DNA of 64,000 nucleotides, from assembly GCA_002069785.1 (NCBI GenBank), contig MWCA01000013.1, forward strand, positions 1-64,000. Direction: 5' to 3'. Source of the stretch: Lentisphaerae bacterium ADurb.Bin242 (GTDB taxonomy: Bacteria; Verrucomicrobiota; Lentisphaeria; Victivallales; UBA1829). Below are positions 1 to 64,000 of the stretch, piece by piece. The notes under the pieces were generated by a model. The model searched no databases. It had not been told where the DNA came from and saw only the letters and a list, made by a program, of their open reading frames with translations. The translations under genes were made by a program, and so were the position numbers. How positions within the stretch are numbered: the first letter of the stretch is position 1; every line of letters begins with the position of its first letter.

Positions 1-1
1 C

Positions 2-694
2 TCCTTCCCGCCTCCGCTGCTCGCGGCGTATTTGCGCGGGACTCCCGAGATCGACCGGACTCCGCTGGGGGCCATAACGGATTTTTACCGGCGGGCGGCG
101 GTTTTCTGGGGCGTGGTTCTAGTCGTTTTCTGGCTTCTGCTGCGATATTTTCTTTCCGGCGGACTCAAGAAAAAGCGGGCTTGTCTCACGTTTGAGAACG
201 GTTTTTTCGCAGGAGGCATGTTCGCCGCCGCGCTGCTTCTTCTACAGGTCAAAACGGCGACACTGTATTCCGACGGATGGCTTCTTGCCGCTGTTTTTTT
301 TATTTTTACCTTCTGGGGACTTTCCCTGTCCGGAAAAAGCCCCTCTTTCAGCCGCGGCGTTTTCCTTTTGTCCGCGGTGCTGCCGCCGTTGGTCCTCGGG
401 TCTTTCTGCGTTCCATTTCCGGGACAGGAGCTGATTCCGCTTCCGGTGACTGCCGCGACAGGGTTCTGCCTGGGGCAATCCTCCGGCGACATTCGGGGCC
501 GGGCCTCTCATTTGTTTTTCGGCTTTTCCGTCGGAATTGTTTTCCTGGTGCTTTCGATTTTCCCGTTTTACGGGCTTTGGTTCTGCGCGGGAGTTTTGAT
601 TCTGACCCGAATTCCCGGAATCGTTACGAAAAATATGAAAAAGGAGTTTGATTTTTCCCGTTTTCAGCCTAAAATACAGGAAAAGGAGTTTTGA
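2..694 (+). CDS. C-terminal part of a multi-pass membrane protein (cut by window edge)
   Basis: The reading frame is open to the first base of the window, so the true start lies upstream; a TTG at 32 is only an internal codon candidate. About 230 residues are visible. They contain at least five hydrophobic stretches: near residues 25-45, 60-75, 85-100, 110-130 and 170-195. The tail is charged. No catalytic motif is recognisable and I cannot assign a family. It ends five bases before the SurA-like gene and probably shares its transcript, which suggests an envelope role, but that is inference only. Confidence 0.6.
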   Translation, partial: SFPPPLLAAYLRGTPEIDRTPLGAITDFYRRAAVFWGVVLVVFWLLLRYFLSGGLKKKRACLTFENGFFAGGMFAAALLLLQVKTATLYSDGWLLAAVFFIFTFWGLSLSGKSPSFSRGVFLLSAVLPPLVLGSFCVPFPGQELIPLPVTAATGFCLGQSSGDIRGRASHLFFGFSVGIVFLVLSIFPFYGLWFCAGVLILTRIPGIVTKNMKKEFDFSRFQPKIQEKEF

Positions 695-699
695 TTTTC

Positions 700-1671
700 A
701 TGAAATATCTCATTGCAGGCCTTGTCTTGTGTGCGGCGTTTCTTGCCGGAGCGCAGGACATCGGAAAAGAAACAAGGGTGGATTCGGTGCTGGCCTCGGT
801 CAACGGGGAGCCGATCACGCTTCTGGACGTCATGCTGGAAAGCGGACGCGAGGAGATGCGCCTGGCAAGTCTCTTTTCCGGAGCCCGGCTGTATACGGAA
901 ATCGCAAAACTGCGGAAAAATGTGATCGAGGAAATCATCACGCGGAAACTGGTCTATGCGCAATATACGGCGCGTCCGTTCCCGATCGAAAATCAGTATA
1001 TAGAAACCATCATCGATATGCTCGCGATCACAATGGGCGGCGGCACCCGCGACGGTCTCGTGAAGAAGGCCAAGGAACTGGGAACGACCATGAACGAACT
1101 GCGCCAGAAAGCCAAGGAAAAAATCGCCGTGGACGTCCTGCTGTCCGAATACTGCGACCGGCCCATCTTCACTACACCGAAAGATGTCTACGACTATTAC
1201 GTCAGCAATCCGAAGGAATGGACTACCCCCACCCGGTATGAGCTGGAACTGCTTCAGATCGCCCGGAACGGCGGACGTTCCGGGCCCGATCCGAAGATCG
1301 CCTGCCAGAAACTTTCGGAACAAATGGCCAAAGCGGACAAAGCGCTTTTTTATCAGCTTGTCAAGGCGAACTCGGACGCTCCGAACTCCGATAACGGAGG
1401 GAATGTCGGACAGATCGATGAAGACAAGCTTCGTCCGGAGTTCGCGCCGGTCGTCAAAAAACTCAAGCCCGGAATGATCGCGGGGCCGGTCGAGACGCCG
1501 GAAGGTTTTTACTTCATTCGCCTGGCGGCCACCTTTCCCGAAGAGAAAATTCCCTTTGAAAAAGCTTCGGAAGAGATCCGGAAACGTCTTGACCTGAAAG
1601 CCAAAAGCGAACTGCGCAAGGCCTACAGCGAGAAAATCAAAAAACAGGCGCTGATCCGTTATTACTTCTGA
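700..1671 (+). CDS. SurA/PpiC-type peptidyl-prolyl cis-trans isomerase, exported
   Basis: The 323-residue product starts with a signal peptide (MKYLIAGLVL followed by an AGAQ cleavage-like site), so it acts in the periplasm. Residues 25-170 are a SurA-like helical chaperone region (V-N-G-E-P-I-T near residue 35). Residues 180-285 form a parvulin (rotamase) domain with the typical end G-P-V-E-T-P-E-G-F-Y-F-I-R-L. The expected role is folding of outer-membrane or secreted proteins. The ATG at 700 was chosen because AAAGGAG lies 11 bases upstream; the TTG at 691 would sit on the Shine-Dalgarno. Its 3' end overlaps the convergent O-antigen ligase gene by 10 bases. Confidence 0.88.
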   Translation: MKYLIAGLVLCAAFLAGAQDIGKETRVDSVLASVNGEPITLLDVMLESGREEMRLASLFSGARLYTEIAKLRKNVIEEIITRKLVYAQYTARPFPIENQYIETIIDMLAITMGGGTRDGLVKKAKELGTTMNELRQKAKEKIAVDVLLSEYCDRPIFTTPKDVYDYYVSNPKEWTTPTRYELELLQIARNGGRSGPDPKIACQKLSEQMAKADKALFYQLVKANSDAPNSDNGGNVGQIDEDKLRPEFAPVVKKLKPGMIAGPVETPEGFYFIRLAATFPEEKIPFEKASEEIRKRLDLKAKSELRKAYSEKIKKQALIRYYF

Positions 1672-3581
1672 ACCCCGTACTGTCCGCCCGGCCCGCCGAA
1701 TTTTTTCGGAATCGCCCATGGAACCAAATCGAAGTTCGGATTTTTCAGGATATACTCGTACATCTGCGGATTGATGTTCCGGGTGGATAGACGGAACGCC
1801 AGGTTCTCCCGGAGCTTCCGGACCCGGTTTTCGTCTCCCATTCTCTCCGCCGTGAGGATCATATTGTGAACGGGCAGAACCGCCATGGGAAAGTTTTCCG
1901 CCTCCCGCTGATACGATTCGTAGGCTTCCTTCAGGCATCCCAACTGGAACATCGCGTTTCCACGGCCCATGTGAACCCCGGGATAGTTTTCGATGTTCGA
2001 CCGGCGCATGATGTCGGCAAGATACACCGTCAGTTCCGGATAGTTCAGTATATTTTCCGTGAGATAGAGCATCGCATAGTTCTGCGCATATTCCGCCGGA
2101 CACCGCCGCGCCGTATGGTAGATGCCGGACGCCATTTCGGAAACCGGCATGGGAGACATCATCAATCTCTTGACGACATAGGAACTGTAGACGGAACGGA
2201 CGGCCGCAAATAAAGACCAGCCGGCAATCAGGACCGCCAGAAATGCCGACAGGACACGGAGTCCGGCGCCCGCGGGGAAAACGGCGTTTTCCTCCCTGAC
2301 AAAACACTCATGCCAGAAAAGCCCGAGGATCATCAAAGAGACCAGTGCATTCGGCCATACGAAAAACACCAGGTCCAGACTGGCGTGAAACAAGGTGTAG
2401 AGCAAGGCGAAAAAATACAAATGGGAAAGAATGGAAACGGGTTCCCGCCGGTACAGTTTCAGGAAGACATGTCCCGCCGGAATCAAAAGGAGGCAGAGCC
2501 ATGCGCACAAGCCGATCATCCCGAACGAGCATGCGATGTAAAGAAAATGGTTGTGAGGATGATCCGACCGGGGAGCCACATTCTTCGTAAAGAAATATTC
2601 CAGCGGACGGTAACGGACATAACGGTCTTCAAAGGAGGCGTCTCCCACCCCGAAAACGGGATGATCGGCAATCATATTCACAGCCCCTTCGTAAAAAATC
2701 AGGCGGTCGTCCTCCGATATCATCCGCCCCAGGGAGCCGGTGAAAAACAACGACAGCAGGACGCTCCCCGCCAGAAAAGCGCCGATCGCCGCAAACAGGG
2801 CGATCCTGCGGGAACGTGCGGACAACTTCAACCATCCGAAAATCAGCAGGACGGCCGGCAGCATCAGAAAACCGGCCCGGGAATCCAGCCGGACGAAAAA
2901 CACGGCCGACACGGCCAGAATCGCGCCGCCCGCAAGGAAAGGAACAAACAGCGGCAGTTTCCAGCGGTTCCGCAGTCCATCCCACAGGCAATAGAGAAGA
3001 AACGGAGTGGTCATCACAATCAGGGATACGTTCCAGTTGATGTTGCCCGAAATCCCGCACAGGATCGGGTTTCCCCTCCACACTTCGACCAGGGTATAAA
3101 ACAGATTCAACAGGCACAGGATCGAAAAATAGGCCGGCAGCAGCTTCCGGAAGGAATCGTAATATACGCAGACCAGCAGAGGAATCGAAATCCATCGGAG
3201 CCCTTCCCCCAGGTGCTGGATCGAAAGCCGTTCGTTCGCCAGGAAATGCCCGGCAGCGATCCCGAAAAAGACGAGCAGCGCCGTCAGCGGGATCTTTCCC
3301 ATTCCCAGGAGAGTCCCCGACAGGCGGCGGAAATCCGAAAACAGCAGGGCGACCGCGGCAAGGGAAAGGGTTCCCAGGGTGAAAAAATCAACGTTATACG
3401 CATGACCGGGCATGGTGTACAGGGTCGGATTCCGCAGAAGCGTCAGGAAAAGGAACAGGACCGGCACCCACTCTGCGGTTTTCCGGATGTTCCCGGAAAA
3501 CAGGTCCGCTCCGGCTCCGGATGCGGCTTCGGCGGAAACGGTCCGCTGTATTTCCGCTTCTTTCTGTCTGACTTCGTCCAT
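1662..3581 (-). CDS. O-antigen ligase / Wzy-type polysaccharide polymerase family membrane protein
   Basis: The product has 639 residues and about 11-12 hydrophobic segments between residues 38 and 450. It has the O-antigen ligase signature: a large periplasmic loop with D-S-R-A-G near residue 235 and D-H-P-H-N-H-F-L near residue 340. The C-terminal 180 residues are soluble and TPR-like (Y-P-G-V-H-M-G-R-G-N followed by E-A-Y-E-S-Y-Q-R-E-A), as in Wzy/PglL-like proteins with TPR tails. The expected role is transfer or polymerisation of a lipid-linked glycan at the outer face of the inner membrane. It lies 67 bases downstream of the acyl-CoA ligase fusion and may be cotranscribed with it. Ligase versus polymerase cannot be decided from sequence. 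Confidence 0.8.
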   Translation of the reverse strand: MDEVRQKEAEIQRTVSAEAASGAGADLFSGNIRKTAEWVPVLFLFLTLLRNPTLYTMPGHAYNVDFFTLGTLSLAAVALLFSDFRRLSGTLLGMGKIPLTALLVFFGIAAGHFLANERLSIQHLGEGLRWISIPLLVCVYYDSFRKLLPAYFSILCLLNLFYTLVEVWRGNPILCGISGNINWNVSLIVMTTPFLLYCLWDGLRNRWKLPLFVPFLAGGAILAVSAVFFVRLDSRAGFLMLPAVLLIFGWLKLSARSRRIALFAAIGAFLAGSVLLSLFFTGSLGRMISEDDRLIFYEGAVNMIADHPVFGVGDASFEDRYVRYRPLEYFFTKNVAPRSDHPHNHFLYIACSFGMIGLCAWLCLLLIPAGHVFLKLYRREPVSILSHLYFFALLYTLFHASLDLVFFVWPNALVSLMILGLFWHECFVREENAVFPAGAGLRVLSAFLAVLIAGWSLFAAVRSVYSSYVVKRLMMSPMPVSEMASGIYHTARRCPAEYAQNYAMLYLTENILNYPELTVYLADIMRRSNIENYPGVHMGRGNAMFQLGCLKEAYESYQREAENFPMAVLPVHNMILTAERMGDENRVRKLRENLAFRLSTRNINPQMYEYILKNPNFDLVPWAIPKKFGGPGGQYGVQK

Positions 3582-3648
3582 AAGAATGATTTCTCTCCGT
3601 TCGGATGGAGCGGGAACCCGATCCTTTCCACCCGGGGTTTATTGTTCA

Positions 3649-5907
3649 TCAATATTGGCGCAACTCGGTCCGGCGGATTTTTCCGCTGGGAGTCTTCGGC
3701 ATGGCGTCGATGAACTCGATCTTGCGGGGATATTTGTAGGGCGCAGTATTGTGCTTGACATAATCCTGGATTTCTTTTTTAAGCTCTTCCGTACCTTCTT
3801 TTCCTTTGGTCAGCACAACAAACGCCTTGACCAGCTGGCCGCGGATCTCGTCCGGGACACCGACCACCGCGCATTCCAGCACATAGGGCAGTTCCATCAG
3901 CACGCTTTCGACCTCGAACGGCCCGATCCGGTAGCCGGAGGACTTGATCAGGTCGTCGCTGCGCCCGACATACCAGAAATAGCCGTCCTCGTCGCGCCAC
4001 GCGGTGTCGCCCGTGTAGTAGAGGCCGTCACGCCAGGTTTCGGCGGTCTGATTTTCATTGCGGTAATACTCCTGGAAAAGGCCGCAGACCTGATCCCGTT
4101 CCGCGCGGATGGCAATCTCGCCGACTTCTCCGGACTCCACGGGATTCCCGTTTGAATCCACCAGTTCCACCTGATACTGCGGGGAAGGCTTTCCCATGGA
4201 ACCCGGCTTGGGATTCATCCCGACCAGGTTGCCGATGGTCATCGTGGTTTCCGTCTGGCCGAATCCTTCCATGATCTTCAGTCCGGTGGCTTTCTGGAAC
4301 TGGGAGAAGACTTCCGGATTGAGGGCCTCGCCGGCGGTCGTGGCATATTGGATGGACGACAAATCGTATTTGGAAAGGTCCTCGCGGATGAAGAAACGGT
4401 AAATGGTCGGAGGCGCGCAGAAGGTCGTCACCTTGTATTTCTTGAAAAGGCCGAGGAGGTCCCCCGCCTCGAAACGGTCGAAATCATAAACGAGAACGGC
4501 GCTTTCACAGAGCCACTGTCCGTAGATTTTTCCCCACAGGGCCTTTCCCCAGCCGGTATCGGCGATGGTGAAATGGAGGCCGTCCGGCTGAACATTCTGC
4601 CACCAGCGGGCTGTGATGATGTGTCCCAGCGAATAGGTGAAAGAGTGTTCCACCATTTTCGGATAACCGGTGGTCCCGGAACTGAAATACATCACCGAGG
4701 CGTCGGTCGCCTTCAGATCCTCCGGACGCTTGAACTCGTCACTGTAATATTCGACTTCCCTGTTGAAGTCGTGCTCGCCTTCGCGCGCCTTGCCGACGAC
4801 GATCCGGAGCGTGACGCCGGGGGAGGTTTGCCGGGCGTGGTCGATCATTTCCGGCACTTCGCCCTCGGAGGTGTAGATGACCCCCTTGATCTTCCCTTCC
4901 CGGAAACGGTATTCGAAATCCTTCACATGAAGCTGGTGGGTCGCAGGGACCGCCACCGCCCCGATCTTGTGAAGCGCATTGAGGGCGAACCAGAACTGGT
5001 AGTGGCGTTTGAGGACCAGCATGATCCGGTCTCCCTTTTTGACGCCGAGGGAAACCAGATAGTTGGCGGTCCTGGAAGAGTAGCGGGAAATCTCGCGGAA
5101 GGTGAAATTCCGGGACCGGTGAAGATGATCCACCCAGACTATGGCAATCTTGTCCGGAGACTTCTCCGCAAGAACGTCCAGGACATCGTACGCAAAGTTA
5201 TAATTTTCAGGATAATGGAACCGGACGCTCTGGAGATGCCCCTCCGCATTGAACGTTTCCGCCAGGAAGCGCTGGCAGATCAGCTTGCGCTTCGGCGCGG
5301 GAACGGCTTCGACCTCCTTCGGCTGGATCGCCAGAGGCACATCCCCTTCCCCGTGAACGACCACCGCCAGGAACTTGCACGGCTCCGAACCGATGGCGAT
5401 CATTCCATGCGGATGCGCCGAATCATACAGGATGCTGTCGCCCGGATTCAGAACCTCCACCTTGTCGTCCAGCTGGACTTTGAGACGGCCTTCGAGAATG
5501 TAGTTGAACTCCTGTCCGGAGTGGGTCGAGAGGTGGATCGGATCGCTTTCCTCCTGCGGCGGAGCCTTGACCACGAAAGGTTCGGCATGACGGTTTTTCA
5601 GCATGGCGGCAAGATGGAGATACTCGAATCCGGCCCGGCGGCGGATCGGCATGCCGAAATCGCACCGGGTCAGATTGTAGAAAGAGAGCTTGGGGGTTTC
5701 GCCGGTCACCAGCGCGCTGATGTCAACGCCGAGCCGTTCCGCGCAGCGATAAATGAAGGTGAAAGAACTGTCGACAGCGCCCTCTTCATGTTCCAGATAT
5801 TCCGCTTCCGTCACTTCCGTAATCTTCGCCATTTCCGAAACGGGAATTTCCAGTATCGTCCGGAGTTCCCGAAGCCTTCTCCCCATCTGGGCAAGCTGAT
5901 TTTCCAT
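3649..5907 (-). CDS. XRE HTH - cupin - AMP-forming acyl-CoA ligase fusion protein
   Basis: The product has 752 residues. Residues 5-65 are an XRE-type helix-turn-helix. Residues 110-190 are a cupin (H-S-G-Q-E-F-N-Y-I-L-E-G, then P-G-D-S-I-L-Y and H-P-H-G), the order seen in XRE-cupin regulators. The rest is a complete ANL-superfamily adenylate-forming enzyme: P-loop Y-F-S-S-G-T-T-G-Y-P-K, E-G-F-G-Q-T-E-T-T, Y-Y-T-G-D, G-R-S-D-D and the catalytic Lys in P-S-G-K-I-R-R. It resembles medium-chain acyl-CoA synthetases. The ATG at 5907 has AAGGA 8-9 bases upstream; earlier in-frame starts run through the operator region. An inverted repeat just upstream suggests autoregulation. Both halves look intact, so it may be a ligand-sensing, DNA-binding ligase. 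Confidence 0.87.
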   Translation of the reverse strand: MENQLAQMGRRLRELRTILEIPVSEMAKITEVTEAEYLEHEEGAVDSSFTFIYRCAERLGVDISALVTGETPKLSFYNLTRCDFGMPIRRRAGFEYLHLAAMLKNRHAEPFVVKAPPQEESDPIHLSTHSGQEFNYILEGRLKVQLDDKVEVLNPGDSILYDSAHPHGMIAIGSEPCKFLAVVVHGEGDVPLAIQPKEVEAVPAPKRKLICQRFLAETFNAEGHLQSVRFHYPENYNFAYDVLDVLAEKSPDKIAIVWVDHLHRSRNFTFREISRYSSRTANYLVSLGVKKGDRIMLVLKRHYQFWFALNALHKIGAVAVPATHQLHVKDFEYRFREGKIKGVIYTSEGEVPEMIDHARQTSPGVTLRIVVGKAREGEHDFNREVEYYSDEFKRPEDLKATDASVMYFSSGTTGYPKMVEHSFTYSLGHIITARWWQNVQPDGLHFTIADTGWGKALWGKIYGQWLCESAVLVYDFDRFEAGDLLGLFKKYKVTTFCAPPTIYRFFIREDLSKYDLSSIQYATTAGEALNPEVFSQFQKATGLKIMEGFGQTETTMTIGNLVGMNPKPGSMGKPSPQYQVELVDSNGNPVESGEVGEIAIRAERDQVCGLFQEYYRNENQTAETWRDGLYYTGDTAWRDEDGYFWYVGRSDDLIKSSGYRIGPFEVESVLMELPYVLECAVVGVPDEIRGQLVKAFVVLTKGKEGTEELKKEIQDYVKHNTAPYKYPRKIEFIDAMPKTPSGKIRRTELRQY

Positions 5908-5920
5908 GTCGATTCCTTCA

Positions 5921-5960
5921 TATATTATCGAGGTTCTTATCGCTGTATTCCGATAATATA
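5921..5960 (-). promoter_or_regulatory. Candidate operator of the XRE-cupin-ligase gene (three TTATCG half-sites)
   Basis: A perfect 10-base inverted repeat, TATATTATCG (5921-5930) and CGATAATATA (5951-5960), is separated by 20 bases. A further TTATCG copy at 5937-5942 makes two direct half-sites (12 bases apart) and one inverted half-site. The block ends 13 bases before the start codon, so a bound repressor would cover the early transcript or promoter. Binding by the encoded XRE domain is inferred from position. Confidence 0.5.
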
Positions 5961-6136
5961 CACCGGAAACCGGGAAAATAAAAACAGATTTCCGAAGAAG
6001 TTTCGCCTTCCTTTTGAAAAATCGCCGGTATGTTTTACTCCCGGACAGATTTTCCGGAATTTTCATCCGACCGGTGGTAAATTCCCCTCTTCCGTGATAT
6101 ATTCCGGGAGAACGGGGAAAAGCCTGGGGGATTTAT

Positions 6137-8332
6137 ATGAAAATTCGTTTTTTGATCTACGGGATGCACTGCACCTCCTGTGCGGCGGCAGTCGAACGGG
6201 CCATCCGGAAACTTCCCGGCGCGTCCGGCGTCTATGTCAACTTCGCAACGAAGGTCCTGATGCTGGACCGGGACCCGGAGCGGCTCTCCCCGGACCAGAT
6301 CGCGGAAGCGGTGAAGGAGGCCGGATTCGAGGCCCGGGAAATGGGGTCGGCCGCCCGGGAAATTCCGGTGGACAAGGAGGCAACGGCCGGATATTTTCTG
6401 CGCTTTCTGACCGCGCTGTTTTTCTCCATACTGCTCTTTCACGTGGCCATGCACCCCGAATATGCCGAGTACTTATTGCAAATGTCCCCGCCGCAGCTTG
6501 CCCTGCTCCAGCTTCTTCTGCTGGCGCCGGTCATCGGAGCCGGATACACTTTTTACACCTCCGGGTTCAGAAGCCTTGCAAAACTTTCCCCGAACATGGA
6601 TTCCCTGGTGGCGCTGTGCACCTCGGCGGCCGTTCTTTTCAGCATTTATCTTCTGTTCCGGGGCGAATACGTCCATCTGTATTTCGACACGGCGGGGATG
6701 ATTCTGTCGTTCATCATGCTGGGCAAGTTTCTGGAAGCGCGTTCCCGGTCCAAAGCCTCCGGCGCGGTGCGCGAACTCATGAAGCTGACGCCCGAAACCG
6801 CCCGCCGGGTGGAAGACGGACGGGAAGTCCCGGTGATTGTGTCTGAACTGAAAGTCGGGGATGTCGTCCGGGTCCGGCCCGGAGAACGGGTGCCCGCGGA
6901 CGGCGTGGTCCTCGAGGGAGACTCCAGCGTCGACGAATCCATGCTGACCGGAGAAAGCATGCCGGTCCTCAAGCGGAAGGAAGCGACGGTCATCGGAGGG
7001 TCGGTGAACGGAAACGGCGTTCTTCTCTGCCGCATTTCGCGGGTGGGGACGGATACGACGGTCTCGAGGATCATTGCCATGGTCCGGGACGCCCAGGGAT
7101 CGCGTCCGCCCGTGGCGCGGCTGGCGGACCGGGTATCGGGATACTTCGTCTGGATGGTGATCGGGATCGCCCTGCTGACATTCTGCCTCTGGTTTTTCGC
7201 GGCGAAGGCGCCCTTCTCCCATGCACTGGAATTCATGCTCGCCACGCTGGTGATCGCCTGTCCCTGCGCCCTGGGACTGGCCACGCCGATTGCCCTGATC
7301 GTCGGGATCGGGCGGGGCGCCCGGCTCGGAATCCTGATCAAGAACGGCACGGCCCTTGAAGCCGCCGGAAAACTGACCTGCATCGCGTTCGACAAAACCG
7401 GAACCGTAACCGAGGGACACCCCGTTGTGAGCGAGGTCCGGACGGAGGAAGGCATTCCGGAAAACGAACTGCTCGCACTGGCCGCCTCCGCTGAAAAGAA
7501 CTCGAACCATCCCCTCGCCGAAGCGGTCGTGAAGGAGGCGGAAAAACGTTTTCTTCCGCTTCAGATGCCGCAGCAGTTTCAGGAACTGCCGGGCCTGGGA
7601 CTCTCCTGCGTCCTCGACGGGAAGGAAATCCGGATCGGCAATGCGGAACTGATGGGAAAGGACCGGATTGCGGTTCCGTCCGGGAAAGAAACCGACCCGG
7701 TGATTCATGTTGCCACGGATGGAAAATATCTGGGATCGATCCTTGTCACGGACCCGCTGAAAACCACTTCGGTTGAAGCTATCGGACGCTTACAGGGACT
7801 CGGGATCAAGTGTGTGATGCTGACCGGCGACCATCCGGAGTCCGCCGAACGGATTGCGCGGCAGCTCGGGATCGACCATTTCCAGGCGCAGCTTCTGCCC
7901 GGCGGAAAAGCCGAGGCGGTCCGCTTTCTTCAATCTCACGGCGAACGGGTCGGCATGGTCGGAGACGGAATCAACGACGCTCTGGCTCTGACCCAGGCCG
8001 ATGTGGGCTTCTCCATTTCTTCCGGCACGGACATCGCCATGGAATCCGCCGGGATCGTCCTGATGCGGAACGACCTGCGGGAGGCTCCCGCGGCGGTCGC
8101 GCTGAGCCGGGCGACTTTGCGCATCATCCGGGAAAACCTTTTCTGGGCGTTTTTCTACAATCTGATCTGCATTCCGCTTGCAGCGGGAGTGTTTTATCCC
8201 TGGCTTCACTGGAGGCTCAGTCCGATCGTGGGGGCGATTGCCATGGCTTTCAGCTCGGTCTCCGTGGTTCTGAACGCGCTCCGGCTGTTCCGCTTCCGGC
8301 CGGTGGAAAGGGTGGACGTCCCGGTCAAGTGA
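6137..8332 (+). CDS. copA: Copper-translocating P-type (P1B) ATPase with one heavy-metal-associated domain
   Basis: The product has 731 residues. Residues 1-70 are one HMA metal-binding domain (G-M-H-C-T-S-C). The P-type ATPase core has all expected motifs: T-G-E-S actuator loop, C-P-C in transmembrane helix 6 (V-I-A-C-P-C-A-L-G near 374), D-K-T-G-T phosphorylation site near 418, S-N-H-P near 457 and G-D-G-I-N-D near 610. The CPC motif with this HMA type indicates Cu(I) export, with Ag(I) as an alternative. No adjacent CsoR/CueR regulator or copper chaperone was seen. The stop codon overlaps the convergent HypF-like gene by 8 bases. Confidence 0.92.
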
Positions 8333-10652
8333 GACCCGCGGCATAGGTCTGGCCGACGGGCACGCAGGATTCGTCGCACGAAGTCTTCTCATGGACATAG
8401 ACGGTAAAGTCTTTCGCGGAAAGCTTTTCCCGTACCTTCTCCAGCAGGATCGGGTCCTGGAAAATCGACCCCGAAAGCACGATGTCGCGGATTCCGGTCA
8501 GGGATTCGGCATAGAGGGCCATGGCAAGAGTGCTCTCGCCCAGCGCGGAATAGAAGGCTTCGGCGTAAAGGCTTTTTTCCTCTTCGGTGAACGTCACGAC
8601 CTCGCCCAGTTTCTGGAAGGTCCGGCTCCAGTCGATCAGACGGAACCGGTTTTCATCGCTATAACTGAAAGAGAACCGGGCGGCGATCTCATCGGGCACC
8701 GGGACGGACGGATCGCGGCGGGATGCATATTTGCGGAGGATCAGGAGACAGCGCTCCGGGTAGGTGCAGAAGTCCGGAGCGATCCCGATTCCGGCGCAGA
8801 CGGTGTTGATCAGGCGCATGGCGGAATGGGAAAGCTGAACGCCGTGGACGGAGTCCTGCTTCTTCCACAACTGATATTCGCTGGGGTCTACGCGCAAACG
8901 GTTCAGGAGCGCCCCGGAAGGTTCGATCCCCGCGTCGGTGAGACGTTCCAGGAACAGACGGGCGGGACGGGTGTTGTCCGCGTTCACGGGCTGAAAGGCG
9001 GCCAGCCGGCTGAAACCGTCCAGACGGGCATCCAGGCATTCGGAGCCCCACTCGCTACCGTCGGGTCCGCCGGAGCCGTTGTTGAAAACGATCGCGAGGG
9101 AGCGGCGCAAACCGTGTTCCGCCATGCACGCCAGCGCATGCGCATGATGGTTCTGGATGGTCACCAGGGGAAGCGAATGGAGTTCGGCGAATGCGGCGCA
9201 GGTGCGGGCGCTGAAGCTCTCGCGGTCCATGTCGCATGCCATGATGTCCGGAACCTTGTCCACCAGATAGGTGAAGCGCTCGAACATGTCCAGCAGGATT
9301 TCAGTCCCGCCCTCGTTCTCGATCGCGCCCAGCGCCTGCGACGGAATGATCTCCTTGCCGACGCCGATAGCAACCGCCGCCTGGGAGTCGCACCCGAAAG
9401 CGCCCACGTTCTTGGAAAAGGAATCGCCGAATTCGATCCCCCGCGGAATGTATCCCCGGGAGCGGCGGATGTGAATCGGGCGTCCATCCTTCACGAGGCA
9501 GATGGAGGGCGGACACGGATGGGAGGTTTTCAGGTCATGGCAGAGGAACTTGTCCGTATAGGCCATCAGACGGTTGAAAATCTCGTCGATGTCGAGACAT
9601 TCCGCCTTGCCGGGCCGATTGTCTCCGCACGTGACCAGAAGCTCGAACGGCTCCACGCTTTCTCCTCCGCCCCGGTGCTCGAAAACCAGTTTTTCCGGCA
9701 GGGAGGGCGGCAGCCCGACCGCGAGGGTATCGGTGTCGGGCGAGATCACGGACGGCAGCGGCGGCGCCTCTACGTCTTTCTTCCGGGCAAGGATCAGGAC
9801 CGGCGCCACGGGAGAAAGCAGGAGCGCTTCCTCCTCCGGCGAAGATTCGCAATATTTCCGGATGGCTTCCAGGTCGCGCGCCATCAGGCACAGCGGACGG
9901 TCCGGCAGCTTGCGTTTCCGCCGGAGGCGGAGGATCGTTTCCTCGTTGAAGGCGTCCGCAAAAAGCTGGAAACCGCCGTACAGGGACTGAAGAGCAAGGA
10001 TTTCGCCGTTCCGAATGGCTTTGCGCGACTCGCACAACGGATTGGCGTCCGTGACCAGATCGCCGTAGGTGTCCAGCAGGAAAAACTGCGGGCCGCAGCG
10101 GGGACACGCCAGGATTTCCGAGCCGCAGTGATGATGATCTTCCTTGTTTTCCTTGTCGAAACGACAGTCGGCGCACATCGGGAATGCGGTAAAGGAAGTA
10201 TTTTTACGGACGAACGGACTGCGGAGCGCGTACGAATAGCTCGGCCCGCTGGCATAACAGCTCGAAAACGCATAGGAAAAACGGCGCGACGCCGGGTCCA
10301 TGGTCTCCTCGATACAGGCGGCGCAGGGCGCCCGGTCCGGATTGATCAGCGGAATTTCGTTCTCATCCCCGATCACGCGGAAAGCCGTGCTTCCTTGCCG
10401 GTCCGGAATACCGACTTCCCGTTTGATCATCCCCACGGAATGAAGCCGGAAGGCTCCGGGCACTTTCGCCGGAAGACCCCGGATGAAGGAACTGATCTGT
10501 TCGTCCTCCCCTTGCAAACAAAGAAAAACGCCGTCCACCGAGTTGGCGATCCATCCCGTCAGGTTCGCTTCCGCCACAATCTTCCAGAAGAACGGACGGA
10601 ACCCGCCCACATGGATGGATCCCTGCAACTCGAATGTAACGCTGTTTTTCAT
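8325..10652 (-). CDS. Divergent HypF-like carbamoyltransferase
   Basis: The 775-residue product has the full HypF layout: acylphosphatase (1-95, with G-G-F-R-P and G-W-I-A-N), zinc-finger region (110-186), YrdC-like domain (about 200-390) and Kae1-like domain with N-H-H-A-H-A. HypF makes the carbamoyl group for the cyanide ligands of [NiFe]-hydrogenase. Deviations are visible: the second zinc pair reads C132-Y-A-S135 instead of C-x-x-C, there is an extra C176, and the Kae1 end reads S-G-S-I-F-Q-D instead of S-G-G-x-F-Q-N. No other hyp or hydrogenase gene is nearby. The ATG at 10652 fits the acylphosphatase start but has no clear Shine-Dalgarno; an ATG at 10718 is possible. It could be a repurposed O-carbamoyltransferase. 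Confidence 0.8.
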
Positions 10653-11262
10653 CTGGAGATGCCGTATTTCCCTTGGTAAGCGCTCAAAGCATCCTGAAAT
10701 GGACGCGGGGCCATTCAAAACTCACGAGGCGGCGGGCGAAGGAGAAACCGTTCTTCTCCAGGGACGCATCCTCCTCGGAGGTTTTCCGCGGAGCTTTCCC
10801 GCATGCTGAAAAAACGGCAATACCGTCCCGGGCAAAACCGCGGTTTTCTTTCTTCCACGCGCAGGAATCTTCTTCACAGGACCGGCTGTCCGGAATCATC
10901 CGAGGATCGCGCGGCGGAACTATTTCCGGTACATCTTTCCCCGAAAGGAATGCTTTGCCGGAGAGTCCGGAAAGAATCACCGCCGGAAGATTCGGCACGG
11001 AAGGGGCTCCGGAATTCCCTTTTCCGGAAATTCCGATCTGAAGCCTCAGGCTTCCAGGAGTTCTTTGCATTTCCGAATTTCCCCTTGGTTTGCTCCCCCT
11101 TCGCCACCCGATCTCCGTACCGATCGGCACACCCGCTTTTTACTCCTGCGTCATTTCCGGTAACTTACAGCATTTTTAGTGGTTTTCCAGCGTTTTTTTT
11201 TCAGATTTGCTTGATTTTTTGAATTCTTGATCCATTTTTAACCGAACGAAAGGATTTCAAGT
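10653..11262. other. 610-base interval with no convincing gene
   Basis: The interval separates the divergent HypF-like and SDR genes. The open frames in it have low-complexity composition, no ribosome binding site and no recognisable domain. A short perfect hairpin (GAAGCC-TCA-GGCTTC) lies near 11043-11057. The last 120 bases are AT-rich, with T-runs, and probably contain the SDR promoter. It could be degraded coding sequence or hold a small RNA; nothing shows either. Confidence 0.5.
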
Positions 11263-11994
11263 ATGGACTTATCCGGGAAAAAGGCAGCCGTCACGGGAGC
11301 CGGACGGCGGATCGGAAGCGCTCTCGCCCGGGCATTCGCCGCGCGGGGAGCCCGCCTCGCCCTTCATTACAATCGTTCTGAAAAAGGGGCTCTCGCCCTG
11401 TTGGAGGAACTCGGCGGAACCCGGGCCGGACACGCGGTCTTCCAATGCGATCTGGCGGACCTCCCGGCTCTCCGGAAAACCGCACCGGAATTTCTGAAAG
11501 ACGCCTCCGTTCTCGTCAACAACGCGTCCATCTTCCTCCGGCGGACGCTCGGGTCGGAGACCTCCGAGGAAGCGGAAAAACAGTTCGCAATCAATTTCAC
11601 CGCCCCGGTGGAACTGATGAGAATTTTTGCCGCATGCTGCGGTGAATCCCCCGTCATCATCAATATGCTGGACCAGGGAATCTGCCGTCCGGACCCGGCT
11701 TCCTTCAGCTACGCGCTTTCCAAGAAGGCGCTCGCGGACGCCACCCGCGCGGCGGCGCTCCAGCTGGCGCCCCGCATCCGGGTCAACGGAATCGCGCCGG
11801 GACCGGTCCTTCCGCCACCGGAACTGCCTTTCTCCACGATGGAGAAAACGCTCCGGAGTGTTCCCCTCGGGAAGCCGGTTTCGCTGGACGATCTCTGCGC
11901 GGGGGCGGTTTTCCTCGCGGAGAACGAGTCCATGACCGGCGCCATCCTCTATATCGACGGCGGACAGAGCCTCGGCAAACCGTCCGTTTCCTGA
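11263..11994 (+). CDS. Short-chain dehydrogenase/reductase, FolM/pteridine-reductase-like
   Basis: The 243-residue protein is a classical SDR. It has the cofactor motif T-G-A-G-R-R-I-G at 11-18, N-N-A-S near 87-90, the catalytic Y-A-L-S-K near 151-155, and P-G-P-V-L-P-P after the active site. The arginine pair in the glycine-rich motif and the P-G-x-x-L-P-P segment are typical of dihydromonapterin/pteridine reductases (FolM, PTR1), which prefer NADPH. An SDR acting on another substrate is the alternative. GAAAGGA precedes the ATG at a suitable distance. Confidence 0.82.
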   Translation: MDLSGKKAAVTGAGRRIGSALARAFAARGARLALHYNRSEKGALALLEELGGTRAGHAVFQCDLADLPALRKTAPEFLKDASVLVNNASIFLRRTLGSETSEEAEKQFAINFTAPVELMRIFAACCGESPVIINMLDQGICRPDPASFSYALSKKALADATRAAALQLAPRIRVNGIAPGPVLPPPELPFSTMEKTLRSVPLGKPVSLDDLCAGAVFLAENESMTGAILYIDGGQSLGKPSVS

Positions 11995-12027
11995 AACCCT
12001 GTCCGGAAAGAAGCGCGGATTTCCTTC

Positions 12028-12056
12028 TTGCATTGAAGAAGATGCACAGGTATAGT
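12028..12056 (+). promoter_or_regulatory. Sigma70-like promoter for the peptidase/acetyltransferase fusion
   Basis: TTGCAT at 12028-12033 and TATAGT at 12051-12056 are separated by 17 bases. Transcription would start about 48 bases before the ATG at 12111. The same two hexamers with the same spacing occur at 14961-14989. Confidence 0.55.
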
Positions 12057-12110
12057 ATTGGATTCGTCGTTCATCCATGTGCAAGGCATCCATTCAAAGG
12101 CTGAATCCTT

Positions 12111-14864
12111 ATGAAAAAAAAGTTGTTTTCTCTGTTGAGCAAAGAAATTTCCATGAAACGCATCCGGGAGCAGACCGTCCGCCTCCATTCCCTGGAAAAA
12201 TCGGTTTGTCACCGCGACTTCCGGAAATCCACGCAATACTGCGAGGAGCTCCTCCGCGAAGCGGGACTGCGGGAAGTCAAACGCTATGCGCTGTCCGCCG
12301 ACGGAAAAACCGCATACATGGATTGTGTCATGCCGCAGGCGTGGGACCGCACCGGACGCTGCTTCGTTCGAGTGGAGTCCCCTTCCCTGCCGGAAAAAGA
12401 CCGGATGCTCGCCGATACGGACGCGGAACCCCTCTGCGGCGGCATCTGGAGCGCCCCCACCCCGAAGGGCGGCATCGACTGCGAAATCGTCGATTTCGAG
12501 GCTCTCCCCGACAAAGCCGCCCCCGACGTCAAGGGCAAACTCGTGCTGGTCACGAACTATAATCAGAAGGATTACCGGCTCCTGACCGACGCCGGAGCCT
12601 CCGGGCTCCTGATCTGCGACCTCCGCGCCGCAAAAGACTATCCCGACTTCATCCGCTGGGGCAACGGCATCGGCTTCCAGGGCTGGTATCATACGGCCGA
12701 CGACAAGCGGAACGTCATTTTCCATCTCACCCCGCGCAAAACCTTCTTCCTCCGGGAACTTCTCTCCAAAGGCCCGGTCCGCGCCCATGCCGAAATGAAT
12801 ACCCGCATCTACGACGGGGAGATCTATACCGTCACCGGAATCCTTCCGGGAACGGAACCGGAGGAAATCACGCTCTTCGCGCACCTCTATGAACCCTTTC
12901 TTCCGGACGACTCCGCCGGAGCGGTCTGCTCCGCCGAAATCTGCCGCGCTCTCCGGCGGCTGGTCGACAACGGCAAACTTCCCCCGCTCCGCAAGACCGT
13001 CCGCGTGGTCTTTTCGATGGAGCTTTTCGGCTTTTCGGAATATCTTCTCGACCGGGAACGGAACCGCCGGACGCTGTATGTCATGAGCATGGACAGCATC
13101 TGCCACAAGAAAGCCCCCGGAAAAAACGCGGTGCGGACTTCCCTGCGGCGCACGGCCGACTGCACCCCCTTCTTCTCGGACCTGATGCTGCGTGATCTTT
13201 TAAAACAGAATACGCCGCACATTTCTTTCCGGGAAGACTACGGCAATTTCTCCGACGACACGTTCTGCTCCGATCCGATGATCGGCATTCCCTCCAACTG
13301 GCTGGTGTCCTCCCCTCCGATCGCTTCGTATCACCACAATACCGGCCCTCAGTTCATGGATGCCGACTGGGATATGGCGCACGATATTTCCGCCATCGCC
13401 GCCACGCTCTTCGCCACCCTCGCCACCGGTGGAAAGGAAATCTTCGCAGACCTCGGAAAAACGATCTTCCGGCTGGCGGAAAAAGAACTGAAAGAACAGC
13501 TCCGGAAGATTCGCGGCGAATGGAGATCCGGCCGTCTCGACAGCCATGACGCGGCGGGGAAAGCATGTTTTCTCACGGAGGTTCAGGAGAAAAGAGTCCT
13601 TTCCGTCAACCGCTTCCTTCCCGCAAACGCCCCGCTGTACAAAGGCGGGCAGATCAGGGAATTCCGCGAACTCTGCGCCGCCGCGCTCGGGAAAATCAAA
13701 TGCCCGGCCTTCCGGGACCTCTCCGCCGAGGAATCCCGCGCGGCCAACCGGATCGTGATCCGGCTGTTTCCCGGAATCCCGCATTCTTTTGCCCGGATTC
13801 CGGTCCCGGAAAGATACGCCGCACAACCCTTCTGCGAAGCGCTGATTTATGGATTCTTCGACGGGAAGCGGACTCTCCTCGACGCGATCCGATGTGTCGA
13901 GTATGATACCGGGCGCAAATTCGGCGACGCCGAAATAAAGAAAGCCCTCGAACAGCTGTCGATTCTGGAACGCTGCGGATACGTAAAGATTTCCAAGGTC
14001 CACAAAACCACTCCGGCGGAGCTGGAAAAGGAACTCCGCGCGCTCGGCGTCGCCCGGGGGGACAAGGTGGTGATCCACACCGCATTTTCCGCGCTCGGCG
14101 ACTTCAAAGGCGGGCCGGAGGCCTTTTGCGAAACCTGTATGAAACTCATCGGGAAGTTGGGCGTCATCCTGATGCCGACCTTCAATTTCTACACGCATGA
14201 CCGCTCCAGCGGCGTGTACGACCCCGACAGGACGCCCTCCTACACGGGTGCGGCCTCCGAAGCGTTCCGCAAGAGGAAGGATGTTTACCGCTCGCTCGAT
14301 CCGTCCCATCCCGTCTGCGCCTGGGGCAAGGACGCGCTGGAGTATGTCCGGAACCATCACAAGGTGCCGACCATGGACGCCGACTCCCCGCTCGGTCTTC
14401 TGGAGCGGAACGGGGGGAAAGTCCTGCTGATCTCCTGTCCCGGCGCCAATACATTCATGCATGTGGTGGAGACCACGAACCAGGTTCGCTGTCTCGGACA
14501 GCGGATGGAGGAATACAAACTGAAGCTCCGCTCCGGGAAGATCGTTCCCGCCCGCACATGGGCGTGGCGCGATGGAATCTGCCCGGCCTATAATCCCTCC
14601 AAAATATACGATTTCATGCGCAGGAAGGGAACCTTGAAGGAGCGCATGTTCCGCAACGCGCACCTGATGCTCTTCGACATGAGCGATTACCGCAAGGCTT
14701 ACGAAACGTTTCTCTTTTCGGAAAAGACCGGCTGCCGCCATTGCAAAATCAGGCCCCGCAAAAACGCGTTCACGGTCAAAAGCGACTGGGACGAAAAAAA
14801 GCACTGTCTGAAAAAGACCGCCGCCTATGTCGGTGACTGCGAAAGCAGGGAAGGAAACCCCTGA
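12111..14864 (+). CDS. M28/DUF4910-like peptidase fused to an AAC(3)-family N-acetyltransferase
   Basis: The product has 917 residues. Residues 15-440 resemble the M28-like aminopeptidase family with an inserted PA domain (K-G-K-L-V-L-V-T and G-A-S-G-L-L-I). Putative metal or catalytic positions are H in L-F-A-H-L-Y-E, D-D-S-A-G, M-E-L-F-G-F, S-M-D-S and Y-H-H-N. Residues 570-635 look like the winged-helix tail found in such peptidases. Residues 640-890 are an AAC(3)-type acetyltransferase: V-I-H-T-A-F-S-A-L-G, L-M-P-T-F, L-D-P-S-H-P-V and D-S-P-L-G. No signal peptide is evident. The ATG at 12111 has a weak CAAAGG upstream; Met15 (12153) is an alternative. The substrate is unknown; cleavage and acylation of an amino-sugar or peptide conjugate is speculation. 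Confidence 0.78.
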   Translation: MKKKLFSLLSKEISMKRIREQTVRLHSLEKSVCHRDFRKSTQYCEELLREAGLREVKRYALSADGKTAYMDCVMPQAWDRTGRCFVRVESPSLPEKDRMLADTDAEPLCGGIWSAPTPKGGIDCEIVDFEALPDKAAPDVKGKLVLVTNYNQKDYRLLTDAGASGLLICDLRAAKDYPDFIRWGNGIGFQGWYHTADDKRNVIFHLTPRKTFFLRELLSKGPVRAHAEMNTRIYDGEIYTVTGILPGTEPEEITLFAHLYEPFLPDDSAGAVCSAEICRALRRLVDNGKLPPLRKTVRVVFSMELFGFSEYLLDRERNRRTLYVMSMDSICHKKAPGKNAVRTSLRRTADCTPFFSDLMLRDLLKQNTPHISFREDYGNFSDDTFCSDPMIGIPSNWLVSSPPIASYHHNTGPQFMDADWDMAHDISAIAATLFATLATGGKEIFADLGKTIFRLAEKELKEQLRKIRGEWRSGRLDSHDAAGKACFLTEVQEKRVLSVNRFLPANAPLYKGGQIREFRELCAAALGKIKCPAFRDLSAEESRAANRIVIRLFPGIPHSFARIPVPERYAAQPFCEALIYGFFDGKRTLLDAIRCVEYDTGRKFGDAEIKKALEQLSILERCGYVKISKVHKTTPAELEKELRALGVARGDKVVIHTAFSALGDFKGGPEAFCETCMKLIGKLGVILMPTFNFYTHDRSSGVYDPDRTPSYTGAASEAFRKRKDVYRSLDPSHPVCAWGKDALEYVRNHHKVPTMDADSPLGLLERNGGKVLLISCPGANTFMHVVETTNQVRCLGQRMEEYKLKLRSGKIVPARTWAWRDGICPAYNPSKIYDFMRRKGTLKERMFRNAHLMLFDMSDYRKAYETFLFSEKTGCRHCKIRPRKNAFTVKSDWDEKKHCLKKTAAYVGDCESREGNP

Positions 14865-14960
14865 TTCCAGGGAAATTTTCCGGATCCGGATCGCGTCGAA
14901 CTTTCTTTCCGGCGGCGCGTCCCTTCTTCCGGTTCCGCCTCTCCGCCGGAAAAAATTCAT

Positions 14961-14989
14961 TTGCATTTTGATCCCGGAGGCTGTATAGT
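14961..14989 (+). promoter_or_regulatory. Sigma70-like promoter for the lipoprotein gene
   Basis: TTGCAT at 14961-14966 and TATAGT at 14984-14989 have a 17-base spacer. The start of transcription would be about 70 bases upstream of the ATG at 15067. Confidence 0.55.
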
Positions 14990-15066
14990 ATAGTGCTTTC
15001 CGACAGGAACAGGACAAGAAGGTTCTTTCCGTCAAGGATACACGAATTACTTTTGAAGGTTTCAAG

Positions 15067-15537
15067 ATGAGCAAACGAGAATGGTTTTCGGCAGGAATCG
15101 CGTGTTTTTTTCCCATCATGACAATATTTACCGGAGGCTGCGTCACACCGGACAAGGAAACGGAGCTCAAGCAGGCGTCCTCGAAATCCTCCTTTGCCGA
15201 AGAACAGGTTCTCGGAGAAAAAATGATCAAAGCGCTCCGGGACGATGATGCGGCCGCGTTTATCGCGCTTCTCCACAAGGATACCCGCGCCCGGTTCGGC
15301 AAAAAAGAATTCGCCGAAAATCGCGTGGAGGTGAAAAAACTCTTCGGGGAAATCGTATCCTTCCAATATCTGACGGCGCTGGAGATGCCGACATTGCATC
15401 CTCTGATCTGGAAAATCCGTTTCCGCCGCGAAGCCCGGCAGAAAAATGAACCCGCCATCGATCAGGAAGCCCTCTTCCGAATCGTTTTCGGCCGTCTGGA
15501 CGGCAAACTTTCCATCTTGAGCTTTGGTTTTCTCTGA
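15067..15537 (+). CDS. Small predicted lipoprotein with an NTF2-like flavour
   Basis: The product has 156 residues. A type II signal peptide ends in the lipobox F-T-G-G-C (Cys25), so the mature protein should be lipid-anchored in an envelope membrane. After the Cys comes a charged linker and a compact domain of about 110 residues (A-L-R-D-D-D-A-A-A-F and a late W-K-I-R-F-R-R-E). It looks like the small alpha/beta DUF lipoproteins common in Lentisphaerota. No function is assignable. It stands alone between two promoters. Confidence 0.7.
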   Translation: MSKREWFSAGIACFFPIMTIFTGGCVTPDKETELKQASSKSSFAEEQVLGEKMIKALRDDDAAAFIALLHKDTRARFGKKEFAENRVEVKKLFGEIVSFQYLTALEMPTLHPLIWKIRFRREARQKNEPAIDQEALFRIVFGRLDGKLSILSFGFL

Positions 15538-15791
15538 AACCCTTCTTCTGTAAAACTCTGAAACAAAAGGGCTTTCCGGCCTGAAAAGGGAGTGCGTATT
15601 CTTTCGTTTCACCTCACCGGACAGCCGACACAGGTGAATAATGATGCGGCAAATTCAAAAGCGTGTTGAACCGGAAATTTGGAAAACACCGGATTGTTTT
15701 CCGGATATTTATCGAATGTTCATACCCCCCTTCCGGAACCCCGGAGGAACCTCATTTATGAGAAATTAACCTGAATTGCGGGGTTTCAAGC
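15538..15791. other. Intergenic stretch before the glycan-initiation operon
   Basis: No established gene is seen. A 42-codon frame runs from 15641 to 15769 behind AGGTGA; it has no family resemblance and may be chance. The segment ends at a consensus promoter. No clear Rho-independent terminator follows the lipoprotein gene. Confidence 0.4.
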
Positions 15792-15820
15792 TTGACAATC
15801 CTCCTGTGGAAATATATAAT
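15792..15820 (+). promoter_or_regulatory. Consensus sigma70 promoter of the glycan-initiation operon
   Basis: TTGACA at 15792-15797 and TATAAT at 15815-15820, with a 17-base spacer, match the bacterial consensus exactly. Transcription should start near 15827, leaving a leader of about 55 bases before the GTG start at 15883. Such a strong core promoter suggests high or constitutive expression. Confidence 0.75.
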
Positions 15821-15882
15821 TATAAACGGTACACTTTGATTTTTTTGTCCATTGACTGTTCTACGCGGGAGTTTTTATTGAA

Positions 15883-17793
15883 GTGATATTCTTTATTCAA
15901 AAATATTCTGTCCTATTCATTTATCCGTTGATCGCCCTGGCGCTTTCCGTTGTTTTCACATGGAGCGCGATCCGTATTCTTCCCCGTTTCGGGTTCATCC
16001 GGAAACCCGGCGGACGTCATATCCATCAGACGCTTGTTCCGCGCGGCGGAGGAATTGCGGTCATTCTTTCCTTTTTCATTGCGCTGGCAATGTATGCGTT
16101 GGACAACCGAAGCGCCGACGATATCCATATTTTCTTCTGGAAATTACTTTTTCCCGCCGTGATTCTGGCTGCCCTGGGAATGTGCGACGACCGGTATGAG
16201 GTCCGCTCCTGGACAAAGCTTCTGGTTCAGGTTCTGGTGGCCGTGGTCATCTTCAAGCTCGGCGGCCGCAAATATACGATCTGCGGCTGGCCCATACCTC
16301 CTTATCTCGCACTGCTGATCACCATCGCATGGGTCATCATCGTCGTGAACGCCTTCAATCTGATCGACGGCCTGGACGGACTGGCCGCCGGGCTGGCCGT
16401 CATTTCCGCCAGCTGCATGACCATCTGGTTCCTCCTGGTCGGCAATCGCATGAAGGAAGCCGTGACGTTCCTGATTCTGGCGGGGAGCGCGCTCGGCTTC
16501 CTTCGTTACAACTTCCATCCGGCGAAAATCTTCCTGGGGGATACGGGAAGCATGTTCCTCGGGTATGTTTTCGCGGTTCTTTCCCTTTCGACCGTGGACC
16601 GCGCCATGACCATGACCTCCCTCCTGCTGCCCCTGCTCGCCATCGGAGTCCCGCTGTTCGACGTCATTCTGGCCATCTGGCGCAGAAGCGCGCGCAAGCT
16701 CAGCAATCCGGAGGCGGGCGGAATCATGGAAGGGGACCAGGATCATCTGCATCACCGTCTGCTGCGCCAGACCAACAAGCAGACGACGACCGCGATCTAT
16801 CTGTATCTGGTCGCCTGCGGCTTTGCGGTGATTGCGCTGCTTTTCGTCCTCATTTTCAAGTCCGAACCGCTGCTCGCTTATCTTATCCTGATTCTGGCGG
16901 TCATCAGCGGCGTCCGCCACCTGGCCGGGGTGGAAATCTTCGATTCGGCCTGCCTCATTCAAAAAGGCCTGGAGAAACCGAGACGCGGGCTGCTTGTCAA
17001 CGTGGCTCATCCGTTCATCGATTTCGCCGTCATCAATTTTTCATTCTGGATTGTGATGACGCTTCTGTTTCCCCATCAGGCAAATCTGCGTGTGATGGGC
17101 ATTGCGATCGTGCCGGCGGCGCTCCTGCTGTGGTTTTCCGGAATTTACAAGGTGTACTGGCTGAGGGCCGGGATCGATGATTATTATTATCTGGCGTCGG
17201 TCGTCGTCACCGGCTCCCTTCTTTCTTCCATCTGCGTTTATTCCTCGGAATGCTCCGACCTCATCTCGATCAATGTCATTGACTACCGTATTTTTATCAC
17301 TGCCGTCCTGCTTTTCACGCTTCTCAATCTCACGCTGATCTGTACGGAACGTTTCCTGCTGCACTATGCGGAAAGCTTCTGGTTCCGGAAAATGTCCAAC
17401 TCCTGCGGAAACGTCCGGCCGGACAAACTGGTGATTTACGGCGGCGGAATGAACTGCCGTCTCTATATCAATCACCTGTACAATGTCAACAGCGCCCGTG
17501 CCGGAGGAGAAGTCATCGGGATTCTGGACGATAACATCGCCCTGCACCGGAAAAGAGTTTTCGGATTCGAGGTGCTCGGCGGAATCGACGATCTGGAACA
17601 GGTGTATCAAAAAACACCCTTTGACAAACTGGTGGTCACCACGAATGCTTTACGAAGCAGGGAACTGAAGCGGATGGTGGAATTTTCAAAAACAAACGAT
17701 GTCCGGTTGACGATGTTCAGGGCGGATGAAACCCCTCTGGAAACCTATATTCCCCTGCCGGACGAATTCAAGAAAGAGGAAATGAAAGAATGA
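15883..17793 (+). CDS. WecA/MraY-type glycan-1-phosphate transferase fused to a CapD/FlaA1-type N-terminal half
   Basis: The product has 636 residues. Residues 1-345 are a polyprenyl-phosphate sugar-1-phosphate transferase of the WecA/TagO group: R-G-G-G near 50, D-D-R near 103, N-x-x-x-L-I-D-G-L-D-G near 162 and D-Q-D-H-L-H-H-R near 286. Residues 365-490 add four more membrane helices. Residues 510-630 form a Rossmann-like domain (V-I-Y-G-G-G, I-L-D-D). This is the membrane plus CoA-binding-like half of CapD/WbpM/FlaA1 dehydratases, without the SDR catalytic half. It should start lipid-linked glycan synthesis at the inner membrane. The GTG start has GGGAG 11 bases upstream. It overlaps the next gene by ATGA. 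Confidence 0.83.
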   Translation: MIFFIQKYSVLFIYPLIALALSVVFTWSAIRILPRFGFIRKPGGRHIHQTLVPRGGGIAVILSFFIALAMYALDNRSADDIHIFFWKLLFPAVILAALGMCDDRYEVRSWTKLLVQVLVAVVIFKLGGRKYTICGWPIPPYLALLITIAWVIIVVNAFNLIDGLDGLAAGLAVISASCMTIWFLLVGNRMKEAVTFLILAGSALGFLRYNFHPAKIFLGDTGSMFLGYVFAVLSLSTVDRAMTMTSLLLPLLAIGVPLFDVILAIWRRSARKLSNPEAGGIMEGDQDHLHHRLLRQTNKQTTTAIYLYLVACGFAVIALLFVLIFKSEPLLAYLILILAVISGVRHLAGVEIFDSACLIQKGLEKPRRGLLVNVAHPFIDFAVINFSFWIVMTLLFPHQANLRVMGIAIVPAALLLWFSGIYKVYWLRAGIDDYYYLASVVVTGSLLSSICVYSSECSDLISINVIDYRIFITAVLLFTLLNLTLICTERFLLHYAESFWFRKMSNSCGNVRPDKLVIYGGGMNCRLYINHLYNVNSARAGGEVIGILDDNIALHRKRVFGFEVLGGIDDLEQVYQKTPFDKLVVTTNALRSRELKRMVEFSKTNDVRLTMFRADETPLETYIPLPDEFKKEEMKE

Positions 17794-18533
17794 AGGACCT
17801 GCATTGCCATCTGCCGTTCGGTATCAGCGACGGACCTCCGGAAATTTCCGAAAGTCTGGAAATGCTGCGCATCGCGGCGGACAACGGCGTCTCCTACATC
17901 AATGCGGTGGCGCACTATGCACCGGACAGCCGGAGTCCTGTGGAACATGCCGTCGATTCCCTGCGGGAGGCGGCCGCCCGGTACAACATTACGCTCCACG
18001 CGGGTTTTGAATATACCTTCATGGACCTCCTCGAATCGCAGGAACCGTTTCTCACCATCGGGGACAGCAGCAGTTCCATTCTGGTGGACTTCAATACCGA
18101 CACCATCCCCTCGTTCGCGCCCATGCGTTTCTACGAGATCATGAGCAAAGGCACCCGGATCATTCTGGTCCATCCGGAAATTCTTTTCACCCGGCACGCC
18201 ATTCCGATGCTGACCAGACTGGCGGACATGAGAGTCGCATTCATGCTGAATGCGGCCAGTTTCCTGCCGGAAGCCCTGCCTCCGGTCCGGAACATGGCGC
18301 ACCGCCTCCTCCGTTCCGGAATCGCCAAGCTGGTGGCCTCCGACGCCCATGCCGCCGCAGGCCCGCGCCGCTATGTCCTTCAGGAAGCCCGAAAAGCCGT
18401 TTCCATTCAATACGGCGAGGAAAACGCCCGGATTCTCTTTGAGGTCAATCCGGACAGAGTTCTGCAGAATCTTTCCCCCTATGACCTGAATCTTCCCGAA
18501 GAACCTTTCTGGAAAAGATGGTTTTCCTGCTGA
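17790..18533 (+). CDS. PHP-family CpsB/YwqE-type tyrosine phosphatase
   Basis: The 247-residue protein starts with the PHP metal motif D-L-H-C-H-L. Further PHP signatures are H-A-G-F-E near 71-75, V-H-P-E near 126-129 and S-D-A-H-A near 184-188. This is the pattern of CpsB/CapC/YwqE phosphatases, which dephosphorylate BY-kinases that control capsule or exopolysaccharide export. The 4-base ATGA overlap with the glycan-initiating transferase implies translational coupling and supports that role. No BY-kinase or Wza-like export gene is in the window. A PHP hydrolase acting on another phosphoester is the alternative. Confidence 0.8.
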   Translation: MKDLHCHLPFGISDGPPEISESLEMLRIAADNGVSYINAVAHYAPDSRSPVEHAVDSLREAAARYNITLHAGFEYTFMDLLESQEPFLTIGDSSSSILVDFNTDTIPSFAPMRFYEIMSKGTRIILVHPEILFTRHAIPMLTRLADMRVAFMLNAASFLPEALPPVRNMAHRLLRSGIAKLVASDAHAAAGPRRYVLQEARKAVSIQYGEENARILFEVNPDRVLQNLSPYDLNLPEEPFWKRWFSC

Positions 18534-18575
18534 TCGGGCCAGTCCTCGATGCCGGGTCCATTTCCGGTTGCGGAC

Positions 18576-20354
18576 TCACATTTCCCGGAGAAGAGTTTCG
18601 AGGAAAACGATTTTCCGTCTCATCGATTCCGGATCGAAGAAGCGGACGAATGCTTCCCCGTGCCATCCCTGGCGCTCGTCTTTTTCCACCCACGGAAGCG
18701 CAGTATTGACCGCCTCCAGTTCCGACAGGACAATGTGTTTCAGTTCGTCCCGCCTGGAGTCGTCCCACTCGCAGCGGAGACGGTAGGCGCGGTAGATGTT
18801 TTCCGAACTCTGCCAGATACAGCCGCAGATCACGGCGTTGCCGAGTTCATGTTTCTCCTCGCATCCGTCCAGGCCCTCCGCGAGGAAGCCGACCCCCTGA
18901 CGCCACAGCACGGCCATCTTGCCGAGGTATCCGATCAGTTCGTCGAGCGTGAATTCGTGCGGCCGCATTGTGATGCTCCCGGTCAGGTCGTCCCCGCGTT
19001 CCTTCATGGGGAGGTAGGAACAGCCGAACGGTTTTCCGCGCAGTTTTTCCGCCCGGAAGATTTCCGAGTAGGATAAGGCGCACGTTTGCACGCCGCGGTA
19101 GAGGAACGGGATCGCATACGGGAAATAGCGGGCCGCATATTCAAAGTTGTCCCAGGCTCTCGCGACCAGTCCACTGTCGCATCCCGGAAAATAATGTTCG
19201 GCAAAAGCCCGGATCGCCTCTTTTTTGTTGTCCGGACGGTCCGGACGGAGAAAATAGTGGAAGCCGCATGTGTTCGCGCTGAAAAAGTTTCCGCAGTTCC
19301 AGCAGCCCATGTAGCCGACGTCCGGATGCTTCCGGTGCCAGTCGGCCTTGGCATAAATGCTGTTCATCATGGGAAGATTGACCACATTCGCCAGTTCGTG
19401 GGTGGTTCCCAGCTGGAGCTTCGTCATCCGCCGCATTCCGAGTTCACCCGCCGCCTCCAGCGTGCCGGTGCAGACCCCGGACGGCCCGCCGTAGATCAGG
19501 GAATACTCGTTGACGGGATGCTTCGGGCGTTCCGCCAGATCCATGAATCCTCCGCGTTCGCAGCAAGCCATTACGGTAACGTCGCGCGGAAGGAGTTCCA
19601 GCAGGGGACGGCAGGGGGATTTCAGCCATGAAGTCCACGCCCAGTTCCAGGCAACAATTTCCATGGAGGAGGAATGTTCGCGGATGCCGTCGCGCACAAG
19701 AGTGACCAGCTCGGCGGCAACTTCGTGAGGTTCTCTTTCCCGGCACCGCGGACATTCGATCAGCGGAGACCATTCAGTCGGATGGACCTTCGTCCGGTGG
19801 CTGTAACAGTGTCCGGGATACTCGCTGCCCGTGATAAGGATCATGCCGCCGAGGCCGGGCAGTTTTTCCGCAATCTGCGACGCCGCGCCGCGCACCCACT
19901 GTCTGACTTTCGGAACCGAGGTGCAGAGACAATACATCTCGATCGGTTCATGGAGGTTTTCCTCCAGAATCTGTTCCGTCGCCAGCTCCTTCTGTCCCAT
20001 GCAATCGGGGTGATTTTTCCAGAACTCCCGGTTCCCGGCCGCCACGCTCCGGACCGGCTGATAGTACAGAAACACCTTCAGGCCGAAACGGTCCGCCCGT
20101 TCGATCAGACGGTTCATATTCTCCACGTGCCGCGCCGCCTGTTCCCCGAATTCGGGGAACAGGTCCGATCGGGTCATGTTCGCGGGAACCGCATGAACCC
20201 AGAAAGCATTGAAGCCGTTTTCCGCGATCTTTTTCAGTTCCGGGTCCGTATACGTGTGAAGTGCTGTAATCGTCTCATCCGTTGAATCGTCCGGACAAAG
20301 CGAGTTCAAACCTCCGAACCGGGCATACGGCGAGCGCCAGATACGATACTGCAT
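18576..20354 (-). CDS. Putative cytoplasmic glycoside hydrolase (GH20/DUF4838-like TIM barrel)
   Basis: The product has 592 residues and no signal peptide. The early part reads like a TIM-barrel glycosidase: repeated strand-helix units (G-F-N-A-F-W-V-H, L-K-V-F-L-Y-Y), then G-G-M-I-L-I-T-G-S-E and a C-P-R-C loop near residue 210. The same cysteine loop follows the active-site strand in several other glycosidases here. Substrate and family cannot be named with confidence. It is the last gene of the LacI-linked minus-strand operon, 12 bases after the GH42-like gene. AAGGA precedes the ATG. Confidence 0.6.
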   Translation of the reverse strand: MQYRIWRSPYARFGGLNSLCPDDSTDETITALHTYTDPELKKIAENGFNAFWVHAVPANMTRSDLFPEFGEQAARHVENMNRLIERADRFGLKVFLYYQPVRSVAAGNREFWKNHPDCMGQKELATEQILEENLHEPIEMYCLCTSVPKVRQWVRGAASQIAEKLPGLGGMILITGSEYPGHCYSHRTKVHPTEWSPLIECPRCREREPHEVAAELVTLVRDGIREHSSSMEIVAWNWAWTSWLKSPCRPLLELLPRDVTVMACCERGGFMDLAERPKHPVNEYSLIYGGPSGVCTGTLEAAGELGMRRMTKLQLGTTHELANVVNLPMMNSIYAKADWHRKHPDVGYMGCWNCGNFFSANTCGFHYFLRPDRPDNKKEAIRAFAEHYFPGCDSGLVARAWDNFEYAARYFPYAIPFLYRGVQTCALSYSEIFRAEKLRGKPFGCSYLPMKERGDDLTGSITMRPHEFTLDELIGYLGKMAVLWRQGVGFLAEGLDGCEEKHELGNAVICGCIWQSSENIYRAYRLRCEWDDSRRDELKHIVLSELEAVNTALPWVEKDERQGWHGEAFVRFFDPESMRRKIVFLETLLREM

Positions 20355-20366
20355 TACGATGGTTCC

Positions 20367-22553
20367 TTATTTTTGGATGTAGATTCTAGCCTCGTCGGCT
20401 CTCAGATTCAGAAAAACTTCCGAGGAAACATTTTCTTCCTTTACCGCTTCGAACCACACCGCCTTTCCGGGCAGACGGAGCGTAAAGGAACAGGGTCTCC
20501 ACGCAAAGAGCGCGACAAACCGCGAAGCCGCATACACCAGCACCCCTTCGGGAGCGATCAGACGGCACCCCTCTTGCTGCATGAGTTTCCGGAAATGCGC
20601 CTCCTTCAGGAGCGGCACGGCACTGAAAAGATGCCGGTGTCCCCGGATTTTCAGTTCGGCGGCGGCCGCGGCTCCGTCGGCATACCGTGCCGCGGGCCGG
20701 AGTCCGTCGCCGTAAATTTCAAACACCGGACAGTTGTCCGCCACAGGACAGGCGTCATCGGCAACATGCGGAGGCCATTGCAGGGGAACCGTCCCTTCCA
20801 GCATCCCGCATGTCGGCATTTTTTCGGCAAAATCGGGCGTCCGTTCCTTCACGGCGCAGCCAAGAAAGGTTTGGATATTCTCTGCGGAACTAATTCCATC
20901 TTGAAGAATTCCCGGCGCATAATACCATATCGACAGGGTGGTTTCCGGGATGCGAACCTCGATTTTTTCCCATTGCGCGGCATCCGCTCGAAACGGATTG
21001 GCGAACACCAGAATCTTATAGCAGGAAAGGTCCAGCGTTTCCAGATCCTTCATCCGGTAAAAATCATACGGTGCGCCGACCCGGTTCATCGCATCGATCA
21101 GTTCCGGAAACAGGCAGCGGTGAAGGTAATAACTGGTTTTGTGATAATGGAAAGTCTCTTCATCCACGACCAGGCAGACTTCGCTTACGGATTCCATTTT
21201 CCGGTTGCGGAATTGAGCGGCGCTCTTTTCGATCCGCGCAATTTCGGAAAGCAGTACAGGAGAGTCATACCACCCGCCGCCGAGGTCCATCCACCAGAAA
21301 CTCGACCCGTGGGAAACACTTTTGGCAAACTCGCGCCAGAGGATGCTTTTTGTTTCCTCGAAATCGCTGCTTTTGTATTCAAGACCGGTTCCCTTCGCCA
21401 TACAGGTGCGATTGTCCAGCTCGTCCATCCAGAGTTTCCGGCGGTTGACCGATTGCGCTGGACACATTTCCCCGCCGCCTTCCCGTTTCGGCGCAGCCAG
21501 AAAATCGATGTAAGGCGAACAGAGAACCCGTTCCATGCCGTTGTATCCGGTATATGTCGAGCGGGCCACCTGAAGAAAATAGCCGTAAAACGTCCCCACC
21601 GGTTTCCCGCCGCTCTCCCTCTTGGCAATCCGCCCGAAATGCTCCAGAGCGTCCACATTGACATCCGTGACAAACAAGTCGTAGTCCGTGCAAATGACAT
21701 CTTCCGGCGCGGCGCGGAAAAATTCATTCATGCCGCGGATTGGCCCCTCCTTGTGATCCGGAGAAGGAAGCTCCACCGTATCCCGGGTCAATCCGGGTTG
21801 TCGCCACGCTTTCCGCAACGCTTCCGGCGAGCCGTATTTTTTTATCCCCCAGTCATAAAACATTTTCCGGTTGGTCACGCCGTAATCGGCGCTGTTGAAG
21901 ATGTTGCAGCGTCCCCATACACAGCTCTCTCCGGAAACCCCGTAGGCGATGTGCCAGGCGGGAATCCGTTTGCCGTAGGGACCGTCCTCAATGCGACGGA
22001 TGATCCGGCGCAGAACCTCGCCCGCGTCTCTCAGCCACTTTTTCGAGGAAAAGCTCTGGTTGGAGATCAAACCGCCGACATTCGGGCGGTCATCCTGCCA
22101 GCCGCCGGCGGTGTAGTAGCCCTTCGCGGACGGATAGCCGAGAAAGTCGTGCTTGTCCGTGCCGACGAGGGCGCGGATGCTTTCGGCGTCGCGCGGACCG
22201 TCATAATAGACGCACAATTCTTCCGGATTGGCTTCGGACCATTCCAGCGGGATGTTGAGTTTGATCCGGGGAATGTAAAGGAGGTCCTCCCCGCCGCAGG
22301 AAAAAACGGCTTCCAGAACCCGGTCCGTCAGTTCATAGTCATAACGGTCCACCCCCGTCCAGCCGTTGAAAAGGATACTGGTATGGAGTTTGATTCCGGC
22401 TCTGTAAAAGTCCGCATGATATTTTTTAACCTGATCCCAGTTGTCGAAAAACACGATCGGCTTTCCATCTTTGCCGAGCCTCGGCGGATCGTAACAGAAG
22501 CCGAGTTTCGACCAGAAGACCGAATTCGTGCGGAGCATTTCCATTGCGTTCAT
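20367..22553 (-). CDS. GH42-like glycosidase (beta-galactosidase-like), cytoplasmic
   Basis: The 728-residue product has a GH42/GH-A style barrel. G-V-S-G-E-S-C-V-W-G near residue 210 contains the likely acid/base Glu, and W-M-D-E-L-D-N near residue 377 is a candidate for the nucleophile region. The segment from about 460 to 620 resembles the Rossmann-like trimerisation domain of GH42 enzymes, and a small beta domain follows. No signal peptide is present, so it probably acts on imported oligosaccharides. No strong ribosome binding site precedes the ATG at 22553; the internal Met4 is an alternative. It sits in the LacI-linked operon. Confidence 0.6.
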   Translation of the reverse strand: MNAMEMLRTNSVFWSKLGFCYDPPRLGKDGKPIVFFDNWDQVKKYHADFYRAGIKLHTSILFNGWTGVDRYDYELTDRVLEAVFSCGGEDLLYIPRIKLNIPLEWSEANPEELCVYYDGPRDAESIRALVGTDKHDFLGYPSAKGYYTAGGWQDDRPNVGGLISNQSFSSKKWLRDAGEVLRRIIRRIEDGPYGKRIPAWHIAYGVSGESCVWGRCNIFNSADYGVTNRKMFYDWGIKKYGSPEALRKAWRQPGLTRDTVELPSPDHKEGPIRGMNEFFRAAPEDVICTDYDLFVTDVNVDALEHFGRIAKRESGGKPVGTFYGYFLQVARSTYTGYNGMERVLCSPYIDFLAAPKREGGGEMCPAQSVNRRKLWMDELDNRTCMAKGTGLEYKSSDFEETKSILWREFAKSVSHGSSFWWMDLGGGWYDSPVLLSEIARIEKSAAQFRNRKMESVSEVCLVVDEETFHYHKTSYYLHRCLFPELIDAMNRVGAPYDFYRMKDLETLDLSCYKILVFANPFRADAAQWEKIEVRIPETTLSIWYYAPGILQDGISSAENIQTFLGCAVKERTPDFAEKMPTCGMLEGTVPLQWPPHVADDACPVADNCPVFEIYGDGLRPAARYADGAAAAAELKIRGHRHLFSAVPLLKEAHFRKLMQQEGCRLIAPEGVLVYAASRFVALFAWRPCSFTLRLPGKAVWFEAVKEENVSSEVFLNLRADEARIYIQK

Positions 22554-22566
22554 TTCCGGATATTTC

Positions 22567-24351
22567 TCAGTTTTCGTTCAGGTTGTAGAATTCCACTTCA
22601 TCCACCCAGCAGACATCTTCCGGTCTGCCTTCGCTCTTCACGCCGATTTGGACGGAAATCCCTTTGGCCGGCGGCGGAAAATGTTCCTTCAAAATCAGTG
22701 CGGAGGCTTCCTTCCAGCCGTCTCCCAGATCTTTCCGGAACGGGAACGCCATGTTGTGTCCCCAGAAATTCCAGCGGCCCTTGTCGTCCAGCCATCCCAG
22801 TGACAAAGACGGAACCATCGTCCCGGACGTCCTGACCCGTGCGCGAAGGAAATAGGCGCCCTCCTGGCTGAACGGAGGAGACTGTAGAATGCAGCCCTGT
22901 CTGACCGCCTGCATCTTCGCGGCATTTGAACCGCCGCGTCCCTGATCGGCCGCAATGGAAAACGTTCCTTGGGAAGTCCTGGTATCCTGCCAGCAGCCCC
23001 ACGGATTTGCCGCCTTCACAAAAGTAACTTCCGGCGGGAGCGTTTCTCCGTTCTTCGCGGCGAAGGAGTCCCCGAACTTCGGATTCCGGATCAGATTCTT
23101 CCGGAAAACTCCCTTTTCGATGATATCCCGGTAGTATTTCTGCGGATTTTTTGCATAAAGAATCGCCTGCGTGATGCCGGGCAGAGCATCTTCCCAGAGC
23201 GGCCCCGGGCGCTTGATGTTGTTGCAGGCTTTCTCCATCCACCCGCTGAATTTCCAGGTGTACCAGGAACGGCCTTCGCTCCAGGTCCAGGCATATTCAT
23301 CGGCCGCGGCAAGCGCACAGGTCAGGTTGCGCTGGAGGAGTTTCAGATTCCCGGCCGGATCGTCGGAAATGAACCAGATGGATTTCGGATCGGTGATGAT
23401 ATAGCGGTCCAGATAAGTTGCCATGCCGAGCTGAGTCCGCCTCCAATATTTTTCATAATTCTTCGGATCGATCAGCCATCTGGATTTTTTCGTGCGGGTG
23501 GCAATGACCAGCTGATAGTCGCCCGGTTCGGTCGCCCGGTATCCGGACGATTCCATGCCCTCCACGATGGTCACGGTTTCCGGCATGGCGTCATAGATGC
23601 CATTCAAAAATGGGATCGTCAGCCCCATGATCCATTTTTCCCCTTTCACATAAGGAGAGGTGACGCCGTCGGCACAGGCGTAATTCTGGTCCAGCCAGAA
23701 GAAGGTGTGGAGAACGATGTCCGGATATTCCTTTGCAATGGCCTTGATGAACTCGCGTCCGCGTTGACGCGCCTTGTCCCAGGTCTCGGCGTAGGAGCGC
23801 CCCAGGACCGGATTGAAAAGAAAGGTCTGCCGTTCATAATTCTCAATATCGATATTCAACCCCCGGCATCCGGTTTCCCGGGCAATGGCGGCCATCAGTG
23901 CAAAGTTGTGGACAATGGTGTCCCAGGTTTTGTCGTCGAACCAGTCGAAACGGTCTTTGGACGCGGCCATGGAATTGGTGTTGATGAAGTTGTATTTCAG
24001 GTATTTGAACTTTGCATTGGCTTCCTTGAGCTGTTCGATTTCCCTGGTGAAGTAGGAATGGTCCCATTTCCAGTCGGAAAAGAACATGGCGCCCGATCCT
24101 GCGGGATAACCATAATTGCCTTTTTCCCGTTCCTTCCGGTGCGTGGAGGAGTTGAATTCGATCCCCATGCCGTCGTAGGCGATCATATTTTTTTCGATCT
24201 CGTCGAAATGCTGGAGCAGATAGGATGGCGTTGGAGCATCCCAGCCGAACTTGATGAGTTTTTTAACCGGAGACAGTTGAAAGCGGGCGTCCTGGGCACA
24301 CAAGAGGGTGGCCGCAGTGCAAACAGAAAGCGTCAGCAGTGTTTTATTCAT
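22567..24351 (-). CDS. Secreted TIM-barrel protein with C-terminal carbohydrate-binding-like domain
   Basis: The product has 594 residues and a signal peptide (M-N-K-T-L-L-T-L-S-V ... C-A-Q). Residues 30-400 look like an alpha/beta barrel: L-K-Y-N-F-I-N-T-N, L-N-I-D-I-E-N-Y-E, L-H-T-F-F-W-L and Y-A-W-T-W-S-E-G-R-S-W. Residues 430-590 form a beta-rich module ending in W-V-D-E-V-E-F-Y, typical of CBM4/9-like folds. The conserved acids in D-I-E-N-Y-E and W-S-E-G are plausible catalytic residues. I cannot assign a CAZy family. AAGGA lies just upstream of the ATG. Confidence 0.6.
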   Translation of the reverse strand: MNKTLLTLSVCTAATLLCAQDARFQLSPVKKLIKFGWDAPTPSYLLQHFDEIEKNMIAYDGMGIEFNSSTHRKEREKGNYGYPAGSGAMFFSDWKWDHSYFTREIEQLKEANAKFKYLKYNFINTNSMAASKDRFDWFDDKTWDTIVHNFALMAAIARETGCRGLNIDIENYERQTFLFNPVLGRSYAETWDKARQRGREFIKAIAKEYPDIVLHTFFWLDQNYACADGVTSPYVKGEKWIMGLTIPFLNGIYDAMPETVTIVEGMESSGYRATEPGDYQLVIATRTKKSRWLIDPKNYEKYWRRTQLGMATYLDRYIITDPKSIWFISDDPAGNLKLLQRNLTCALAAADEYAWTWSEGRSWYTWKFSGWMEKACNNIKRPGPLWEDALPGITQAILYAKNPQKYYRDIIEKGVFRKNLIRNPKFGDSFAAKNGETLPPEVTFVKAANPWGCWQDTRTSQGTFSIAADQGRGGSNAAKMQAVRQGCILQSPPFSQEGAYFLRARVRTSGTMVPSLSLGWLDDKGRWNFWGHNMAFPFRKDLGDGWKEASALILKEHFPPPAKGISVQIGVKSEGRPEDVCWVDEVEFYNLNEN

Positions 24352-24386
24352 ATCCGATTATCCTTTGTATATTGGGAATCCGGGGG

Positions 24387-25130
24387 TCAGTTGACTTCCC
24401 AGACATTGAACTCGTTGACCTGTTTCAGACGCAGAGTATCCCACGCCCGGTAATGGGCGTTGATCTCGGCGCGCCCTTCCGCGGCGACACTGCCGCTTGC
24501 CTGAAGAATGTTCGCCGTTCCGCCGTGCCGCCGATGGATCGCGGAAGAACTGGACACATCTCCGGCCGCGACAAAAGAAATTTTGCATGTCTGGGAATAT
24601 GGGGACGTATCTCCGGAAGGCGGATTAGGGTAAGAGCCCTGAATGGAATCCATCAGCAGGGGCGTTTTCCATTTCATGGGATCGGTATCGTTGCGGAACC
24701 CGAGATAATATTTGTCGATCTTCAGATAGGCCCCGGCCTGCTTGCTGTATGCCGATTGAAATCCGCCGTAAATCTGGAAATATTCCTGATTGCCGCGTCC
24801 GCCGATATATTTGTGCGGGGAAAAAGTGGAACATACGAAACGGCCCGTGTCTTTCGCTTTCATATATCCGTTATCCACCAGGCACATCGCCATGGTCATG
24901 TTGTTCCAGCCCGAAAGATTGACTCTCAGCGGAGGAACCCAGTCGTTCCAGTCTGAAACATACAGTCCGATGGTCAGGTAATTCTGTTTGAGCTGATTGA
25001 CGCATGCAATCGACTGTGCTTTCTGTCTTGCCCGGTTCAGGGCAGGCAGCAGCAATGCCGACAGGACGGCGATGATCGCAATCACTACAAGGAGTTCCAC
25101 TAATGTAAAAAACCGTTGTTTCTTCTTCAT
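24387..25130 (-). CDS. PulG-like pseudopilin (prepilin N-methylation motif)
   Basis: The 247-residue product begins with a short basic leader (M-K-K-K-Q-R-F) and the class III prepilin core [11 protein letters not shown], with Glu5 after the processing site. A hydrophobic helix and [12 protein letters not shown] follow. The C-terminal signature [15 protein letters not shown] is a degenerate H-x-G-x-x-N...G motif of Lentisphaerota/Planctomycete pseudopilins. It should be processed by a prepilin peptidase and sit in the inner membrane or a pseudopilus; its role next to sugar genes is unknown. The ATG at 25130 has AAGGA at 7 bases; the upstream GTG frame would spoil the short leader. Confidence 0.85.
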
Positions 25131-25153
25131 TTTTTTCCTTTCTGTCTGCCCGT

Positions 25154-25882
25154 TCACCAGTAGTTTGAATCGGAATTGATGTTGGGATCGCCGTTGTTGG
25201 GCCACCAGCGGACATGGTCATACATGTAGACCCGGGCGGGCTGGCCGAACTTCGCCCGGAGAAGATGGCTTGCGCTGCCGTCAACAAAGGAAAAGTTGTC
25301 GCCGCCGGAGTGCATCAGATAATAGTTTCCGTAATCATAGGCCACCGAACAGCGGGTGAAGCAAAGCGCGCTCGGAAAACGGACTGTCCCCGGCTTGAAG
25401 AAGGTGATGGTCGCCCCGGCGACAGTCGTGCAATCGGGCACTTTGTTGTAGGCCCAGGCCGTGCCGTGCTGGGCCGCCTTGGCGGAACAGCTCTTGGTGA
25501 ACGTGAAAAAGGTGATGCCGCCATTGATGATGGTGCTCATCCCGAGCCTGGTCCGCCGGCTGACGGCTTCCTCGCAAATATACGGCTTCGTTGAAACCGA
25601 GGGATTGGTTTTCACGATTCCGGCCTTGTAATAGAGTTGAGGATGGGAAGCGGTATAATCCTTGCTTCCGAGCCAGCCGTCCCCGGGAACCCAGTCCTTG
25701 TAGGAATCGGCATAGGAGATGTGCGCCAGGTAAAGCTGCTTGAGCTTGCTGACGCATGAAATGGTCCTCGCTTTCTCCCGCGCCTTGTTCAGCGCCGGCA
25801 GCAGCATGCCGGCCAGAATGGCGATGATGGCCACCACGACGAGGAGTTCGATTAATGTGAAAATCCTGTTGTTACGCCTCAT
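25154..25882 (-). CDS. PulG-like pseudopilin
   Basis: The 242-residue product has the leader M-R-R-N-N-R-I and the core [24 protein letters not shown] follows. The C-terminal signature [14 protein letters not shown] keeps the D-G of the H-X9-DG type. Two ATGs compete: 25888 directly abuts the AGGAGG, while 25882 is six bases from it, so 25882 was chosen. It lies between the DUF4838 gene and a second pseudopilin gene. The two pseudopilins are only moderately alike outside the N-terminus, so this is not a recent tandem duplication. Confidence 0.85.
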
Positions 25883-25910
25883 TTTCATCCTCCTTTTCCT
25901 GTTTTGTTGA

Positions 25911-28706
25911 CTATGGGACAATCGTGCATGTGACGCTTTCCACCGTGATGTCTTCCCCTCCAATATAGAAAATATACCACGACTCTTTGGGCAGGAATTT
26001 GCTCTTGAACGTGTAGTCCTTGAATTCAGGAGTCAACGGCTGATTCTTGAAGTCTTCTCGACGGTGGTTCGTGCGCGGAGAGTATCCCTCCCACGACCAG
26101 GTGAAGCAATGGATGTTCTTCGTTCCTTTGGCGCGGACCGTGAACACGTATTCGCCTCCGGCGACATCCTTCGGAACTCCGAAGCCGATGAACATCACGC
26201 CGTCGATCCAGACATGGTTTCCGTTCGCGGTCGGGATGATTTTGTTTTTCTCAATGGCGTTTCCGGCCAGATCCCAGTATTTCGGGAATTTGACAACGGC
26301 GCCCTTGGAGGTTTTGTAATCGACGATCTCCGCGAAATTGCCGTTGCGGATGTAGTCATTGGCGAAAACCGCCTTCCGGAACATCTCCGTATGGTGCGGA
26401 CGCACCCCGTCGACCGAACTCCATTCGGAGGAAGTCGGCGGCTGAAGGTTGGTCACCGTGCGCATGAAGTGCATCTTCCACGCTTTGGCGGGGTCGATCT
26501 TCACCTTCATCGGCGACAGCGGAATCCGGATTTCATAGTTATAACCGGTTCCGTCCTTCACCGCCTTGATCTCCGCGCCCGACTCGAATTTTTTGTCGAA
26601 ATTCTGCCCGATACAGGAGGCGTCGTACAGGACGCCGTTCGTATTGATGATCAGATGATAGAATTCGCCGGATTCATTGGGCGGCGCCAGCTGGATTTCG
26701 ATGGAATCGTCGTTCCAGACGGGGCCGTCGTGTTCCCTGACGCCCGCACGGACGGGGCTCCAGGCGTTTTTGTTGTCGGCGTTGACCGCAATGTAAAGAT
26801 TCTGATCGTCGTATGCCACACGGACTTTTGTATTTTCTTTGGCGGGCTGTTTTTCAGCGGTCAGGAACCCATCGATCGGAAGTGTCTTCACCCAGGTTTT
26901 TTCATCGAATTTCCCGTCGATGACGATTTTTTCCCCGGCCTTCTGCGGAACCAGCTCTTTTTTTCCGCCGAGGATTTTTTTCAGTTCCCCGGAAGGTTCC
27001 TTCCAATACTGGTTGAGACATTTCCGGTCCAGCCCGATCCGCTTCTTCCCCATTTCGGTGTCCGCCAGACGGAGCGCCTGATCCAGATACTCGTTGAGCT
27101 TCCTTTCGGAACCGGGGACGTTCAGGCAGTAGGCCGTGCGGATGGAACCGCCCAGAATGGCATGTCCCGGAGCGCTCTCCCACAGGGTGCGCCGGTACGC
27201 GTGATACTGTTTCATGACCGGAGCGGCTTTGCCATAGTAAAGATCGTAAGCTTCATCAAGTAATTTCTCCGCATCGAGCGAGCTGTCCCACAGCAATTTG
27301 GAGGCGACATAATGCGTCTGCCACGCGGAAAGGAATTGCTCCTCCGGATAGTTGGTATAGGGACTTTTGAAAACATTTCCATAGGCGGTGTTCACCTCGT
27401 CTGCCCACCCGACGGCGCCCATTTTCCGGAAAGTCTTGAGGTCGTCCGCCAGAATGAATTCAAACGGGGCGTAATAACAGCGGGAGTCGTGGCGGTAGTC
27501 GTAGACGCCGATTTCGCGGGTGCGTTTTTTCCATTCCGTCATGCCTTCATACAGTTTCTGGTTACAGACGGAATCCGGAGAGAAGCGATGAACGTAGCAC
27601 TTCTGGTGCGTCGCATACCACACATGGGAATTTTTGGAAAAGTAAGTGACGGCGGGATCCTCCGGAACATCCCGGTAATTCCAATACGCCCAGAACCGGA
27701 GATGAGCCTCCGGACACTCCTTGAGAATCCGGTCGCCGACCGCCTTGAAGTAGCGGTGGAAGAGATTGGAGACGGAATATTTTCCGTTATAGGTTCCCAT
27801 TTTTTTGCAGTTGCCGCATTCGCAAAACGCCTCGCTGTCGTCCTCCCCGATGAAGTCCACGATCACATTCGGATCGGCCTTGACCGCCTTGACATACGCC
27901 TCCACGGTCTTGTCTTGCACATACGGATGGGAAAGACAGCGGTTGACGCGCCCCTCATGCGTGCGTTTCCCGTTCTTGAGCGCGAAATATTCCGGATGGT
28001 CCTTGAACAGTTCCTTCGGAACCACCAGCTGCGCGCCATTGTGACCTCCGACCGCGTTCACCGCGCCGCGTTCCGCACGGTAGCGGAGTTTCTCCTCCCT
28101 GCTGAATTTCGGCAGCTGCCAGAAATGGGCGGAAATGTGCATCCGGTTGCGGGTCATCCAGTCATACGTGCTGATGAAGTCGTTGGAGGAGCCGCAGACG
28201 GACAGCTCCCGGTATTGGTAATCCGCCTGCTGGAAATCCTCGGCGTCCGGAAGCAGGATGGATTTTTTCACGGGACAGTATTCGCCCATTTCACCGGGAT
28301 AAAACCAGCGCACGCCCAGATATTTTTCGAGGAAGGCATACGTCCCGAAGAGGACGGAACGGGAATCCTTTCCGGTAATGAGAATCTTCCCCGGAGCAAT
28401 GCTGATATGGAAGGCGTCGTTCCGGGCGTCGTTCAGTTTTTTCTGAATCCCTTTCGGAAGACCCGGCGTATTGGAAACAGTCCCGATGAAAATTCGGTTC
28501 TTCCCGTCGGTGCCGAGAGGAGAGCCGACAATTTTTTGAACGTAAGACTCCAACTCGCGCTTTGCCAGTTGCTCCGGCGGCGCGGCATTCGCCGCAAGAG
28601 TCACCGAAGCCGTAGTTTTTCCGTCTTTCGCCAGTTCAAACGCCGCCCGGGCGGCAAAAGAGAACACGCAGGACGCCAGCACGATCCATAGAATACGCTT
28701 TTTCAT
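25911..28706 (-). CDS. Secreted DUF4838 glycosidase-like protein with C-terminal CBM9-like domain
   Basis: The 931-residue product has a signal peptide (M-K-K-R-I-L-W-I-V ... A-R-A-A). Residues 25-130 resemble the alpha-glucuronidase/GH20-type N-terminal domain ([23 protein letters not shown]). DUF4838 follows, with F-I-G-E-D-D-S and the loop C-E-C-G-N-C near residue 310. Residues 595-760 are CBM9-like ([11 protein letters not shown] and V-W-N-D-D-S-I-E-I), and the end is a beta-rich module. It probably acts on an extracellular or periplasmic glycan. It is the first gene after the LacI regulator, 149 bases downstream. GGAGG precedes the ATG at 28706. Confidence 0.8.
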
Positions 28707-28855
28707 AAAAATCCTCCATCCCTTCCCGTTATGCGGTTTCAATCCGGACAACAATCATCAGAAATTCAATCGATTCAAAGGAAAGCGGAACCGCATTTCC
28801 GTTTTTTTTCTCCATATCCGTCTCCGTTTCATCCTTGCCGTTTCCGAACGGACTT

Positions 28856-29890
28856 CTATCCGGAAACGGACGGATTCCCGTTCAGCTTCATCACAGATTC
28901 CCTTTTTACGAATACGCCCGGGACACGATACGTGCCGTCCGGGTCCTGCGGAAAATCGGGTTTTTCCCCGAGAAGAAGCCGGAAGGCGCACTGGCCGATC
29001 TGAATGTGACGTTCATCCACACTCGACAGGGGCACAATGGCGTCCTCTCCGGAAATGGTGAAACCGAATCCCGTCGTTGAAACATCCTCCGGCAGGCGGA
29101 GCCCTTTCCGGACGGCGAGACGCTGCACTTGCATGGCAAAGCCGTCGCCGATGCAGAAGAAGGCGGTCGGACGGGTTTTCGCCGGACGGTCCAGCATGGC
29201 GTCGACGTCCCGGATCGGATAATTATTGCAGATTATCCAGTTGAACTGCGGCTCGATTCCGCTCTCCCGCAATCCGGCCAGATAACCGTTGTATTTTTCG
29301 GTCATGTAATGCCAGTGCTGATATTCTCCGCAGACCAGCGCAATGCGGCGGTGTCCCATGGACGCAAGATACCGGACAATCTCCCGCGAGATGTCAAAAT
29401 TGTCCGATGAAACCGCGGGAAACTCCCCGTGGGACGTTTCATACACGTACACCAGTTTCAGGCCGTGCTGGCGGCAGAGCGCAGCCGTTTCCTCGCGCCG
29501 TCCATGGTCCGGCGTGATGCACAGCACCTGCCGGATCTGGTTGGAAAGGATGTCATCCACCACGGACGGGAGATCGGCGTCCGTATAGGTTTTCAGCGCG
29601 TAACTGGCATCGCTGGCGCCCTGAATCACCCCGGACAGCACCCGCAGGGCGCTGGGGGTCGAAGCAATGTCGGAAGCGGCATTGATGAGGGCGACCGTGC
29701 GGTTGATGCCGCTGCGCATCGCGGAGGCGAAGACATTCCGGCGGTAGCCCAGCTTGCGGGCGGCTTCGACGATGCGTTCCCGGGTTTCCGGCCGCAGCGT
29801 CTGCGCGCGGGGATGTCCGGACAGCGTGCGGGACACCGAACCGATATCCACGGCCGCCAGCCTGGCCACATCTTTGAGGGTCGCCGCCAT
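28856..29890 (-). CDS. LacI-family transcriptional regulator
   Basis: The 344-residue protein has an N-terminal LacI helix-turn-helix (T-L-K-D-V-A-R-L-A, then S-V-S-R-T-L-S-G) and the hinge G-Y-R-R-N. A periplasmic-binding-protein-like sensor domain follows (S-D-N-F-D-I-S, G-H-R-R-I-A-L-V-C-G). It probably represses the six-gene glycosidase/pseudopilin locus downstream and itself. The ATG at 29890 has AAGGAG about nine bases upstream and puts T-L-K-D at the usual place; the upstream ATG at 29917 lies inside a palindrome. Confidence 0.9.
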   Translation of the reverse strand: MAATLKDVARLAAVDIGSVSRTLSGHPRAQTLRPETRERIVEAARKLGYRRNVFASAMRSGINRTVALINAASDIASTPSALRVLSGVIQGASDASYALKTYTDADLPSVVDDILSNQIRQVLCITPDHGRREETAALCRQHGLKLVYVYETSHGEFPAVSSDNFDISREIVRYLASMGHRRIALVCGEYQHWHYMTEKYNGYLAGLRESGIEPQFNWIICNNYPIRDVDAMLDRPAKTRPTAFFCIGDGFAMQVQRLAVRKGLRLPEDVSTTGFGFTISGEDAIVPLSSVDERHIQIGQCAFRLLLGEKPDFPQDPDGTYRVPGVFVKRESVMKLNGNPSVSG

Positions 29891-29908
29891 TTTTCCGATT
29901 CTCCTTTT

Positions 29909-29922
29909 GACAAACATTTGTC
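29909..29922. promoter_or_regulatory. Candidate operator palindrome of the LacI gene
   Basis: GACAAA-CA-TTTGTC is a perfect 6-base inverted repeat between the lacI-type promoter and its start codon. A second copy of its half CATTTGTC lies 40 bases away at 29955-29962 and overlaps the -35 hexamer. Four helical turns between copies would suit looping or cooperative repression. It lacks the central CG of classical LacI-family sites, so the assignment is tentative. Confidence 0.4.
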
Positions 29923-29935
29923 TTGATACAATTTT

Positions 29936-29964
29936 ATTATATATAACTTTTTTCCATTTGTCAA
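29936..29964 (-). promoter_or_regulatory. Consensus sigma70 promoter of the LacI gene
   Basis: Read on the minus strand, TTGACA (29964-29959) and TATAAT (29941-29936) have an exact 17-base spacer. It is a perfect core promoter and drives the regulator and possibly the operon behind it. Confidence 0.72.
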
Positions 29965-30145
29965 TAGGTAAAAAAGAAGAAAAAAGAACTTTTTCAGGAT
30001 TTTATTGAAGCCAATCGTTTGGCACAATTTTTGGCTTTTTCTCCTTCCGTCCTTTTTCCGTTCCAAACCGCACCGGCGCCCGGGCCGTTTCATCCTTTTC
30101 CCGGCCGCATGTAAAAAAAAATTGCAGAAAAATCATTTTTTCTTT

Positions 30146-30168
30146 GCATGTCCCCCTTGACAACATGC
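30146..30168 (+). promoter_or_regulatory. Candidate GntR operator over the -35 box
   Basis: GCATGT (30146-30151) and ACATGC (30163-30168) form a perfect 6-base inverted repeat with 11 bases between. TTGACA at 30157-30162 lies inside it. A weaker -10 (TATTTA, 30180-30185) follows at 17 bases. The site is 45 bases before the GntR start, which suggests autoregulation. Confidence 0.42.
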
Positions 30169-30212
30169 GAAAGTTGTATTATTTATATAACAAGATTTCA
30201 AAAGGAGTGAAC

Positions 30213-31271
30213 ATGGCCGGTCATAAAACAATGCCTCTGACCACCTCGATCCGGAATTACCTTCTGCAGCGGATCGCCAAGGCGGGAACGGAACCGGAGC
30301 GTCTGCCCAGCGAAATGGAGCTCTGTGAAAAATTCGGGGTCAGCCGGATCACGGTCCGCCGCGCCATCGAGTCCCTGGAAACCATTCGCTACATCATCCG
30401 GATTCCGGGCCGCCAGGGCGCCTTCACGAATCCGGAGGTAGCGATGGCGGTCCCGCACATCGTCGGCATCCTCGGCGGCGACGGCACCCGCAACTATGTC
30501 AATGCTTCGACCGCCGAAATCCTGACCGGGTTCATGGAGGAAATGAAAGACGCCGACTGCGATTTTGAATTCATGATCCTGAATATCAACGGAAACCGGG
30601 ACGCCGCCCGGGAGATCGAAAACATGGCTCTCGACGGCCTGCTCTGGATCATGCCGGAGGAAAGCATGATCGGACAAATCGATTGCCTGATCCGGGAGGA
30701 ATATCCGGTGGTGACGCTCGGATCGATTTACAACTCCGCGTTTCCGCAGCCGAAGAAAAACACCATTTCCCGCAATTTCCGACATGTCGGCTTCCTCGCG
30801 GCGAAACAAATGCTGAAACTCCATCTCAAAAACGTTGCGAGGCTCGGCATCTACAACATCTCCGCCGAGGTTTTCCAAGATGAGATGCGGAAAAACGGAG
30901 CTTCTCTCACCCGGGATTATTTCATCGAGACCCCGGAAGAGATCACGGAAAAGCTTCCGGCCCTTTTATCCTCCCGGAAAGTGGACGCCGTCCTCAGCAA
31001 TGGAGGACTGGACCGGTACGAAAAGGTAATTCAGGTTCTCCGCCGGCGGGAAGACTGGAGCAGGCTCCCCCTGTTCTTCGACAATTACAGGCTGGAACGA
31101 AAATTGAAGGCCGGCTGTTCCGATCTGAAAATCGAACTCCTTCCGAAAACCCAATTTCTCAAAACCTACGGAAAAGCAGCCGGTCAATATATGAAAAAAC
31201 TGATTTCCGGGGAACTCAAGACGTTTGAATCCATCCAAATACCATCCCCAAAAGAAAAAGAAGGAGAATAA
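30213..31271 (+). CDS. GntR-family transcriptional regulator with LacI-type sensor domain
   Basis: The 352-residue product has a GntR winged helix at residues 5-75 ([22 protein letters not shown]). A periplasmic-binding-protein-like effector domain follows ([17 protein letters not shown]). This is the AraR-like combination that usually senses a sugar. The ATG at 30213 has AAAGGAG five bases upstream, which rules out the longer frame from 30144. The pseudopilin ATG lies five bases after its stop, so the two form an operon with the CBM9/TIM-barrel gene. Confidence 0.9.
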
Positions 31272-31275
31272 AAAG

Positions 31276-32016
31276 ATGATGTCCCGAAAGAAATTTACAC
31301 TGATCGAACTCCTGATTGTAATAGCGATCATCGCCATTCTGGCCGGAATGCTGCTGCCCGCCCTGAACAAGGCGCGCGGAATGGCGCAGTCCATTTCCTG
31401 TGTCAACAAACTCAAGCAGATGGGAAGCGCCTTTGCCATGTATACCGGCGACAACAAAGAGCAGCTGATGCCGTCCTGGGGAAAAAACCAATACAATGTG
31501 AGCCAGACCTGGATCATCCGCCTGTTCGATTATACCGGAGAGCAGAATCGGGAGGCCAGAGCCGCAGCCGCTTCTCCCACTACCGCATATTATGTCATAA
31601 AAATGCCCAAAATGTTCCTGTGCCCGACCATGACGAACTGCACGAAGCCGGATTATACTTCCCATTTGTGCTACGGGGCGAATCAGCAACTTTTGACGGT
31701 GGCGGTCCGGAACAACATCTCCTGTCCTCCAAAACTCTTTCAGGTGCCGTACCCGTCCGATCATCTGCTGGTGGCGGACATGGACGCTATCGGGGCATAC
31801 GAAATCAACGGTCATTATGTCGTCTCCGCCGCACTCATGTCCACCATCGATGCGGGCTTTTTCGTCCGTGCCGCGCACAACGGAAACACGAATGTGCTGT
31901 TCGTCGCCGGGAACGTGCGTTCGGTCCGCCGCCTCTCACTGGTCTCCGATTCGGGCGTGGCGCGTCTGCCGTGGAACAGCGATCTCATCAAGAATATTCT
32001 TCCGCCGAAATACTGA
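31276..32016 (+). CDS. PulG-like pseudopilin
   Basis: The 246-residue product has the leader M-M-S-R-K-K and the core [11 protein letters not shown] with Glu5. L-L-P-A-L-N-K-A-R follows. The C-terminal signature [15 protein letters not shown] keeps H, G and N but has Ala in place of the Asp of D-G. AAGGAG lies inside the GntR stop region, nine bases before the ATG at 31276 (31279 also possible). Expected fate: cleavage by prepilin peptidase and display on a type II-like pseudopilus or in the inner membrane. Confidence 0.85.
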
Positions 32017-32067
32017 ACCCGGTCCATTCGTTTTCTATTCATAATCCATCAGACCAAAGGAGACAGC

Positions 32068-35000
32068 ATGAAATTCAAAGGATTCATCACGGCGGCCGTG
32101 ACGGCCGCCACCCTGTGGAGCGCCGGAGCCGCCGAATACCCCGTTTACAAGATCGCCCGCGCGCCGGAAATCGACGGCAAACTGGACGATTATGCCTGGA
32201 AGCGCCTGCCCGAAGCCCGCGGCTTCATGCTGCTGGACAAGGCCAATTCCTATGTCACCACACGGCCTACCCGTTTTCAGATGGGATACAAGGACGATAT
32301 CCTCTACCTCGCAGTACGATGCACCGAACCCGATCCCAAATCGATCAAAGCGGTCGAAACCTACCGCGACGGCTGGACCTTCGACGACGCCATTGAAATG
32401 TTCTTTCTCCCGAAAGACGCTTCCAACTATATGCAGCTTCTGACCAATGCCAACGGCGCCCGCTGGGCGAAGCGTCAGAATGCCGAACGCGAAACCGAAC
32501 CCCCGACCGACTGGAAAGCCGCCTCCGGACGCACCCCGGACGGCTGGGTCCTCGAAATGGCGATCCCGCTCCGCCTCCTGGGCGCGAAGGACGTGGACGG
32601 CATGAAGTTCAATATCGCCCGGAACATCCCCGGCGATCCCGCCGGCAAGCACCAGTGCTGGGCGAAAGTCCTGCGGGGATTCGGCGACACGGCCCGTTTC
32701 GCCGTGCTGAAAAAACAGAACTCCAACGGCCCGGCGGATCCGGAACTCGAAAGCGCGGAGATCAACAAAACGTACGATCAGTTCCTCTATCTGGCACTGC
32801 TGGACATCGGGCGGGGCGGCAAGCGCTGGAAGGAAGTCGAAACCCGCTATTCTTCCGCGCCCGGATTCGACAAGGTCCGCGAACTTCAGCAGAAGATTGC
32901 AAAAACCTATACGGCTCTTCCGAAATCGGAACAGGAGATCGTTTACAACGAATGGCTCAAAACGGTCGCGACGGTCAGCAGGCCCCGGCGTTTTCTCGAA
33001 CTCAATCTCACGCAGAAAGGACTTTCCGACCTGAAATTCTTCGTCAACGGCAAGGCGATCGCCGTCGCGGACGGCCGCTGCCGTTTCTCCATCGCGGAAG
33101 GGGTGACCGCGCTCGCGCTTTCCGCGAAGGCCGGGGCCGATGCTTCCCTCCGGATTCATTCCGCCGAATTTCCCGTGCTGGACAAGCGCTGGGCCTGTTC
33201 CGGCAATGTGTCCGGGGACTGGACTTCCCCCGGTTTCGATGACCGTTCCTGGAAACCGATGTCCGCAACCCTTCCCGCCGGAAACGTCTATCTGCGGCAG
33301 TTCGTGATCTGGAACCAGCATCACGACGGACAGTTCCGCTGCATCAATCCGACGGTGCGCGTCTGGAATTTTTCGCTGGATTCGGTCGAACCGGTCTACC
33401 TGAGCCTCTATTCCCCCACCGGACAGAAAGTCGACCGCTATGACTTCACGTTCACCCTGCCCGACGGCTTCCGCCTTCTGGACATGGAGCCGGGCGCAAA
33501 GCGCAACCGTCTGAGCCTCGCCCCGGAGAAAGTCAAGACGGAGAAAGTTTCCAACGGGACCCGCTATACCCTCACCTACAAGGCGGACGACATCCATGAA
33601 TGGAAAACCGCCGATTCCATTCTCGGCATCTACAAAGACGGTTCGGGCAAGCCCGGCAACAAGGGAGCGATCCCTTACGCCCGCCTCATCAATAACAATG
33701 GGACGGAAATCGGAGGCGCCCTCCCCTACGAGCTTCTTCCGAAGGTCAACGGCCGCCGACTCAAAACCATGCTGATGTCCTTCTATATGGGCAGCATGCC
33801 GCAGGGACTCAGTCCGGAACTGACCGATGCGGTGGTGAAAGGAGCCATCGACGCCGGCGCGGATGTATTTGCCGTATACCCGTACAAATCGAAAGTGCCC
33901 GATTCCGTCCTTAAAAACGGCGGGATTCTGATGCTGGGGTATCTGAACCACCCGATCTGGGGTTCCAAGCTCCGCGACGGTGCGGTAACGCAGCTCTTCA
34001 AGGACCATCCGGAGCTCTTCTGCCTCTACTACAACGGAGAACGCAAGAGCGACCTGAACGAAAAAATCCTCGCCCACCAGCTCCAGATTCAGTTCTGCCC
34101 CTCGCTCATCACCGGCAAATACAAGGGCGAGTTCACTAAGGCGGTCCAGACGGATTACAAAAACTTCTTCTTCAAAGATTACCCGGACGCCAAATATGTG
34201 TTCCTCAACTGGGAGCAGGAGCCGTGGACCGGTTCGGTTTACACGAAAAGCACCAATCCGACTCAGGCCTACTGTTTCTGTCCGCTGTGCAAGGAGGCTT
34301 TCCGGAAATGGGCGAAGCTGCCCGCGGACGCCGACCTTTCCAACGAATCCATTTTCAAAAACCGCTATGAACAGTGGCGGACTTTCCGGTATTCCCAGGA
34401 CGCCGCCATGCACGCGATCGTGGTCAAGGCGATTCAGGACATGGGCAAGACGGTTTTCTTTTACTCCTGGAGCAACCATTTCGGCTATTGGGAGGCCGCA
34501 AAGGATATTCCCTACTACGTCTTCCTCGGGTGCCCCGGCAACGGCACGGCGGACCGCCGCCAGCAGATCGGCATGGATGAATATATGAAGTTCCACAAGG
34601 GCAAGCTCGGACGCCGCAATATGGCCGGACAGCGCTTCGTCTTCTTCCCGCAGACCTACGGCTGGAACACCGAACGGAAGGAGGGCTGGCTCCGGTTCAA
34701 CGTCATGTCCGACGACGGATACATTCAGCCGAAGACCTGGAAATGGGAGACGATCCGCATTCTCGCCACGCTTCAGGGCGGTTACGACCTCCAGAATCCG
34801 CTGGAGCTGGTCAGCGGCGTCAAGTATTATGTCGGGGAAGCCACGCGCATGATTGCCGGGTATGAGAAAATTTTCCATGACGGCGTCCGCAACGACAAGC
34901 TGGCCGAATCGAAGGACATCGCATATCCGGATCTTCTGGTGCTGGCGCTCGGCAAGGAACGTCTCGTGCTGCTTTTCAACGAGACCGACAAACCCAAAAC

Positions 35001-35136
35001 CGTGACAGTCCGGAATCTTTCGCTCCGGGGCGGGGAAAAAGCCAGAGCCTACTATGCGGACAAGACGTTCCCCGATGCCGCCGAATTCACCTTGACGATC
35101 CCGGCGAACGACGCCGAGGCGGTTCATATTCAATAA
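32068..35136 (+). CDS. Large secreted protein: CBM9-like domain plus TIM-barrel glycosidase-like domain
   Basis: The 1022-residue protein has a signal peptide (M-K-F-K-G-F-I-T ... S-A-G-A-A). Residues 25-220 are CBM9-like (E-I-D-G-K-L-D-D-Y-A-W, F-D-D-A-I-E-M-F-F). A helical linker and a beta-sandwich (about 300-420, D-W-T-S-P-G-F-D-D-R-S-W) follow. Residues 560-900 look like a barrel with N-W-E-Q-E-P-W near 714 and the loop C-F-C-P-L-C near 734. The C-terminus is a beta domain that often closes GH barrels (L-L-F-N-E-T-D). The domain order is opposite to that of the DUF4838-CBM9 protein at 25911-28706. It probably acts outside the cytoplasm on a complex glycan. AAAGGAG precedes the ATG. Confidence 0.72.
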   Translation: MKFKGFITAAVTAATLWSAGAAEYPVYKIARAPEIDGKLDDYAWKRLPEARGFMLLDKANSYVTTRPTRFQMGYKDDILYLAVRCTEPDPKSIKAVETYRDGWTFDDAIEMFFLPKDASNYMQLLTNANGARWAKRQNAERETEPPTDWKAASGRTPDGWVLEMAIPLRLLGAKDVDGMKFNIARNIPGDPAGKHQCWAKVLRGFGDTARFAVLKKQNSNGPADPELESAEINKTYDQFLYLALLDIGRGGKRWKEVETRYSSAPGFDKVRELQQKIAKTYTALPKSEQEIVYNEWLKTVATVSRPRRFLELNLTQKGLSDLKFFVNGKAIAVADGRCRFSIAEGVTALALSAKAGADASLRIHSAEFPVLDKRWACSGNVSGDWTSPGFDDRSWKPMSATLPAGNVYLRQFVIWNQHHDGQFRCINPTVRVWNFSLDSVEPVYLSLYSPTGQKVDRYDFTFTLPDGFRLLDMEPGAKRNRLSLAPEKVKTEKVSNGTRYTLTYKADDIHEWKTADSILGIYKDGSGKPGNKGAIPYARLINNNGTEIGGALPYELLPKVNGRRLKTMLMSFYMGSMPQGLSPELTDAVVKGAIDAGADVFAVYPYKSKVPDSVLKNGGILMLGYLNHPIWGSKLRDGAVTQLFKDHPELFCLYYNGERKSDLNEKILAHQLQIQFCPSLITGKYKGEFTKAVQTDYKNFFFKDYPDAKYVFLNWEQEPWTGSVYTKSTNPTQAYCFCPLCKEAFRKWAKLPADADLSNESIFKNRYEQWRTFRYSQDAAMHAIVVKAIQDMGKTVFFYSWSNHFGYWEAAKDIPYYVFLGCPGNGTADRRQQIGMDEYMKFHKGKLGRRNMAGQRFVFFPQTYGWNTERKEGWLRFNVMSDDGYIQPKTWKWETIRILATLQGGYDLQNPLELVSGVKYYVGEATRMIAGYEKIFHDGVRNDKLAESKDIAYPDLLVLALGKERLVLLFNETDKPKTVTVRNLSLRGGEKARAYYADKTFPDAAEFTLTIPANDAEAVHIQ

Positions 35137-35165
35137 AACGGTTCTCCAGAGAAAGGAAAACTCCC

Positions 35166-35726
35166 ATGATGAAAAAACTCGCTGTCGCTTTTGCCGCCCT
35201 CGCGGCGTGCTCGATCGGCTTTGCCGCCGAGGAGGTCGAAACCCTCGAAATCAAGAACGACAACTCCTTCGACCAGGTTGTCGGCTGGTGGTGTGAAAAT
35301 ACCGGCATGATGAAGCAGCGTCCCGGCGGCGTCATCGCCAAGGCGCCCGACGGACGTTCCGGTTCCTGCATGAAAATCGCCAACACGGAAACAGGGTTCG
35401 TCTCGCTCTATTCCCGCGCACTGATTCCCGCGGACCCCGCGGCGGACACCTTCAAAATGTCGGTTTACGTGAAAGGAAAAGGCAAGTTCCGGCTCGGGTT
35501 CTACACCTACGCGAAGGCGGATAAGAAATATATCAGCACCCATATGGAACCGGCAACCGAGGTGGACAGTCCGGAATGGGTCAAAAAGGACTATACGATC
35601 CCCGCTTCGAAACTCAAGGGGCCGGTGGGCTTTGTCCGGATCGCGATGGAACTCCAGCCCGGCGCGGCGGAATTGTATTTCGACGACTTCTCCGGCGTGA
35701 AGGAGACCGCTCTTCCCGCCAAGTAA
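35166..35726 (+). CDS. Small secreted carbohydrate-binding-like protein
   Basis: The 186-residue product has a signal peptide (M-M-K-K-L-A-V-A-F-A-A ... G-F-A-A). The mature part is one jelly-roll-like module: an early W-W, S-G-S-C-M-K-I in the middle, F-K-M-S-V-Y-V-K-G and the ending A-E-L-Y-F-D-D-F, typical of CBM4/9-like domains. No catalytic residues are apparent. It follows the CBM9/TIM-barrel gene by 29 bases and probably helps hold or recognise the substrate. Confidence 0.65.
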   Translation: MMKKLAVAFAALAACSIGFAAEEVETLEIKNDNSFDQVVGWWCENTGMMKQRPGGVIAKAPDGRSGSCMKIANTETGFVSLYSRALIPADPAADTFKMSVYVKGKGKFRLGFYTYAKADKKYISTHMEPATEVDSPEWVKKDYTIPASKLKGPVGFVRIAMELQPGAAELYFDDFSGVKETALPAK

Positions 35727-35769
35727 ACCCGGATTTCCGGACGGCCGCCTCGTTCCCGGGAACGGCCGT

Positions 35770-37140
35770 TCAGGAGACGACGACCGGTTCGATGTCCATC
35801 AGTCGGCAGAAATGCCGGAGCTCCCGCGAGATGTCGCCGTAAGCCAGGGAAAAATGATGCTCGAAGCCCTGTCCGATGATAACCTCCCGGAGCTTGTCGC
35901 AGCCGGCGTCGAACCGGATTTTCAGCGGATTGCCGCGCACGAACAGATCCGTGTCGATGCCATCGCCTGCCGCAATGAGCATGCGGAAGCCGGTGCCGTC
36001 GCGGATTTCGCCCAGCCGCGCCAGCGTAACGCGTCCGGCGCGGAGCGGAAATTCATTGGTCAGGCCCTTGACGTCGCCGCCGTCGATGATCGAACTTTTG
36101 CGGAGACTCGATTCATAGTTCTCCTTGCAGAGCCTGCACGGAGCCGCGCCACAATGCCACGCGACGCCGTAGTCGCCCTCGCAGACGATCAGGTCGCAGA
36201 AGAACGGCGCGTTTCCGGTCAGCTCCCGTTGAATTTGCATCAGGACCGCCCCGTAAACGTCGCCTTCGCACGCGGTCACGGTGTCGTTGTTGGTGAGCGT
36301 GCCGAGGGTGGAGCAGACGCCGATCCCGCAGAGTTCGTTCATGTTGACCTCGGGCCAGCAGCGCACGGCGAAGGTCCCTGCCCCGTATTTTTCCTTCATC
36401 TTCTGAACGGCGGTGTAAAACGCGGCGGATTTTTTCAGTTCGGTTTCATCCGGACCGTCGATCTTACGGCTTTCCGCGCGGATTCGAGCCAGCGCGGGCG
36501 CGATTTCCGCGTCGCCCAGGGCTTCCGCCGTCTTGACGACCTCCAGAAGCGTGATGTATTTGAGCTCGACGCCGAGTTTCTCCCGCAGCATCATTTCATC
36601 GCAGCCGGAAGTGTAGAACCCGGGCACGCGGCCTCCGATGACACCCAGCCGCAAAGTCCGGACGACCTTCGCCGCCTGAACGGAGCGGAAGACCGACGCC
36701 AGTTGCGAGGCCGCCTCGGCGGATTCCGTCGGAGCATGAACATGGAAGTAGGGAATGCGGAGCTTCCACAGGAAGTGGGAGTTCATGTTCGCCGCACAGA
36801 AGGAGTTCGCCTGAAGGCGTCCGCCGTTCGCGGGCGGCTCCGGCATCGACCACAGGATTACCGGGACTTTCAGGCGGTTGGCGATCAGCGGGACGATCGT
36901 GCCGAGGGAGAACGTCATGAACTGGCAGACGATCGCGTCCACCCGTTCCCCGGCGAAACGGTCCAGCATTTCCAGCGCCTCCGGCTCGAAGGCGATCATC
37001 TTCTCCCCGCCGACAACCGCCCAGTCCGGGGAAAGGTTTTTCATTGTTTTCAGCGCGTTTTTCCGTTTTTCCTCCAGGGAGGGATTCATCCAGCTTCCCT
37101 TGGTCAAAGGGAGATATCCGATCTTCCATTTTGCATTCAT
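35770..37140 (-). CDS. L-fucose/L-arabinose isomerase-family protein
   Basis: The 456-residue protein has the layout of the fucose isomerase superfamily: an N-terminal Rossmann-like part (V-D-A-I-V-C-Q-F, V-P-V-I-L-W), a mid segment R-L-G-V-I-G-G, and a C-terminal metal/substrate region with A-V-R-C-W-P-E, C-E-G-D near 290 and D-G-G-D. Related proteins interconvert aldoses and ketoses with a divalent metal; the exact sugar is unknown. It follows the GH4 gene by 17 bases in the AraC-controlled operon, so it may process the sugar released there. Confidence 0.72.
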   Translation of the reverse strand: MNAKWKIGYLPLTKGSWMNPSLEEKRKNALKTMKNLSPDWAVVGGEKMIAFEPEALEMLDRFAGERVDAIVCQFMTFSLGTIVPLIANRLKVPVILWSMPEPPANGGRLQANSFCAANMNSHFLWKLRIPYFHVHAPTESAEAASQLASVFRSVQAAKVVRTLRLGVIGGRVPGFYTSGCDEMMLREKLGVELKYITLLEVVKTAEALGDAEIAPALARIRAESRKIDGPDETELKKSAAFYTAVQKMKEKYGAGTFAVRCWPEVNMNELCGIGVCSTLGTLTNNDTVTACEGDVYGAVLMQIQRELTGNAPFFCDLIVCEGDYGVAWHCGAAPCRLCKENYESSLRKSSIIDGGDVKGLTNEFPLRAGRVTLARLGEIRDGTGFRMLIAAGDGIDTDLFVRGNPLKIRFDAGCDKLREVIIGQGFEHHFSLAYGDISRELRHFCRLMDIEPVVVS

Positions 37141-37157
37141 CTTGAATCCTTTTTCAT

Positions 37158-38519
37158 TTATTCTTTTTGAGAGAAGCGCGGATCGATCTGGTCTTTCAGC
37201 GCTTCGAAAAGTTCATCGGTCATAGACTGAATTTCGTCCAGCCCCAGCACCGCGGATGTCAGGGGGTCCGCGGCAATCGCGTGGAAAATGTCCCGGCGGC
37301 TTCCGCTCAACGCCCCCTGTGCGCCCAGAATCTGAACATTGATCATCGCACGGTTCAGCGCGGCCAGATGTTCCGGATAGTTTTCGATCCGGGCCGGAAA
37401 AATACCCGCGCCCGTCACCAGGCACGGCACCTCGACGCAGGCGCCCGGCGGGAGTGTCGGAATGAGGCCGCGGTTCATCACGTTCAGGTTGGCTTCCAGG
37501 GGGGTATTTTTCTCCATGGCGGCGATCAGTTGAGGCGCGTATTCATGGCCCGGGGTCAAGTCGAAGTCTTTCCGTCCTTCCAGATACGCCTGACTCTCCT
37601 TTTCATTTTTGATCTGGAGCAGGCGGCAGGTTTCCAAGGATGCACCCGGCACCCCGGCTGCGACCGGACGCCACGCAACGGGATCGTCCCCTTTTGCGGA
37701 AACGGTTACGGAACAGTATTTTTCCAGAAGGTCGGTCCGTTTGCGGAAATACGGAACATATTCGCTGCCGTGTCCGCTGCCTTCCGTGGGAAAATAGCCG
37801 AAATGACGGAGCATCTCGAACCGGACCTTTTCCTGATGATAGATTTCCGGATCGTCCAAACACTTCCGCAGTTCGGGATACAGGTCCCGGCCGTCGGCCT
37901 CGAGCTTGAGCATAAACGCCTGATGGTTCACGCCCGCCGCGCAATAATGCAGTTTTTCGTACGGAATTTTCAGCCATTCCGCGATCCGGCGGGAAGTCCC
38001 CTGAACGCTATGGCAGAGTCCGAACACCCGGACGGTTTTCGCCCGGCCGGACAGCGCGATCGTGTTCATCGACATCGGGTTCACATAGTTCAGGAGCATG
38101 GCTCCGGGGCAGACCTCCTCCATCGCGTCGAGCACTTCCAGAAGGGCTTTCAACGTGCGCAGACCCCGGAAGACGCCGCCCGGATTGAGCGTGTCGCCCA
38201 CGACCTGTTTCACGCCGTATTTTGCCGGAATTTCATATTCCAGCTTCTGGTGTTCGAGCGTGCCGCAGCGGAAAATCGTGATCACGTAATCGGCCCCCTT
38301 CAAAGCGGTCCGCAGCTCGGTGGTCTCTTCGGGATCGAACGGAACGCCGAGCTTTTTCGCGAGTTTTTTCATGACGCGGCAGGAGCGGTCCAGACGCGCC
38401 GCATCGATGTCCATCATGGAATATTGACACTTCCCGGTCGTTTCGTCCAGCAGGAGGTCCCGGATGATGCCCTGTGTAAAAATGACGCCCCCGGCGCCGA
38501 TCAAAACGATTTTTTTCAT
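37158..38519 (-). CDS. GH4-family alpha-galactosidase/alpha-glucuronidase-type enzyme
   Basis: The 453-residue cytoplasmic enzyme has the GH4 layout. An N-terminal NAD-binding motif (I-V-L-I-G-A-G-G) is followed by D-I-D, N-Y-V-N-P-M near 148, the metal-site C-H-S near 173 and G-V-N-H near 201. GH4 enzymes use NAD+ and Mn2+ in a redox-elimination mechanism and accept alpha- or beta-glycosides. C-H-S with G-V-N-H points to the MelA-like (galactosidase/glucuronidase) branch rather than the 6-phospho-glucosidase branch. It is the promoter-proximal gene of an operon with the isomerase, divergent from the AraC gene. Confidence 0.85.
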   Translation of the reverse strand: MKKIVLIGAGGVIFTQGIIRDLLLDETTGKCQYSMMDIDAARLDRSCRVMKKLAKKLGVPFDPEETTELRTALKGADYVITIFRCGTLEHQKLEYEIPAKYGVKQVVGDTLNPGGVFRGLRTLKALLEVLDAMEEVCPGAMLLNYVNPMSMNTIALSGRAKTVRVFGLCHSVQGTSRRIAEWLKIPYEKLHYCAAGVNHQAFMLKLEADGRDLYPELRKCLDDPEIYHQEKVRFEMLRHFGYFPTEGSGHGSEYVPYFRKRTDLLEKYCSVTVSAKGDDPVAWRPVAAGVPGASLETCRLLQIKNEKESQAYLEGRKDFDLTPGHEYAPQLIAAMEKNTPLEANLNVMNRGLIPTLPPGACVEVPCLVTGAGIFPARIENYPEHLAALNRAMINVQILGAQGALSGSRRDIFHAIAADPLTSAVLGLDEIQSMTDELFEALKDQIDPRFSQKE

Positions 38520-38564
38520 GACAGTTCACTTCTCCCGATTGCATTTTTGCTGACTCTGAAATAT

Positions 38565-38624
38565 AGTATAGACCGGAAGATCGTGTTTGTAAATTGGATT
38601 TTTGTACGGAAAACTGGATTTTTG
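38565..38624 (-). promoter_or_regulatory. GH4 operon promoter with two AraC-type direct repeats
   Basis: On the minus strand, TTTACA (38593-38588) and TATACT (38570-38565) have a 17-base spacer. Just upstream are two direct repeats with 13 of 14 bases identical: 38591-38604 and 38611-38624, 20 bases apart (core AAAnTGGATTTTTG on the plus strand). The promoter-proximal copy overlaps the -35 box, the usual geometry of AraC-type activation. The distal copy lies just before the AraC start codon, so it could also control that gene. Confidence 0.6.
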
Positions 38625-38629
38625 CCAAT

Positions 38630-39457
38630 ATGACCGCACCCCAGGAAACAGAAACCCCTTATTGCGTCTACCGGCCGGAACTGAACTCCTTTCCGGGTGT
38701 CGCCCTGCCGGTGTTCCCGCGTTCCTCCGGGTATGTCTGCCGGAAAGAAAAGGAGATGGAGGACGTGCCGCCCGGAGTCAAAAACTTCGTCCAACTTTTC
38801 TGGGGCGTGTCCGGCGAAGGTGAAATCGAGGTAAACGGAGAGAGATGTCTGCTGCGGGCGGAGGACGTGGTGTACCGCCTGCCGATGCAGCCCCACCGGC
38901 TCCGGACGCGCTCGCCCAAATGGAAATACCGCTGGATCGCTTTCGACGGCCCCGGCGCGGAAACCTTTCTGCACTCCTACGGCTATCCGGAAACGCCTTT
39001 TCACGCGGGACCGTGTCCGCACGAGTATTTCATCAACTTCAAGGCGATGATGCTCCAGCGGACTCCCTACTGCTGGCGGATGATGTTCGCGGAAATCTGC
39101 CGGATTCTGGCCGCCGCGGGCGGCACCAACAGCGAACCGACCGTTGAAAACAGGATCGTGCTCCAGGTGATCGCCATTTGCAAGGACCGCTATTACGATC
39201 CCGACCTGAATGTGAATGCGCTCGCGGCGGAGCTGTCCGTCGGACGCTCCACCCTGCTGGGAATCTTCAAGAAGAAGATGAATCTCACGCTGTCCGCATA
39301 CCTGAGCCAGGTCCGGCTCCAGGCGGCCCTTTCCCTGCTGAAAAATACCCTCATGCCTCTGCGGAATATCGCCGATGAATGCGGCTTCCGCGATGTGAAT
39401 TACTTCTGCCGTTTCATCCGGAACAATACGGGCCGGAGGCCGTCCGAACTGCGCTGA
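38630..39457 (+). CDS. AraC-family transcriptional regulator (likely activator of the GH4 operon)
   Basis: The 275-residue protein has an N-terminal cupin-like AraC-binding domain (F-W-G-V-S-G-E-G-E-I-E-V, then Y-R-L-P-M-Q-P-H). The C-terminal pair of AraC helix-turn-helices covers residues 180-275 (A-A-E-L-S-V-G-R-S-T-L and I-A-D-E-C-G-F-R-D-V-N-Y-F). The start is uncertain: the ATG at 38630 has no good Shine-Dalgarno, but earlier in-frame codons fall within the repeats. It is divergent from the GH4/isomerase operon. Confidence 0.85.
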   Translation: MTAPQETETPYCVYRPELNSFPGVALPVFPRSSGYVCRKEKEMEDVPPGVKNFVQLFWGVSGEGEIEVNGERCLLRAEDVVYRLPMQPHRLRTRSPKWKYRWIAFDGPGAETFLHSYGYPETPFHAGPCPHEYFINFKAMMLQRTPYCWRMMFAEICRILAAAGGTNSEPTVENRIVLQVIAICKDRYYDPDLNVNALAAELSVGRSTLLGIFKKKMNLTLSAYLSQVRLQAALSLLKNTLMPLRNIADECGFRDVNYFCRFIRNNTGRRPSELR

Positions 39458-39469
39458 AAAAGCGACGGA

Positions 39470-40444
39470 TCAGCGGCGGGTCGTTGTCTCCTCAAACCAT
39501 GTGAGATAACTTTTCATCCAGCTGATATGCTCGAAATGAGTCTCCGCGCTGAACCAGCCCGCCTGCGGAATGATGAAACCGTCGATCAGGCCGTCATACG
39601 AGGCGCGGCAGATGGTGCGGATGCTCTTTTTGAACACCTCCAGCGGGACGGGATATCGGCATTTCATGTTGGAACCGAAGTCATGAATGTAAATTCCCTG
39701 AATGATCTTCTTGTCCGGACCGAGGGCTTTCCTGACTGCCTTGATGTCCTTTTCATAGTTATCCCAATAGTCCTGCGAAGAGACCCAGCACCAGCGGGAA
39801 ACGATGTCGACGTACTCGGCAAACGGTGCGATCTGCCGGTCAACCGGGAAATGGGAATAGGTGACGATTGCAATTTTCAATTCCGGATTGATGCTCCGGA
39901 TCAGATTGCGCAATTGTTTCAGTTCCTCCGGAGTCATTGCCGTGTCGGGACCTCCGTTATTGAAGTCATCCAGATTGATTCCCTTGATGTTTTTGTATTT
40001 CAGGGACAGCTCTGCGATTTTCCGCGCGGATTTGTCGCGTCCGCCGTGTTCGAGGGTGCAGTACACTTCCGGGATGTCCGCCAGCAGTTTCATGTGGGCG
40101 TCCGAAAGACGGTTGTCGATGCAATTGTCGAAACAATCCTGTTCCGTTTCCGGGAAATGTTTCCGGATATAGTCGGGATTGAACATGGAATTCATGTAGA
40201 ACGTCTTGCCCGCGCCGAGATATTTCGTCGCGGTTTCCAGACTGCAACGGGTTTTTCCGAAGATGAACGGCGCGGCGGTCGGAACCTTGTCGAGGACATA
40301 GCCCCACGAATAAATTTTTTCTCTCACTTTGACTACCTCTTTTCCGGGAATTTTTGTTTGGGTTATTTCGTCAGCGGCGGCTGGAAACATAAGGATTGAA
40401 AACAGCAACGAAAACGGCGCGGCTCGATACAATTTCATGTTCAT
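39470..40444 (-). CDS. Secreted protein of a local paralogue family (TIM-barrel-like)
   Basis: The 324-residue product has a signal peptide (M-N-M-K-L-Y-R ... F-P-A-A-A-D). The mature part resembles a small alpha/beta barrel: C-S-L-E-T-A, I-K-G-I-N-L-D-D-F-N-N, L-K-I-A-I-V-T-Y-S-H, Y-V-D-I-V-S-R-W-C-W and I-I-P-Q-A-G-W-F. It is clearly paralogous along its length to 41848-42831. Function is unknown; the conserved D-D-F and R-W-C-W positions are candidate active-site elements. Its ATG overlaps the SGNH hydrolase stop (ATGA). Confidence 0.65.
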   Translation of the reverse strand: MNMKLYRAAPFSLLFSILMFPAAADEITQTKIPGKEVVKVREKIYSWGYVLDKVPTAAPFIFGKTRCSLETATKYLGAGKTFYMNSMFNPDYIRKHFPETEQDCFDNCIDNRLSDAHMKLLADIPEVYCTLEHGGRDKSARKIAELSLKYKNIKGINLDDFNNGGPDTAMTPEELKQLRNLIRSINPELKIAIVTYSHFPVDRQIAPFAEYVDIVSRWCWVSSQDYWDNYEKDIKAVRKALGPDKKIIQGIYIHDFGSNMKCRYPVPLEVFKKSIRTICRASYDGLIDGFIIPQAGWFSAETHFEHISWMKSYLTWFEETTTRR

Positions 40445-41832
40445 TCAGGCTCCTCCATAGAGACAGGGTTGTTTATGCTGCCGCTCCGGACGATTTGAAG
40501 CGGATAAGCGAGTTTTTCCGCTTTACGGTAAAGATGACGGTAAAGCGTTTCGAGCATGTCCTTTATCTCTTCTTCTTTGGGCCTGTCCGTCTTGTATTGT
40601 TCCACCAATCCGGAATAGTAGCGATGCCACGGCTTCGTTTGAATGGTGTGGAGATAATCCTCCAGAACCGCGTATTCCTGCGCTGTATTCCTGGCGTTTT
40701 TGTCTTGCAGAACATTCTTCCGGAGCAACGCAAGCCCCCTCAATTTCCGCTCAAGAGCCGCGATTTGCGATACGATTGTTTTGTATTTTTCAGCCCTTTC
40801 CGCAGACGGCGTTTTCAAAAGTGCCAGATTGACGCCGCCCGCGAATGCCGTGTCCGTGAAAGTTCCAAGCGTTTTTCCAGCGGCGATGAGCTTGTATTCC
40901 CCTTTCGTCAGACCGGTGACGCGCAAGATCTCCTGATTGAGTGCCCGGGTAACCGGATAAAACGTTTCCGCCGCAAGATAAATCTCGTCCACCGGAAAAG
41001 GCAACGCGTCCGGAAGATATTCAAACGAAAGTTCGTCCGGACTGATTTTCAGATTCTGGACAGAGGCTTTCGCTGTCTTGCAAACGCCTTTTTCCGCATT
41101 CAATTCGACGGAGGCGACGACCGGGGACTCTCCGACGGAGCTCACAAAAACAGCCGCCACGGCAAGATGTCCCGGCGACAGCGGATGCACCCGGTCGCGG
41201 GTGAACTTGCCGGAGGGATTTTTCCGCAGTCGGACGGTCAATTCGGCATGAAGGTCGATCACTTTGATTTTTCGGGCTTCCGCCAATTCCCGAACAACGC
41301 GCGCGCACCCGGTCAGACCGCTTTCATTGGCGTCCGGGCAGTTGAGGTCCGGCATGGGGCTGTATTCATCGAAGGGTGTCGGCGTGATCAGAACAACCGC
41401 TTTGCCTGCCGCGAGAAACCGGTCAACCAGCGCCGTCATGTTTTTTCGATAATTTTCGAGGGCGGCGGCACGGCCTTTCCATGCGGCGGAATCGTTTTTT
41501 CCTGTGTAAAGGTGTCGCCCGACATCATTCATTCCGAACAGAATAAACACGCGGTCCGGATTTTTTCCAAGAACGTCCGCACGAAGACGCCGGAGGGCGC
41601 CTCCCGCCGAATCGCCCGAAAAACCCGCGTTGATCACCCGCAGCGGAGAATCCGGATGACGAAGCGCCTCGAACAACAGAATGTCGTAAAGGTAAGTTCC
41701 GTCATGCGTAATGCTGTCGCCCAGAAAAACAGCCCGTTCGTTTTTTTGGAAAAACATCGTTTCTTCCTTTGCAAAAACAGGGCACAGAGCCGCACCGCAG
41801 CAAAGAACGGTCCATATTCCGCCAATCCCCAT
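40441..41832 (-). CDS. SGNH/GDSL-family esterase, exported
   Basis: The 463-residue product has a hydrophobic N-terminus that could be a signal peptide. SGNH blocks are present: block I F-L-G-D-S-I-T-H near 36-43 with the nucleophile Ser, the block II Gly near N-A-G-F-S, G-M-N-D near 99 (block III) and D-R-V-H-P-L near 213 (block V Asp and His). The roughly 200 residues after the hydrolase domain are helical and not assigned. Such enzymes remove acetyl or other acyl groups from polysaccharides. It sits between two paralogous secreted proteins in one operon, with AAGGAG before its ATG. Confidence 0.78.
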   Translation of the reverse strand: MGIGGIWTVLCCGAALCPVFAKEETMFFQKNERAVFLGDSITHDGTYLYDILLFEALRHPDSPLRVINAGFSGDSAGGALRRLRADVLGKNPDRVFILFGMNDVGRHLYTGKNDSAAWKGRAAALENYRKNMTALVDRFLAAGKAVVLITPTPFDEYSPMPDLNCPDANESGLTGCARVVRELAEARKIKVIDLHAELTVRLRKNPSGKFTRDRVHPLSPGHLAVAAVFVSSVGESPVVASVELNAEKGVCKTAKASVQNLKISPDELSFEYLPDALPFPVDEIYLAAETFYPVTRALNQEILRVTGLTKGEYKLIAAGKTLGTFTDTAFAGGVNLALLKTPSAERAEKYKTIVSQIAALERKLRGLALLRKNVLQDKNARNTAQEYAVLEDYLHTIQTKPWHRYYSGLVEQYKTDRPKEEEIKDMLETLYRHLYRKAEKLAYPLQIVRSGSINNPVSMEEPE

Positions 41833-41847
41833 GAGCGCTTTCTCTCC

Positions 41848-42831
41848 TTATTCCAGCCTGGCAGTGGTGGCGTCCTCCCAGTCCAGATAATTTTTCATCC
41901 ATTGAATCAGCTCTCTCCGTTTCGGGTCATGAAACGCACCGGAAGAAGGAATGATGATTCCGAGGGTTTTTCTCATCGCCACGGCCTCAAAACTTTGCTT
42001 GAAAAGCTCAAACGGCATGTAACGGTCAGCCAACGGGTCGGACGGATAGACATACAACCCGTGAACGATCGGTTTCCCAAGGAAGTGTCTCAGGTGCGAA
42101 ATCTTGATGGATAAATCGTCCTCCAGCCAGTATTTCGGATTCGGCATCCAGCACCAGCGGGTCAGGACATCGAAGTATTTCACATAAGGAACCAGGTTTT
42201 CCGGAGGCTGGTAGTCATAGCTGACCAGCCAGAGTTTCAAGCCGGGATTACAGCTTTTCAGGTTGTCATAAACTTCCTTGAGCTGTTCCGGGGAAAGGAA
42301 TGTGTGCGGGGCGTTGGTGCGGAAATCATTGAAAATGGCCCCTTTGATATTTTTGAACCGAAGAGACGCTTCGCTGATCCGGCGGGCGGATTTGGCATAA
42401 CTTTTCGGATCGTTGTCGGCATCGCCGTGCTGGAGTCCGCAAATGATTTCCTCAAACCCGGACAGACGCTCGAAATGCTTGTCGGAAAAAAGATTCTTTG
42501 CAACGGACGGAGAAGCGTTCGTATAGGCATCCAGCCGCTTCGGAGTCCACTCCGAATTCATGTAAATCACTTTTCTGACACCCAGGTAATTGGCTGCTGT
42601 TTCAAGGCTGCAAGAGGTTCCGCCGGGCTGTTTGTCATAAGGAATCCGGCAAGGCACCTCGTCGATCATATACCCCCACACATAAATTCTGTCCCGCAGC
42701 GACTTCGGGACCTTTTTTTTGACCGCTTTTGCGGCGGGATTTCCCGGATTGGAGTCATTTCCATTCATGGTGAACCCTCCGGCCAAAACCACAAGCAAAA
42801 CAACGGACACGGAAATCATGAAATTTTTCAT
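41848..42831 (-). CDS. Secreted protein, paralogue of the product at 39470-40444
   Basis: The 327-residue product has a signal peptide (M-K-N-F-M-I-S-V-S-V-V-L-L). Its mature part matches its paralogue: C-S-L-E-T-A-A-N-Y-L-G, Y-M-N-S-E-W, I-K-G-A-I-F-N-D-F, L-W-L-V-S-Y-D, Y-F-D-V-L-T-R-W-C-W, I-I-P-S-S-G. A conserved D-F replaces D-D-F in the paralogue. It is the first gene of the three-gene operon and diverges from the AraC gene at 42966. Function is unknown. Confidence 0.65.
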   Translation of the reverse strand: MKNFMISVSVVLLVVLAGGFTMNGNDSNPGNPAAKAVKKKVPKSLRDRIYVWGYMIDEVPCRIPYDKQPGGTSCSLETAANYLGVRKVIYMNSEWTPKRLDAYTNASPSVAKNLFSDKHFERLSGFEEIICGLQHGDADNDPKSYAKSARRISEASLRFKNIKGAIFNDFRTNAPHTFLSPEQLKEVYDNLKSCNPGLKLWLVSYDYQPPENLVPYVKYFDVLTRWCWMPNPKYWLEDDLSIKISHLRHFLGKPIVHGLYVYPSDPLADRYMPFELFKQSFEAVAMRKTLGIIIPSSGAFHDPKRRELIQWMKNYLDWEDATTARLE

Positions 42832-42965
42832 TTTCCAGCCTTTCCACTTTTCATTCCTCCCTGCTGTTTTCCCTCTTAATTTACAGACGGATCATTTGAA
42901 AACAATCCCGTTCATGATATTTTATATATGAGAATCAACGCAAATCATTTGTTTTCGGGGAATCC

Positions 42966-43880
42966 ATGAAAATCATCAGCGATCCGGCGGTGCTGTCGGA
43001 GGATTTCTGGGGGAAAAGGGAAAGGCCGTCCGGAACCGGATACACGTCGCGGTCGGTTTCCCATGTGAAGTATTACGCCTATCTGACCGCGTCCTCGCTT
43101 TACCGGAAAAACCTGCTGTACTGCGACGTCGTCAGCCGCTACCGTCTCCTGCCGCGCCACCGCTTCTGGCTGATCCGGCCCGATTTTCTTTCCCTGCGGC
43201 TGTGTCTGGACGGTTCCGAACTGGTTCATTACGACGGGAAAAAATACCGGATGGAGCCCGGCGACCTGATGATCTTCCGTCCTTTTCACGACTACGAATA
43301 TGCGACCGGCGAGGAAGGATTCTGCGAAAAACTTTCCTTGACGATGAAAGGGACCGCCCTTCCGGAGATTCTGCAAAATTCGGGGCTGTCCAAAATCTTT
43401 TATCTGAAACTGAACGACGTCTCCTTCTTCGCTTCCGCTCATGCGCAGCTGGAGGCGCTTCTGCGCACGGAAGGCCTGCCCGATCTGGAGCGCTGCGCCG
43501 GACTCTGCATGGAACTTCTCCAGGCGCTTTCGCGGAGAGCGCCGGAGATGAACTGTCCGCAGAAACTGCTCGAAATCCGGCAATATATTGAACAGCATAC
43601 CCTGAAGGAAGCATCGCTGGAAAAACTGTCTGCGGAATTCGGGCTGAGCGCGTCCGGCATCTCGCATCTGTTCCGGAAACACCTGAACTGTTCCGTGCGC
43701 GAGTATGCCATTCGTTCCCGGATGGAGCGCGCCCGCGTCCTGATGCTCGAACAGGGGTTTTCGTGCAAGGAGGCCGCCTCGGAAATCGGCTACTCGAACC
43801 AGTTCAACTTTTCTTCGGAATTCAAGAAATATTACGGAAAATCGCCGCGTGACTTCATGCGCGAGGTCGAGCCGGAATGA
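42966..43880 (+). CDS. AraC-family transcriptional regulator
   Basis: The 304-residue product has a cupin-like N-terminal domain (K-Y-R-M-E-P-G-D-L-M-I-F near 100) and two C-terminal AraC helix-turn-helices (L-S-A-E-F-G-L-S-A-S-G-I and A-A-S-E-I-G-Y-S-N-Q-F-N-F). It probably controls the divergent secreted SGNH operon. ATCATTTG occurs twice in the shared intergenic region (42891-42898 and 42944-42951). The PLP-enzyme gene follows 49 bases downstream. Confidence 0.85.
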   Translation: MKIISDPAVLSEDFWGKRERPSGTGYTSRSVSHVKYYAYLTASSLYRKNLLYCDVVSRYRLLPRHRFWLIRPDFLSLRLCLDGSELVHYDGKKYRMEPGDLMIFRPFHDYEYATGEEGFCEKLSLTMKGTALPEILQNSGLSKIFYLKLNDVSFFASAHAQLEALLRTEGLPDLERCAGLCMELLQALSRRAPEMNCPQKLLEIRQYIEQHTLKEASLEKLSAEFGLSASGISHLFRKHLNCSVREYAIRSRMERARVLMLEQGFSCKEAASEIGYSNQFNFSSEFKKYYGKSPRDFMREVEPE

Positions 43881-43929
43881 AACAATGTCCTTGCCCGCAT
43901 CGGGCAATCTCAATCGTATGGAGGAAACT

Positions 43930-45042
43930 GTGAAAAAAATCGACCTCGACACCCCGGCGCTGATGCTGGATATCGATCAATTCAACCGGAACCTGGAAGT
44001 CATGCGCGACCGCGCGGCCCGGGCCGGGAAAAAACTGCGTCCGCACGCGAAAACCCACAAATGCCCGGAAATCGCCTGGCGACAGATCGCCGCGGGCAAC
44101 TGTGCGGGCATCTGCGCGGCCAAGGTTTCCGAAGCGACCGGACTTGCGGACGCCGGGATCGCCGACATCCTCATCACGTCCCCGGTGACGACTCCGGAAA
44201 AGATCGGACGCCTGATGAAGCTCCATGCTGGGCTTCCCGGCCTGATGCAAGTCGTCGACAACTGCGACAACGCTTCTGCTCTTTCCGCCGCCGCCCTCCA
44301 AACCGGGACGCCGCTCCCCGTGCTGGTGGACCTCGACCCCGAAATGGGGCGGACCGGCATCCGTTTCGCCGATGCGCCGGAGTTCGGACGGCACATCGCG
44401 GAACTGCCGGGTTTGAAGCTCATGGGAATTCAATGTTACTGCGGACATCTTCAGCACATCGCCGATTTTCAGGAACGGAAAAGCCGTTCGCAGTCCTATA
44501 TGAACGCCGCCGCACGGATCGTCCGCGAATTCCGGGCCGCCGGACTGAACTGCGAAATTTTCACCGGCACCGGCACGGGCACCTCGGACGCCGATCTTGC
44601 GGTCCCGGAACTGACCGACATCCAGGTCGGCTCCTACTGCATGATGGACGCCGAATATGCCGCGGTCACCGGTCCGGACGGGCGCCCGCTGGATTGTCTT
44701 TATCCTCCCGCCCTGACGATGCTGGCTTCGGTGGTCAGCGCCAACCATAACGGCTATGTCACCCTCGACGCGGGCACCAAGGCGCTGTATCTCACTCCCG
44801 CCGCGCCGCCGCGGGTGATCCGGGACGGCAAGGTTCTTCCAGGATGGACGTATGACTGGTTCGGAGACGAACACGGACGCCTTTCTTTTCCCGGAGGAGA
44901 GAAGCTCCGGCCCGGCTCCAAGCTGGAACTGGTCGTCTCGCACTGCGATCCGACCGTCAATCTGTTCGATGAGATATTCATTCTCCGGAACGGCGAAGTG
45001 ATCGACGTCTGGAAGATCGCGCTCCGTGGTTGCTGCCGCTGA
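43930..45042 (+). CDS. D-threonine aldolase / D-serine dehydratase-like PLP enzyme
   Basis: The 370-residue protein is a fold-type III (alanine-racemase-like barrel) PLP enzyme. The Schiff-base Lys is in R-P-H-A-K-T-H-K near 40. G-T-G-T-G-T-S near 218 should bind the phosphate, and the C-terminal metal site reads S-H-C-D-P-T-V-N. The H-x-D spacing fits D-threonine aldolase-type metal binding; the Cys in between leaves D-serine dehydratase as an alternative. The GTG at 43930 has GGAGG five bases upstream, better supported than the ATG at 43918, which contains the Shine-Dalgarno. Confidence 0.78.
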   Translation: MKKIDLDTPALMLDIDQFNRNLEVMRDRAARAGKKLRPHAKTHKCPEIAWRQIAAGNCAGICAAKVSEATGLADAGIADILITSPVTTPEKIGRLMKLHAGLPGLMQVVDNCDNASALSAAALQTGTPLPVLVDLDPEMGRTGIRFADAPEFGRHIAELPGLKLMGIQCYCGHLQHIADFQERKSRSQSYMNAAARIVREFRAAGLNCEIFTGTGTGTSDADLAVPELTDIQVGSYCMMDAEYAAVTGPDGRPLDCLYPPALTMLASVVSANHNGYVTLDAGTKALYLTPAAPPRVIRDGKVLPGWTYDWFGDEHGRLSFPGGEKLRPGSKLELVVSHCDPTVNLFDEIFILRNGEVIDVWKIALRGCCR

Positions 45043-45054
45043 TTCCGGACGCCG

Positions 45055-45999
45055 TTATTTCGGGGCGGCGACGCGGTCCGAGGCGATTCCGAACGGGATA
45101 TGCACCGAAGGCGTGAAATCTTTCGCCGCGTCCAGATGCGGATGCCGCTGATCGTCGAAGAAAATGTGAGGCCGCAACGTCGAAAGAATCCGTCCCTTGT
45201 TCATGCCGCCCAGGAAAAAGGTCTCGTCCACGCTGATGTTCCAGTTCCGGAGCGTGGTGGCGAGCCGTTTGTGGGCCGGGGCGTTGCGGGCGGTCACAAT
45301 GGCCGTCTTCAGGTAGCGTTTGTATGACGGTTCCTTTTCGATCCGTCCGCTTTCGAGTGTCCGCAGTCTGCCGAGTTTCTGGAACAATCCGGCCAGCGGA
45401 CCGGGCGACATGGGAATTTCCGATTTTTCGTCCTCGGAGCGGTGGAACTGCTCCAGTCCTCCGTCCGCATAAACTTTTTCGGCGCTGTCGTCGGCGATGA
45501 CGCCGTCGAAGTCGAAGGCGATGCGGAGTTCATAATCGTCGAGGTCGTCCCGGACAAGGCTGTCCAGCACCAGGCCGGCCGCATAGCCGTCGGTGATGGC
45601 CTTGCGGACGTCGTCCTCGTTGGCGGAAAGGAACAGCGAGACGTTGTAGGCGGGAATGTAGCGGAACGGCGAATTGCCTCCGGTAAAGGCCGCCCGGGTA
45701 ATGCCAAGCTTGTAGTGTCCGATGGAGTGGAAAACCCTCATGCCGGTATCCGGATCGTTGCGGCTGAGGAGGACGACCTCCACCGGCTGGTTTTCTGGAA
45801 ACAGGTGATTGATTTCCAGAAAACGCCGAACGAACGGGAAGGCGATTCCCGGTTCCAGCAATTTGTTTTCGTGCCTGCGCTGATATTCGCGATAGGCGGA
45901 AATTCCCTTTTCCCGGAAGATGCGGTCAGCCTCGTCCAGCCGGAACAATGCGCTGGAAGCCACCGCCACGACCAGTTTGTCTTCAATGGGAAACGGCAT
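45055..45999 (-). CDS. Cytosolic 5'-nucleotidase (cN-I-like family)
   Basis: The 314-residue product has the HAD-like motif A-F-D-F-D-G-V-I-A-D-D near 164-174 and a late F-F-D-D-Q. L-G-I-T-R-A-A-F-T-G-G-N lies between them. This matches the bacterial relatives of eukaryotic cytosolic 5'-nucleotidase I, which dephosphorylate nucleoside monophosphates. The GTG at 46008 is possible, but the ATG at 45999 has GGAG eight to nine bases upstream. It is the third gene of an operon with an aldolase and a sugar kinase, an odd partner for sugar-acid catabolism. Confidence 0.75.
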   Translation of the reverse strand: MPFPIEDKLVVAVASSALFRLDEADRIFREKGISAYREYQRRHENKLLEPGIAFPFVRRFLEINHLFPENQPVEVVLLSRNDPDTGMRVFHSIGHYKLGITRAAFTGGNSPFRYIPAYNVSLFLSANEDDVRKAITDGYAAGLVLDSLVRDDLDDYELRIAFDFDGVIADDSAEKVYADGGLEQFHRSEDEKSEIPMSPGPLAGLFQKLGRLRTLESGRIEKEPSYKRYLKTAIVTARNAPAHKRLATTLRNWNISVDETFFLGGMNKGRILSTLRPHIFFDDQRHPHLDAAKDFTPSVHIPFGIASDRVAAPK

Positions 46000-46014
46000 G
46001 AACTCCACTCCGTA

Positions 46015-46632
46015 TTATTTGCCGTCGCGGAGAACGGCGATCATCTCATCGGCTCCGGCCCGGATCTCCGCGAGGGTCTTGCCGGGCTTGTAGAAGAAGC
46101 TTCCGATTCCGGCGCCGATGCAGACCTTCATGAAGGAGGCCAAATTGTCCTTGTTGACGCCGCCGACCGCAAAGATCGGCGTCTTGATCACGGCTTTGAG
46201 GTCTTTCACGTAGGAAGCGCCCAGGCTGCCCGCCGGGAACAGTTTCAGATATGTGGCGCCCGCGGCCATGGCGGTGAAAGCCTCCGAAGGCGAGAAGAAG
46301 CCGGGCATCGAGATCATGCCCAGCTCCCGCGTCTTGCGGATGACGGAAACATCGGTGTTGGGGGAAATGATGAAGCTGCCTCCGTGTCCATGGACCCGGA
46401 CCACATCGTCGGGCGTAAGGACGGTCCCCGCGCCGATCCGCATGCGGTTGCCCGCGTGCCGGACGGCGATGTCGATGCACTCCAGCGCATCGGAGGTGTT
46501 CAGTGTGATTTCCAGCAGGCGGACGCCGCTCTCGTAAAGGACATCGCAGACGTCCTCCACTTCTCCGGGAGTGATTCCGCGCAGAATGGCGACAAGGGGA
46601 CACTCCTTCAGACACTCTTCAAACGATTTCAT
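46015..46632 (-). CDS. KDPG/KDPGal-type aldolase
   Basis: The 205-residue class I aldolase has L-E-I-T-L-N-T near 39-45, G-A-G-T-V near 67-71 and the Schiff-base Lys in Y-L-K-L-F-P-A near 128-134. It should cleave 2-keto-3-deoxy-6-phosphogluconate or -galactonate to pyruvate and glyceraldehyde 3-phosphate; the choice of epimer cannot be read from sequence. It lies 20 bases after the KDG-type kinase, consistent with the Entner-Doudoroff final steps. AAGG lies six bases before the ATG. Confidence 0.85.
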   Translation of the reverse strand: MKSFEECLKECPLVAILRGITPGEVEDVCDVLYESGVRLLEITLNTSDALECIDIAVRHAGNRMRIGAGTVLTPDDVVRVHGHGGSFIISPNTDVSVIRKTRELGMISMPGFFSPSEAFTAMAAGATYLKLFPAGSLGASYVKDLKAVIKTPIFAVGGVNKDNLASFMKVCIGAGIGSFFYKPGKTLAEIRAGADEMIAVLRDGK

Positions 46633-46652
46633 GGGACACCTTCTTCCTCCTT

Positions 46653-47753
46653 TCAGCGTTTCACGCGGCCGGACGCATTTCCCTTCATCAAGGAAACCAC
46701 TTCGGCTTTGGAAGAATAATTGTAGTCGCCCTTGATCGAATGCTTCAGGCAGCTTGCCGCGACGGCAAACGCAATGGCGTCCGCAGGAGCGCTGAATTCC
46801 GCGCTGTTGAGCGCGAAGATCAGTCCGGCGCAGAAGGAGTCCCCGCCGCCGAAACGGTCGACGATGTGGTGAATCTCATAGGGAGCGTATTCCCCGAACG
46901 CGTTCAGCGGGGCAAAGAATTCCTTGTCCGCCGCGCACTGATACAGCATGCCGCCCCAGTTGTTGTGATCGGCGGAATAGCTTTCGCGCAGGGTGATCGC
47001 CACATGCGAGGCTTTCGGGAAGCGTTTCGCCAGCTGGCGGGCCACTTCGCCGTATCCGGCGATATTGAGCTTGCCGCTTTCAATGGAGGTGTTTCCGGCA
47101 TGGATTCCGAACACGTCGGCGGCGTCTTCCTCGTTGCCGATGACGATGTCCGCATGACGGACGATCTGGTCCATGCACTCGCCTGCCAGCGTCTTCTGGT
47201 CGACGCCCTCTTTCCACTTCCAGAGCTTCTTGCGGAAATTGAGGTCACAGGAGACCTTGACGCCCATTTTCCCGGCGGTCCGGACGATTTCCAGCGTGGA
47301 GAGGAACGCCTTTTCGCTGAGCGCGGGGGTGATCCCGGTCACATGAAGATGGGAACAGCCTTCCAGCATCCAGGCAAAGTTGTAATCCCCGGGAGCCGCC
47401 TCGGCGATCGCGGAATGCTCGCGGTCATACAGCACGTTCGAGCCTCGCTGGGCGGCGCCGTGCTCGGCATAGTAGACGCCCATGCGCCCGCCTCTGGTGT
47501 AAAGGATTCGTTCCACATCCGTGCCGAATCCCCGCTGCTGGGCCGCAAACGCCGCGGAAACGGGATTGTTCGGAAGCGCGGTCAGATAGCGGGACTTCGC
47601 GCCCAGCATCGAGAGGGAGGCGCAGACATTGGCCTCGCCTCCGCCGAACGTGGCCTCCAGCGTACCGGGCAAAGCCTGGGCAAAGCGCAGTTTTCCTTCG
47701 GGGGCCAGACGGAGCATCACTTCGCCGAAACCGGCAATCGTATTCTTTTCCAT
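46653..47753 (-). CDS. PfkB-family 2-keto-3-deoxygluconate-type kinase
   Basis: The 366-residue ribokinase-fold enzyme has G-G-G-E-A-N-V near 37-43 and the C-terminal anion-hole motif D-R-F-G-G-G-D-S-F near 295, with the catalytic Asp. The N-terminal G-F-G-E-V-M-L-R-L matches KdgK-type kinases. It should phosphorylate 2-keto-3-deoxygluconate (or deoxygalactonate) for the neighbouring aldolase. It is the first gene of the operon and has an inverted repeat 43 bases upstream of its ATG. Confidence 0.82.
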   Translation of the reverse strand: MEKNTIAGFGEVMLRLAPEGKLRFAQALPGTLEATFGGGEANVCASLSMLGAKSRYLTALPNNPVSAAFAAQQRGFGTDVERILYTRGGRMGVYYAEHGAAQRGSNVLYDREHSAIAEAAPGDYNFAWMLEGCSHLHVTGITPALSEKAFLSTLEIVRTAGKMGVKVSCDLNFRKKLWKWKEGVDQKTLAGECMDQIVRHADIVIGNEEDAADVFGIHAGNTSIESGKLNIAGYGEVARQLAKRFPKASHVAITLRESYSADHNNWGGMLYQCAADKEFFAPLNAFGEYAPYEIHHIVDRFGGGDSFCAGLIFALNSAEFSAPADAIAFAVAASCLKHSIKGDYNYSSKAEVVSLMKGNASGRVKR

Positions 47754-47795
47754 TCAGGAATCCTTTCCATGAAGATGCAATTTTCACAAACGACA

Positions 47796-47817
47796 GTTTG
47801 AAACAATATATTCAAAC
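47796..47817. promoter_or_regulatory. Candidate operator upstream of the KDG-kinase operon
   Basis: GTTTGAA (47796-47802) and TTCAAAC (47811-47817) form a perfect 7-base inverted repeat with an 8-base AT-rich centre. It starts 43 bases upstream of the kinase ATG, a normal place for a repressor site. No regulator gene adjoins, so the binder would be encoded elsewhere. Confidence 0.42.
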
Positions 47818-48031
47818 GGAAAGAAAAAGCAAGCGGAAAACCTGTTTTTCACGGAAGAATAAGCCGGGTTTTCCCGTCTTCCGGCTCCAACAGAGAAAAA
47901 ACATCTTTCCCGCCTCTTGAAAATGGGGTTTTCCGTGCTACAGTGATATGATAAATCCAATCCTCTGCCGGGGAACGATATCCGATCCCGACCGGAGCCG
48001 GAACCCGTGAAATCAAAACAGGAGTTTGTTT

Positions 48032-49792
48032 ATGAATCTCATTCCATCCGTCCGGAGCCGGATTTCCGTTCCGGGCATGTGTTCTCTGGAATCTCTCAAA
48101 AAGTTCCGCTGCGCGGGTCTGAACGCCACCGCCGCGGGACTCGTCGCGGAACGCTTTCCAAAGCTCGCCGCATCCCATGACAAAAAGGGCTTTTTCGCCG
48201 AATTCACCGCTTCCGCCAAAGGACTGTCCCCCCTCGACGCCGGAAACGGCTCTGACGCCTATGTCCTTCAAATCACGGAAAAAGCAATCCGCATCGATGC
48301 AAACACCGCAAGCGGCCTCTTCTACGGGCTCCAGACCTTTCTCCAGCTCCCCGCGTCCACTCCCTGCGGCACGATCCGGGACGAGGCTTCCATTCCGATC
48401 CGCATGATCCACTGGGACCTCAAGGGCTACCAGCCGACCGTGAAGGCCTTTCTGGAGGAGCTGAAAATCCTCGCCTCTTTCAAAATCAACGCGATCCTTC
48501 TGGAGATCGAGGACAAATACGCCTACCGCTGCGCCCCCGAAGCCGGGGTGCCGGACGCCTACACCTTCCGGGACCTGCGCAAGATCAGCCGGGCCGCCGC
48601 TGACCTTCACATCATGATCGTCCCGAAGCTCCAGTGCCTCGCCCACGTCGATTACCTGCTCAAGCACAAGCGCTATCACGCCCTGCGCGAGGCCGGCTAC
48701 TCCTTCCAGTACTGCGCGACTAATCCCGACGCCCAGAAGCTCTGGAACGCCATGGCCGACGAACTGATCGAATGTTTCGCGGAACACAAACAGTATTTCC
48801 ACATCGGCGCGGACGAAACCGACCACCTCGGCGTCTGCCCGGAATGCAGAAAGCTCGGCAAGGGCGGCTCCTACATCTACAAGCTGGAGCGGAGCATCGA
48901 TCACCTGATCTCCCGCGGCCGGACCCCCGTCATGTGGGAAGACATCCTCCGCAACGCTCACAACAACCTCTCTCCGGAAGAAGCCAGACAGTGCTGGTCC
49001 CTCGGAAAAAAGGCCGTCCTCATGTATTGGGCCTACGGCTACGGCGGCAAAAACAACACCTTCCCGTCTCTCAAAAGCTATCTTGCCGAAGGAATGCGGG
49101 TCTGGGGCGCCTCCGGATTCGCCGGGTGCGACAACTGGGCCGGGTCCCTTCCCCCGCTGGACTTCAGGGGGGCCAACATCGACGCGTGGACCAAGAGCGC
49201 CATCGAGGAAAAACTTGAATGTGTCGTCGCAACCGGCTGGACCCGGATCGCCTCCGCGGACTGCCCCGCCGAACCGCAGGAAAGCAGCTGGTTCACCATC
49301 CTCTACGCGGCCGCCAGCATGTGGAGCGGAACGCCCCGCGACTTCACGAAATTCATCTACGATCTCTCGCTTCTTCTCTACGGGGAAATCCCCGAACCGG
49401 AACTGGTCGAAGCCGTCAGGCACATTTCGAAAGCCCCCTACCGCCTGGAATCTCTGGCGGACAAGGATTTCTCCAACCGGCGGCTCGCGTTTCTGCGTCT
49501 GGCCGCCGCAGCCGAGTCCCTGAGCGTCGAGCGCGACCTCTTCTGCAACTGGAACCAGTATTTCTTCGGGAAGCTCGGAAAATCGCTCGCCGACTACCGG
49601 GTCAACTACATGAACCGTTATCCGGTCCTCCGCGCGGAAAAAATTCAGGCGTTCAAGAAGCAGATTCTTCCCGTCCTGCGGGAGTTCTACGCGGAAACGA
49701 CGGTCGCAGACTTCATGAACACCCGGTTCGGATATCTTGAAAAAATCATTGCCGACACGGCGGCGCTGGTCCGGAAAACGAAAAAATGCTGA
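48032..49792 (+). CDS. GH20-type beta-N-acetylhexosaminidase-like enzyme, cytoplasmic
   Basis: The 586-residue product lacks a signal peptide. Residues 1-110 resemble the GH20 N-terminal alpha/beta domain (G-S-D-A-Y-V-L, then S-G-L-F-Y-G-L-Q-T). The barrel contains H-I-G-A-D-E near 257-262 with the adjacent Asp-Glu pair typical of GH20 substrate-assisted catalysis, followed by the loop G-V-C-P-E-C. It probably hydrolyses imported N-acetylhexosaminides. The ATG at 48032 has GGAG seven bases upstream. Its 3' end overlaps the TSCPD gene start by 7 bases. Confidence 0.75.
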   Translation: MNLIPSVRSRISVPGMCSLESLKKFRCAGLNATAAGLVAERFPKLAASHDKKGFFAEFTASAKGLSPLDAGNGSDAYVLQITEKAIRIDANTASGLFYGLQTFLQLPASTPCGTIRDEASIPIRMIHWDLKGYQPTVKAFLEELKILASFKINAILLEIEDKYAYRCAPEAGVPDAYTFRDLRKISRAAADLHIMIVPKLQCLAHVDYLLKHKRYHALREAGYSFQYCATNPDAQKLWNAMADELIECFAEHKQYFHIGADETDHLGVCPECRKLGKGGSYIYKLERSIDHLISRGRTPVMWEDILRNAHNNLSPEEARQCWSLGKKAVLMYWAYGYGGKNNTFPSLKSYLAEGMRVWGASGFAGCDNWAGSLPPLDFRGANIDAWTKSAIEEKLECVVATGWTRIASADCPAEPQESSWFTILYAAASMWSGTPRDFTKFIYDLSLLLYGEIPEPELVEAVRHISKAPYRLESLADKDFSNRRLAFLRLAAAAESLSVERDLFCNWNQYFFGKLGKSLADYRVNYMNRYPVLRAEKIQAFKKQILPVLREFYAETTVADFMNTRFGYLEKIIADTAALVRKTKKC

Positions 49793-50091
49793 AAGCCGCA
49801 GAACCCGAAATGAATGAGAAAACAGTCAAATTCACCTTTACGCCCAACCCGCTGGTGTGCAGCCAGTTCATGAACATTGAACTGGAAGGAACGAAAATCA
49901 GGAAACTCGAGGTCATCGGCGGCTGTCCCGGAAACACCATCGGAATCGGACAGCTCATCGAAGGAATGGAGGTCGACGAAGTCATCCGCAGGCTCGACGG
50001 AATCTCCTGCGGAGGCAAGCCGACTTCCTGCCCCGACCAGCTGGCAAAAGCCCTCAAAAAGTTCCGGCAAGAGGAAACAAAGAAAAAATAA
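49786..50091 (+). CDS. TSCPD-domain protein
   Basis: The 101-residue protein carries the conserved T-S-C-P-D near 83-87, with G-G-C-P-G-N near 45-50 and I-S-C-G-G near 73-77. TSCPD domains occur as short proteins and as a C-terminal part of class II-like ribonucleotide reductases; the cysteines may bind metal or serve in redox. The function of the stand-alone form is not established. The ATG at 49786 overlaps the GH20 gene; Met9 (49810) is an alternative, and neither has a strong Shine-Dalgarno. Confidence 0.75.
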   Translation: MLKAAEPEMNEKTVKFTFTPNPLVCSQFMNIELEGTKIRKLEVIGGCPGNTIGIGQLIEGMEVDEVIRRLDGISCGGKPTSCPDQLAKALKKFRQEETKKK

Positions 50092-50299
50092 CGCCTCCGC
50101 GGATGGTTCCTTTTTCCGTTCCGCCATCCCGGCATCCGGAATGACGGAACATATTTTTTCCGTCTTCCTCCGGAACGGACTTGATTTTCCGGCAAACGCA
50201 GCGTATTTTAAAAGCTTGTATATTTCGAAGCCATCCCGGAAAACTCCGTTTTCCACTGGATTCTTCCATTTTCCGAGTAAATGAATGAAAGAGAGAATC

Positions 50300-51499
50300 A
50301 TGAACAAAAAACTGAAATTTGCTATCGTTGGCACTGGACTGCGCGGGTGCGGATGTTTTGGAAATCTCCTGAAGAACCGCAACGACTGCGTGATTCAGGC
50401 CATGTGCGATAAAAACCCGAAACGGGTCCGGTTCACCGCGGCAAAATACGGAAATCCGGCAGTCTACACGAATCTGTCCGAAATGCTTGAAAAAGAAAAA
50501 CTCGACGCGGTGATCGTAACGACCCCGGACGCCTTTCACGAAGAGTGCGCCGTCACGGTCCTCAACCACGGCGTGAACGTGCTCATCGACAAGCCGCTCG
50601 CCACCACCGTGCAGGGATGCCGCAACATCATCGCCGCCTCGGAAAAAAGCGGAAAAGTCGCCATGATCGGCTTCAATCTCCGCCATTCGCCGGTCCTCCT
50701 CAAACTCAAGGAGATCATCGACGAAGGAGTGATCGGCCGAATCATCCTGGCGGAAAACCGTGAATTCTACGACGGCGGCAGAACCTATATGGCCCGCTGG
50801 AACGGAATGAAGTCCTCCAGCGGCGGACTCTGGATTCATAAAGGCAGCCACGATTTCGATATCTTCAACTGGCTCCTCGGGTTCCCGAAGCCCCGCAAAG
50901 TCACCGCCTTCGCCGGCATGAGCGTATTCCGTCCCGACGGCTTCCCCTTCCCGCTGGAAAAAGGCGTCAAGCCCGGCCCGGCCTGTTCCGTCTGTCACTA
51001 CGCACGGAACGGCGTCTGCAAGGATGCCTTCCGGTATTCCGATCCCGAATGGGGCCCCGAGGCGCAGTCCTGCGACGGCTATGTGAAAGATTCCTGCATG
51101 TATCTTTCCGACCTCAGCGTCCACGACAACGGCATGGCCATGGTCGAATACGAAAACGGTGTCCGGGTCAGTCATCTGGAATGCTTCGTGACAAGCCGTT
51201 CCGACCGCCTCTACACCATCGTCGGAACCCTCGGAGAAGCGGTGTTGAGCCTTTCCGAATGGAAAATCACGGTCTTCAAGCGCTGGACCGGTGAAAAAAT
51301 CACCTACGAGATCCCGCAGACGCAAGGAACGCACGGCGGCGCCGATCCGGGACTGCTGGAAAGCTTCATCGAGGCGGTCCGCGGCGATTCCGTCAACACC
51401 TCTACGGTGGAACAGGGGCTCCTCTCCACGGCCATCGGCCAGGCGGCGGAGCTTTCCCGCGCCGAGGAACGCGTCGTCTTCATGAACGAACTGCTCTGA
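50300..51499 (+). CDS. Gfo/Idh/MocA-family oxidoreductase
   Basis: The 399-residue NAD(P)-dependent protein has the Rossmann motif I-V-G-T-G-L-R-G-C-G near 9-18 and the family motif D-K-P-L-A near 97. The C-terminal alpha/beta domain has G-G-L-W-I-H-K-G-S-H-D-F-D near 180. A five-cysteine insertion lies at about residues 230-270 (C-S-V-C, V-C-K-D, S-C-D-G, D-S-C-M); similar clusters occur in some members of this family and may bind metal. The substrate is probably a sugar or inositol derivative. Confidence 0.8.
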   Translation: MNKKLKFAIVGTGLRGCGCFGNLLKNRNDCVIQAMCDKNPKRVRFTAAKYGNPAVYTNLSEMLEKEKLDAVIVTTPDAFHEECAVTVLNHGVNVLIDKPLATTVQGCRNIIAASEKSGKVAMIGFNLRHSPVLLKLKEIIDEGVIGRIILAENREFYDGGRTYMARWNGMKSSSGGLWIHKGSHDFDIFNWLLGFPKPRKVTAFAGMSVFRPDGFPFPLEKGVKPGPACSVCHYARNGVCKDAFRYSDPEWGPEAQSCDGYVKDSCMYLSDLSVHDNGMAMVEYENGVRVSHLECFVTSRSDRLYTIVGTLGEAVLSLSEWKITVFKRWTGEKITYEIPQTQGTHGGADPGLLESFIEAVRGDSVNTSTVEQGLLSTAIGQAAELSRAEERVVFMNELL

Positions 51500-51545
51500 T
51501 ACGGGTGCGTTTCCGCAGCGGAAGCACTTATTCCCAAAGCAAACG

Positions 51546-51581
51546 TCCCGCGGTCCGTTTTTTTCGAAACAGACCGCGGGA
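51546..51581. terminator. Strong hairpin between convergent genes
   Basis: TCCCGCGGTC (51546-51555) and GACCGCGGGA (51572-51581) form a perfect 10-base GC-rich stem. After one mismatch, GTTT/AAAC extends it. It sits between the stop codons of the Gfo/Idh gene (+) and the AraC gene (-). No T-run follows on either strand, so it is a terminator-like or transcript-stabilising structure rather than a textbook Rho-independent terminator. Confidence 0.4.
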
Positions 51582-51620
51582 AAACAGCATTTTCACGGTG
51601 GGAACAGGACTCCCTCCTTG

Positions 51621-52556
51621 TCATCGCCCCCGATAGAACCGGGGGGAATTGGACGTCACTTCACGGAACGCACGGGAAAAATTCTGAACTCCGCTGAACC
51701 CCAGACGGTCGGCCGTTTCGGAAACATTCAATCCGGAATAGGCCAGCATTTCACACGCTCGCCAGATGCGGAGCTCCCGGTGCATGGTCCGCGGACTGAC
51801 GCCGAAGTGAGCCTTGAATATCTTCCGGAGGTAGGAGGCACTCATCCGGAAAGTTTCCGCCATGGCCTCGACGTCGAGTTCTGCGTCGAGCCGGCTCTGG
51901 ATATGCGCCAGCGCCTGCTGCATCAGGGCGGCGTGGGGCTCCCCGGACGCCTGCTGTCCAACCGCTCCGGCAAGGATTTCCTCCAGCATTTGCATGAACA
52001 GCCCCGCCTGGCACAGCCTCTGCCACGGGAATTTTTCGTGTACATGGCAGATCCGGCGGAACAGGGATTTGATCGACGGCGCAACCCCGCTGATGATTTT
52101 TCCCTTCCACTGCGAGATCAGGGGATCGGACACTTTCGGGTGCATCCTTTCGGAATACTTTGAAAGGTCCGTGACTCCGGGCGGGACGTAGGCGTTCCAG
52201 TGGCTCCGTCCCGGATCATACAGAAGATCGAAATGGAGATAGATGCAGTGCATTTCCTCCGACGTGCCGCGCATCCAGTGGAGGGTGTCCGGCGGTATCC
52301 AGACAAGGTCGTTTTCGACCACCTCGAACTCTTTGCGGTCCACCGAGAAAACCCCTTTCCCGCTTCCGATGCAGACGATCAGGTAATCGAGCAGTTTCCG
52401 TTCCCCCAGGAACCATTTCGGGCGGATCGAATCGCCGCTCTGCCGGATATAGGGAGAAAAGCTGCGGAGCCGCTGCGCCGTCTCCGCGGGAGGCGGACGC
52501 ACTTCGATCTCCCGGATGTCCATTTCGGCCGGAACGGATACGGATTGTCCGCGCAT
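51621..52556 (-). CDS. AraC-family transcriptional regulator
   Basis: The 311-residue product has an N-terminal cupin-like sensor (W-I-P-P-D-T-L-H-W near 90) and a C-terminal AraC pair: M-A-E-T-F-R-M-S-A-S-Y-L-R-K and A-D-R-L-G-F-S-G-V-Q-N-F. The ATG at 52556 has AGGAGG at seven bases. It is divergent from the UroD-like gene, which it probably regulates. Confidence 0.85.
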   Translation of the reverse strand: MRGQSVSVPAEMDIREIEVRPPPAETAQRLRSFSPYIRQSGDSIRPKWFLGERKLLDYLIVCIGSGKGVFSVDRKEFEVVENDLVWIPPDTLHWMRGTSEEMHCIYLHFDLLYDPGRSHWNAYVPPGVTDLSKYSERMHPKVSDPLISQWKGKIISGVAPSIKSLFRRICHVHEKFPWQRLCQAGLFMQMLEEILAGAVGQQASGEPHAALMQQALAHIQSRLDAELDVEAMAETFRMSASYLRKIFKAHFGVSPRTMHRELRIWRACEMLAYSGLNVSETADRLGFSGVQNFSRAFREVTSNSPRFYRGR

Positions 52557-52693
52557 TTGAAATCCTCCTGAAAAATCGTTTGAGATAAATAATAATCGCG
52601 CGGGATGAAAAATCAAGCACAAAATCAATTGAATTTCAAAATTAAAAGCGTATTTTTAATAAAAGCAATTCTGAATGAAAGGACTGGACCCTT

Positions 52694-53698
52694 ATGAGAA
52701 AACCGGATTTCGACAATCTTCTGAAGGTGCTGAAACGGGAAAAGCCGGATCGTCCGACCCTGTTCGAGTTTTTCCTGAACGGGCCTCTGTATGAGAAGCT
52801 GGGCGGCAGACCGGAGAACCGTTACCTGGAGGCGTTCCGCCGCGCGGGGTACGATTACGGCACGTTTCATGCGGGCTTCAGCTTTCCGCATGGCGAGAGG
52901 CGTCGCGAGAAAAGCATCTCCCTGAACGAAGGCGTTCTCATTACGGACCGGAAGAGTTTCAAGGCGTATCCGTGGCCCGTGGTGGAGGAGTCCGACTACG
53001 ACGTTCTGAAACGGGTTGCGCCGGAAATTCCCAAGGGGATGAGGCTGATTGTCCCGGGGCCCGGCGGCGTCCTCGAAAACCTCATCGGGCTGGTCGGTTA
53101 TGAAAATCTGTGCATGATGCTCTTCGACGATCCGGAACTGGTGCAGATGATTACCGACTGCATCGGATCGCGTCTGGTGAAACACTACGAGATCGCCGGC
53201 GCATATGACTCCGTCGGGGCGATGATCTCCAACGACGACTGGGGCTTCCGCACCCAGCCCATGATGAGCCCGGACGATATGAAAAAATACATTCTCCCCT
53301 GGCATGTGAAGATCGTCGAGGCGATCCATTCCCATGGCAAACCGGCGATTCTGCATTCGTGCGGAAACCAGGAGACGCTCATGGAGAGCATCATCGAACT
53401 GTGCCAATACGACGGAAAACATTCCTATGAGGATGCGATCGAGCCGGTGGAGGATGCTTACGAGCGTCTCTGCGGAAGGATCGCGGTCCTGGGAGGGATC
53501 GACCTGGATTTCATCTGCCGCCGGACGCCGGAAGAGGTCTTTCAGCGTGCCGGGGCGATGCTCGAACGCGCGGAGAAGAGAGGCGGTTATGCGCTGGGCT
53601 CCGGAAACAGCATTCCGGAATATGTCCCGCAGGAAAATTATTTCGCCATGATCTCCGCAGCCGTCGGGCCGGTCGAGTTCACAGCCTCGCCGTGCTGA
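52694..53698 (+). CDS. Uroporphyrinogen-decarboxylase-like (UROD/MtaA superfamily) protein
   Basis: The 334-residue protein has the UROD-like barrel: R-P-T-L-F-E near 20, P-G-P-G-G near 120, and I-L-H-S-C-G-N near 216-222. The H-x-C motif is the zinc site of cobalamin-dependent methyltransferases such as MtaA. The second zinc Cys expected in the later P-G-C-x-I-P segment is not there: the protein reads G-S-G-N-S-I-P. Haem biosynthesis is unlikely in this context. It may be a methyltransferase or demethylase acting on a methylated sugar or glycoside, but that is inference. AAAGGA precedes the ATG. Confidence 0.7.
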   Translation: MRKPDFDNLLKVLKREKPDRPTLFEFFLNGPLYEKLGGRPENRYLEAFRRAGYDYGTFHAGFSFPHGERRREKSISLNEGVLITDRKSFKAYPWPVVEESDYDVLKRVAPEIPKGMRLIVPGPGGVLENLIGLVGYENLCMMLFDDPELVQMITDCIGSRLVKHYEIAGAYDSVGAMISNDDWGFRTQPMMSPDDMKKYILPWHVKIVEAIHSHGKPAILHSCGNQETLMESIIELCQYDGKHSYEDAIEPVEDAYERLCGRIAVLGGIDLDFICRRTPEEVFQRAGAMLERAEKRGGYALGSGNSIPEYVPQENYFAMISAAVGPVEFTASPC

Positions 53699-54749
53699 TT
53701 CCAAGTCCGTGGAGATCGGCGAGCCGGTTCTGCTCTTCGGCTTCGTAGAGACGCCAGATCACGCGGAGTCCGTTCAGGCTGTCCTCCGGATTCGTGAACG
53801 GAATCCGGCCGGTATCGACACAGTCGAGAAAATGGGCCATTTCTGCGGTGGTCGGCTTGGCGGAAGGCGCCTCCAGCAGAATCTTGAGGTTTTCCGTTTC
53901 ATTCGCGCCGGGATTGTGGTTCGACATCTTGCTGTGAAGATAGAGGCGTCCCGCGCGGATGTCGGCCTCGAGCATGCCCTCTTCGCAATGGGCGTGGAAG
54001 CTGTAGCCGAGACGCGTCCCCTTCGCTCCCCAGGTGCCGAAATGGTAGCCCATCGCGCCACTCTCGAACTGGACTGTAACATTGCTGGTGCCCTCGCGCT
54101 CCATCCATTCCGTGCAGTAGTGGCTGCCCATGTGGGAACCGGAAACCGGATTGCCCAGCATCCACAGCATGAGGTCGATGTAATGGCATCCGTGACTGAA
54201 AAGCTGTCCGCCGCCGACCAGCGCCTTTTTCCCGGCCCAGAACTCCTCGTCGGAAACCGGGACGCCCATGCTGCACCCCCGCGTGTATTGTTCGGTCCAG
54301 ATGGAAAGCTGGAAACACCGCCCGTAGGTTTTCTCATCGAGAAGGCGCTTCATTTCGACCAGCAGCGGATGAAACCGCATGCAGTAGGCCACCATCAGGA
54401 TGCGGTGATTCCGCTTTGCGGCGGCAATCATGTCGAGACATTCCTTCTCGGTGTTGGCCAGCGGCTTTTCCGCCAGAACGTGCTTTCCGGCGTCGAGACA
54501 GTCGATCGTACATTTCGAGTGCAGATGATGCGGGAGCACCTGAAGCACGCAGTCGCAGAACGGGAAGGCGTCGCGGTAGTCGGTGAACGCGGGCGGATGG
54601 TTCGGGAGCAGCCGGGAGACGGCTTCCGCGCGGGGAAGGTCGATGTCGACCGTCGCGCCGACTTCAAGACGGCCGAAGAGGGGTTCAAGTCTGGAAGCGT
54701 GCGCCCGCGCCATGCCGCCGCAGCCGATCAATGCCAATTTATGTTTCAT
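53679..54749 (-). CDS. Gfo/Idh/MocA-family oxidoreductase
   Basis: The 356-residue protein has the N-terminal cofactor motif I-G-C-G-G-M-A near 7-13 and E-K-P-L-A near 93-97. G-G-Q-L-F-S-H-G-C-H-Y-I-D near 175-187 includes the catalytic His-x-x-x-Asp type residues. It should oxidise or reduce a sugar using NAD(P). The ATG at 54749 has AGGAG eight bases upstream. Its 3' end overlaps the UroD-like gene by 20 bases, and its promoter region is shared with the divergent AraC gene. Confidence 0.82.
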   Translation of the reverse strand: MKHKLALIGCGGMARAHASRLEPLFGRLEVGATVDIDLPRAEAVSRLLPNHPPAFTDYRDAFPFCDCVLQVLPHHLHSKCTIDCLDAGKHVLAEKPLANTEKECLDMIAAAKRNHRILMVAYCMRFHPLLVEMKRLLDEKTYGRCFQLSIWTEQYTRGCSMGVPVSDEEFWAGKKALVGGGQLFSHGCHYIDLMLWMLGNPVSGSHMGSHYCTEWMEREGTSNVTVQFESGAMGYHFGTWGAKGTRLGYSFHAHCEEGMLEADIRAGRLYLHSKMSNHNPGANETENLKILLEAPSAKPTTAEMAHFLDCVDTGRIPFTNPEDSLNGLRVIWRLYEAEEQNRLADLHGLGISTARL

Positions 54750-54871
54750 GTCGTTTTTCTCCTGATGGGGGTTCCTCTTCCTACCATATATGTAAAATCC
54801 GGTTGAATCAAATCGGAAACGTGGTATATTTTCATCAAAAACAGGTAAATTCAGACTTTTCAGGAGCAAAC

Positions 54872-55714
54872 ATGAAACCGGATTTCTACGACTTCCGACT
54901 TTCGCCGTCTTCACCGTTTCATCTGATGCACCTTCATTCCGGACCGTTTTCCCAGCCCCGTCCGCCGGACATCCATGAGGCCGTTCACCTCGGACTGCTG
55001 CTGAAGGGAGACATGTCCGGCGTCCGCGCCCCGGGCTGCTACCTGACCGGCTCCTGGGAGCCCCACGGTTCGAGCGGCAGCGCCGCCGGATATGAACTGC
55101 TGCTGGTCACGGTCGACCCGAAGGAACTCGGCAAGGCATTTCTCGACGCGCGGGAGAAATTCGATCTTCTGCTCAACCTTCCGCCGGCCGTCCGGGCTTC
55201 CCGGCTGAAAGCTCCCGCCATCCGGAGGGCGCTCCCGGCTTTTGCGCGGGAACTCCTGGAAAGTATGGACCGGAAGGAGGAGTTCCACGGTCTCCGGCAG
55301 TGGCTGACCATTCAGAAATTGTTTCTGCATATTCTCGACCATCTCAAGCTGGACGGAATCCAGCCGGTCCGGCAGAGTCCTTCCCGGCTGCTTCCGGCCG
55401 TCCGGCTGGTGGCGGAGGAGCCCGACAAACGCCACACGGTCGCGGAGGGCGCGGCGGCGTGCGGACTCGGTTCAAGCCGTTTCGCCGTTCTGTTCCGGGA
55501 GTTCTTCGGACTCTCCTTCGGCGCTTACGAGCTCAATTACCGCTTGAACGGTGCCGCGGAGGAATGCGAGCGCGGAAACAAGCTGCGCAAGGACATTGTG
55601 AAAGACTGGGGCTTCTACGACGAAAGTCATCTCCGCAAAGCGTTCCGGCACCATTTCACCCAATCCCTCCCCAAAAAGGAAATACTCCCCCTTCCCCGAC
55701 GCCGGACTTCCTGA
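54872..55714 (+). CDS. AraC-family transcriptional regulator
   Basis: The 280-residue protein has a cupin-like N-terminal domain (H-E-A-V-H-L-G-L-L-L-K-G-D near 40) and a C-terminal AraC region: V-A-E-G-A-A-A-C-G-L-G-S-S-R-F and D-W-G-F-Y-D-E-S-H-L-R-K-A-F. AGGAGC precedes the ATG at 54872. It probably controls the divergent Gfo/Idh gene. Confidence 0.82.
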   Translation: MKPDFYDFRLSPSSPFHLMHLHSGPFSQPRPPDIHEAVHLGLLLKGDMSGVRAPGCYLTGSWEPHGSSGSAAGYELLLVTVDPKELGKAFLDAREKFDLLLNLPPAVRASRLKAPAIRRALPAFARELLESMDRKEEFHGLRQWLTIQKLFLHILDHLKLDGIQPVRQSPSRLLPAVRLVAEEPDKRHTVAEGAAACGLGSSRFAVLFREFFGLSFGAYELNYRLNGAAEECERGNKLRKDIVKDWGFYDESHLRKAFRHHFTQSLPKKEILPLPRRRTS

Positions 55715-55832
55715 TTCGGAAAGAAGAAATATTACAGTTGAGACAGGTGGTTTTTCGGAACTTTCCTTCTCTGACAACTTTCCCTTTTACGCTCATAAAA
55801 TAGAATTATTCAAGATTTTTAAAGATTTCCCC

Positions 55833-55860
55833 TTGACATTTCCGCAGATTGGAATATAAT
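55833..55860 (+). promoter_or_regulatory. Near-consensus sigma70 promoter of the second GntR locus
   Basis: TTGACA (55833-55838) and TATAAT (55855-55860) have a 16-base spacer. The likely start of transcription near 55867 rules out the ATG at 55849 as translation start. Confidence 0.65.
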
Positions 55861-55899
55861 TATATAATAAAAATAAAGTATATAGGACTGATACACTAT

Positions 55900-56985
55900 A
55901 TGATAACTATGGAAACGCGCAAAATTCGAGTCAAAGACGTCACTGAAACCCTCCGGGATGAAATTGTCCTGAAGGCTATGGCGCCGGACACGGCAATCAT
56001 GTCGACGCGCGAAATATCGGAATCTTTTGGCGTATCGCCGATCACGGCCAACCGCGCGGTGATGAAACTGGTCGAGGAAGGCCTCCTCTATCGGGTCAAG
56101 GGAAGCGGGACGTTTGTCCGGGGGAGCGTGCCATGCGGATTGAAGGGGTGTGTGGCCTTGCTGATCGCCGACCATGTCCGGGAAGATTCCGTGCTGAACT
56201 ATTATCTCCGGAACATTTATTCATATTTCAAGAAGGAACAAGTCACTTTCCGGATCGTTTTTTTCAGTGAACTATGGGATACGGCGAATGCGGAACGAAA
56301 GCTGAAAGAGTTCGACGGCATTGTCATGCCAATCCACATCTGGGAGGAAAAAACCATTCCCGCGCTCAGGAGTTTCGGAAAACCGATTGTGGCGTTTCAG
56401 ACCGACCAGATCCGCGAAGATATTCCGGTGCATCAGGTGATGTTCAGCCTCCGGATGGGATATGCGGAAGCCCTGGCGCGAATGGACGGAATCGAGTCGA
56501 AAAAATTCCACCTGTTCAGCGAAGCGCATGCGAACGGACTTGCCCGGACATCTCTTTTCGAGCAGATGCTTCTGGAAGCCGGCGCCCAAAAGGAAAATAT
56601 CGGGAAAACCGTCCTGAACGGTGGCGAAGACGTGGCTCTTGAGTGTTACCGGATGACGTTCCGGCTGGCTGAAAAACTTCGGGGCAAGTTTGTTTTTTCT
56701 TCTTCGGATTTTCATATTGCCGTCCCGCTCATAAACGCCATGGACGACCGCGGGCTCAAGGCGGGGACAGACTATGAACTTATGAGCTGCGACAACATGG
56801 AAGGACACGGCTGCAAACCGTTTGCGCGTCCCCGGATCACCGCGATCGACTGTGACAAGGGCGCATCCGCCGACGCGGCGGCAGGCCTGTTGATGTCGCT
56901 GATCGGAAAACCGTCTTCCGCACAGCATATCGTGCGGATTCCGACGAAACTTGTCATGCGCGAAACCGCATTCTGCCGAAAATGA
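55900..56985 (+). CDS. GntR-family transcriptional regulator with LacI-type sensor domain
   Basis: The 361-residue protein has a GntR winged helix at about residues 8-75 (M-S-T-R-E-I-S-E-S-F-G-V-S-P-I-T-A-N-R-A, L-Y-R-V-K-G-S-G-T-F-V). A periplasmic-binding-like effector domain follows (D-G-I-V-M-P-I, M-S-C-D-N-M-E). It probably controls the pseudopilin, DUF4838 and alginate-lyase-like genes behind it. The start is ATG 55900 or 55909; only a weak AGGA lies upstream. Confidence 0.86.
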   Translation: MITMETRKIRVKDVTETLRDEIVLKAMAPDTAIMSTREISESFGVSPITANRAVMKLVEEGLLYRVKGSGTFVRGSVPCGLKGCVALLIADHVREDSVLNYYLRNIYSYFKKEQVTFRIVFFSELWDTANAERKLKEFDGIVMPIHIWEEKTIPALRSFGKPIVAFQTDQIREDIPVHQVMFSLRMGYAEALARMDGIESKKFHLFSEAHANGLARTSLFEQMLLEAGAQKENIGKTVLNGGEDVALECYRMTFRLAEKLRGKFVFSSSDFHIAVPLINAMDDRGLKAGTDYELMSCDNMEGHGCKPFARPRITAIDCDKGASADAAAGLLMSLIGKPSSAQHIVRIPTKLVMRETAFCRK

Positions 56986-57106
56986 AACAGTGGATTGAAA
57001 GGCTTGGAAACGGCGGCATGTTTTCAGACGTTTGTTCTGCCAAATCCCTGTGGGAAAGAAATATCGTTTGGGCCCGGAAACAAGGAAAGCAACCGGAGGT
57101 TTGAAA

Positions 57107-58018
57107 ATGGGAACTCAGAAAAATTCGGAAAAAAAAGGATTTTTACTTCGACTTCACTTTGTAAGGAACCTTGGCAAACAAGGATCGTCCGGAAGGAAAA
57201 ACGAAAAAAGTCAACGATTCACATTGATAGAACTTCTGATTGTAATTTCGATCATCGCGATTCTTGCGGGACTGCTGCTGCCCGCATTGAACCGGGCAAA
57301 GCAGAAAGCACAGGCGATCCGTTGTCTCAGCGGGGTCAAGCAAATCTCCAGCGCCCAACTGCAATATACACTGGAAAGCAATGATTTCATGCCTGCGACG
57401 GCAACACTGCCGAAAAGCAGTTCCGGTATTTTGATGTATTGGACGACCCTGTTCGTCAAGGCAAAATATCTCAATACAAAGGTTCTGCTGTGTCCGGCGA
57501 ATTCCGCTTGCACTTACAAGTTTCGTGCCTACTTGTCCGAATATTCGCCGGAAACCACCTGGGAAGGCTGGGGCTGGTCGTTTCCCGATTACGGCTACAA
57601 CTTGATGATGGGATGCACGTTCAGCGGAGTTTACGCAAGCAGTGTATGGGCGTGTTCGAAGCCGGTGAAGCTCACGGTCATCCGAAATCCGTCGAGAAAG
57701 ATCACCTTCGCCGACACGGCTGTCCAAATCGGGTACGGCGACGGCGGCGCGGGTTCCCAGAATGCCGCGGGAAATTATTCGCTTTATACAAGGTATCACA
57801 CGACTCAGCATGCATACGGAGGCATTATTGCGCCGCGCCACGCCGGAACGGCGAACATCGCCTGTGTCGACGGTCATGGGGAAATGGTCGCAGGCAGCAA
57901 TCCGAATCTTTATGCCGCATCGGCCATGCTTTATGCAAGCAATGTTCTTGGCGCCATCAACCCGGCGAACATGAGCGATCACACGGATCACAATCGCTGG
58001 AATCCCTGGGATTTATGA
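57107..58018 (+). CDS. PulG-like pseudopilin with an unusually long leader
   Basis: The 303-residue product has the prepilin core [11 protein letters not shown] with [12 protein letters not shown] behind it. The leader before F is about 36 residues, basic and partly hydrophobic (K-K-G-F-L-L-R-L-H-F-V), against 6-7 residues in the other three pseudopilins. The ATG at 57107 has GGAGG at seven bases, so the long leader looks real. The C-terminal signature is R-H-A-G-T-A-N-I-A-C-V-D-G-H. An internal start could give a short leader, but none with a Shine-Dalgarno was seen. Confidence 0.8.
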   Translation: MGTQKNSEKKGFLLRLHFVRNLGKQGSSGRKNEKSQRFTLIELLIVISIIAILAGLLLPALNRAKQKAQAIRCLSGVKQISSAQLQYTLESNDFMPATATLPKSSSGILMYWTTLFVKAKYLNTKVLLCPANSACTYKFRAYLSEYSPETTWEGWGWSFPDYGYNLMMGCTFSGVYASSVWACSKPVKLTVIRNPSRKITFADTAVQIGYGDGGAGSQNAAGNYSLYTRYHTTQHAYGGIIAPRHAGTANIACVDGHGEMVAGSNPNLYAASAMLYASNVLGAINPANMSDHTDHNRWNPWDL

Positions 58019-58063
58019 TTCCGTAACTGGAAGATTGTTCCCATTTATATTCGAGGAGATGTC

Positions 58064-60436
58064 ATGAAGAAACAGTTGATTTTTCTCGCTGTCGCAGGAA
58101 TTGCTTTTTGCGCTTCCGGCGCCGCCACGGTTGCTGAAAACGGGAGAAGCGCATATTCGATCGTCCTGATGGAAAATGCCTCTCCATGCGAACGATATGC
58201 GGCGTCCGAACTCTGCAATTACATTGCCAAAACGACTGGAGCCCGTCTGAAAATCATTTCCGGTATCAACGGCGCTCCCGGACAGAGCATCTATGTCGGT
58301 CGGACATTTTTTGCCGCGAAACACGGCTGCGATGCCGGCAAGTTCGGTCCGGAAGAGTATGAAATACGCAATCTGAACGGTGATATTGTCATCGCGGGCG
58401 GATATCCGCGCGGGACGCTTTTCGGCGTGTATGACTTTCTCGAACGGTTTGCCGGCGTGCGCTGGCTGAGCGCCGATTTCGAAGTGACTCCCCGACTTGC
58501 GGCATTGACCCTTCCCGACGGGTTCAGAAAACATTTTGTCCCGACGATTGCCTCCCGCAATATTTACATCGGAAATACTGTTTTTACAAAGCGGTTCCTG
58601 GAATTCAACCGCCGTGTACGTTCAAATACATTGGCGAACGATCCGCAGAATGGTTTTGTCGACGATCTGGGCGGGCCGCGCAAAGTTCATTCGCTGTATC
58701 TTTATACGAAGGACCTTCCGCGTGAAATCAGCTGGATGAACAAGAACGGCATGCGCGAAGTCTGTGCGTCGCCGGATTCCGGTGCGGTATGTTATTCGCA
58801 GCCGGATGCCGTCAAGCATGTCATCCGGGTTCTGCGCGAAAACATCCGCAAGGACCGCACCGCATGCGACAAAACCGGTAAACCGTATCCGATGCTTTAC
58901 AATGTCGACAACAATGACTGTGACGCCGCATGTTATTGTCCCGAATGCCGGAATTTTATTGAAAAACACGGCGTTTCGGGAATTGTCATCGATTTTGCAA
59001 ACAAGATTTCCGAGGCGATCCAGGATGAATTTCCCGGTGTCCGGATCATGGTGTTCGCCTATCTCGATGCGCTCGATGCGCCAAAGGGGATAAGGCCCGG
59101 TAAACATGTTCTGGTGCGTCTTGCCTACATGGATCGCGAATACAAGGGAATCCGGAATGTCGTCATGCCGCTTTCACACCCGTCCAACGAGAAATATGTT
59201 CGAGCGCTCGACGACTGGAACAAAGTGGCGGATTCCTTTGCCATATGGGACTACTGGAAGCTTTTCCACGATCCATATCCCACCCCGGTCGTGAACGTGC
59301 GGGCGATTCCGGGCCTCGTCCGGAAATACGCTTCGATGAATACGAAACACATGTTCGTCGAAATGGAAATCGATCCGATGACGCCTCTCGCTTTCTTCGA
59401 TCTCCGCTTCTATCTCGGCCACCGGATGATGTTCGATGCATCGCTTGACCCGGAAAAAACCGTCGATGAGTTCATGAACGGATATTATGGTCCGGCGTCC
59501 CCTCCGATGAAGGAATATCTCGCCCTGATCGAGAGCGGCATGGAAGAAATGAAGAATGCCTTTGCAGATCTCAAAGTGGCGGACCGCCCTTATCTCAACG
59601 CCGGATTTTTCCGGAAATCCTATGCACTTATGGACGCCGCGGAAAAGGCGGCCGCAGGAAATCCGGCATATCTTGAACACATCCGGCTGGAACGGCTGAT
59701 TCTGGACATAACGTACACCCGGCTCCGCAAACAGCTTGGCGATCCCATGAAGTTTACGGACATGACTTTGAAAAACCGCCTCGAACAGGGAGCGGATATT
59801 TTTCTCCGCAAATATTTCACGGAGGAGGCAATCAAAGTCAGCGGAAAACAGGCAAGAAATTCGTTCCTGGGCGCCGTCGGCATAGCAGCGGCCGATCCGT
59901 TGCACAGAATTATCGGAGCGCCGATTAAAACCTTTGATCCCGGCAGCAAACATGCTCTTGAATTGACCGGCAACGCTCTCAGCGGCGGCTCGAACATCGA
60001 CGACCCGGATGCTTTCGGCGGAATCGCGCGCACAATCACCCATGAGAAAAACCGGCAGGACAAAAGTTTCCATAGACGCGATTTCGACTGCGGCGTATAC
60101 GACTTCTCCTACCGGATTCAGCTTGCCCGCATGAGTCTTTCCCGAAAGACAATCCCGAAAGACGAGAAATATCACTGGTATTACGTCGGACGGAGCCGGC
60201 TCCTGACCAACACAAAACTCTGGACGCATTGGAGCTGGACGTTTCATTTTAATCTGAGCACTTTTTATAATGCGGACAAGTTTGACCAGCTTTACGACAT
60301 TTATCTTTCGCTGAAATTACAGGGACCTGTATATGTGGACGGCTCAACCAGACAAAATGACATCCGTGTGGATCGCATCGCCCTGATCCCCGTCGAAAAG
60401 GATGATCCTGTTTATGGGCTTGGTCAGGGACAATGA
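58064..60436 (+). CDS. Secreted DUF4838 glycosidase-like protein
   Basis: The 790-residue product has a signal peptide (M-K-K-Q-L-I-F-L-A-V ... A-S-G-A-A). An N-terminal alpha/beta domain follows (E-R-Y-A-A-S-E-L-C-N-Y, F-G-V-Y-D-F-L-E-R-F-A-G-V-R-W). The DUF4838 barrel has Y-N-V-D-N-N-D near 283 and the loop C-Y-C-P-E-C near 293. The last 200 residues are beta-rich and not assigned. It shares its family with 25911-28706 but lacks the CBM9-like domain. GAGGAG precedes the ATG. Its position between a pseudopilin and an alginate-lyase-like gene suggests a uronate-containing substrate. Confidence 0.78.
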   Translation: MKKQLIFLAVAGIAFCASGAATVAENGRSAYSIVLMENASPCERYAASELCNYIAKTTGARLKIISGINGAPGQSIYVGRTFFAAKHGCDAGKFGPEEYEIRNLNGDIVIAGGYPRGTLFGVYDFLERFAGVRWLSADFEVTPRLAALTLPDGFRKHFVPTIASRNIYIGNTVFTKRFLEFNRRVRSNTLANDPQNGFVDDLGGPRKVHSLYLYTKDLPREISWMNKNGMREVCASPDSGAVCYSQPDAVKHVIRVLRENIRKDRTACDKTGKPYPMLYNVDNNDCDAACYCPECRNFIEKHGVSGIVIDFANKISEAIQDEFPGVRIMVFAYLDALDAPKGIRPGKHVLVRLAYMDREYKGIRNVVMPLSHPSNEKYVRALDDWNKVADSFAIWDYWKLFHDPYPTPVVNVRAIPGLVRKYASMNTKHMFVEMEIDPMTPLAFFDLRFYLGHRMMFDASLDPEKTVDEFMNGYYGPASPPMKEYLALIESGMEEMKNAFADLKVADRPYLNAGFFRKSYALMDAAEKAAAGNPAYLEHIRLERLILDITYTRLRKQLGDPMKFTDMTLKNRLEQGADIFLRKYFTEEAIKVSGKQARNSFLGAVGIAAADPLHRIIGAPIKTFDPGSKHALELTGNALSGGSNIDDPDAFGGIARTITHEKNRQDKSFHRRDFDCGVYDFSYRIQLARMSLSRKTIPKDEKYHWYYVGRSRLLTNTKLWTHWSWTFHFNLSTFYNADKFDQLYDIYLSLKLQGPVYVDGSTRQNDIRVDRIALIPVEKDDPVYGLGQGQ

Positions 60437-60529
60437 AAAACAGCTTTTTCCGGAACTCCGGTTCTTTTGCAATAAAGAAAGCAGGAACGGCGGAACCTCC
60501 GTTGAGGCCGCCAAAACAAAGGAGCAGTC

Positions 60530-61642
60530 ATGTCGGTTTTATACCGCGATGAAGATTTCGAAGAACTTGTAAACGCGATCCGTTCGGGGGAAGCCGAAAC
60601 CGCCTCGCTGTCAAAGGTTACGTCCGAATTCGAAGCGGAGTCCAACCGTTTCATTACGGACACGACTTCGCCGCTGCCGCCGGGAGCGTCGCCGAACGAC
60701 TATGTCAGCCTTGCGGAATACTGGTGGCCCGACCCGGACAAAGCGGACGGTCTTCCGTGGATTCGCCGCGACGGGGAGGTCAATCCCCTGTGCCGTCGCT
60801 ACGATGCGGTTCCCATGCGGTGTTTTTTCTGCAAGGTTCAGAGCTTGATTCTGTCGGGCTTCGTCCGCGGGGATGCGGCGAAATTCGATGCAGCCGCCGA
60901 TCTTCTCCGGGCCTGGTATCTGAACTCCGCAACCCGGATGAATCCCCATCTGCGCTACGGACAATTCATCCCCGGACGCAACTTCGGACGCAACTTCGGA
61001 ATCATCGACACCCGTCCCCTCGGAGGTGTTTTTGATCTGGTCGAACGGATGCCTTTCCGTTCCAAATGGACGCCGGCGGATCTGGCCGGAGTGCGGCAAT
61101 GGGCAGGAAAATACCTCGAATGGCTGTTAACCGATCCGCTCGGAATCGAGGAGGGCAACACCCTCAACAACCATGCAACGGCATACGATGTCCAGGTTGT
61201 TTCACTTGCCAATTTCTCCGGCAGACGGGATATCGCGCAGGATCAGCTGAACCGGGTCTCGCGGGCAAGAATCTCCATCCAATTCGCTCCGGACGGCTCT
61301 CTGCCGCTTGAACTCGAACGCACCTGCTCGAAATCCTATGCGTGCGCGGGACTCTACTTCTTCCTCCTGCTTGCCTATCTGGCGCGCGATTATGGAATCG
61401 ACCTCTGGAATTTCAAAGGAAAACACGGCGTTTCGATCGCGAACGGCATGCGCTGGCTTGCTCCGAAAATCAAGGGACGATGGTCTTACGGTAAACAAAT
61501 CATTCCCTTTCGGAAGAAGGAGGCCGCACCTCTCTTCTTCCTCGCCGGAAAGCTGGATGAAAATATGGATTTCATCGCACTCGCGAAAAAATATGTCGCG
61601 CCGGAAATCTGGCACACCATGTATCCCCTCCGTAAATTTTGA
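60530..61642 (+). CDS. Alginate-lyase-domain protein
   Basis: The 370-residue product resembles the alginate lyase (PL5-like) alpha/alpha toroid family: early Y-W-W-P-D-P near 64, the motif N-N-H-A-T-A-Y-D-V-Q near 213 that contains the catalytic-type Asn and His, and a late S-Y-A-C-A-G-L-Y. No signal peptide is evident, so it would act in the cytoplasm on oligosaccharides or be a lyase-like hydrolase. Substrate could be alginate or another uronate polymer. AAAGGAG lies five bases before the ATG. Confidence 0.75.
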   Translation: MSVLYRDEDFEELVNAIRSGEAETASLSKVTSEFEAESNRFITDTTSPLPPGASPNDYVSLAEYWWPDPDKADGLPWIRRDGEVNPLCRRYDAVPMRCFFCKVQSLILSGFVRGDAAKFDAAADLLRAWYLNSATRMNPHLRYGQFIPGRNFGRNFGIIDTRPLGGVFDLVERMPFRSKWTPADLAGVRQWAGKYLEWLLTDPLGIEEGNTLNNHATAYDVQVVSLANFSGRRDIAQDQLNRVSRARISIQFAPDGSLPLELERTCSKSYACAGLYFFLLLAYLARDYGIDLWNFKGKHGVSIANGMRWLAPKIKGRWSYGKQIIPFRKKEAAPLFFLAGKLDENMDFIALAKKYVAPEIWHTMYPLRKF

Positions 61643-61685
61643 ACCGCGAAAATAACATCAGTCCGGTATAAAAAAACAGATTAAC

Positions 61686-61769
61686 TGGTGCCCGGAGCGG
61701 GACTCGGACCCGCAAGGATTTCTCCGACAGATTTTAAGTCTGTTGCGTCTGCCATTTCGCCATCCGGGC
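61686..61769 (-). tRNA. tRNA-Leu (anticodon TAA), CCA encoded
   Basis: The minus strand folds as a class II tRNA: acceptor GCCCGGA/TCCGGGC, anticodon arm CAGA-CTTAAAA-TCTG with anticodon TAA, long variable arm and T arm GCGGGTCCGAGTCCCGC. The 3' CCA is in the DNA (61688-61686). Confidence 0.93.
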
Positions 61770-61782
61770 GGAAACTTCGGCA

Positions 61783-63495
61783 TCACGAACCCGACGGTTT
61801 CGCATCGAGAATCTGAAGCTGACGCCGCTTTTCTCCATAATATTCATTAATGTGCGGAACCGCCACCACATCCCAGACAATCTTGGGATCAATCACCATG
61901 TTGAACGCGATGAAGTCCGAAGTGTCTCCGTTGGGATCGCGCATGATCCCTTTGGTATGACCGGACTTGATCGGAAAGGTGCGGACAATTTCCATGCGGT
62001 TCAAGCGGAAAGACGGCTGGGGATTCCCGTGTCCGAACGGACCGAGCTTCGGATACAGAGCGAAAAAGTCGTCGCCGATCTCGGAGAGTTCCACCGTGCC
62101 GTCGTAGGCGACACTGTCATAAATGTCGCTGGGAGAAATCTCCTCCCGGACATGCTGTTCAAATTCACGCTGGAACTCCTCGATCTTATCTTTGGCAAGC
62201 CCCAGCCCGACCGCCATGGGGTGTCCTCCGTAACGGGTCAGGAGATGGGAACATTTCGAAAGAATCTTGATCAGGTTGACCCCGCCGATGCTGCGTCCGG
62301 AACCGTGCGCCTCGTCACCCTGAATCGTGAGAACAATCGCGGGACGGTTGTAATCCCGTGCGAAACGGGAAGCCACGATTCCGATCACGCCCTGGTGCCA
62401 GCCCTCGCCGGCCGCGGTGATGGTCATGGAGGTGTCGAAGGTCGAGAGGGATTCCACCTGATGTTTGGCTTCGCTGAAAATCTCCTGTTCCTTCGCCTGC
62501 CGCCGCTGGTTGAAGGTCTCCAGCATGTCCGCATATTTGTAGGCGTCCACGATGTTGGAGGCGTTGAGAAGCTGGAGCGCCGTATTGGCGTTGCCGAGGC
62601 GTCCGGCCGCGTTGATCCTCGGCGCCAGCTTGAAGGTGATGTCCGCCGGGGAAATGGAGGAATCGACGTGGGAGACCTCGATCAGGGCGCGGATTCCGGG
62701 GCGGAGCTGTTTGCGCAGCGTCTCCATCCCGTATTTGACTAGAATCCGGTTCTCCCCGAGAAGCGGCACGATGTCCGCCACGGTCCCGAGGGCCACGAAA
62801 TCCAGAACCTCCTGCATCTCGGTGGCGTATCCGCCGAGGTTGTTCTCCCGGCCGAACTTGACGAACGCATGCGCGAGCTTGAAGGCGACGCCCACCCCGG
62901 AGAGCTGATACATGTCCGACAGTTCCGGGTAGACCTTCGGGTTCAGGATGGACAACGCGGGCGACGGGATATCTCCCGGCTCATGATGATCGGTGATGAT
63001 GACGTCGATTCCGCGGGAAGCGGCATCTTCGACGGCGGGGTTGCTGTTGATCCCGCAATCCACGGTGACAAGCACTTTGCAGGGGGACGAAACCGACTCC
63101 AGCGCCTTGCTCAGGGATTCGGGCGTAAAACCGTATCCGTCGTCGAAACGGTGCGGAAGAAAAGAACTGATGACGGCGCCATTTTTTTCCAATACCCAGG
63201 AGAGCAGCGAAGTCGCCGTGATTCCATCGGTGTCATAGTCCCCGTGAATCAGGATTCGTTCACGGTTGCGAATCGCCTGCCAGAGGCGCTTGACGGCAAC
63301 GTCCATTCCCGGGAACCGGTAAGGGTCCGACAGATCGGAAAACTCATCGTAAAAATAAGCATCCGCCTCCGCTGTTCCAATTCCGCGCGCGGCAAGGTAA
63401 AGTGCAACAGCCCGCGGGATCTTTTTGCTTCTTACCAGATCCTGTATTATATTTTCTTTGCCGTCAGAAGCTGAAATCCATATTTTTGTACCCAT
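61783..63495 (-). CDS. recJ: Single-stranded-DNA-specific exonuclease RecJ
   Basis: The 570-residue protein has the DHH/DHHA1 layout: H-G-D-Y-D-T-D-G near 85, D-H-H near 160, A-P-R-I-N-A-A-G-R near 290 and the DHHA1 motif G-S-G-R-S followed by Y-G-G-H-P-M-A. RecJ degrades single-stranded DNA 5' to 3' with Mn2+ or Mg2+ in recombination and mismatch repair. The length is normal. AAAGG precedes the ATG at 63495. Genes for tRNA-Leu lie on both sides, in opposite orientation. Confidence 0.95.
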   Translation of the reverse strand: MGTKIWISASDGKENIIQDLVRSKKIPRAVALYLAARGIGTAEADAYFYDEFSDLSDPYRFPGMDVAVKRLWQAIRNRERILIHGDYDTDGITATSLLSWVLEKNGAVISSFLPHRFDDGYGFTPESLSKALESVSSPCKVLVTVDCGINSNPAVEDAASRGIDVIITDHHEPGDIPSPALSILNPKVYPELSDMYQLSGVGVAFKLAHAFVKFGRENNLGGYATEMQEVLDFVALGTVADIVPLLGENRILVKYGMETLRKQLRPGIRALIEVSHVDSSISPADITFKLAPRINAAGRLGNANTALQLLNASNIVDAYKYADMLETFNQRRQAKEQEIFSEAKHQVESLSTFDTSMTITAAGEGWHQGVIGIVASRFARDYNRPAIVLTIQGDEAHGSGRSIGGVNLIKILSKCSHLLTRYGGHPMAVGLGLAKDKIEEFQREFEQHVREEISPSDIYDSVAYDGTVELSEIGDDFFALYPKLGPFGHGNPQPSFRLNRMEIVRTFPIKSGHTKGIMRDPNGDTSDFIAFNMVIDPKIVWDVVAVPHINEYYGEKRRQLQILDAKPSGS

Positions 63496-63598
63496 TCTGC
63501 CTTTCTCGTTAAAAATATCCAGGAATTCAATATAATTCGATTTTGCAAAACATCAAATCAAATAAAGATCAAAAAGAAAAAAAACTGAAAAACTTTGC

Positions 63599-63626
63599 TT
63601 GACTGTAAGAAAAGGCAGTATATATT
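63599..63626 (+). promoter_or_regulatory. Promoter of the tRNA-Leu(CAG) gene
   Basis: TTGACT (63599-63604) and TATATT (63621-63626) have a 16-base spacer; TATTAT two bases later is an alternative -10. The tRNA starts at 63655. Confidence 0.5.
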
Positions 63627-63654
63627 ATGGGCTGAATCCACAACAGGATTCATT

Positions 63655-63740
63655 GCCGACGTGGCGGAACGGCAGACGCGCTGCGTTCAGGTCGCAGTCT
63701 CTTCACGGGGGTGTAGGTTCAAATCCTATCGTCGGCACCA
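63655..63740 (+). tRNA. tRNA-Leu (anticodon CAG), CCA encoded
   Basis: Class II fold: acceptor GCCGACG/CGTCGGC, anticodon arm CTGCG-TTCAGGT-CGCAG with anticodon CAG, long variable arm, T arm with GGTTCAAATCC, and encoded CCA at 63738-63740. Confidence 0.94.
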
Positions 63741-63758
63741 ATTTCATGTCTGGAAAAA

Positions 63759-63798
63759 CCTCAAGCGTTGTCATCCATCAGCTCTTGAGGATTTTTTT
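63759..63798 (+). terminator. Rho-independent terminator of tRNA-Leu(CAG)
   Basis: CCTCAAG (63759-63765) pairs with CTTGAGG (63784-63790), followed by A and seven T residues. It lies 18 bases after the tRNA. Confidence 0.8.
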
Positions 63799-63933
63799 GT
63801 ACAGCGGAACCAATCGTTCTATCTATGCCCAACGGGCTTTTTCATTTCCTCCGCTGCGCTTCCATGGCACATTGTATCGTTCTCTGCACGAATCACCTTT
63901 CCCGGCAGGCCCATTTTCCCCGGAAAGCAGTAC

Positions 63934-63978
63934 AAAAAAAAAACAGGCGGAGACCCGGTTTCCCGGATTTCCGTCTGT
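63934..63978 (-). terminator. Rho-independent terminator of a minus-strand gene beyond the window
   Basis: ACAGGCGGA (63943-63951) pairs with TCCGTCTGT (63970-63978) with one wobble, and CCGG/CCGG pair inside. Ten A residues at 63934-63943 give a T-run on the minus strand after the hairpin. No gene is seen between 63799 and 63933. Confidence 0.72.
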
Positions 63979-64000
63979 TCTGTCTTCCGATCCGAAGAAT

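Follow-up and report, generated by a model that had tools for sequence, protein, structure and literature searches.

A conserved fusion of a divergent M28/DUF4910-like domain with an AAC(3)-type acetyltransferase in Lentisphaeria and other classes of the same phylum

In a 64,000-nucleotide stretch of DNA from Lentisphaerae bacterium ADurb.Bin242 (contig MWCA01000013.1, positions 1 to 64,000; hereafter the window), we identified a gene for a single protein that joins a divergent M28/DUF4910-like domain to an AAC(3)-type acetyltransferase, a new architecture of known domains. Since the same fusion recurs across gut and environmental bacteria, the protein probably processes nitrogen-containing sugars in two steps instead of conferring antibiotic resistance. 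More specifically, we tentatively read it as a cytosolic bifunctional enzyme that acts on an amine-bearing, probably amino-sugar-derived small molecule, first by amide hydrolysis and then by N-acetylation: the N-terminal M28/DUF4910-like metal site would hydrolyse an amide and thereby take off an acyl group (aminoacyl, peptidyl or other), and the C-terminal AAC(3) domain would acetylate the released amine from acetyl-CoA, the net result being an acyl swap. The two-step reading is supported by the fold-level identity of both domains, the conservation of most active-site residues, the conservation of the fusion itself and the presence of an operon-adjacent split form; we infer the catalysis by the N-terminal half, the order of the steps, the action of both halves on the same molecule and the class of substrate. 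In the openly accessible literature that we searched, we found no description of an M28/DUF4910-AAC(3) fusion.

A crystal structure exists for the DUF4910 peptidase-like fold and, to our knowledge, no reaction is known for it in the literature searched. The widely conserved covalent fusion to an amine acetyltransferase provides independent evidence that an amine or amide is what this fold acts on, and makes both steps accessible to assay in one soluble protein. A test is needed before AAC(3) matches of this kind in gut metagenomes are taken for resistance genes.

The gene is an uninterrupted open reading frame, in agreement with the single 917-residue frame claimed in the earlier note, and is composed of the following parts.

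12111..14864 (+), whole gene, 917 amino acids, M28/DUF4910-like plus helical/winged-helix-like plus AAC(3) (uninterrupted ORF, homologues, AlphaFold)
12111..12299 (+), residues 1-63, first part of the M28-like core, boundaries approximate (secondary structure of the model; analogy with the domain layout of 3k9t, PMC4000134)
12300..12794 (+), residues 64-228, probable PA-like insert with approximate limits (3iib profile alignment from residue 111; Foldseek matches to M28+PA proteins; Pfam PA, E=0.07)
12795..13430 (+), residues 229-440, M28-like core with the active-site residues (profile matches to 2ek8, 3iib and 3k9t; Foldseek)
13431..14006 (+), residues 441-632, helical segment followed by a small alpha/beta domain with a conserved DGK motif (model pLDDT 88; position as in 3k9t)
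14007..14756 (+), residues 633-882, AAC(3)/Antibiotic_NAT domain (PF02522, E=8.4e-36; PDB profile matches to 3sma, 3e4f and 6mn3)

An antisense ORF of 752 amino acids at 13200-15458 (-) overlaps the fusion gene; the plus-strand gene is taken as the real one because in dozens of genomes the relatives are encoded in the plus frame. Given the 48 fused copies found in many assemblies, we rejected a chimera produced by assembly or frameshift. Inspection of the translation detected no signal-peptide-like stretch at the N terminus, and this absence, together with the requirement for acetyl-CoA, suggests that the predicted protein is cytosolic.

The N-terminal part has diverged too far for recognition on its own, and therefore the family had to be built. 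With the query alone, no significant Pfam match was obtained for the N-terminal half (the best was PA, PF02225, with E=0.07), and neither Peptidase_M28 (PF04389) nor DUF4910 (PF16254) gave a profile match. Among 22 family members, in contrast, DUF4910 was matched by 16 (best E=4.6e-11) and Peptidase_M28 by 13. A profile of the N-terminal half made from 16 sequences detected, in PDB, the M28 aminopeptidase 2ek8 (1e-11), 3iib (1e-7), the DUF4910 structure 3k9t (6e-7) and further M28 aminopeptidases, and its alignment with 3iib spans the PA-like region. The AlphaFold model of the full protein, for which a 17-sequence alignment was the input, reached a pLDDT of 85.3 and a pTM of 0.83, and in Foldseek it hit 2ek8 first (E=2.5e-18), followed by glutamate carboxypeptidase II (about 1e-17) and the transferrin receptor; the matches shown were M28-fold proteins, the best of them M28+PA. 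Weak matches of the query to EST1 and phosphopentomutase were dismissed as noise. Family profiles and the predicted model thus confirm the N-terminal two thirds as M28/DUF4910-like, in a divergent form and with a probable PA-like insert, as the earlier note had proposed.

The same note had also recognized a winged-helix-like part, for which no significant match was obtained. Residues 441-634 folded alone gave a confident model (pLDDT 88), in which long helices are accompanied by a small alpha/beta domain that carries an invariant DG pair, and the middle region alone had no significant match in Foldseek, Pfam or PDB profile searches. The DGK motif pairs with residues 390-409 of 3k9t in a weak, sub-threshold profile alignment, and the alpha/beta domain takes the position of the permuted winged helix in 3k9t. 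By this analogy, the winged-helix label is plausible.

Conservation of the putative active site was counted over 64 relatives, with the following results.

12882..12884 (+), H258, pairs with the His of the M28 HxD motif, 64/64 (3iib profile alignment; conservation)
12891..12893 (+), E261, family-specific invariant Glu, 64/64 (conservation)
12906..12908 (+), D266, aligned with the bridging metal-ligand Asp, 62/64 (2ek8 profile alignment; conservation)
13020..13022 (+), E304, retained Glu of the M28 Glu-Glu pair, 63/64 (profile alignment; conservation)
13092..13094 (+), D328, aligned with an M28 metal-ligand Asp, 64/64 (2ek8 profile alignment; conservation)
13257..13259 (+), D383, family-specific near-invariant Asp, 61/64 (conservation)
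13335..13337 (+), H409, aligned with the C-terminal M28 metal-ligand His, 62/64 (2ek8 profile alignment; conservation)

In 2ek8, the partners of D266, D328 and H409 are metal-ligand positions. Of the complete M28 active site (HxD, bridging Asp, Glu-Glu pair, Asp and His), the protein thus keeps the first His, the bridging Asp, one Glu, the Asp and the last His. The canonical co-catalytic two-zinc site is incomplete, because the Asp of HxD is replaced by Y260 and the residue after E304, L305 in the query, is acidic in none of the 64 copies. Loss of the metal ligands, named in the earlier note as part of what would refute its reading, was examined on sequence and did not refute it: most M28 metal positions are conserved, although a different residue replaces the Asp of HxD and just one Glu of the pair is left. 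E304 aligns with the first Glu of the 2ek8 pair and with E226 of 3k9t, one residue apart from the placement in the 3k9t paper, in which Pro225 stands at the position of the conserved active-site Glu (PMC4000134); E304 is a putative general base or metal ligand.

The closest described protein is CA_C2195 of Clostridium acetobutylicum (3k9t; DUF4910, DUF2172 and HTH_47), which resembles the fusion protein in its M28-like core with an insert, in a small C-terminal alpha/beta domain with DGK and in the conserved His and Asp metal positions. It differs in being only 435 amino acids long, in lacking the AAC(3) half and in a single Zn site with H189, D195 and H324, whereas the fusion family has an insert that looks PA-like, keeps D328 and adds the invariant E261 and D383. 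CA_C2195 has a single bound Zn, and its authors considered a peptidase function unlikely; from gene neighbourhoods, amino-sugar acyl transfer or amidase roles were proposed for it, and gene fusions of its homologues were mentioned in general terms (PMC4000134). The PA-containing M28 proteins (2ek8, 3iib and the glutamate carboxypeptidase II/transferrin receptor group) share with the N-terminal half the fold, probably the PA insert, and the positions of H258, D266, E304, D328 and H409; the fusion protein differs from them in having Tyr for the HxD Asp, one Glu of the pair, an AAC(3) fusion and no export signal.

The C-terminal third is, from its sequence, unambiguously an AAC(3)/Antibiotic_NAT domain. 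PF02522, the sole significant Pfam domain of the query, covers residues 655-862 with 124.1 bits against a cut-off of 25, and the best PDB match of the region is FrbF (3sma), AAC(3) chains being also matched. Two motifs are located in this domain.

14451..14471 (+), TFMHVVE, catalytic T781-H784-E787 motif (alignment; role of the motif from PMC8956665)
14733..14744 (+), C875-x-x-C878, aligned with the C-terminal Zn-site cysteines C247/C250 of AAC(3)-IVa (alignment; PMC8956665)

TxxHxxE is the catalytic motif of the Antibiotic_NAT family, and the C-terminal CxxC of AAC(3)-IVa binds Zn (PMC8956665). T781, H784 and E787 are kept in 47 of the 48 fused copies, and the loss of CoA-site residues that the earlier note named as evidence to the contrary was not seen on sequence. 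The domain shares both motifs with the AAC(3)-IVa/Antibiotic_NAT group 1 enzymes, at about 27% identity, and differs in forming part of a larger protein and in its aminoglycoside contacts: W63, D67, E185 and E249 of AAC(3)-IVa correspond to F691, S699, W819 and H877, while D187 is retained as D821. The AAC(3) and AAC(3)-IV models match this half at E=5e-21 and 1e-18, but all NCBIfam resistance cut-offs were missed (AAC_3, 75 vs 270 bits; AAC_3_IV, 67 vs 420 bits). Because the contact residues are replaced while the catalytic ones are kept, the AAC(3) half likely acts on an amine other than aminoglycosides. Members of the fold without aminoglycoside activity include FrbF, YokD and BA2930 (PMC8956665), which are stand-alone enzymes unlike the fusion; FrbF works in the biosynthesis of a phosphonate antibiotic.

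We searched 61 genomes, the window's own plus 60 relatives, and detected full-length relatives of 800-930 amino acids, proteins of about 600-650 amino acids with the N-terminal half only, and separate AAC(3) genes, with several diverged paralogues per genome. The named relatives are mostly metagenome assemblies of Lentisphaeria/Victivallales, many from rumen and colon samples. In a sample of the phylum, matches were obtained in 24 of 195 genomes, some of other classes, and many were about 900 amino acids long with the AAC(3) half. Among the 64 relatives examined, 48 are fused, from Lentisphaeria as well as further classes of the phylum, and 16 are not, one of these (L082) being cut by a contig end. 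The tree of the N-terminal halves, made by a quick method and with some long branches, requires at least 9 fusion or loss changes, indicating repeated gain or loss of the fusion. Distances of the N- and C-terminal halves within fused proteins are correlated (Spearman 0.58), for which shared ancestry alone could account. In the split form, an AAC(3) gene lies 4-5 bp upstream of the N-half gene in three closely related loci (L025, L026 and L027), counted as one evolutionary case; since the separate AAC(3) is of a divergent type, these loci are not simply the fusion gene split in two. A Pfam amidohydrolase follows the N-half gene by 17 bp in L025, and genes of similar size stand there in L026 and L027. 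In the genome contig collection, the single-protein query gave no match and a 22-member broad alignment was too divergent as query, whereas an alignment of close relatives detected relatives. The viral collection contained no relative of the fusion protein, and the plasmid matches were limited to AAC(3) genes, which aligned with 27% of the query; none was a fusion.

The gene context differs from copy to copy. In the window, an SDR gene lies 120 bp upstream on the same strand, and a lipoprotein-like gene is followed downstream by a WecA-like plus CpsB/CapC polysaccharide cluster that begins 1 kb from the fusion gene and is preceded by the following element.

15792-15820 (+), perfect 12/12 sigma-70-like consensus, TTGACA-17-TATAAT, ahead of the polysaccharide cluster (consensus match)

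Since the cluster has a promoter match of its own, the fusion gene need not belong to it. At 15883-17790 (+), the window also encodes a WecA/MraY-type Glycos_transf_4 protein fused to a C-terminal CoA_binding_3/WcaJ-N-type Rossmann domain, without the sugar-transferase catalytic part. Elsewhere in the window's own genome (L053, 54-4347, -), a GH20 hexosaminidase, a standalone N-half paralogue and a PIG-L GlcNAc deacetylase form one tight operon. Tight neighbours of other copies are a DegT sugar aminotransferase plus a creatininase amidohydrolase (L103), a creatininase (L097) and an Amidohydro_2 protein (L045); creatininases are rare, with 2-7 per genome, and by a rough count two direct adjacencies in 64 loci exceed the expectation. 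Further neighbours include MFS or EamA transporters and LacI/GntR or AraC regulators, and several relatives adjoin sugar-degradation genes (DUF4838/GH20b, GH109-type) together with such sugar-responsive regulators. Adjacency to DUF4838 glycosidases is weak evidence and was largely discounted because of a very large expansion of paralogues, with 139 DUF4838 matches in the 6-Mb assembly of the window's genome. Pseudopilin neighbours were likewise discounted, the genome having at least 119 DUF1559 matches (322 first-look candidates, 150 scored), another very large expansion.

An amine or amide on a sugar-like molecule is the best reading of what these data have in common, namely an amide-hydrolysing fold, amine acetylation and neighbouring enzymes for amino sugars and amides. 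M28-type folds typically hydrolyse amides. The two-step processing of a peptide or amino-sugar conjugate put forward in the earlier note fits the fusion, the split form, these neighbours and the intact AAC(3) residues, with the substrate and the activity of the N-terminal half standing as inferred. Against this reading speak the incomplete two-zinc site, the single Zn of 3k9t and the doubts of its authors about peptidase activity, the changing gene context and, at the window copy, a close neighbourhood limited to the SDR gene and a polysaccharide cluster with its own promoter match. In the main rival, which we consider unlikely, the M28-like half would be, as in the transferrin receptor, inactive as an enzyme or just a binding module for a substrate or partner, and the protein would function as an N-acetyltransferase with a module for recognition and oligomerisation. 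The two lost active-site residues, the transferrin receptor among the Foldseek matches and the argument of the 3k9t authors against peptidase activity (PMC4000134) agree with it, but the metal-site His and Asp are near-invariant in the 64 relatives, beyond what is expected of a scaffold, and 16 copies have kept the N-terminal half although they lack AAC(3). A special form of the two-step reading, channelled amide exchange, is rather unlikely as well: a rewired M28-type site would strip an N-acyl or aminoacyl group from an amino sugar or aminocyclitol, with E261 and/or D383 replacing the lost ligand, and the tethered AAC(3) would re-acetylate the same nitrogen. If true, this would be the first activity assigned to a DUF4910-type fold.

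Synthesis of a modified surface polysaccharide, as proposed for CA_C2195, in which the N-terminal half would transfer or remove an acyl or aminoacyl group on an NDP-amino sugar and AAC(3) would acetylate it, appears improbable. DUF4910 gene neighbourhoods include amino-sugar N-acetyltransferases (PMC4000134), the DegT sugar aminotransferase abuts one copy and the WecA-like cluster lies near the window copy; however, that cluster has its own promoter match, and several relatives adjoin the sugar-degradation genes and regulators instead. Antibiotic detoxification, by cleavage and acetylation of an aminoglycoside or peptidyl-aminosugar antibiotic, is very improbable: the matches to the resistance models and the CxxC shared with AAC(3)-IVa are set against the wide miss of the NCBIfam cut-offs, the replaced contacts and the several diverged paralogues per genome, which fit metabolism better than resistance.

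Odd contexts, compared with the others, were observed for two fused genes from related MAGs, which adjoin protein-quality-control genes, one with a trigger factor gene 10 bp upstream (L072, 7153-11007) and one with a Lon protease gene downstream (L073, 105-5758). Another fused copy (L093, 6166-10401, +) is preceded by a B12-binding radical SAM gene at a distance of 34 bp and followed by a gene with a weak match to GDSL-type hydrolases.

Follow-up and report, generated by a model that had tools for sequence, protein, structure and literature searches.

A tandem direct-repeat site overlapping the promoter of a GH4 operon in a Lentisphaerae bacterium: a probable class II AraC-family operator

The two tandem repeats in front of the GH4 operon in this DNA very probably serve the AraC-type protein encoded beside them as its docking site. 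Judging by its sequence, the site is in our reading a class II AraC-family operator at which the regulator probably also represses its own gene. We propose that a dimer of the AraC-family protein encoded from position 38630 would bind the two half-sites side by side, together with a sugar ligand. Its proximal subunit would overlap the weak −35 box TTTACA and recruit RNA polymerase with sigma-70 to the operon of GH4 and the isomerase, and the same protein would also activate unlinked GH2 and GH123 genes through near-identical sites. The location of this operator within the araC leader, a third half-site, and a −10 region shared by the two divergent promoters would together act as a brake on araC whenever the operon is active or the AraC protein is in excess. 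We assign this explanation as a whole, namely binding to the tandem half-sites, activation of the GH4 operon, GH2 and GH123, and repression of araC, a probability of roughly 0.88. The coordinates of the features are collected in Table 1; the window refers to the entire 64,000-nucleotide stretch analysed.

Table 1. Features of the regulator/GH4 locus, with positions in the window
Feature	Position	Strand	Basis or remark
Repeat 1, AAATTGGATTTTTG (minus strand CAAAAATCCAATTT)	38591-38604	+	promoter-proximal candidate AraC half-site
Repeat 2, AAACTGGATTTTTG	38611-38624	+	promoter-distal candidate AraC half-site
GH4 operon −35 box, TTTACA	38593-38588	-	promoter scan
GH4 operon −10 box, TATACT	38570-38565	-	promoter scan and geometry comparison
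Presumed araC −10 box, TATAGT	38562-38567	+	read from sequence; absent from promoter-scan output
Presumed araC −35 box, TTGCAT	38539-38544	+	inference; 17 bp from TATAGT
Third half-site, TGCATTTTTG, 1 mismatch to TGGATTTTTG	38540-38549	+	55 bp away from repeat 1; may serve self-repression
AraC-family regulator gene, 275 aa	38630-39457	+	Pfam domains
GH4 gene, alpha-galactosidase-like, first of presumed operon	37158-38519	-	PF02056, PF11975
Ketol-isomerase-like gene, second of presumed operon	35770-37140	-	Fucose_iso_C

The initial annotation described two 14-base direct repeats abutting a TTTACA-N17-TATACT promoter, and both parts of this description hold. The repeats agree with what it says of them, are identical at 13 of 14 positions and are offset by 20 bp, and repeat 1 has 3 bp in common with the −35 box. 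When 3 mismatches at most are allowed, the pattern TGGATTTTTG-N10-TGGATTTTTG matches once in the window, against a mean of 0.01 in shuffled sequence. A sigma-70-like scan of positions 38480-38680 returned this promoter as the only one, on the minus strand and directed towards GH4, matching the consensus at 10 of 12 positions, where shuffled sequence yields 0.3. The same scan found no terminator-like sites around the repeats in that interval. Rfam searched at the gathering threshold over 38400-38750 gave no match, and thus no known RNA element is present there. Repeat 2 ends 5 nt before the likely araC ATG (38630); the operator therefore also lies inside the araC leader. The initial annotation mentions neither this nor the third half-site, the overlapping −10 boxes, the unlinked targets and the genome-wide repeats described below.

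The neighbouring gene is indeed of the AraC type, as had been claimed. Its product matches PF12833 (63.5 bits) and PF00165 (37.7 bits), giving a double HTH, and carries an N-terminal AraC_binding domain (PF02311). The assignment of the promoter to a GH4 operon is likewise borne out by the two Pfam matches of the divergent gene, whose product is 39% identical to E. coli MelA and scores 476.1 bits on PRK15076 (cut-off 486). The isomerase-like gene follows after a gap of 17 nt. Over its full length it matches the sulfoquinovose isomerase model of NCBIfam, where it scores 251 bits with a cut-off of 700, and its sequence suggests a ketol-isomerase relative. Beyond the regulator, an SGNH/GDSL hydrolase gene lies between two minus-strand genes, at 39470-40444 and 41848-42831, which encode 324 and 327 aa and are without a Pfam match; the translations of these two resemble each other by eye.

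The tandem site is conserved. Lack of conservation in relatives had been named in the initial annotation as grounds against its proposal, and the site in fact recurs among AraC/GH4 loci, with 4 of 14 cases weak. The named close relatives are metagenome-assembled genomes of Victivallales, Victivallis and Lentisphaeria. The comparison drew on 37 loci, of which 30 were examined for a divergent GH4 gene; the seven omitted comprise two at contig ends (L048 and L053) and five remote Paenibacillus/Cohnella loci. Among the 30, a divergent GH4 at 60-75% identity is found in 12 and a remote one in 5. The latter (L058 and L066-L069, 22-27% identity) were kept outside the set of 14, which consists of our own locus, L017 (GH4 66% identical) and the 12 loci of the relatives. 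Across these 14, the TGGATTTTTG pair at 20 bp shows no mismatch out of 20 positions in two loci, 2-3 in four, 5 in four and 6-7 in four, so that the site recurs with 0-5 mismatches in 10 of 14. The corresponding shuffle P is at most 0.003 in ten loci, 0.009 in L070, 0.03 in L049 and L050, and 0.11 in L065, where the scan chose the wrong place. L050 and L065, with 7 mismatches each, are weak cases, and the motif of L049 is not convincing. Upstream of the AraC match in L039, the half-site occurs three times at 20-bp steps rather than twice.

The distance between the repeats and the −10 box is also fixed. We compared 21 promoters, comprising the 14 AraC/GH4 loci, five GH2 promoters, one GH123 promoter and one paralogous AraC/GH4 pair (C12), and sought the best −10 hexamer at distances of 26-43 bp, counted from where the proximal repeat starts. 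This distance is 33-35 bp in 20 of the 21, a count in which the tie-break favoured 34 and which becomes 19.0 when ties are shared; 3.4 are expected from shuffled spacers, and the 21 are not independent, several loci being close relatives. At this spacing, 19-21 bp separate the proximal 14-mer from the −10 box downstream of it. The −35 boxes at the candidate operators (TTTACA, TTTCCA, TTGCGC) are weak, as expected for activator-dependent promoters. At the paralogous C12 locus (L231), an AraC gene of 40% identity and a GH4 gene of its own again diverge, and 20-bp repeats overlap the promoter TTGACA-N16-TATAAT.

A search for the motif elsewhere in the genome, proposed in the initial annotation, revealed near-identical sites with like −35/−10 geometry before two unlinked genes. 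Across the 303 contigs of our own genome (G000), the tandem pattern, allowed 3 mismatches at most, gave seven matches, versus one for the reversed control. The three best are our own site, with no mismatch, and the promoters of a GH2 gene (L227; PF02836) and a GH123 gene (L230; PF13320), with one mismatch each. The GH2 site lies upstream of its gene with TTTACA-N17-TATACT, and the GH123 site with TTTCCA-N16-TATATT. A combined half-site and promoter search recovered two sites with 2 mismatches, at our own locus and at the GH2 promoter, and a doubtful third with 3, and the reversed control none. The half-site AAANTGGATTTTTG with one mismatch occurs 24 times in the genome versus three times for the reversed control, mostly as single copies. 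The locus would define a small, testable regulon of GH4 with the isomerase, GH2 and GH123.

Of the remaining tandem matches, that at C3:122515 (3 mismatches) was rejected, having no properly oriented gene adjoining it; a further one lies at C1:184645. The sites on C71 (2 mismatches) were also rejected as targets, as they look like the motif of another paralogue. These two sites (L228, at ~1774 and ~7176; TGGATTTTTATTGACATTTNTGGATTTTTT) are near-identical, have similar flanks and lie ~5.4 kb apart, and an AraC gene has its stop codon near one of them. Their sequences suggest a duplicated promoter of another paralogue.

The orthologues of the two unlinked genes behave differently from each other. 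For each gene, 20 matches with assigned loci were checked. In L249 the contig starts within the gene and L272 has a short flank, so that the stretch scanned is not the true upstream region; with these two discounted, 18 relatives were counted for each gene. The GH2 site is kept, with 3-4 mismatches, in 4 of the 18 (G004, G012, G019 and G024), all of which have the orthologous AraC gene beside GH4. In G011, G018, G023 and G026, a different AraC gene is divergent from GH2; the GH2 orthologues in G011, G018 and G026 showed no site, and that of G023 has a weak one (6 mismatches, P 0.007). GH2 is divergent from another AraC gene, without a strong GH4-type site, at G011:C17, G018:C77, G023:C371, G026:C193 and G001:C189, and from these sequences its regulation in the five genomes appears to have been rewired. 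The GH123 orthologues of the 18 relatives gave a single weak match (L263, 5 mismatches), and this site is convincing in our own genome only.

On the araC side of the spacer, the third half-site, which is TGNATTTTTG-like, overlaps the presumed araC −35 box. The presumed −10 box of araC and that of GH4 share positions 38565-38567, a 3-bp overlap on opposite strands. The third half-site is present with 1-2 mismatches in 9 of the 14 AraC/GH4 spacers, this locus included, at 55 bp from repeat 1 in seven loci, 54 bp in L041 and 53 bp in L039. The shuffle P per locus is 0.000-0.022, except for L045 (0.171). It was not found in the other five spacers, which are one group (L042, L043, L044 and L050) and L049, nor in any of the six unlinked GH2/GH123 promoters or in the C12 paralogue. 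Its occurrence only where an araC promoter is present suggests a self-repression site of araC. A simpler alternative is that it may be merely a conserved −35 box plus a T-run.

Different explanations for the repeats have been considered. Since the genome contains at least 150 HTH_18 (AraC) genes by profile matches, many with their own 20-22 bp repeats, a paralogue other than the neighbouring one could be the binder of a real AraC-type operator. We regard this as improbable, because the site travels with this particular AraC gene in most of the 14 AraC/GH4 loci, and the four relatives that keep the GH2 site all have this gene beside GH4. It is less plausible still that the site mainly represses. 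Some AraC-family proteins do repress, and the repeats both overlap the GH4 −35 box and sit between the presumed araC start point and the ATG, where a bound protein would block araC and the overlap at GH4 would likewise mean repression. Such a role does not account for the fixed distance from repeat to −10 box in 19-20 of the 21 promoters, including unlinked ones with no adjoining araC, and the weak −35 boxes are those of activator-dependent promoters. Chance is hardly credible as an origin: the motif is A/T rich, it lies in A/T-rich intergenic DNA, and short two-copy repeats are common, but only 0.01 occurrences are expected in the window, and chance would leave unexplained the conserved spacing, the promoter geometry and the trans targets. 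An activating operator bound by the neighbouring AraC protein thus remains our preferred reading. The sequence features of a class II AraC site are present together: a double HTH, direct half-sites two helical turns apart, a proximal overlap with the −35 box at a fixed distance from the −10 box, and conservation with further targets.

The arrangement resembles melR-melAB of E. coli, where an AraC-family gene is also divergent from a GH4 alpha-galactosidase-type gene. MelR uses tandem sites ~20 bp apart, the proximal one overlapping the −35 box, with a further site at melR for self-repression; melR autoregulation has reportedly been the subject of a published paper. An extra half-site at the regulator promoter is found here too (9 of 14 loci), presumably with the same function. 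In contrast, the regulator here matches MelR in the HTH only (29% identity over 87 aa), and with the MelR model it reaches 29.7 bits against a cut-off of 253. It is thus not a MelR orthologue, and the system is not the MelR system by descent, although its layout is similar. There is also no melB-like transporter gene beside GH4, and the spacer is laid out differently, with overlapping divergent −10 boxes.

The likeness to AraC-family activators working from a site that overlaps the −35 box, put forward in the initial annotation, is supported by comparison with AggR. AggR is reported to occupy a site 21-22 bp upstream of the −10 box that overlaps the −35 box and is said to permit contact with sigma domain 4 (PMC6392122). 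The 19-21 bp observed here is close to the distance at these class II promoters. AggR acts from a single functional site at the fimbrial promoters described in that report, whereas two tandem half-sites are found here (PMC6392122). Predicted AraC-family rhamnose regulators have 21-bp direct repeats with a sequence unique to each regulator (PMC3870299). The site here shares with them direct repeats and a periodicity of about two helical turns, but the regulators, sugar and phyla are different, and the words Lentisphaer and Verrucomicrob are absent from that text (PMC3870299). AraC-family regulators of sugar use have been found or predicted before to have direct repeats that recur every 21 bp (PMC3870299), and the site described here is a further example. 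Bidirectional promoters are common in E. coli, and activation in one direction can repress the other (PMC12825309). The overlapping pseudo-symmetric −10 boxes between divergent genes are similar to these. The starts predicted here from sequence alone are ~16 bp apart (if 7 bp separate the −10 box from the start), compared with a most common value of 18 in E. coli in that text (PMC12825309). Literature searches on AraC in Lentisphaerae, Victivallis, Victivallales and Lentisphaeria and on Lentisphaerae regulons, with subscription journals largely outside their reach, returned nothing on AraC sites in this lineage, which is poorly studied and mostly uncultured.

Similar repeats precede other AraC genes of the genome. 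We screened the upstream regions of 100 AraC genes, taken roughly in score order rather than at random, with this locus included deliberately. Fragments and long frames were left out, as were a few more genes towards the end. Direct repeats identical at 12 or more of 14 positions and spaced 20-22 bp precede 15 of the 100 (this locus among them), 5 of 247 non-AraC genes and 2 of the 88 that form the low-GC subset of these controls; for a spacing of 30-32 bp the counts are 2, 1 and 0, respectively. At 11/14, the 20-22 bp spacing is found in 30/100 AraC versus 18/247 non-AraC regions, and the 30-32 bp spacing in 10/100 and 18/247. The spacing peaks at 21 bp (10 of 100 AraC genes), with a mean of 0.4 for spacings outside 19-23. 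The half-sites of different genes differ in sequence, and an in-frame start lies no more than ~60 nt away from most of the repeats. The motif TATATTATA occurs in 14/100 AraC upstream regions and in none of the 247 controls or 88 low-GC controls; TATTATA occurs in 26/100, 4/247 and 3/88.

These observations could reflect a lineage-wide cassette copied across an expanded AraC family, consisting of a near-symmetric shared −10 and two half-sites 20-22 bp apart before the regulator start codon, with each paralogue having its own half-site and the operator activating the divergent catabolic gene while repressing the regulator. We offer this tentatively, at slightly less than even odds. If it is true, one genome would be a natural library of scores of AraC proteins paired with their cognate sites, large enough to derive a DNA recognition code for the AraC family. 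Reading the repeats before AraC start codons may also allow the targets of many AraC regulators that are so far uncharacterised to be assigned. Some repeats contain the start codon, and the signal could therefore be partly coding. The AraC genes at L125, L133, L140, L164 and L170 have 21-22 bp repeats that seem to include it.
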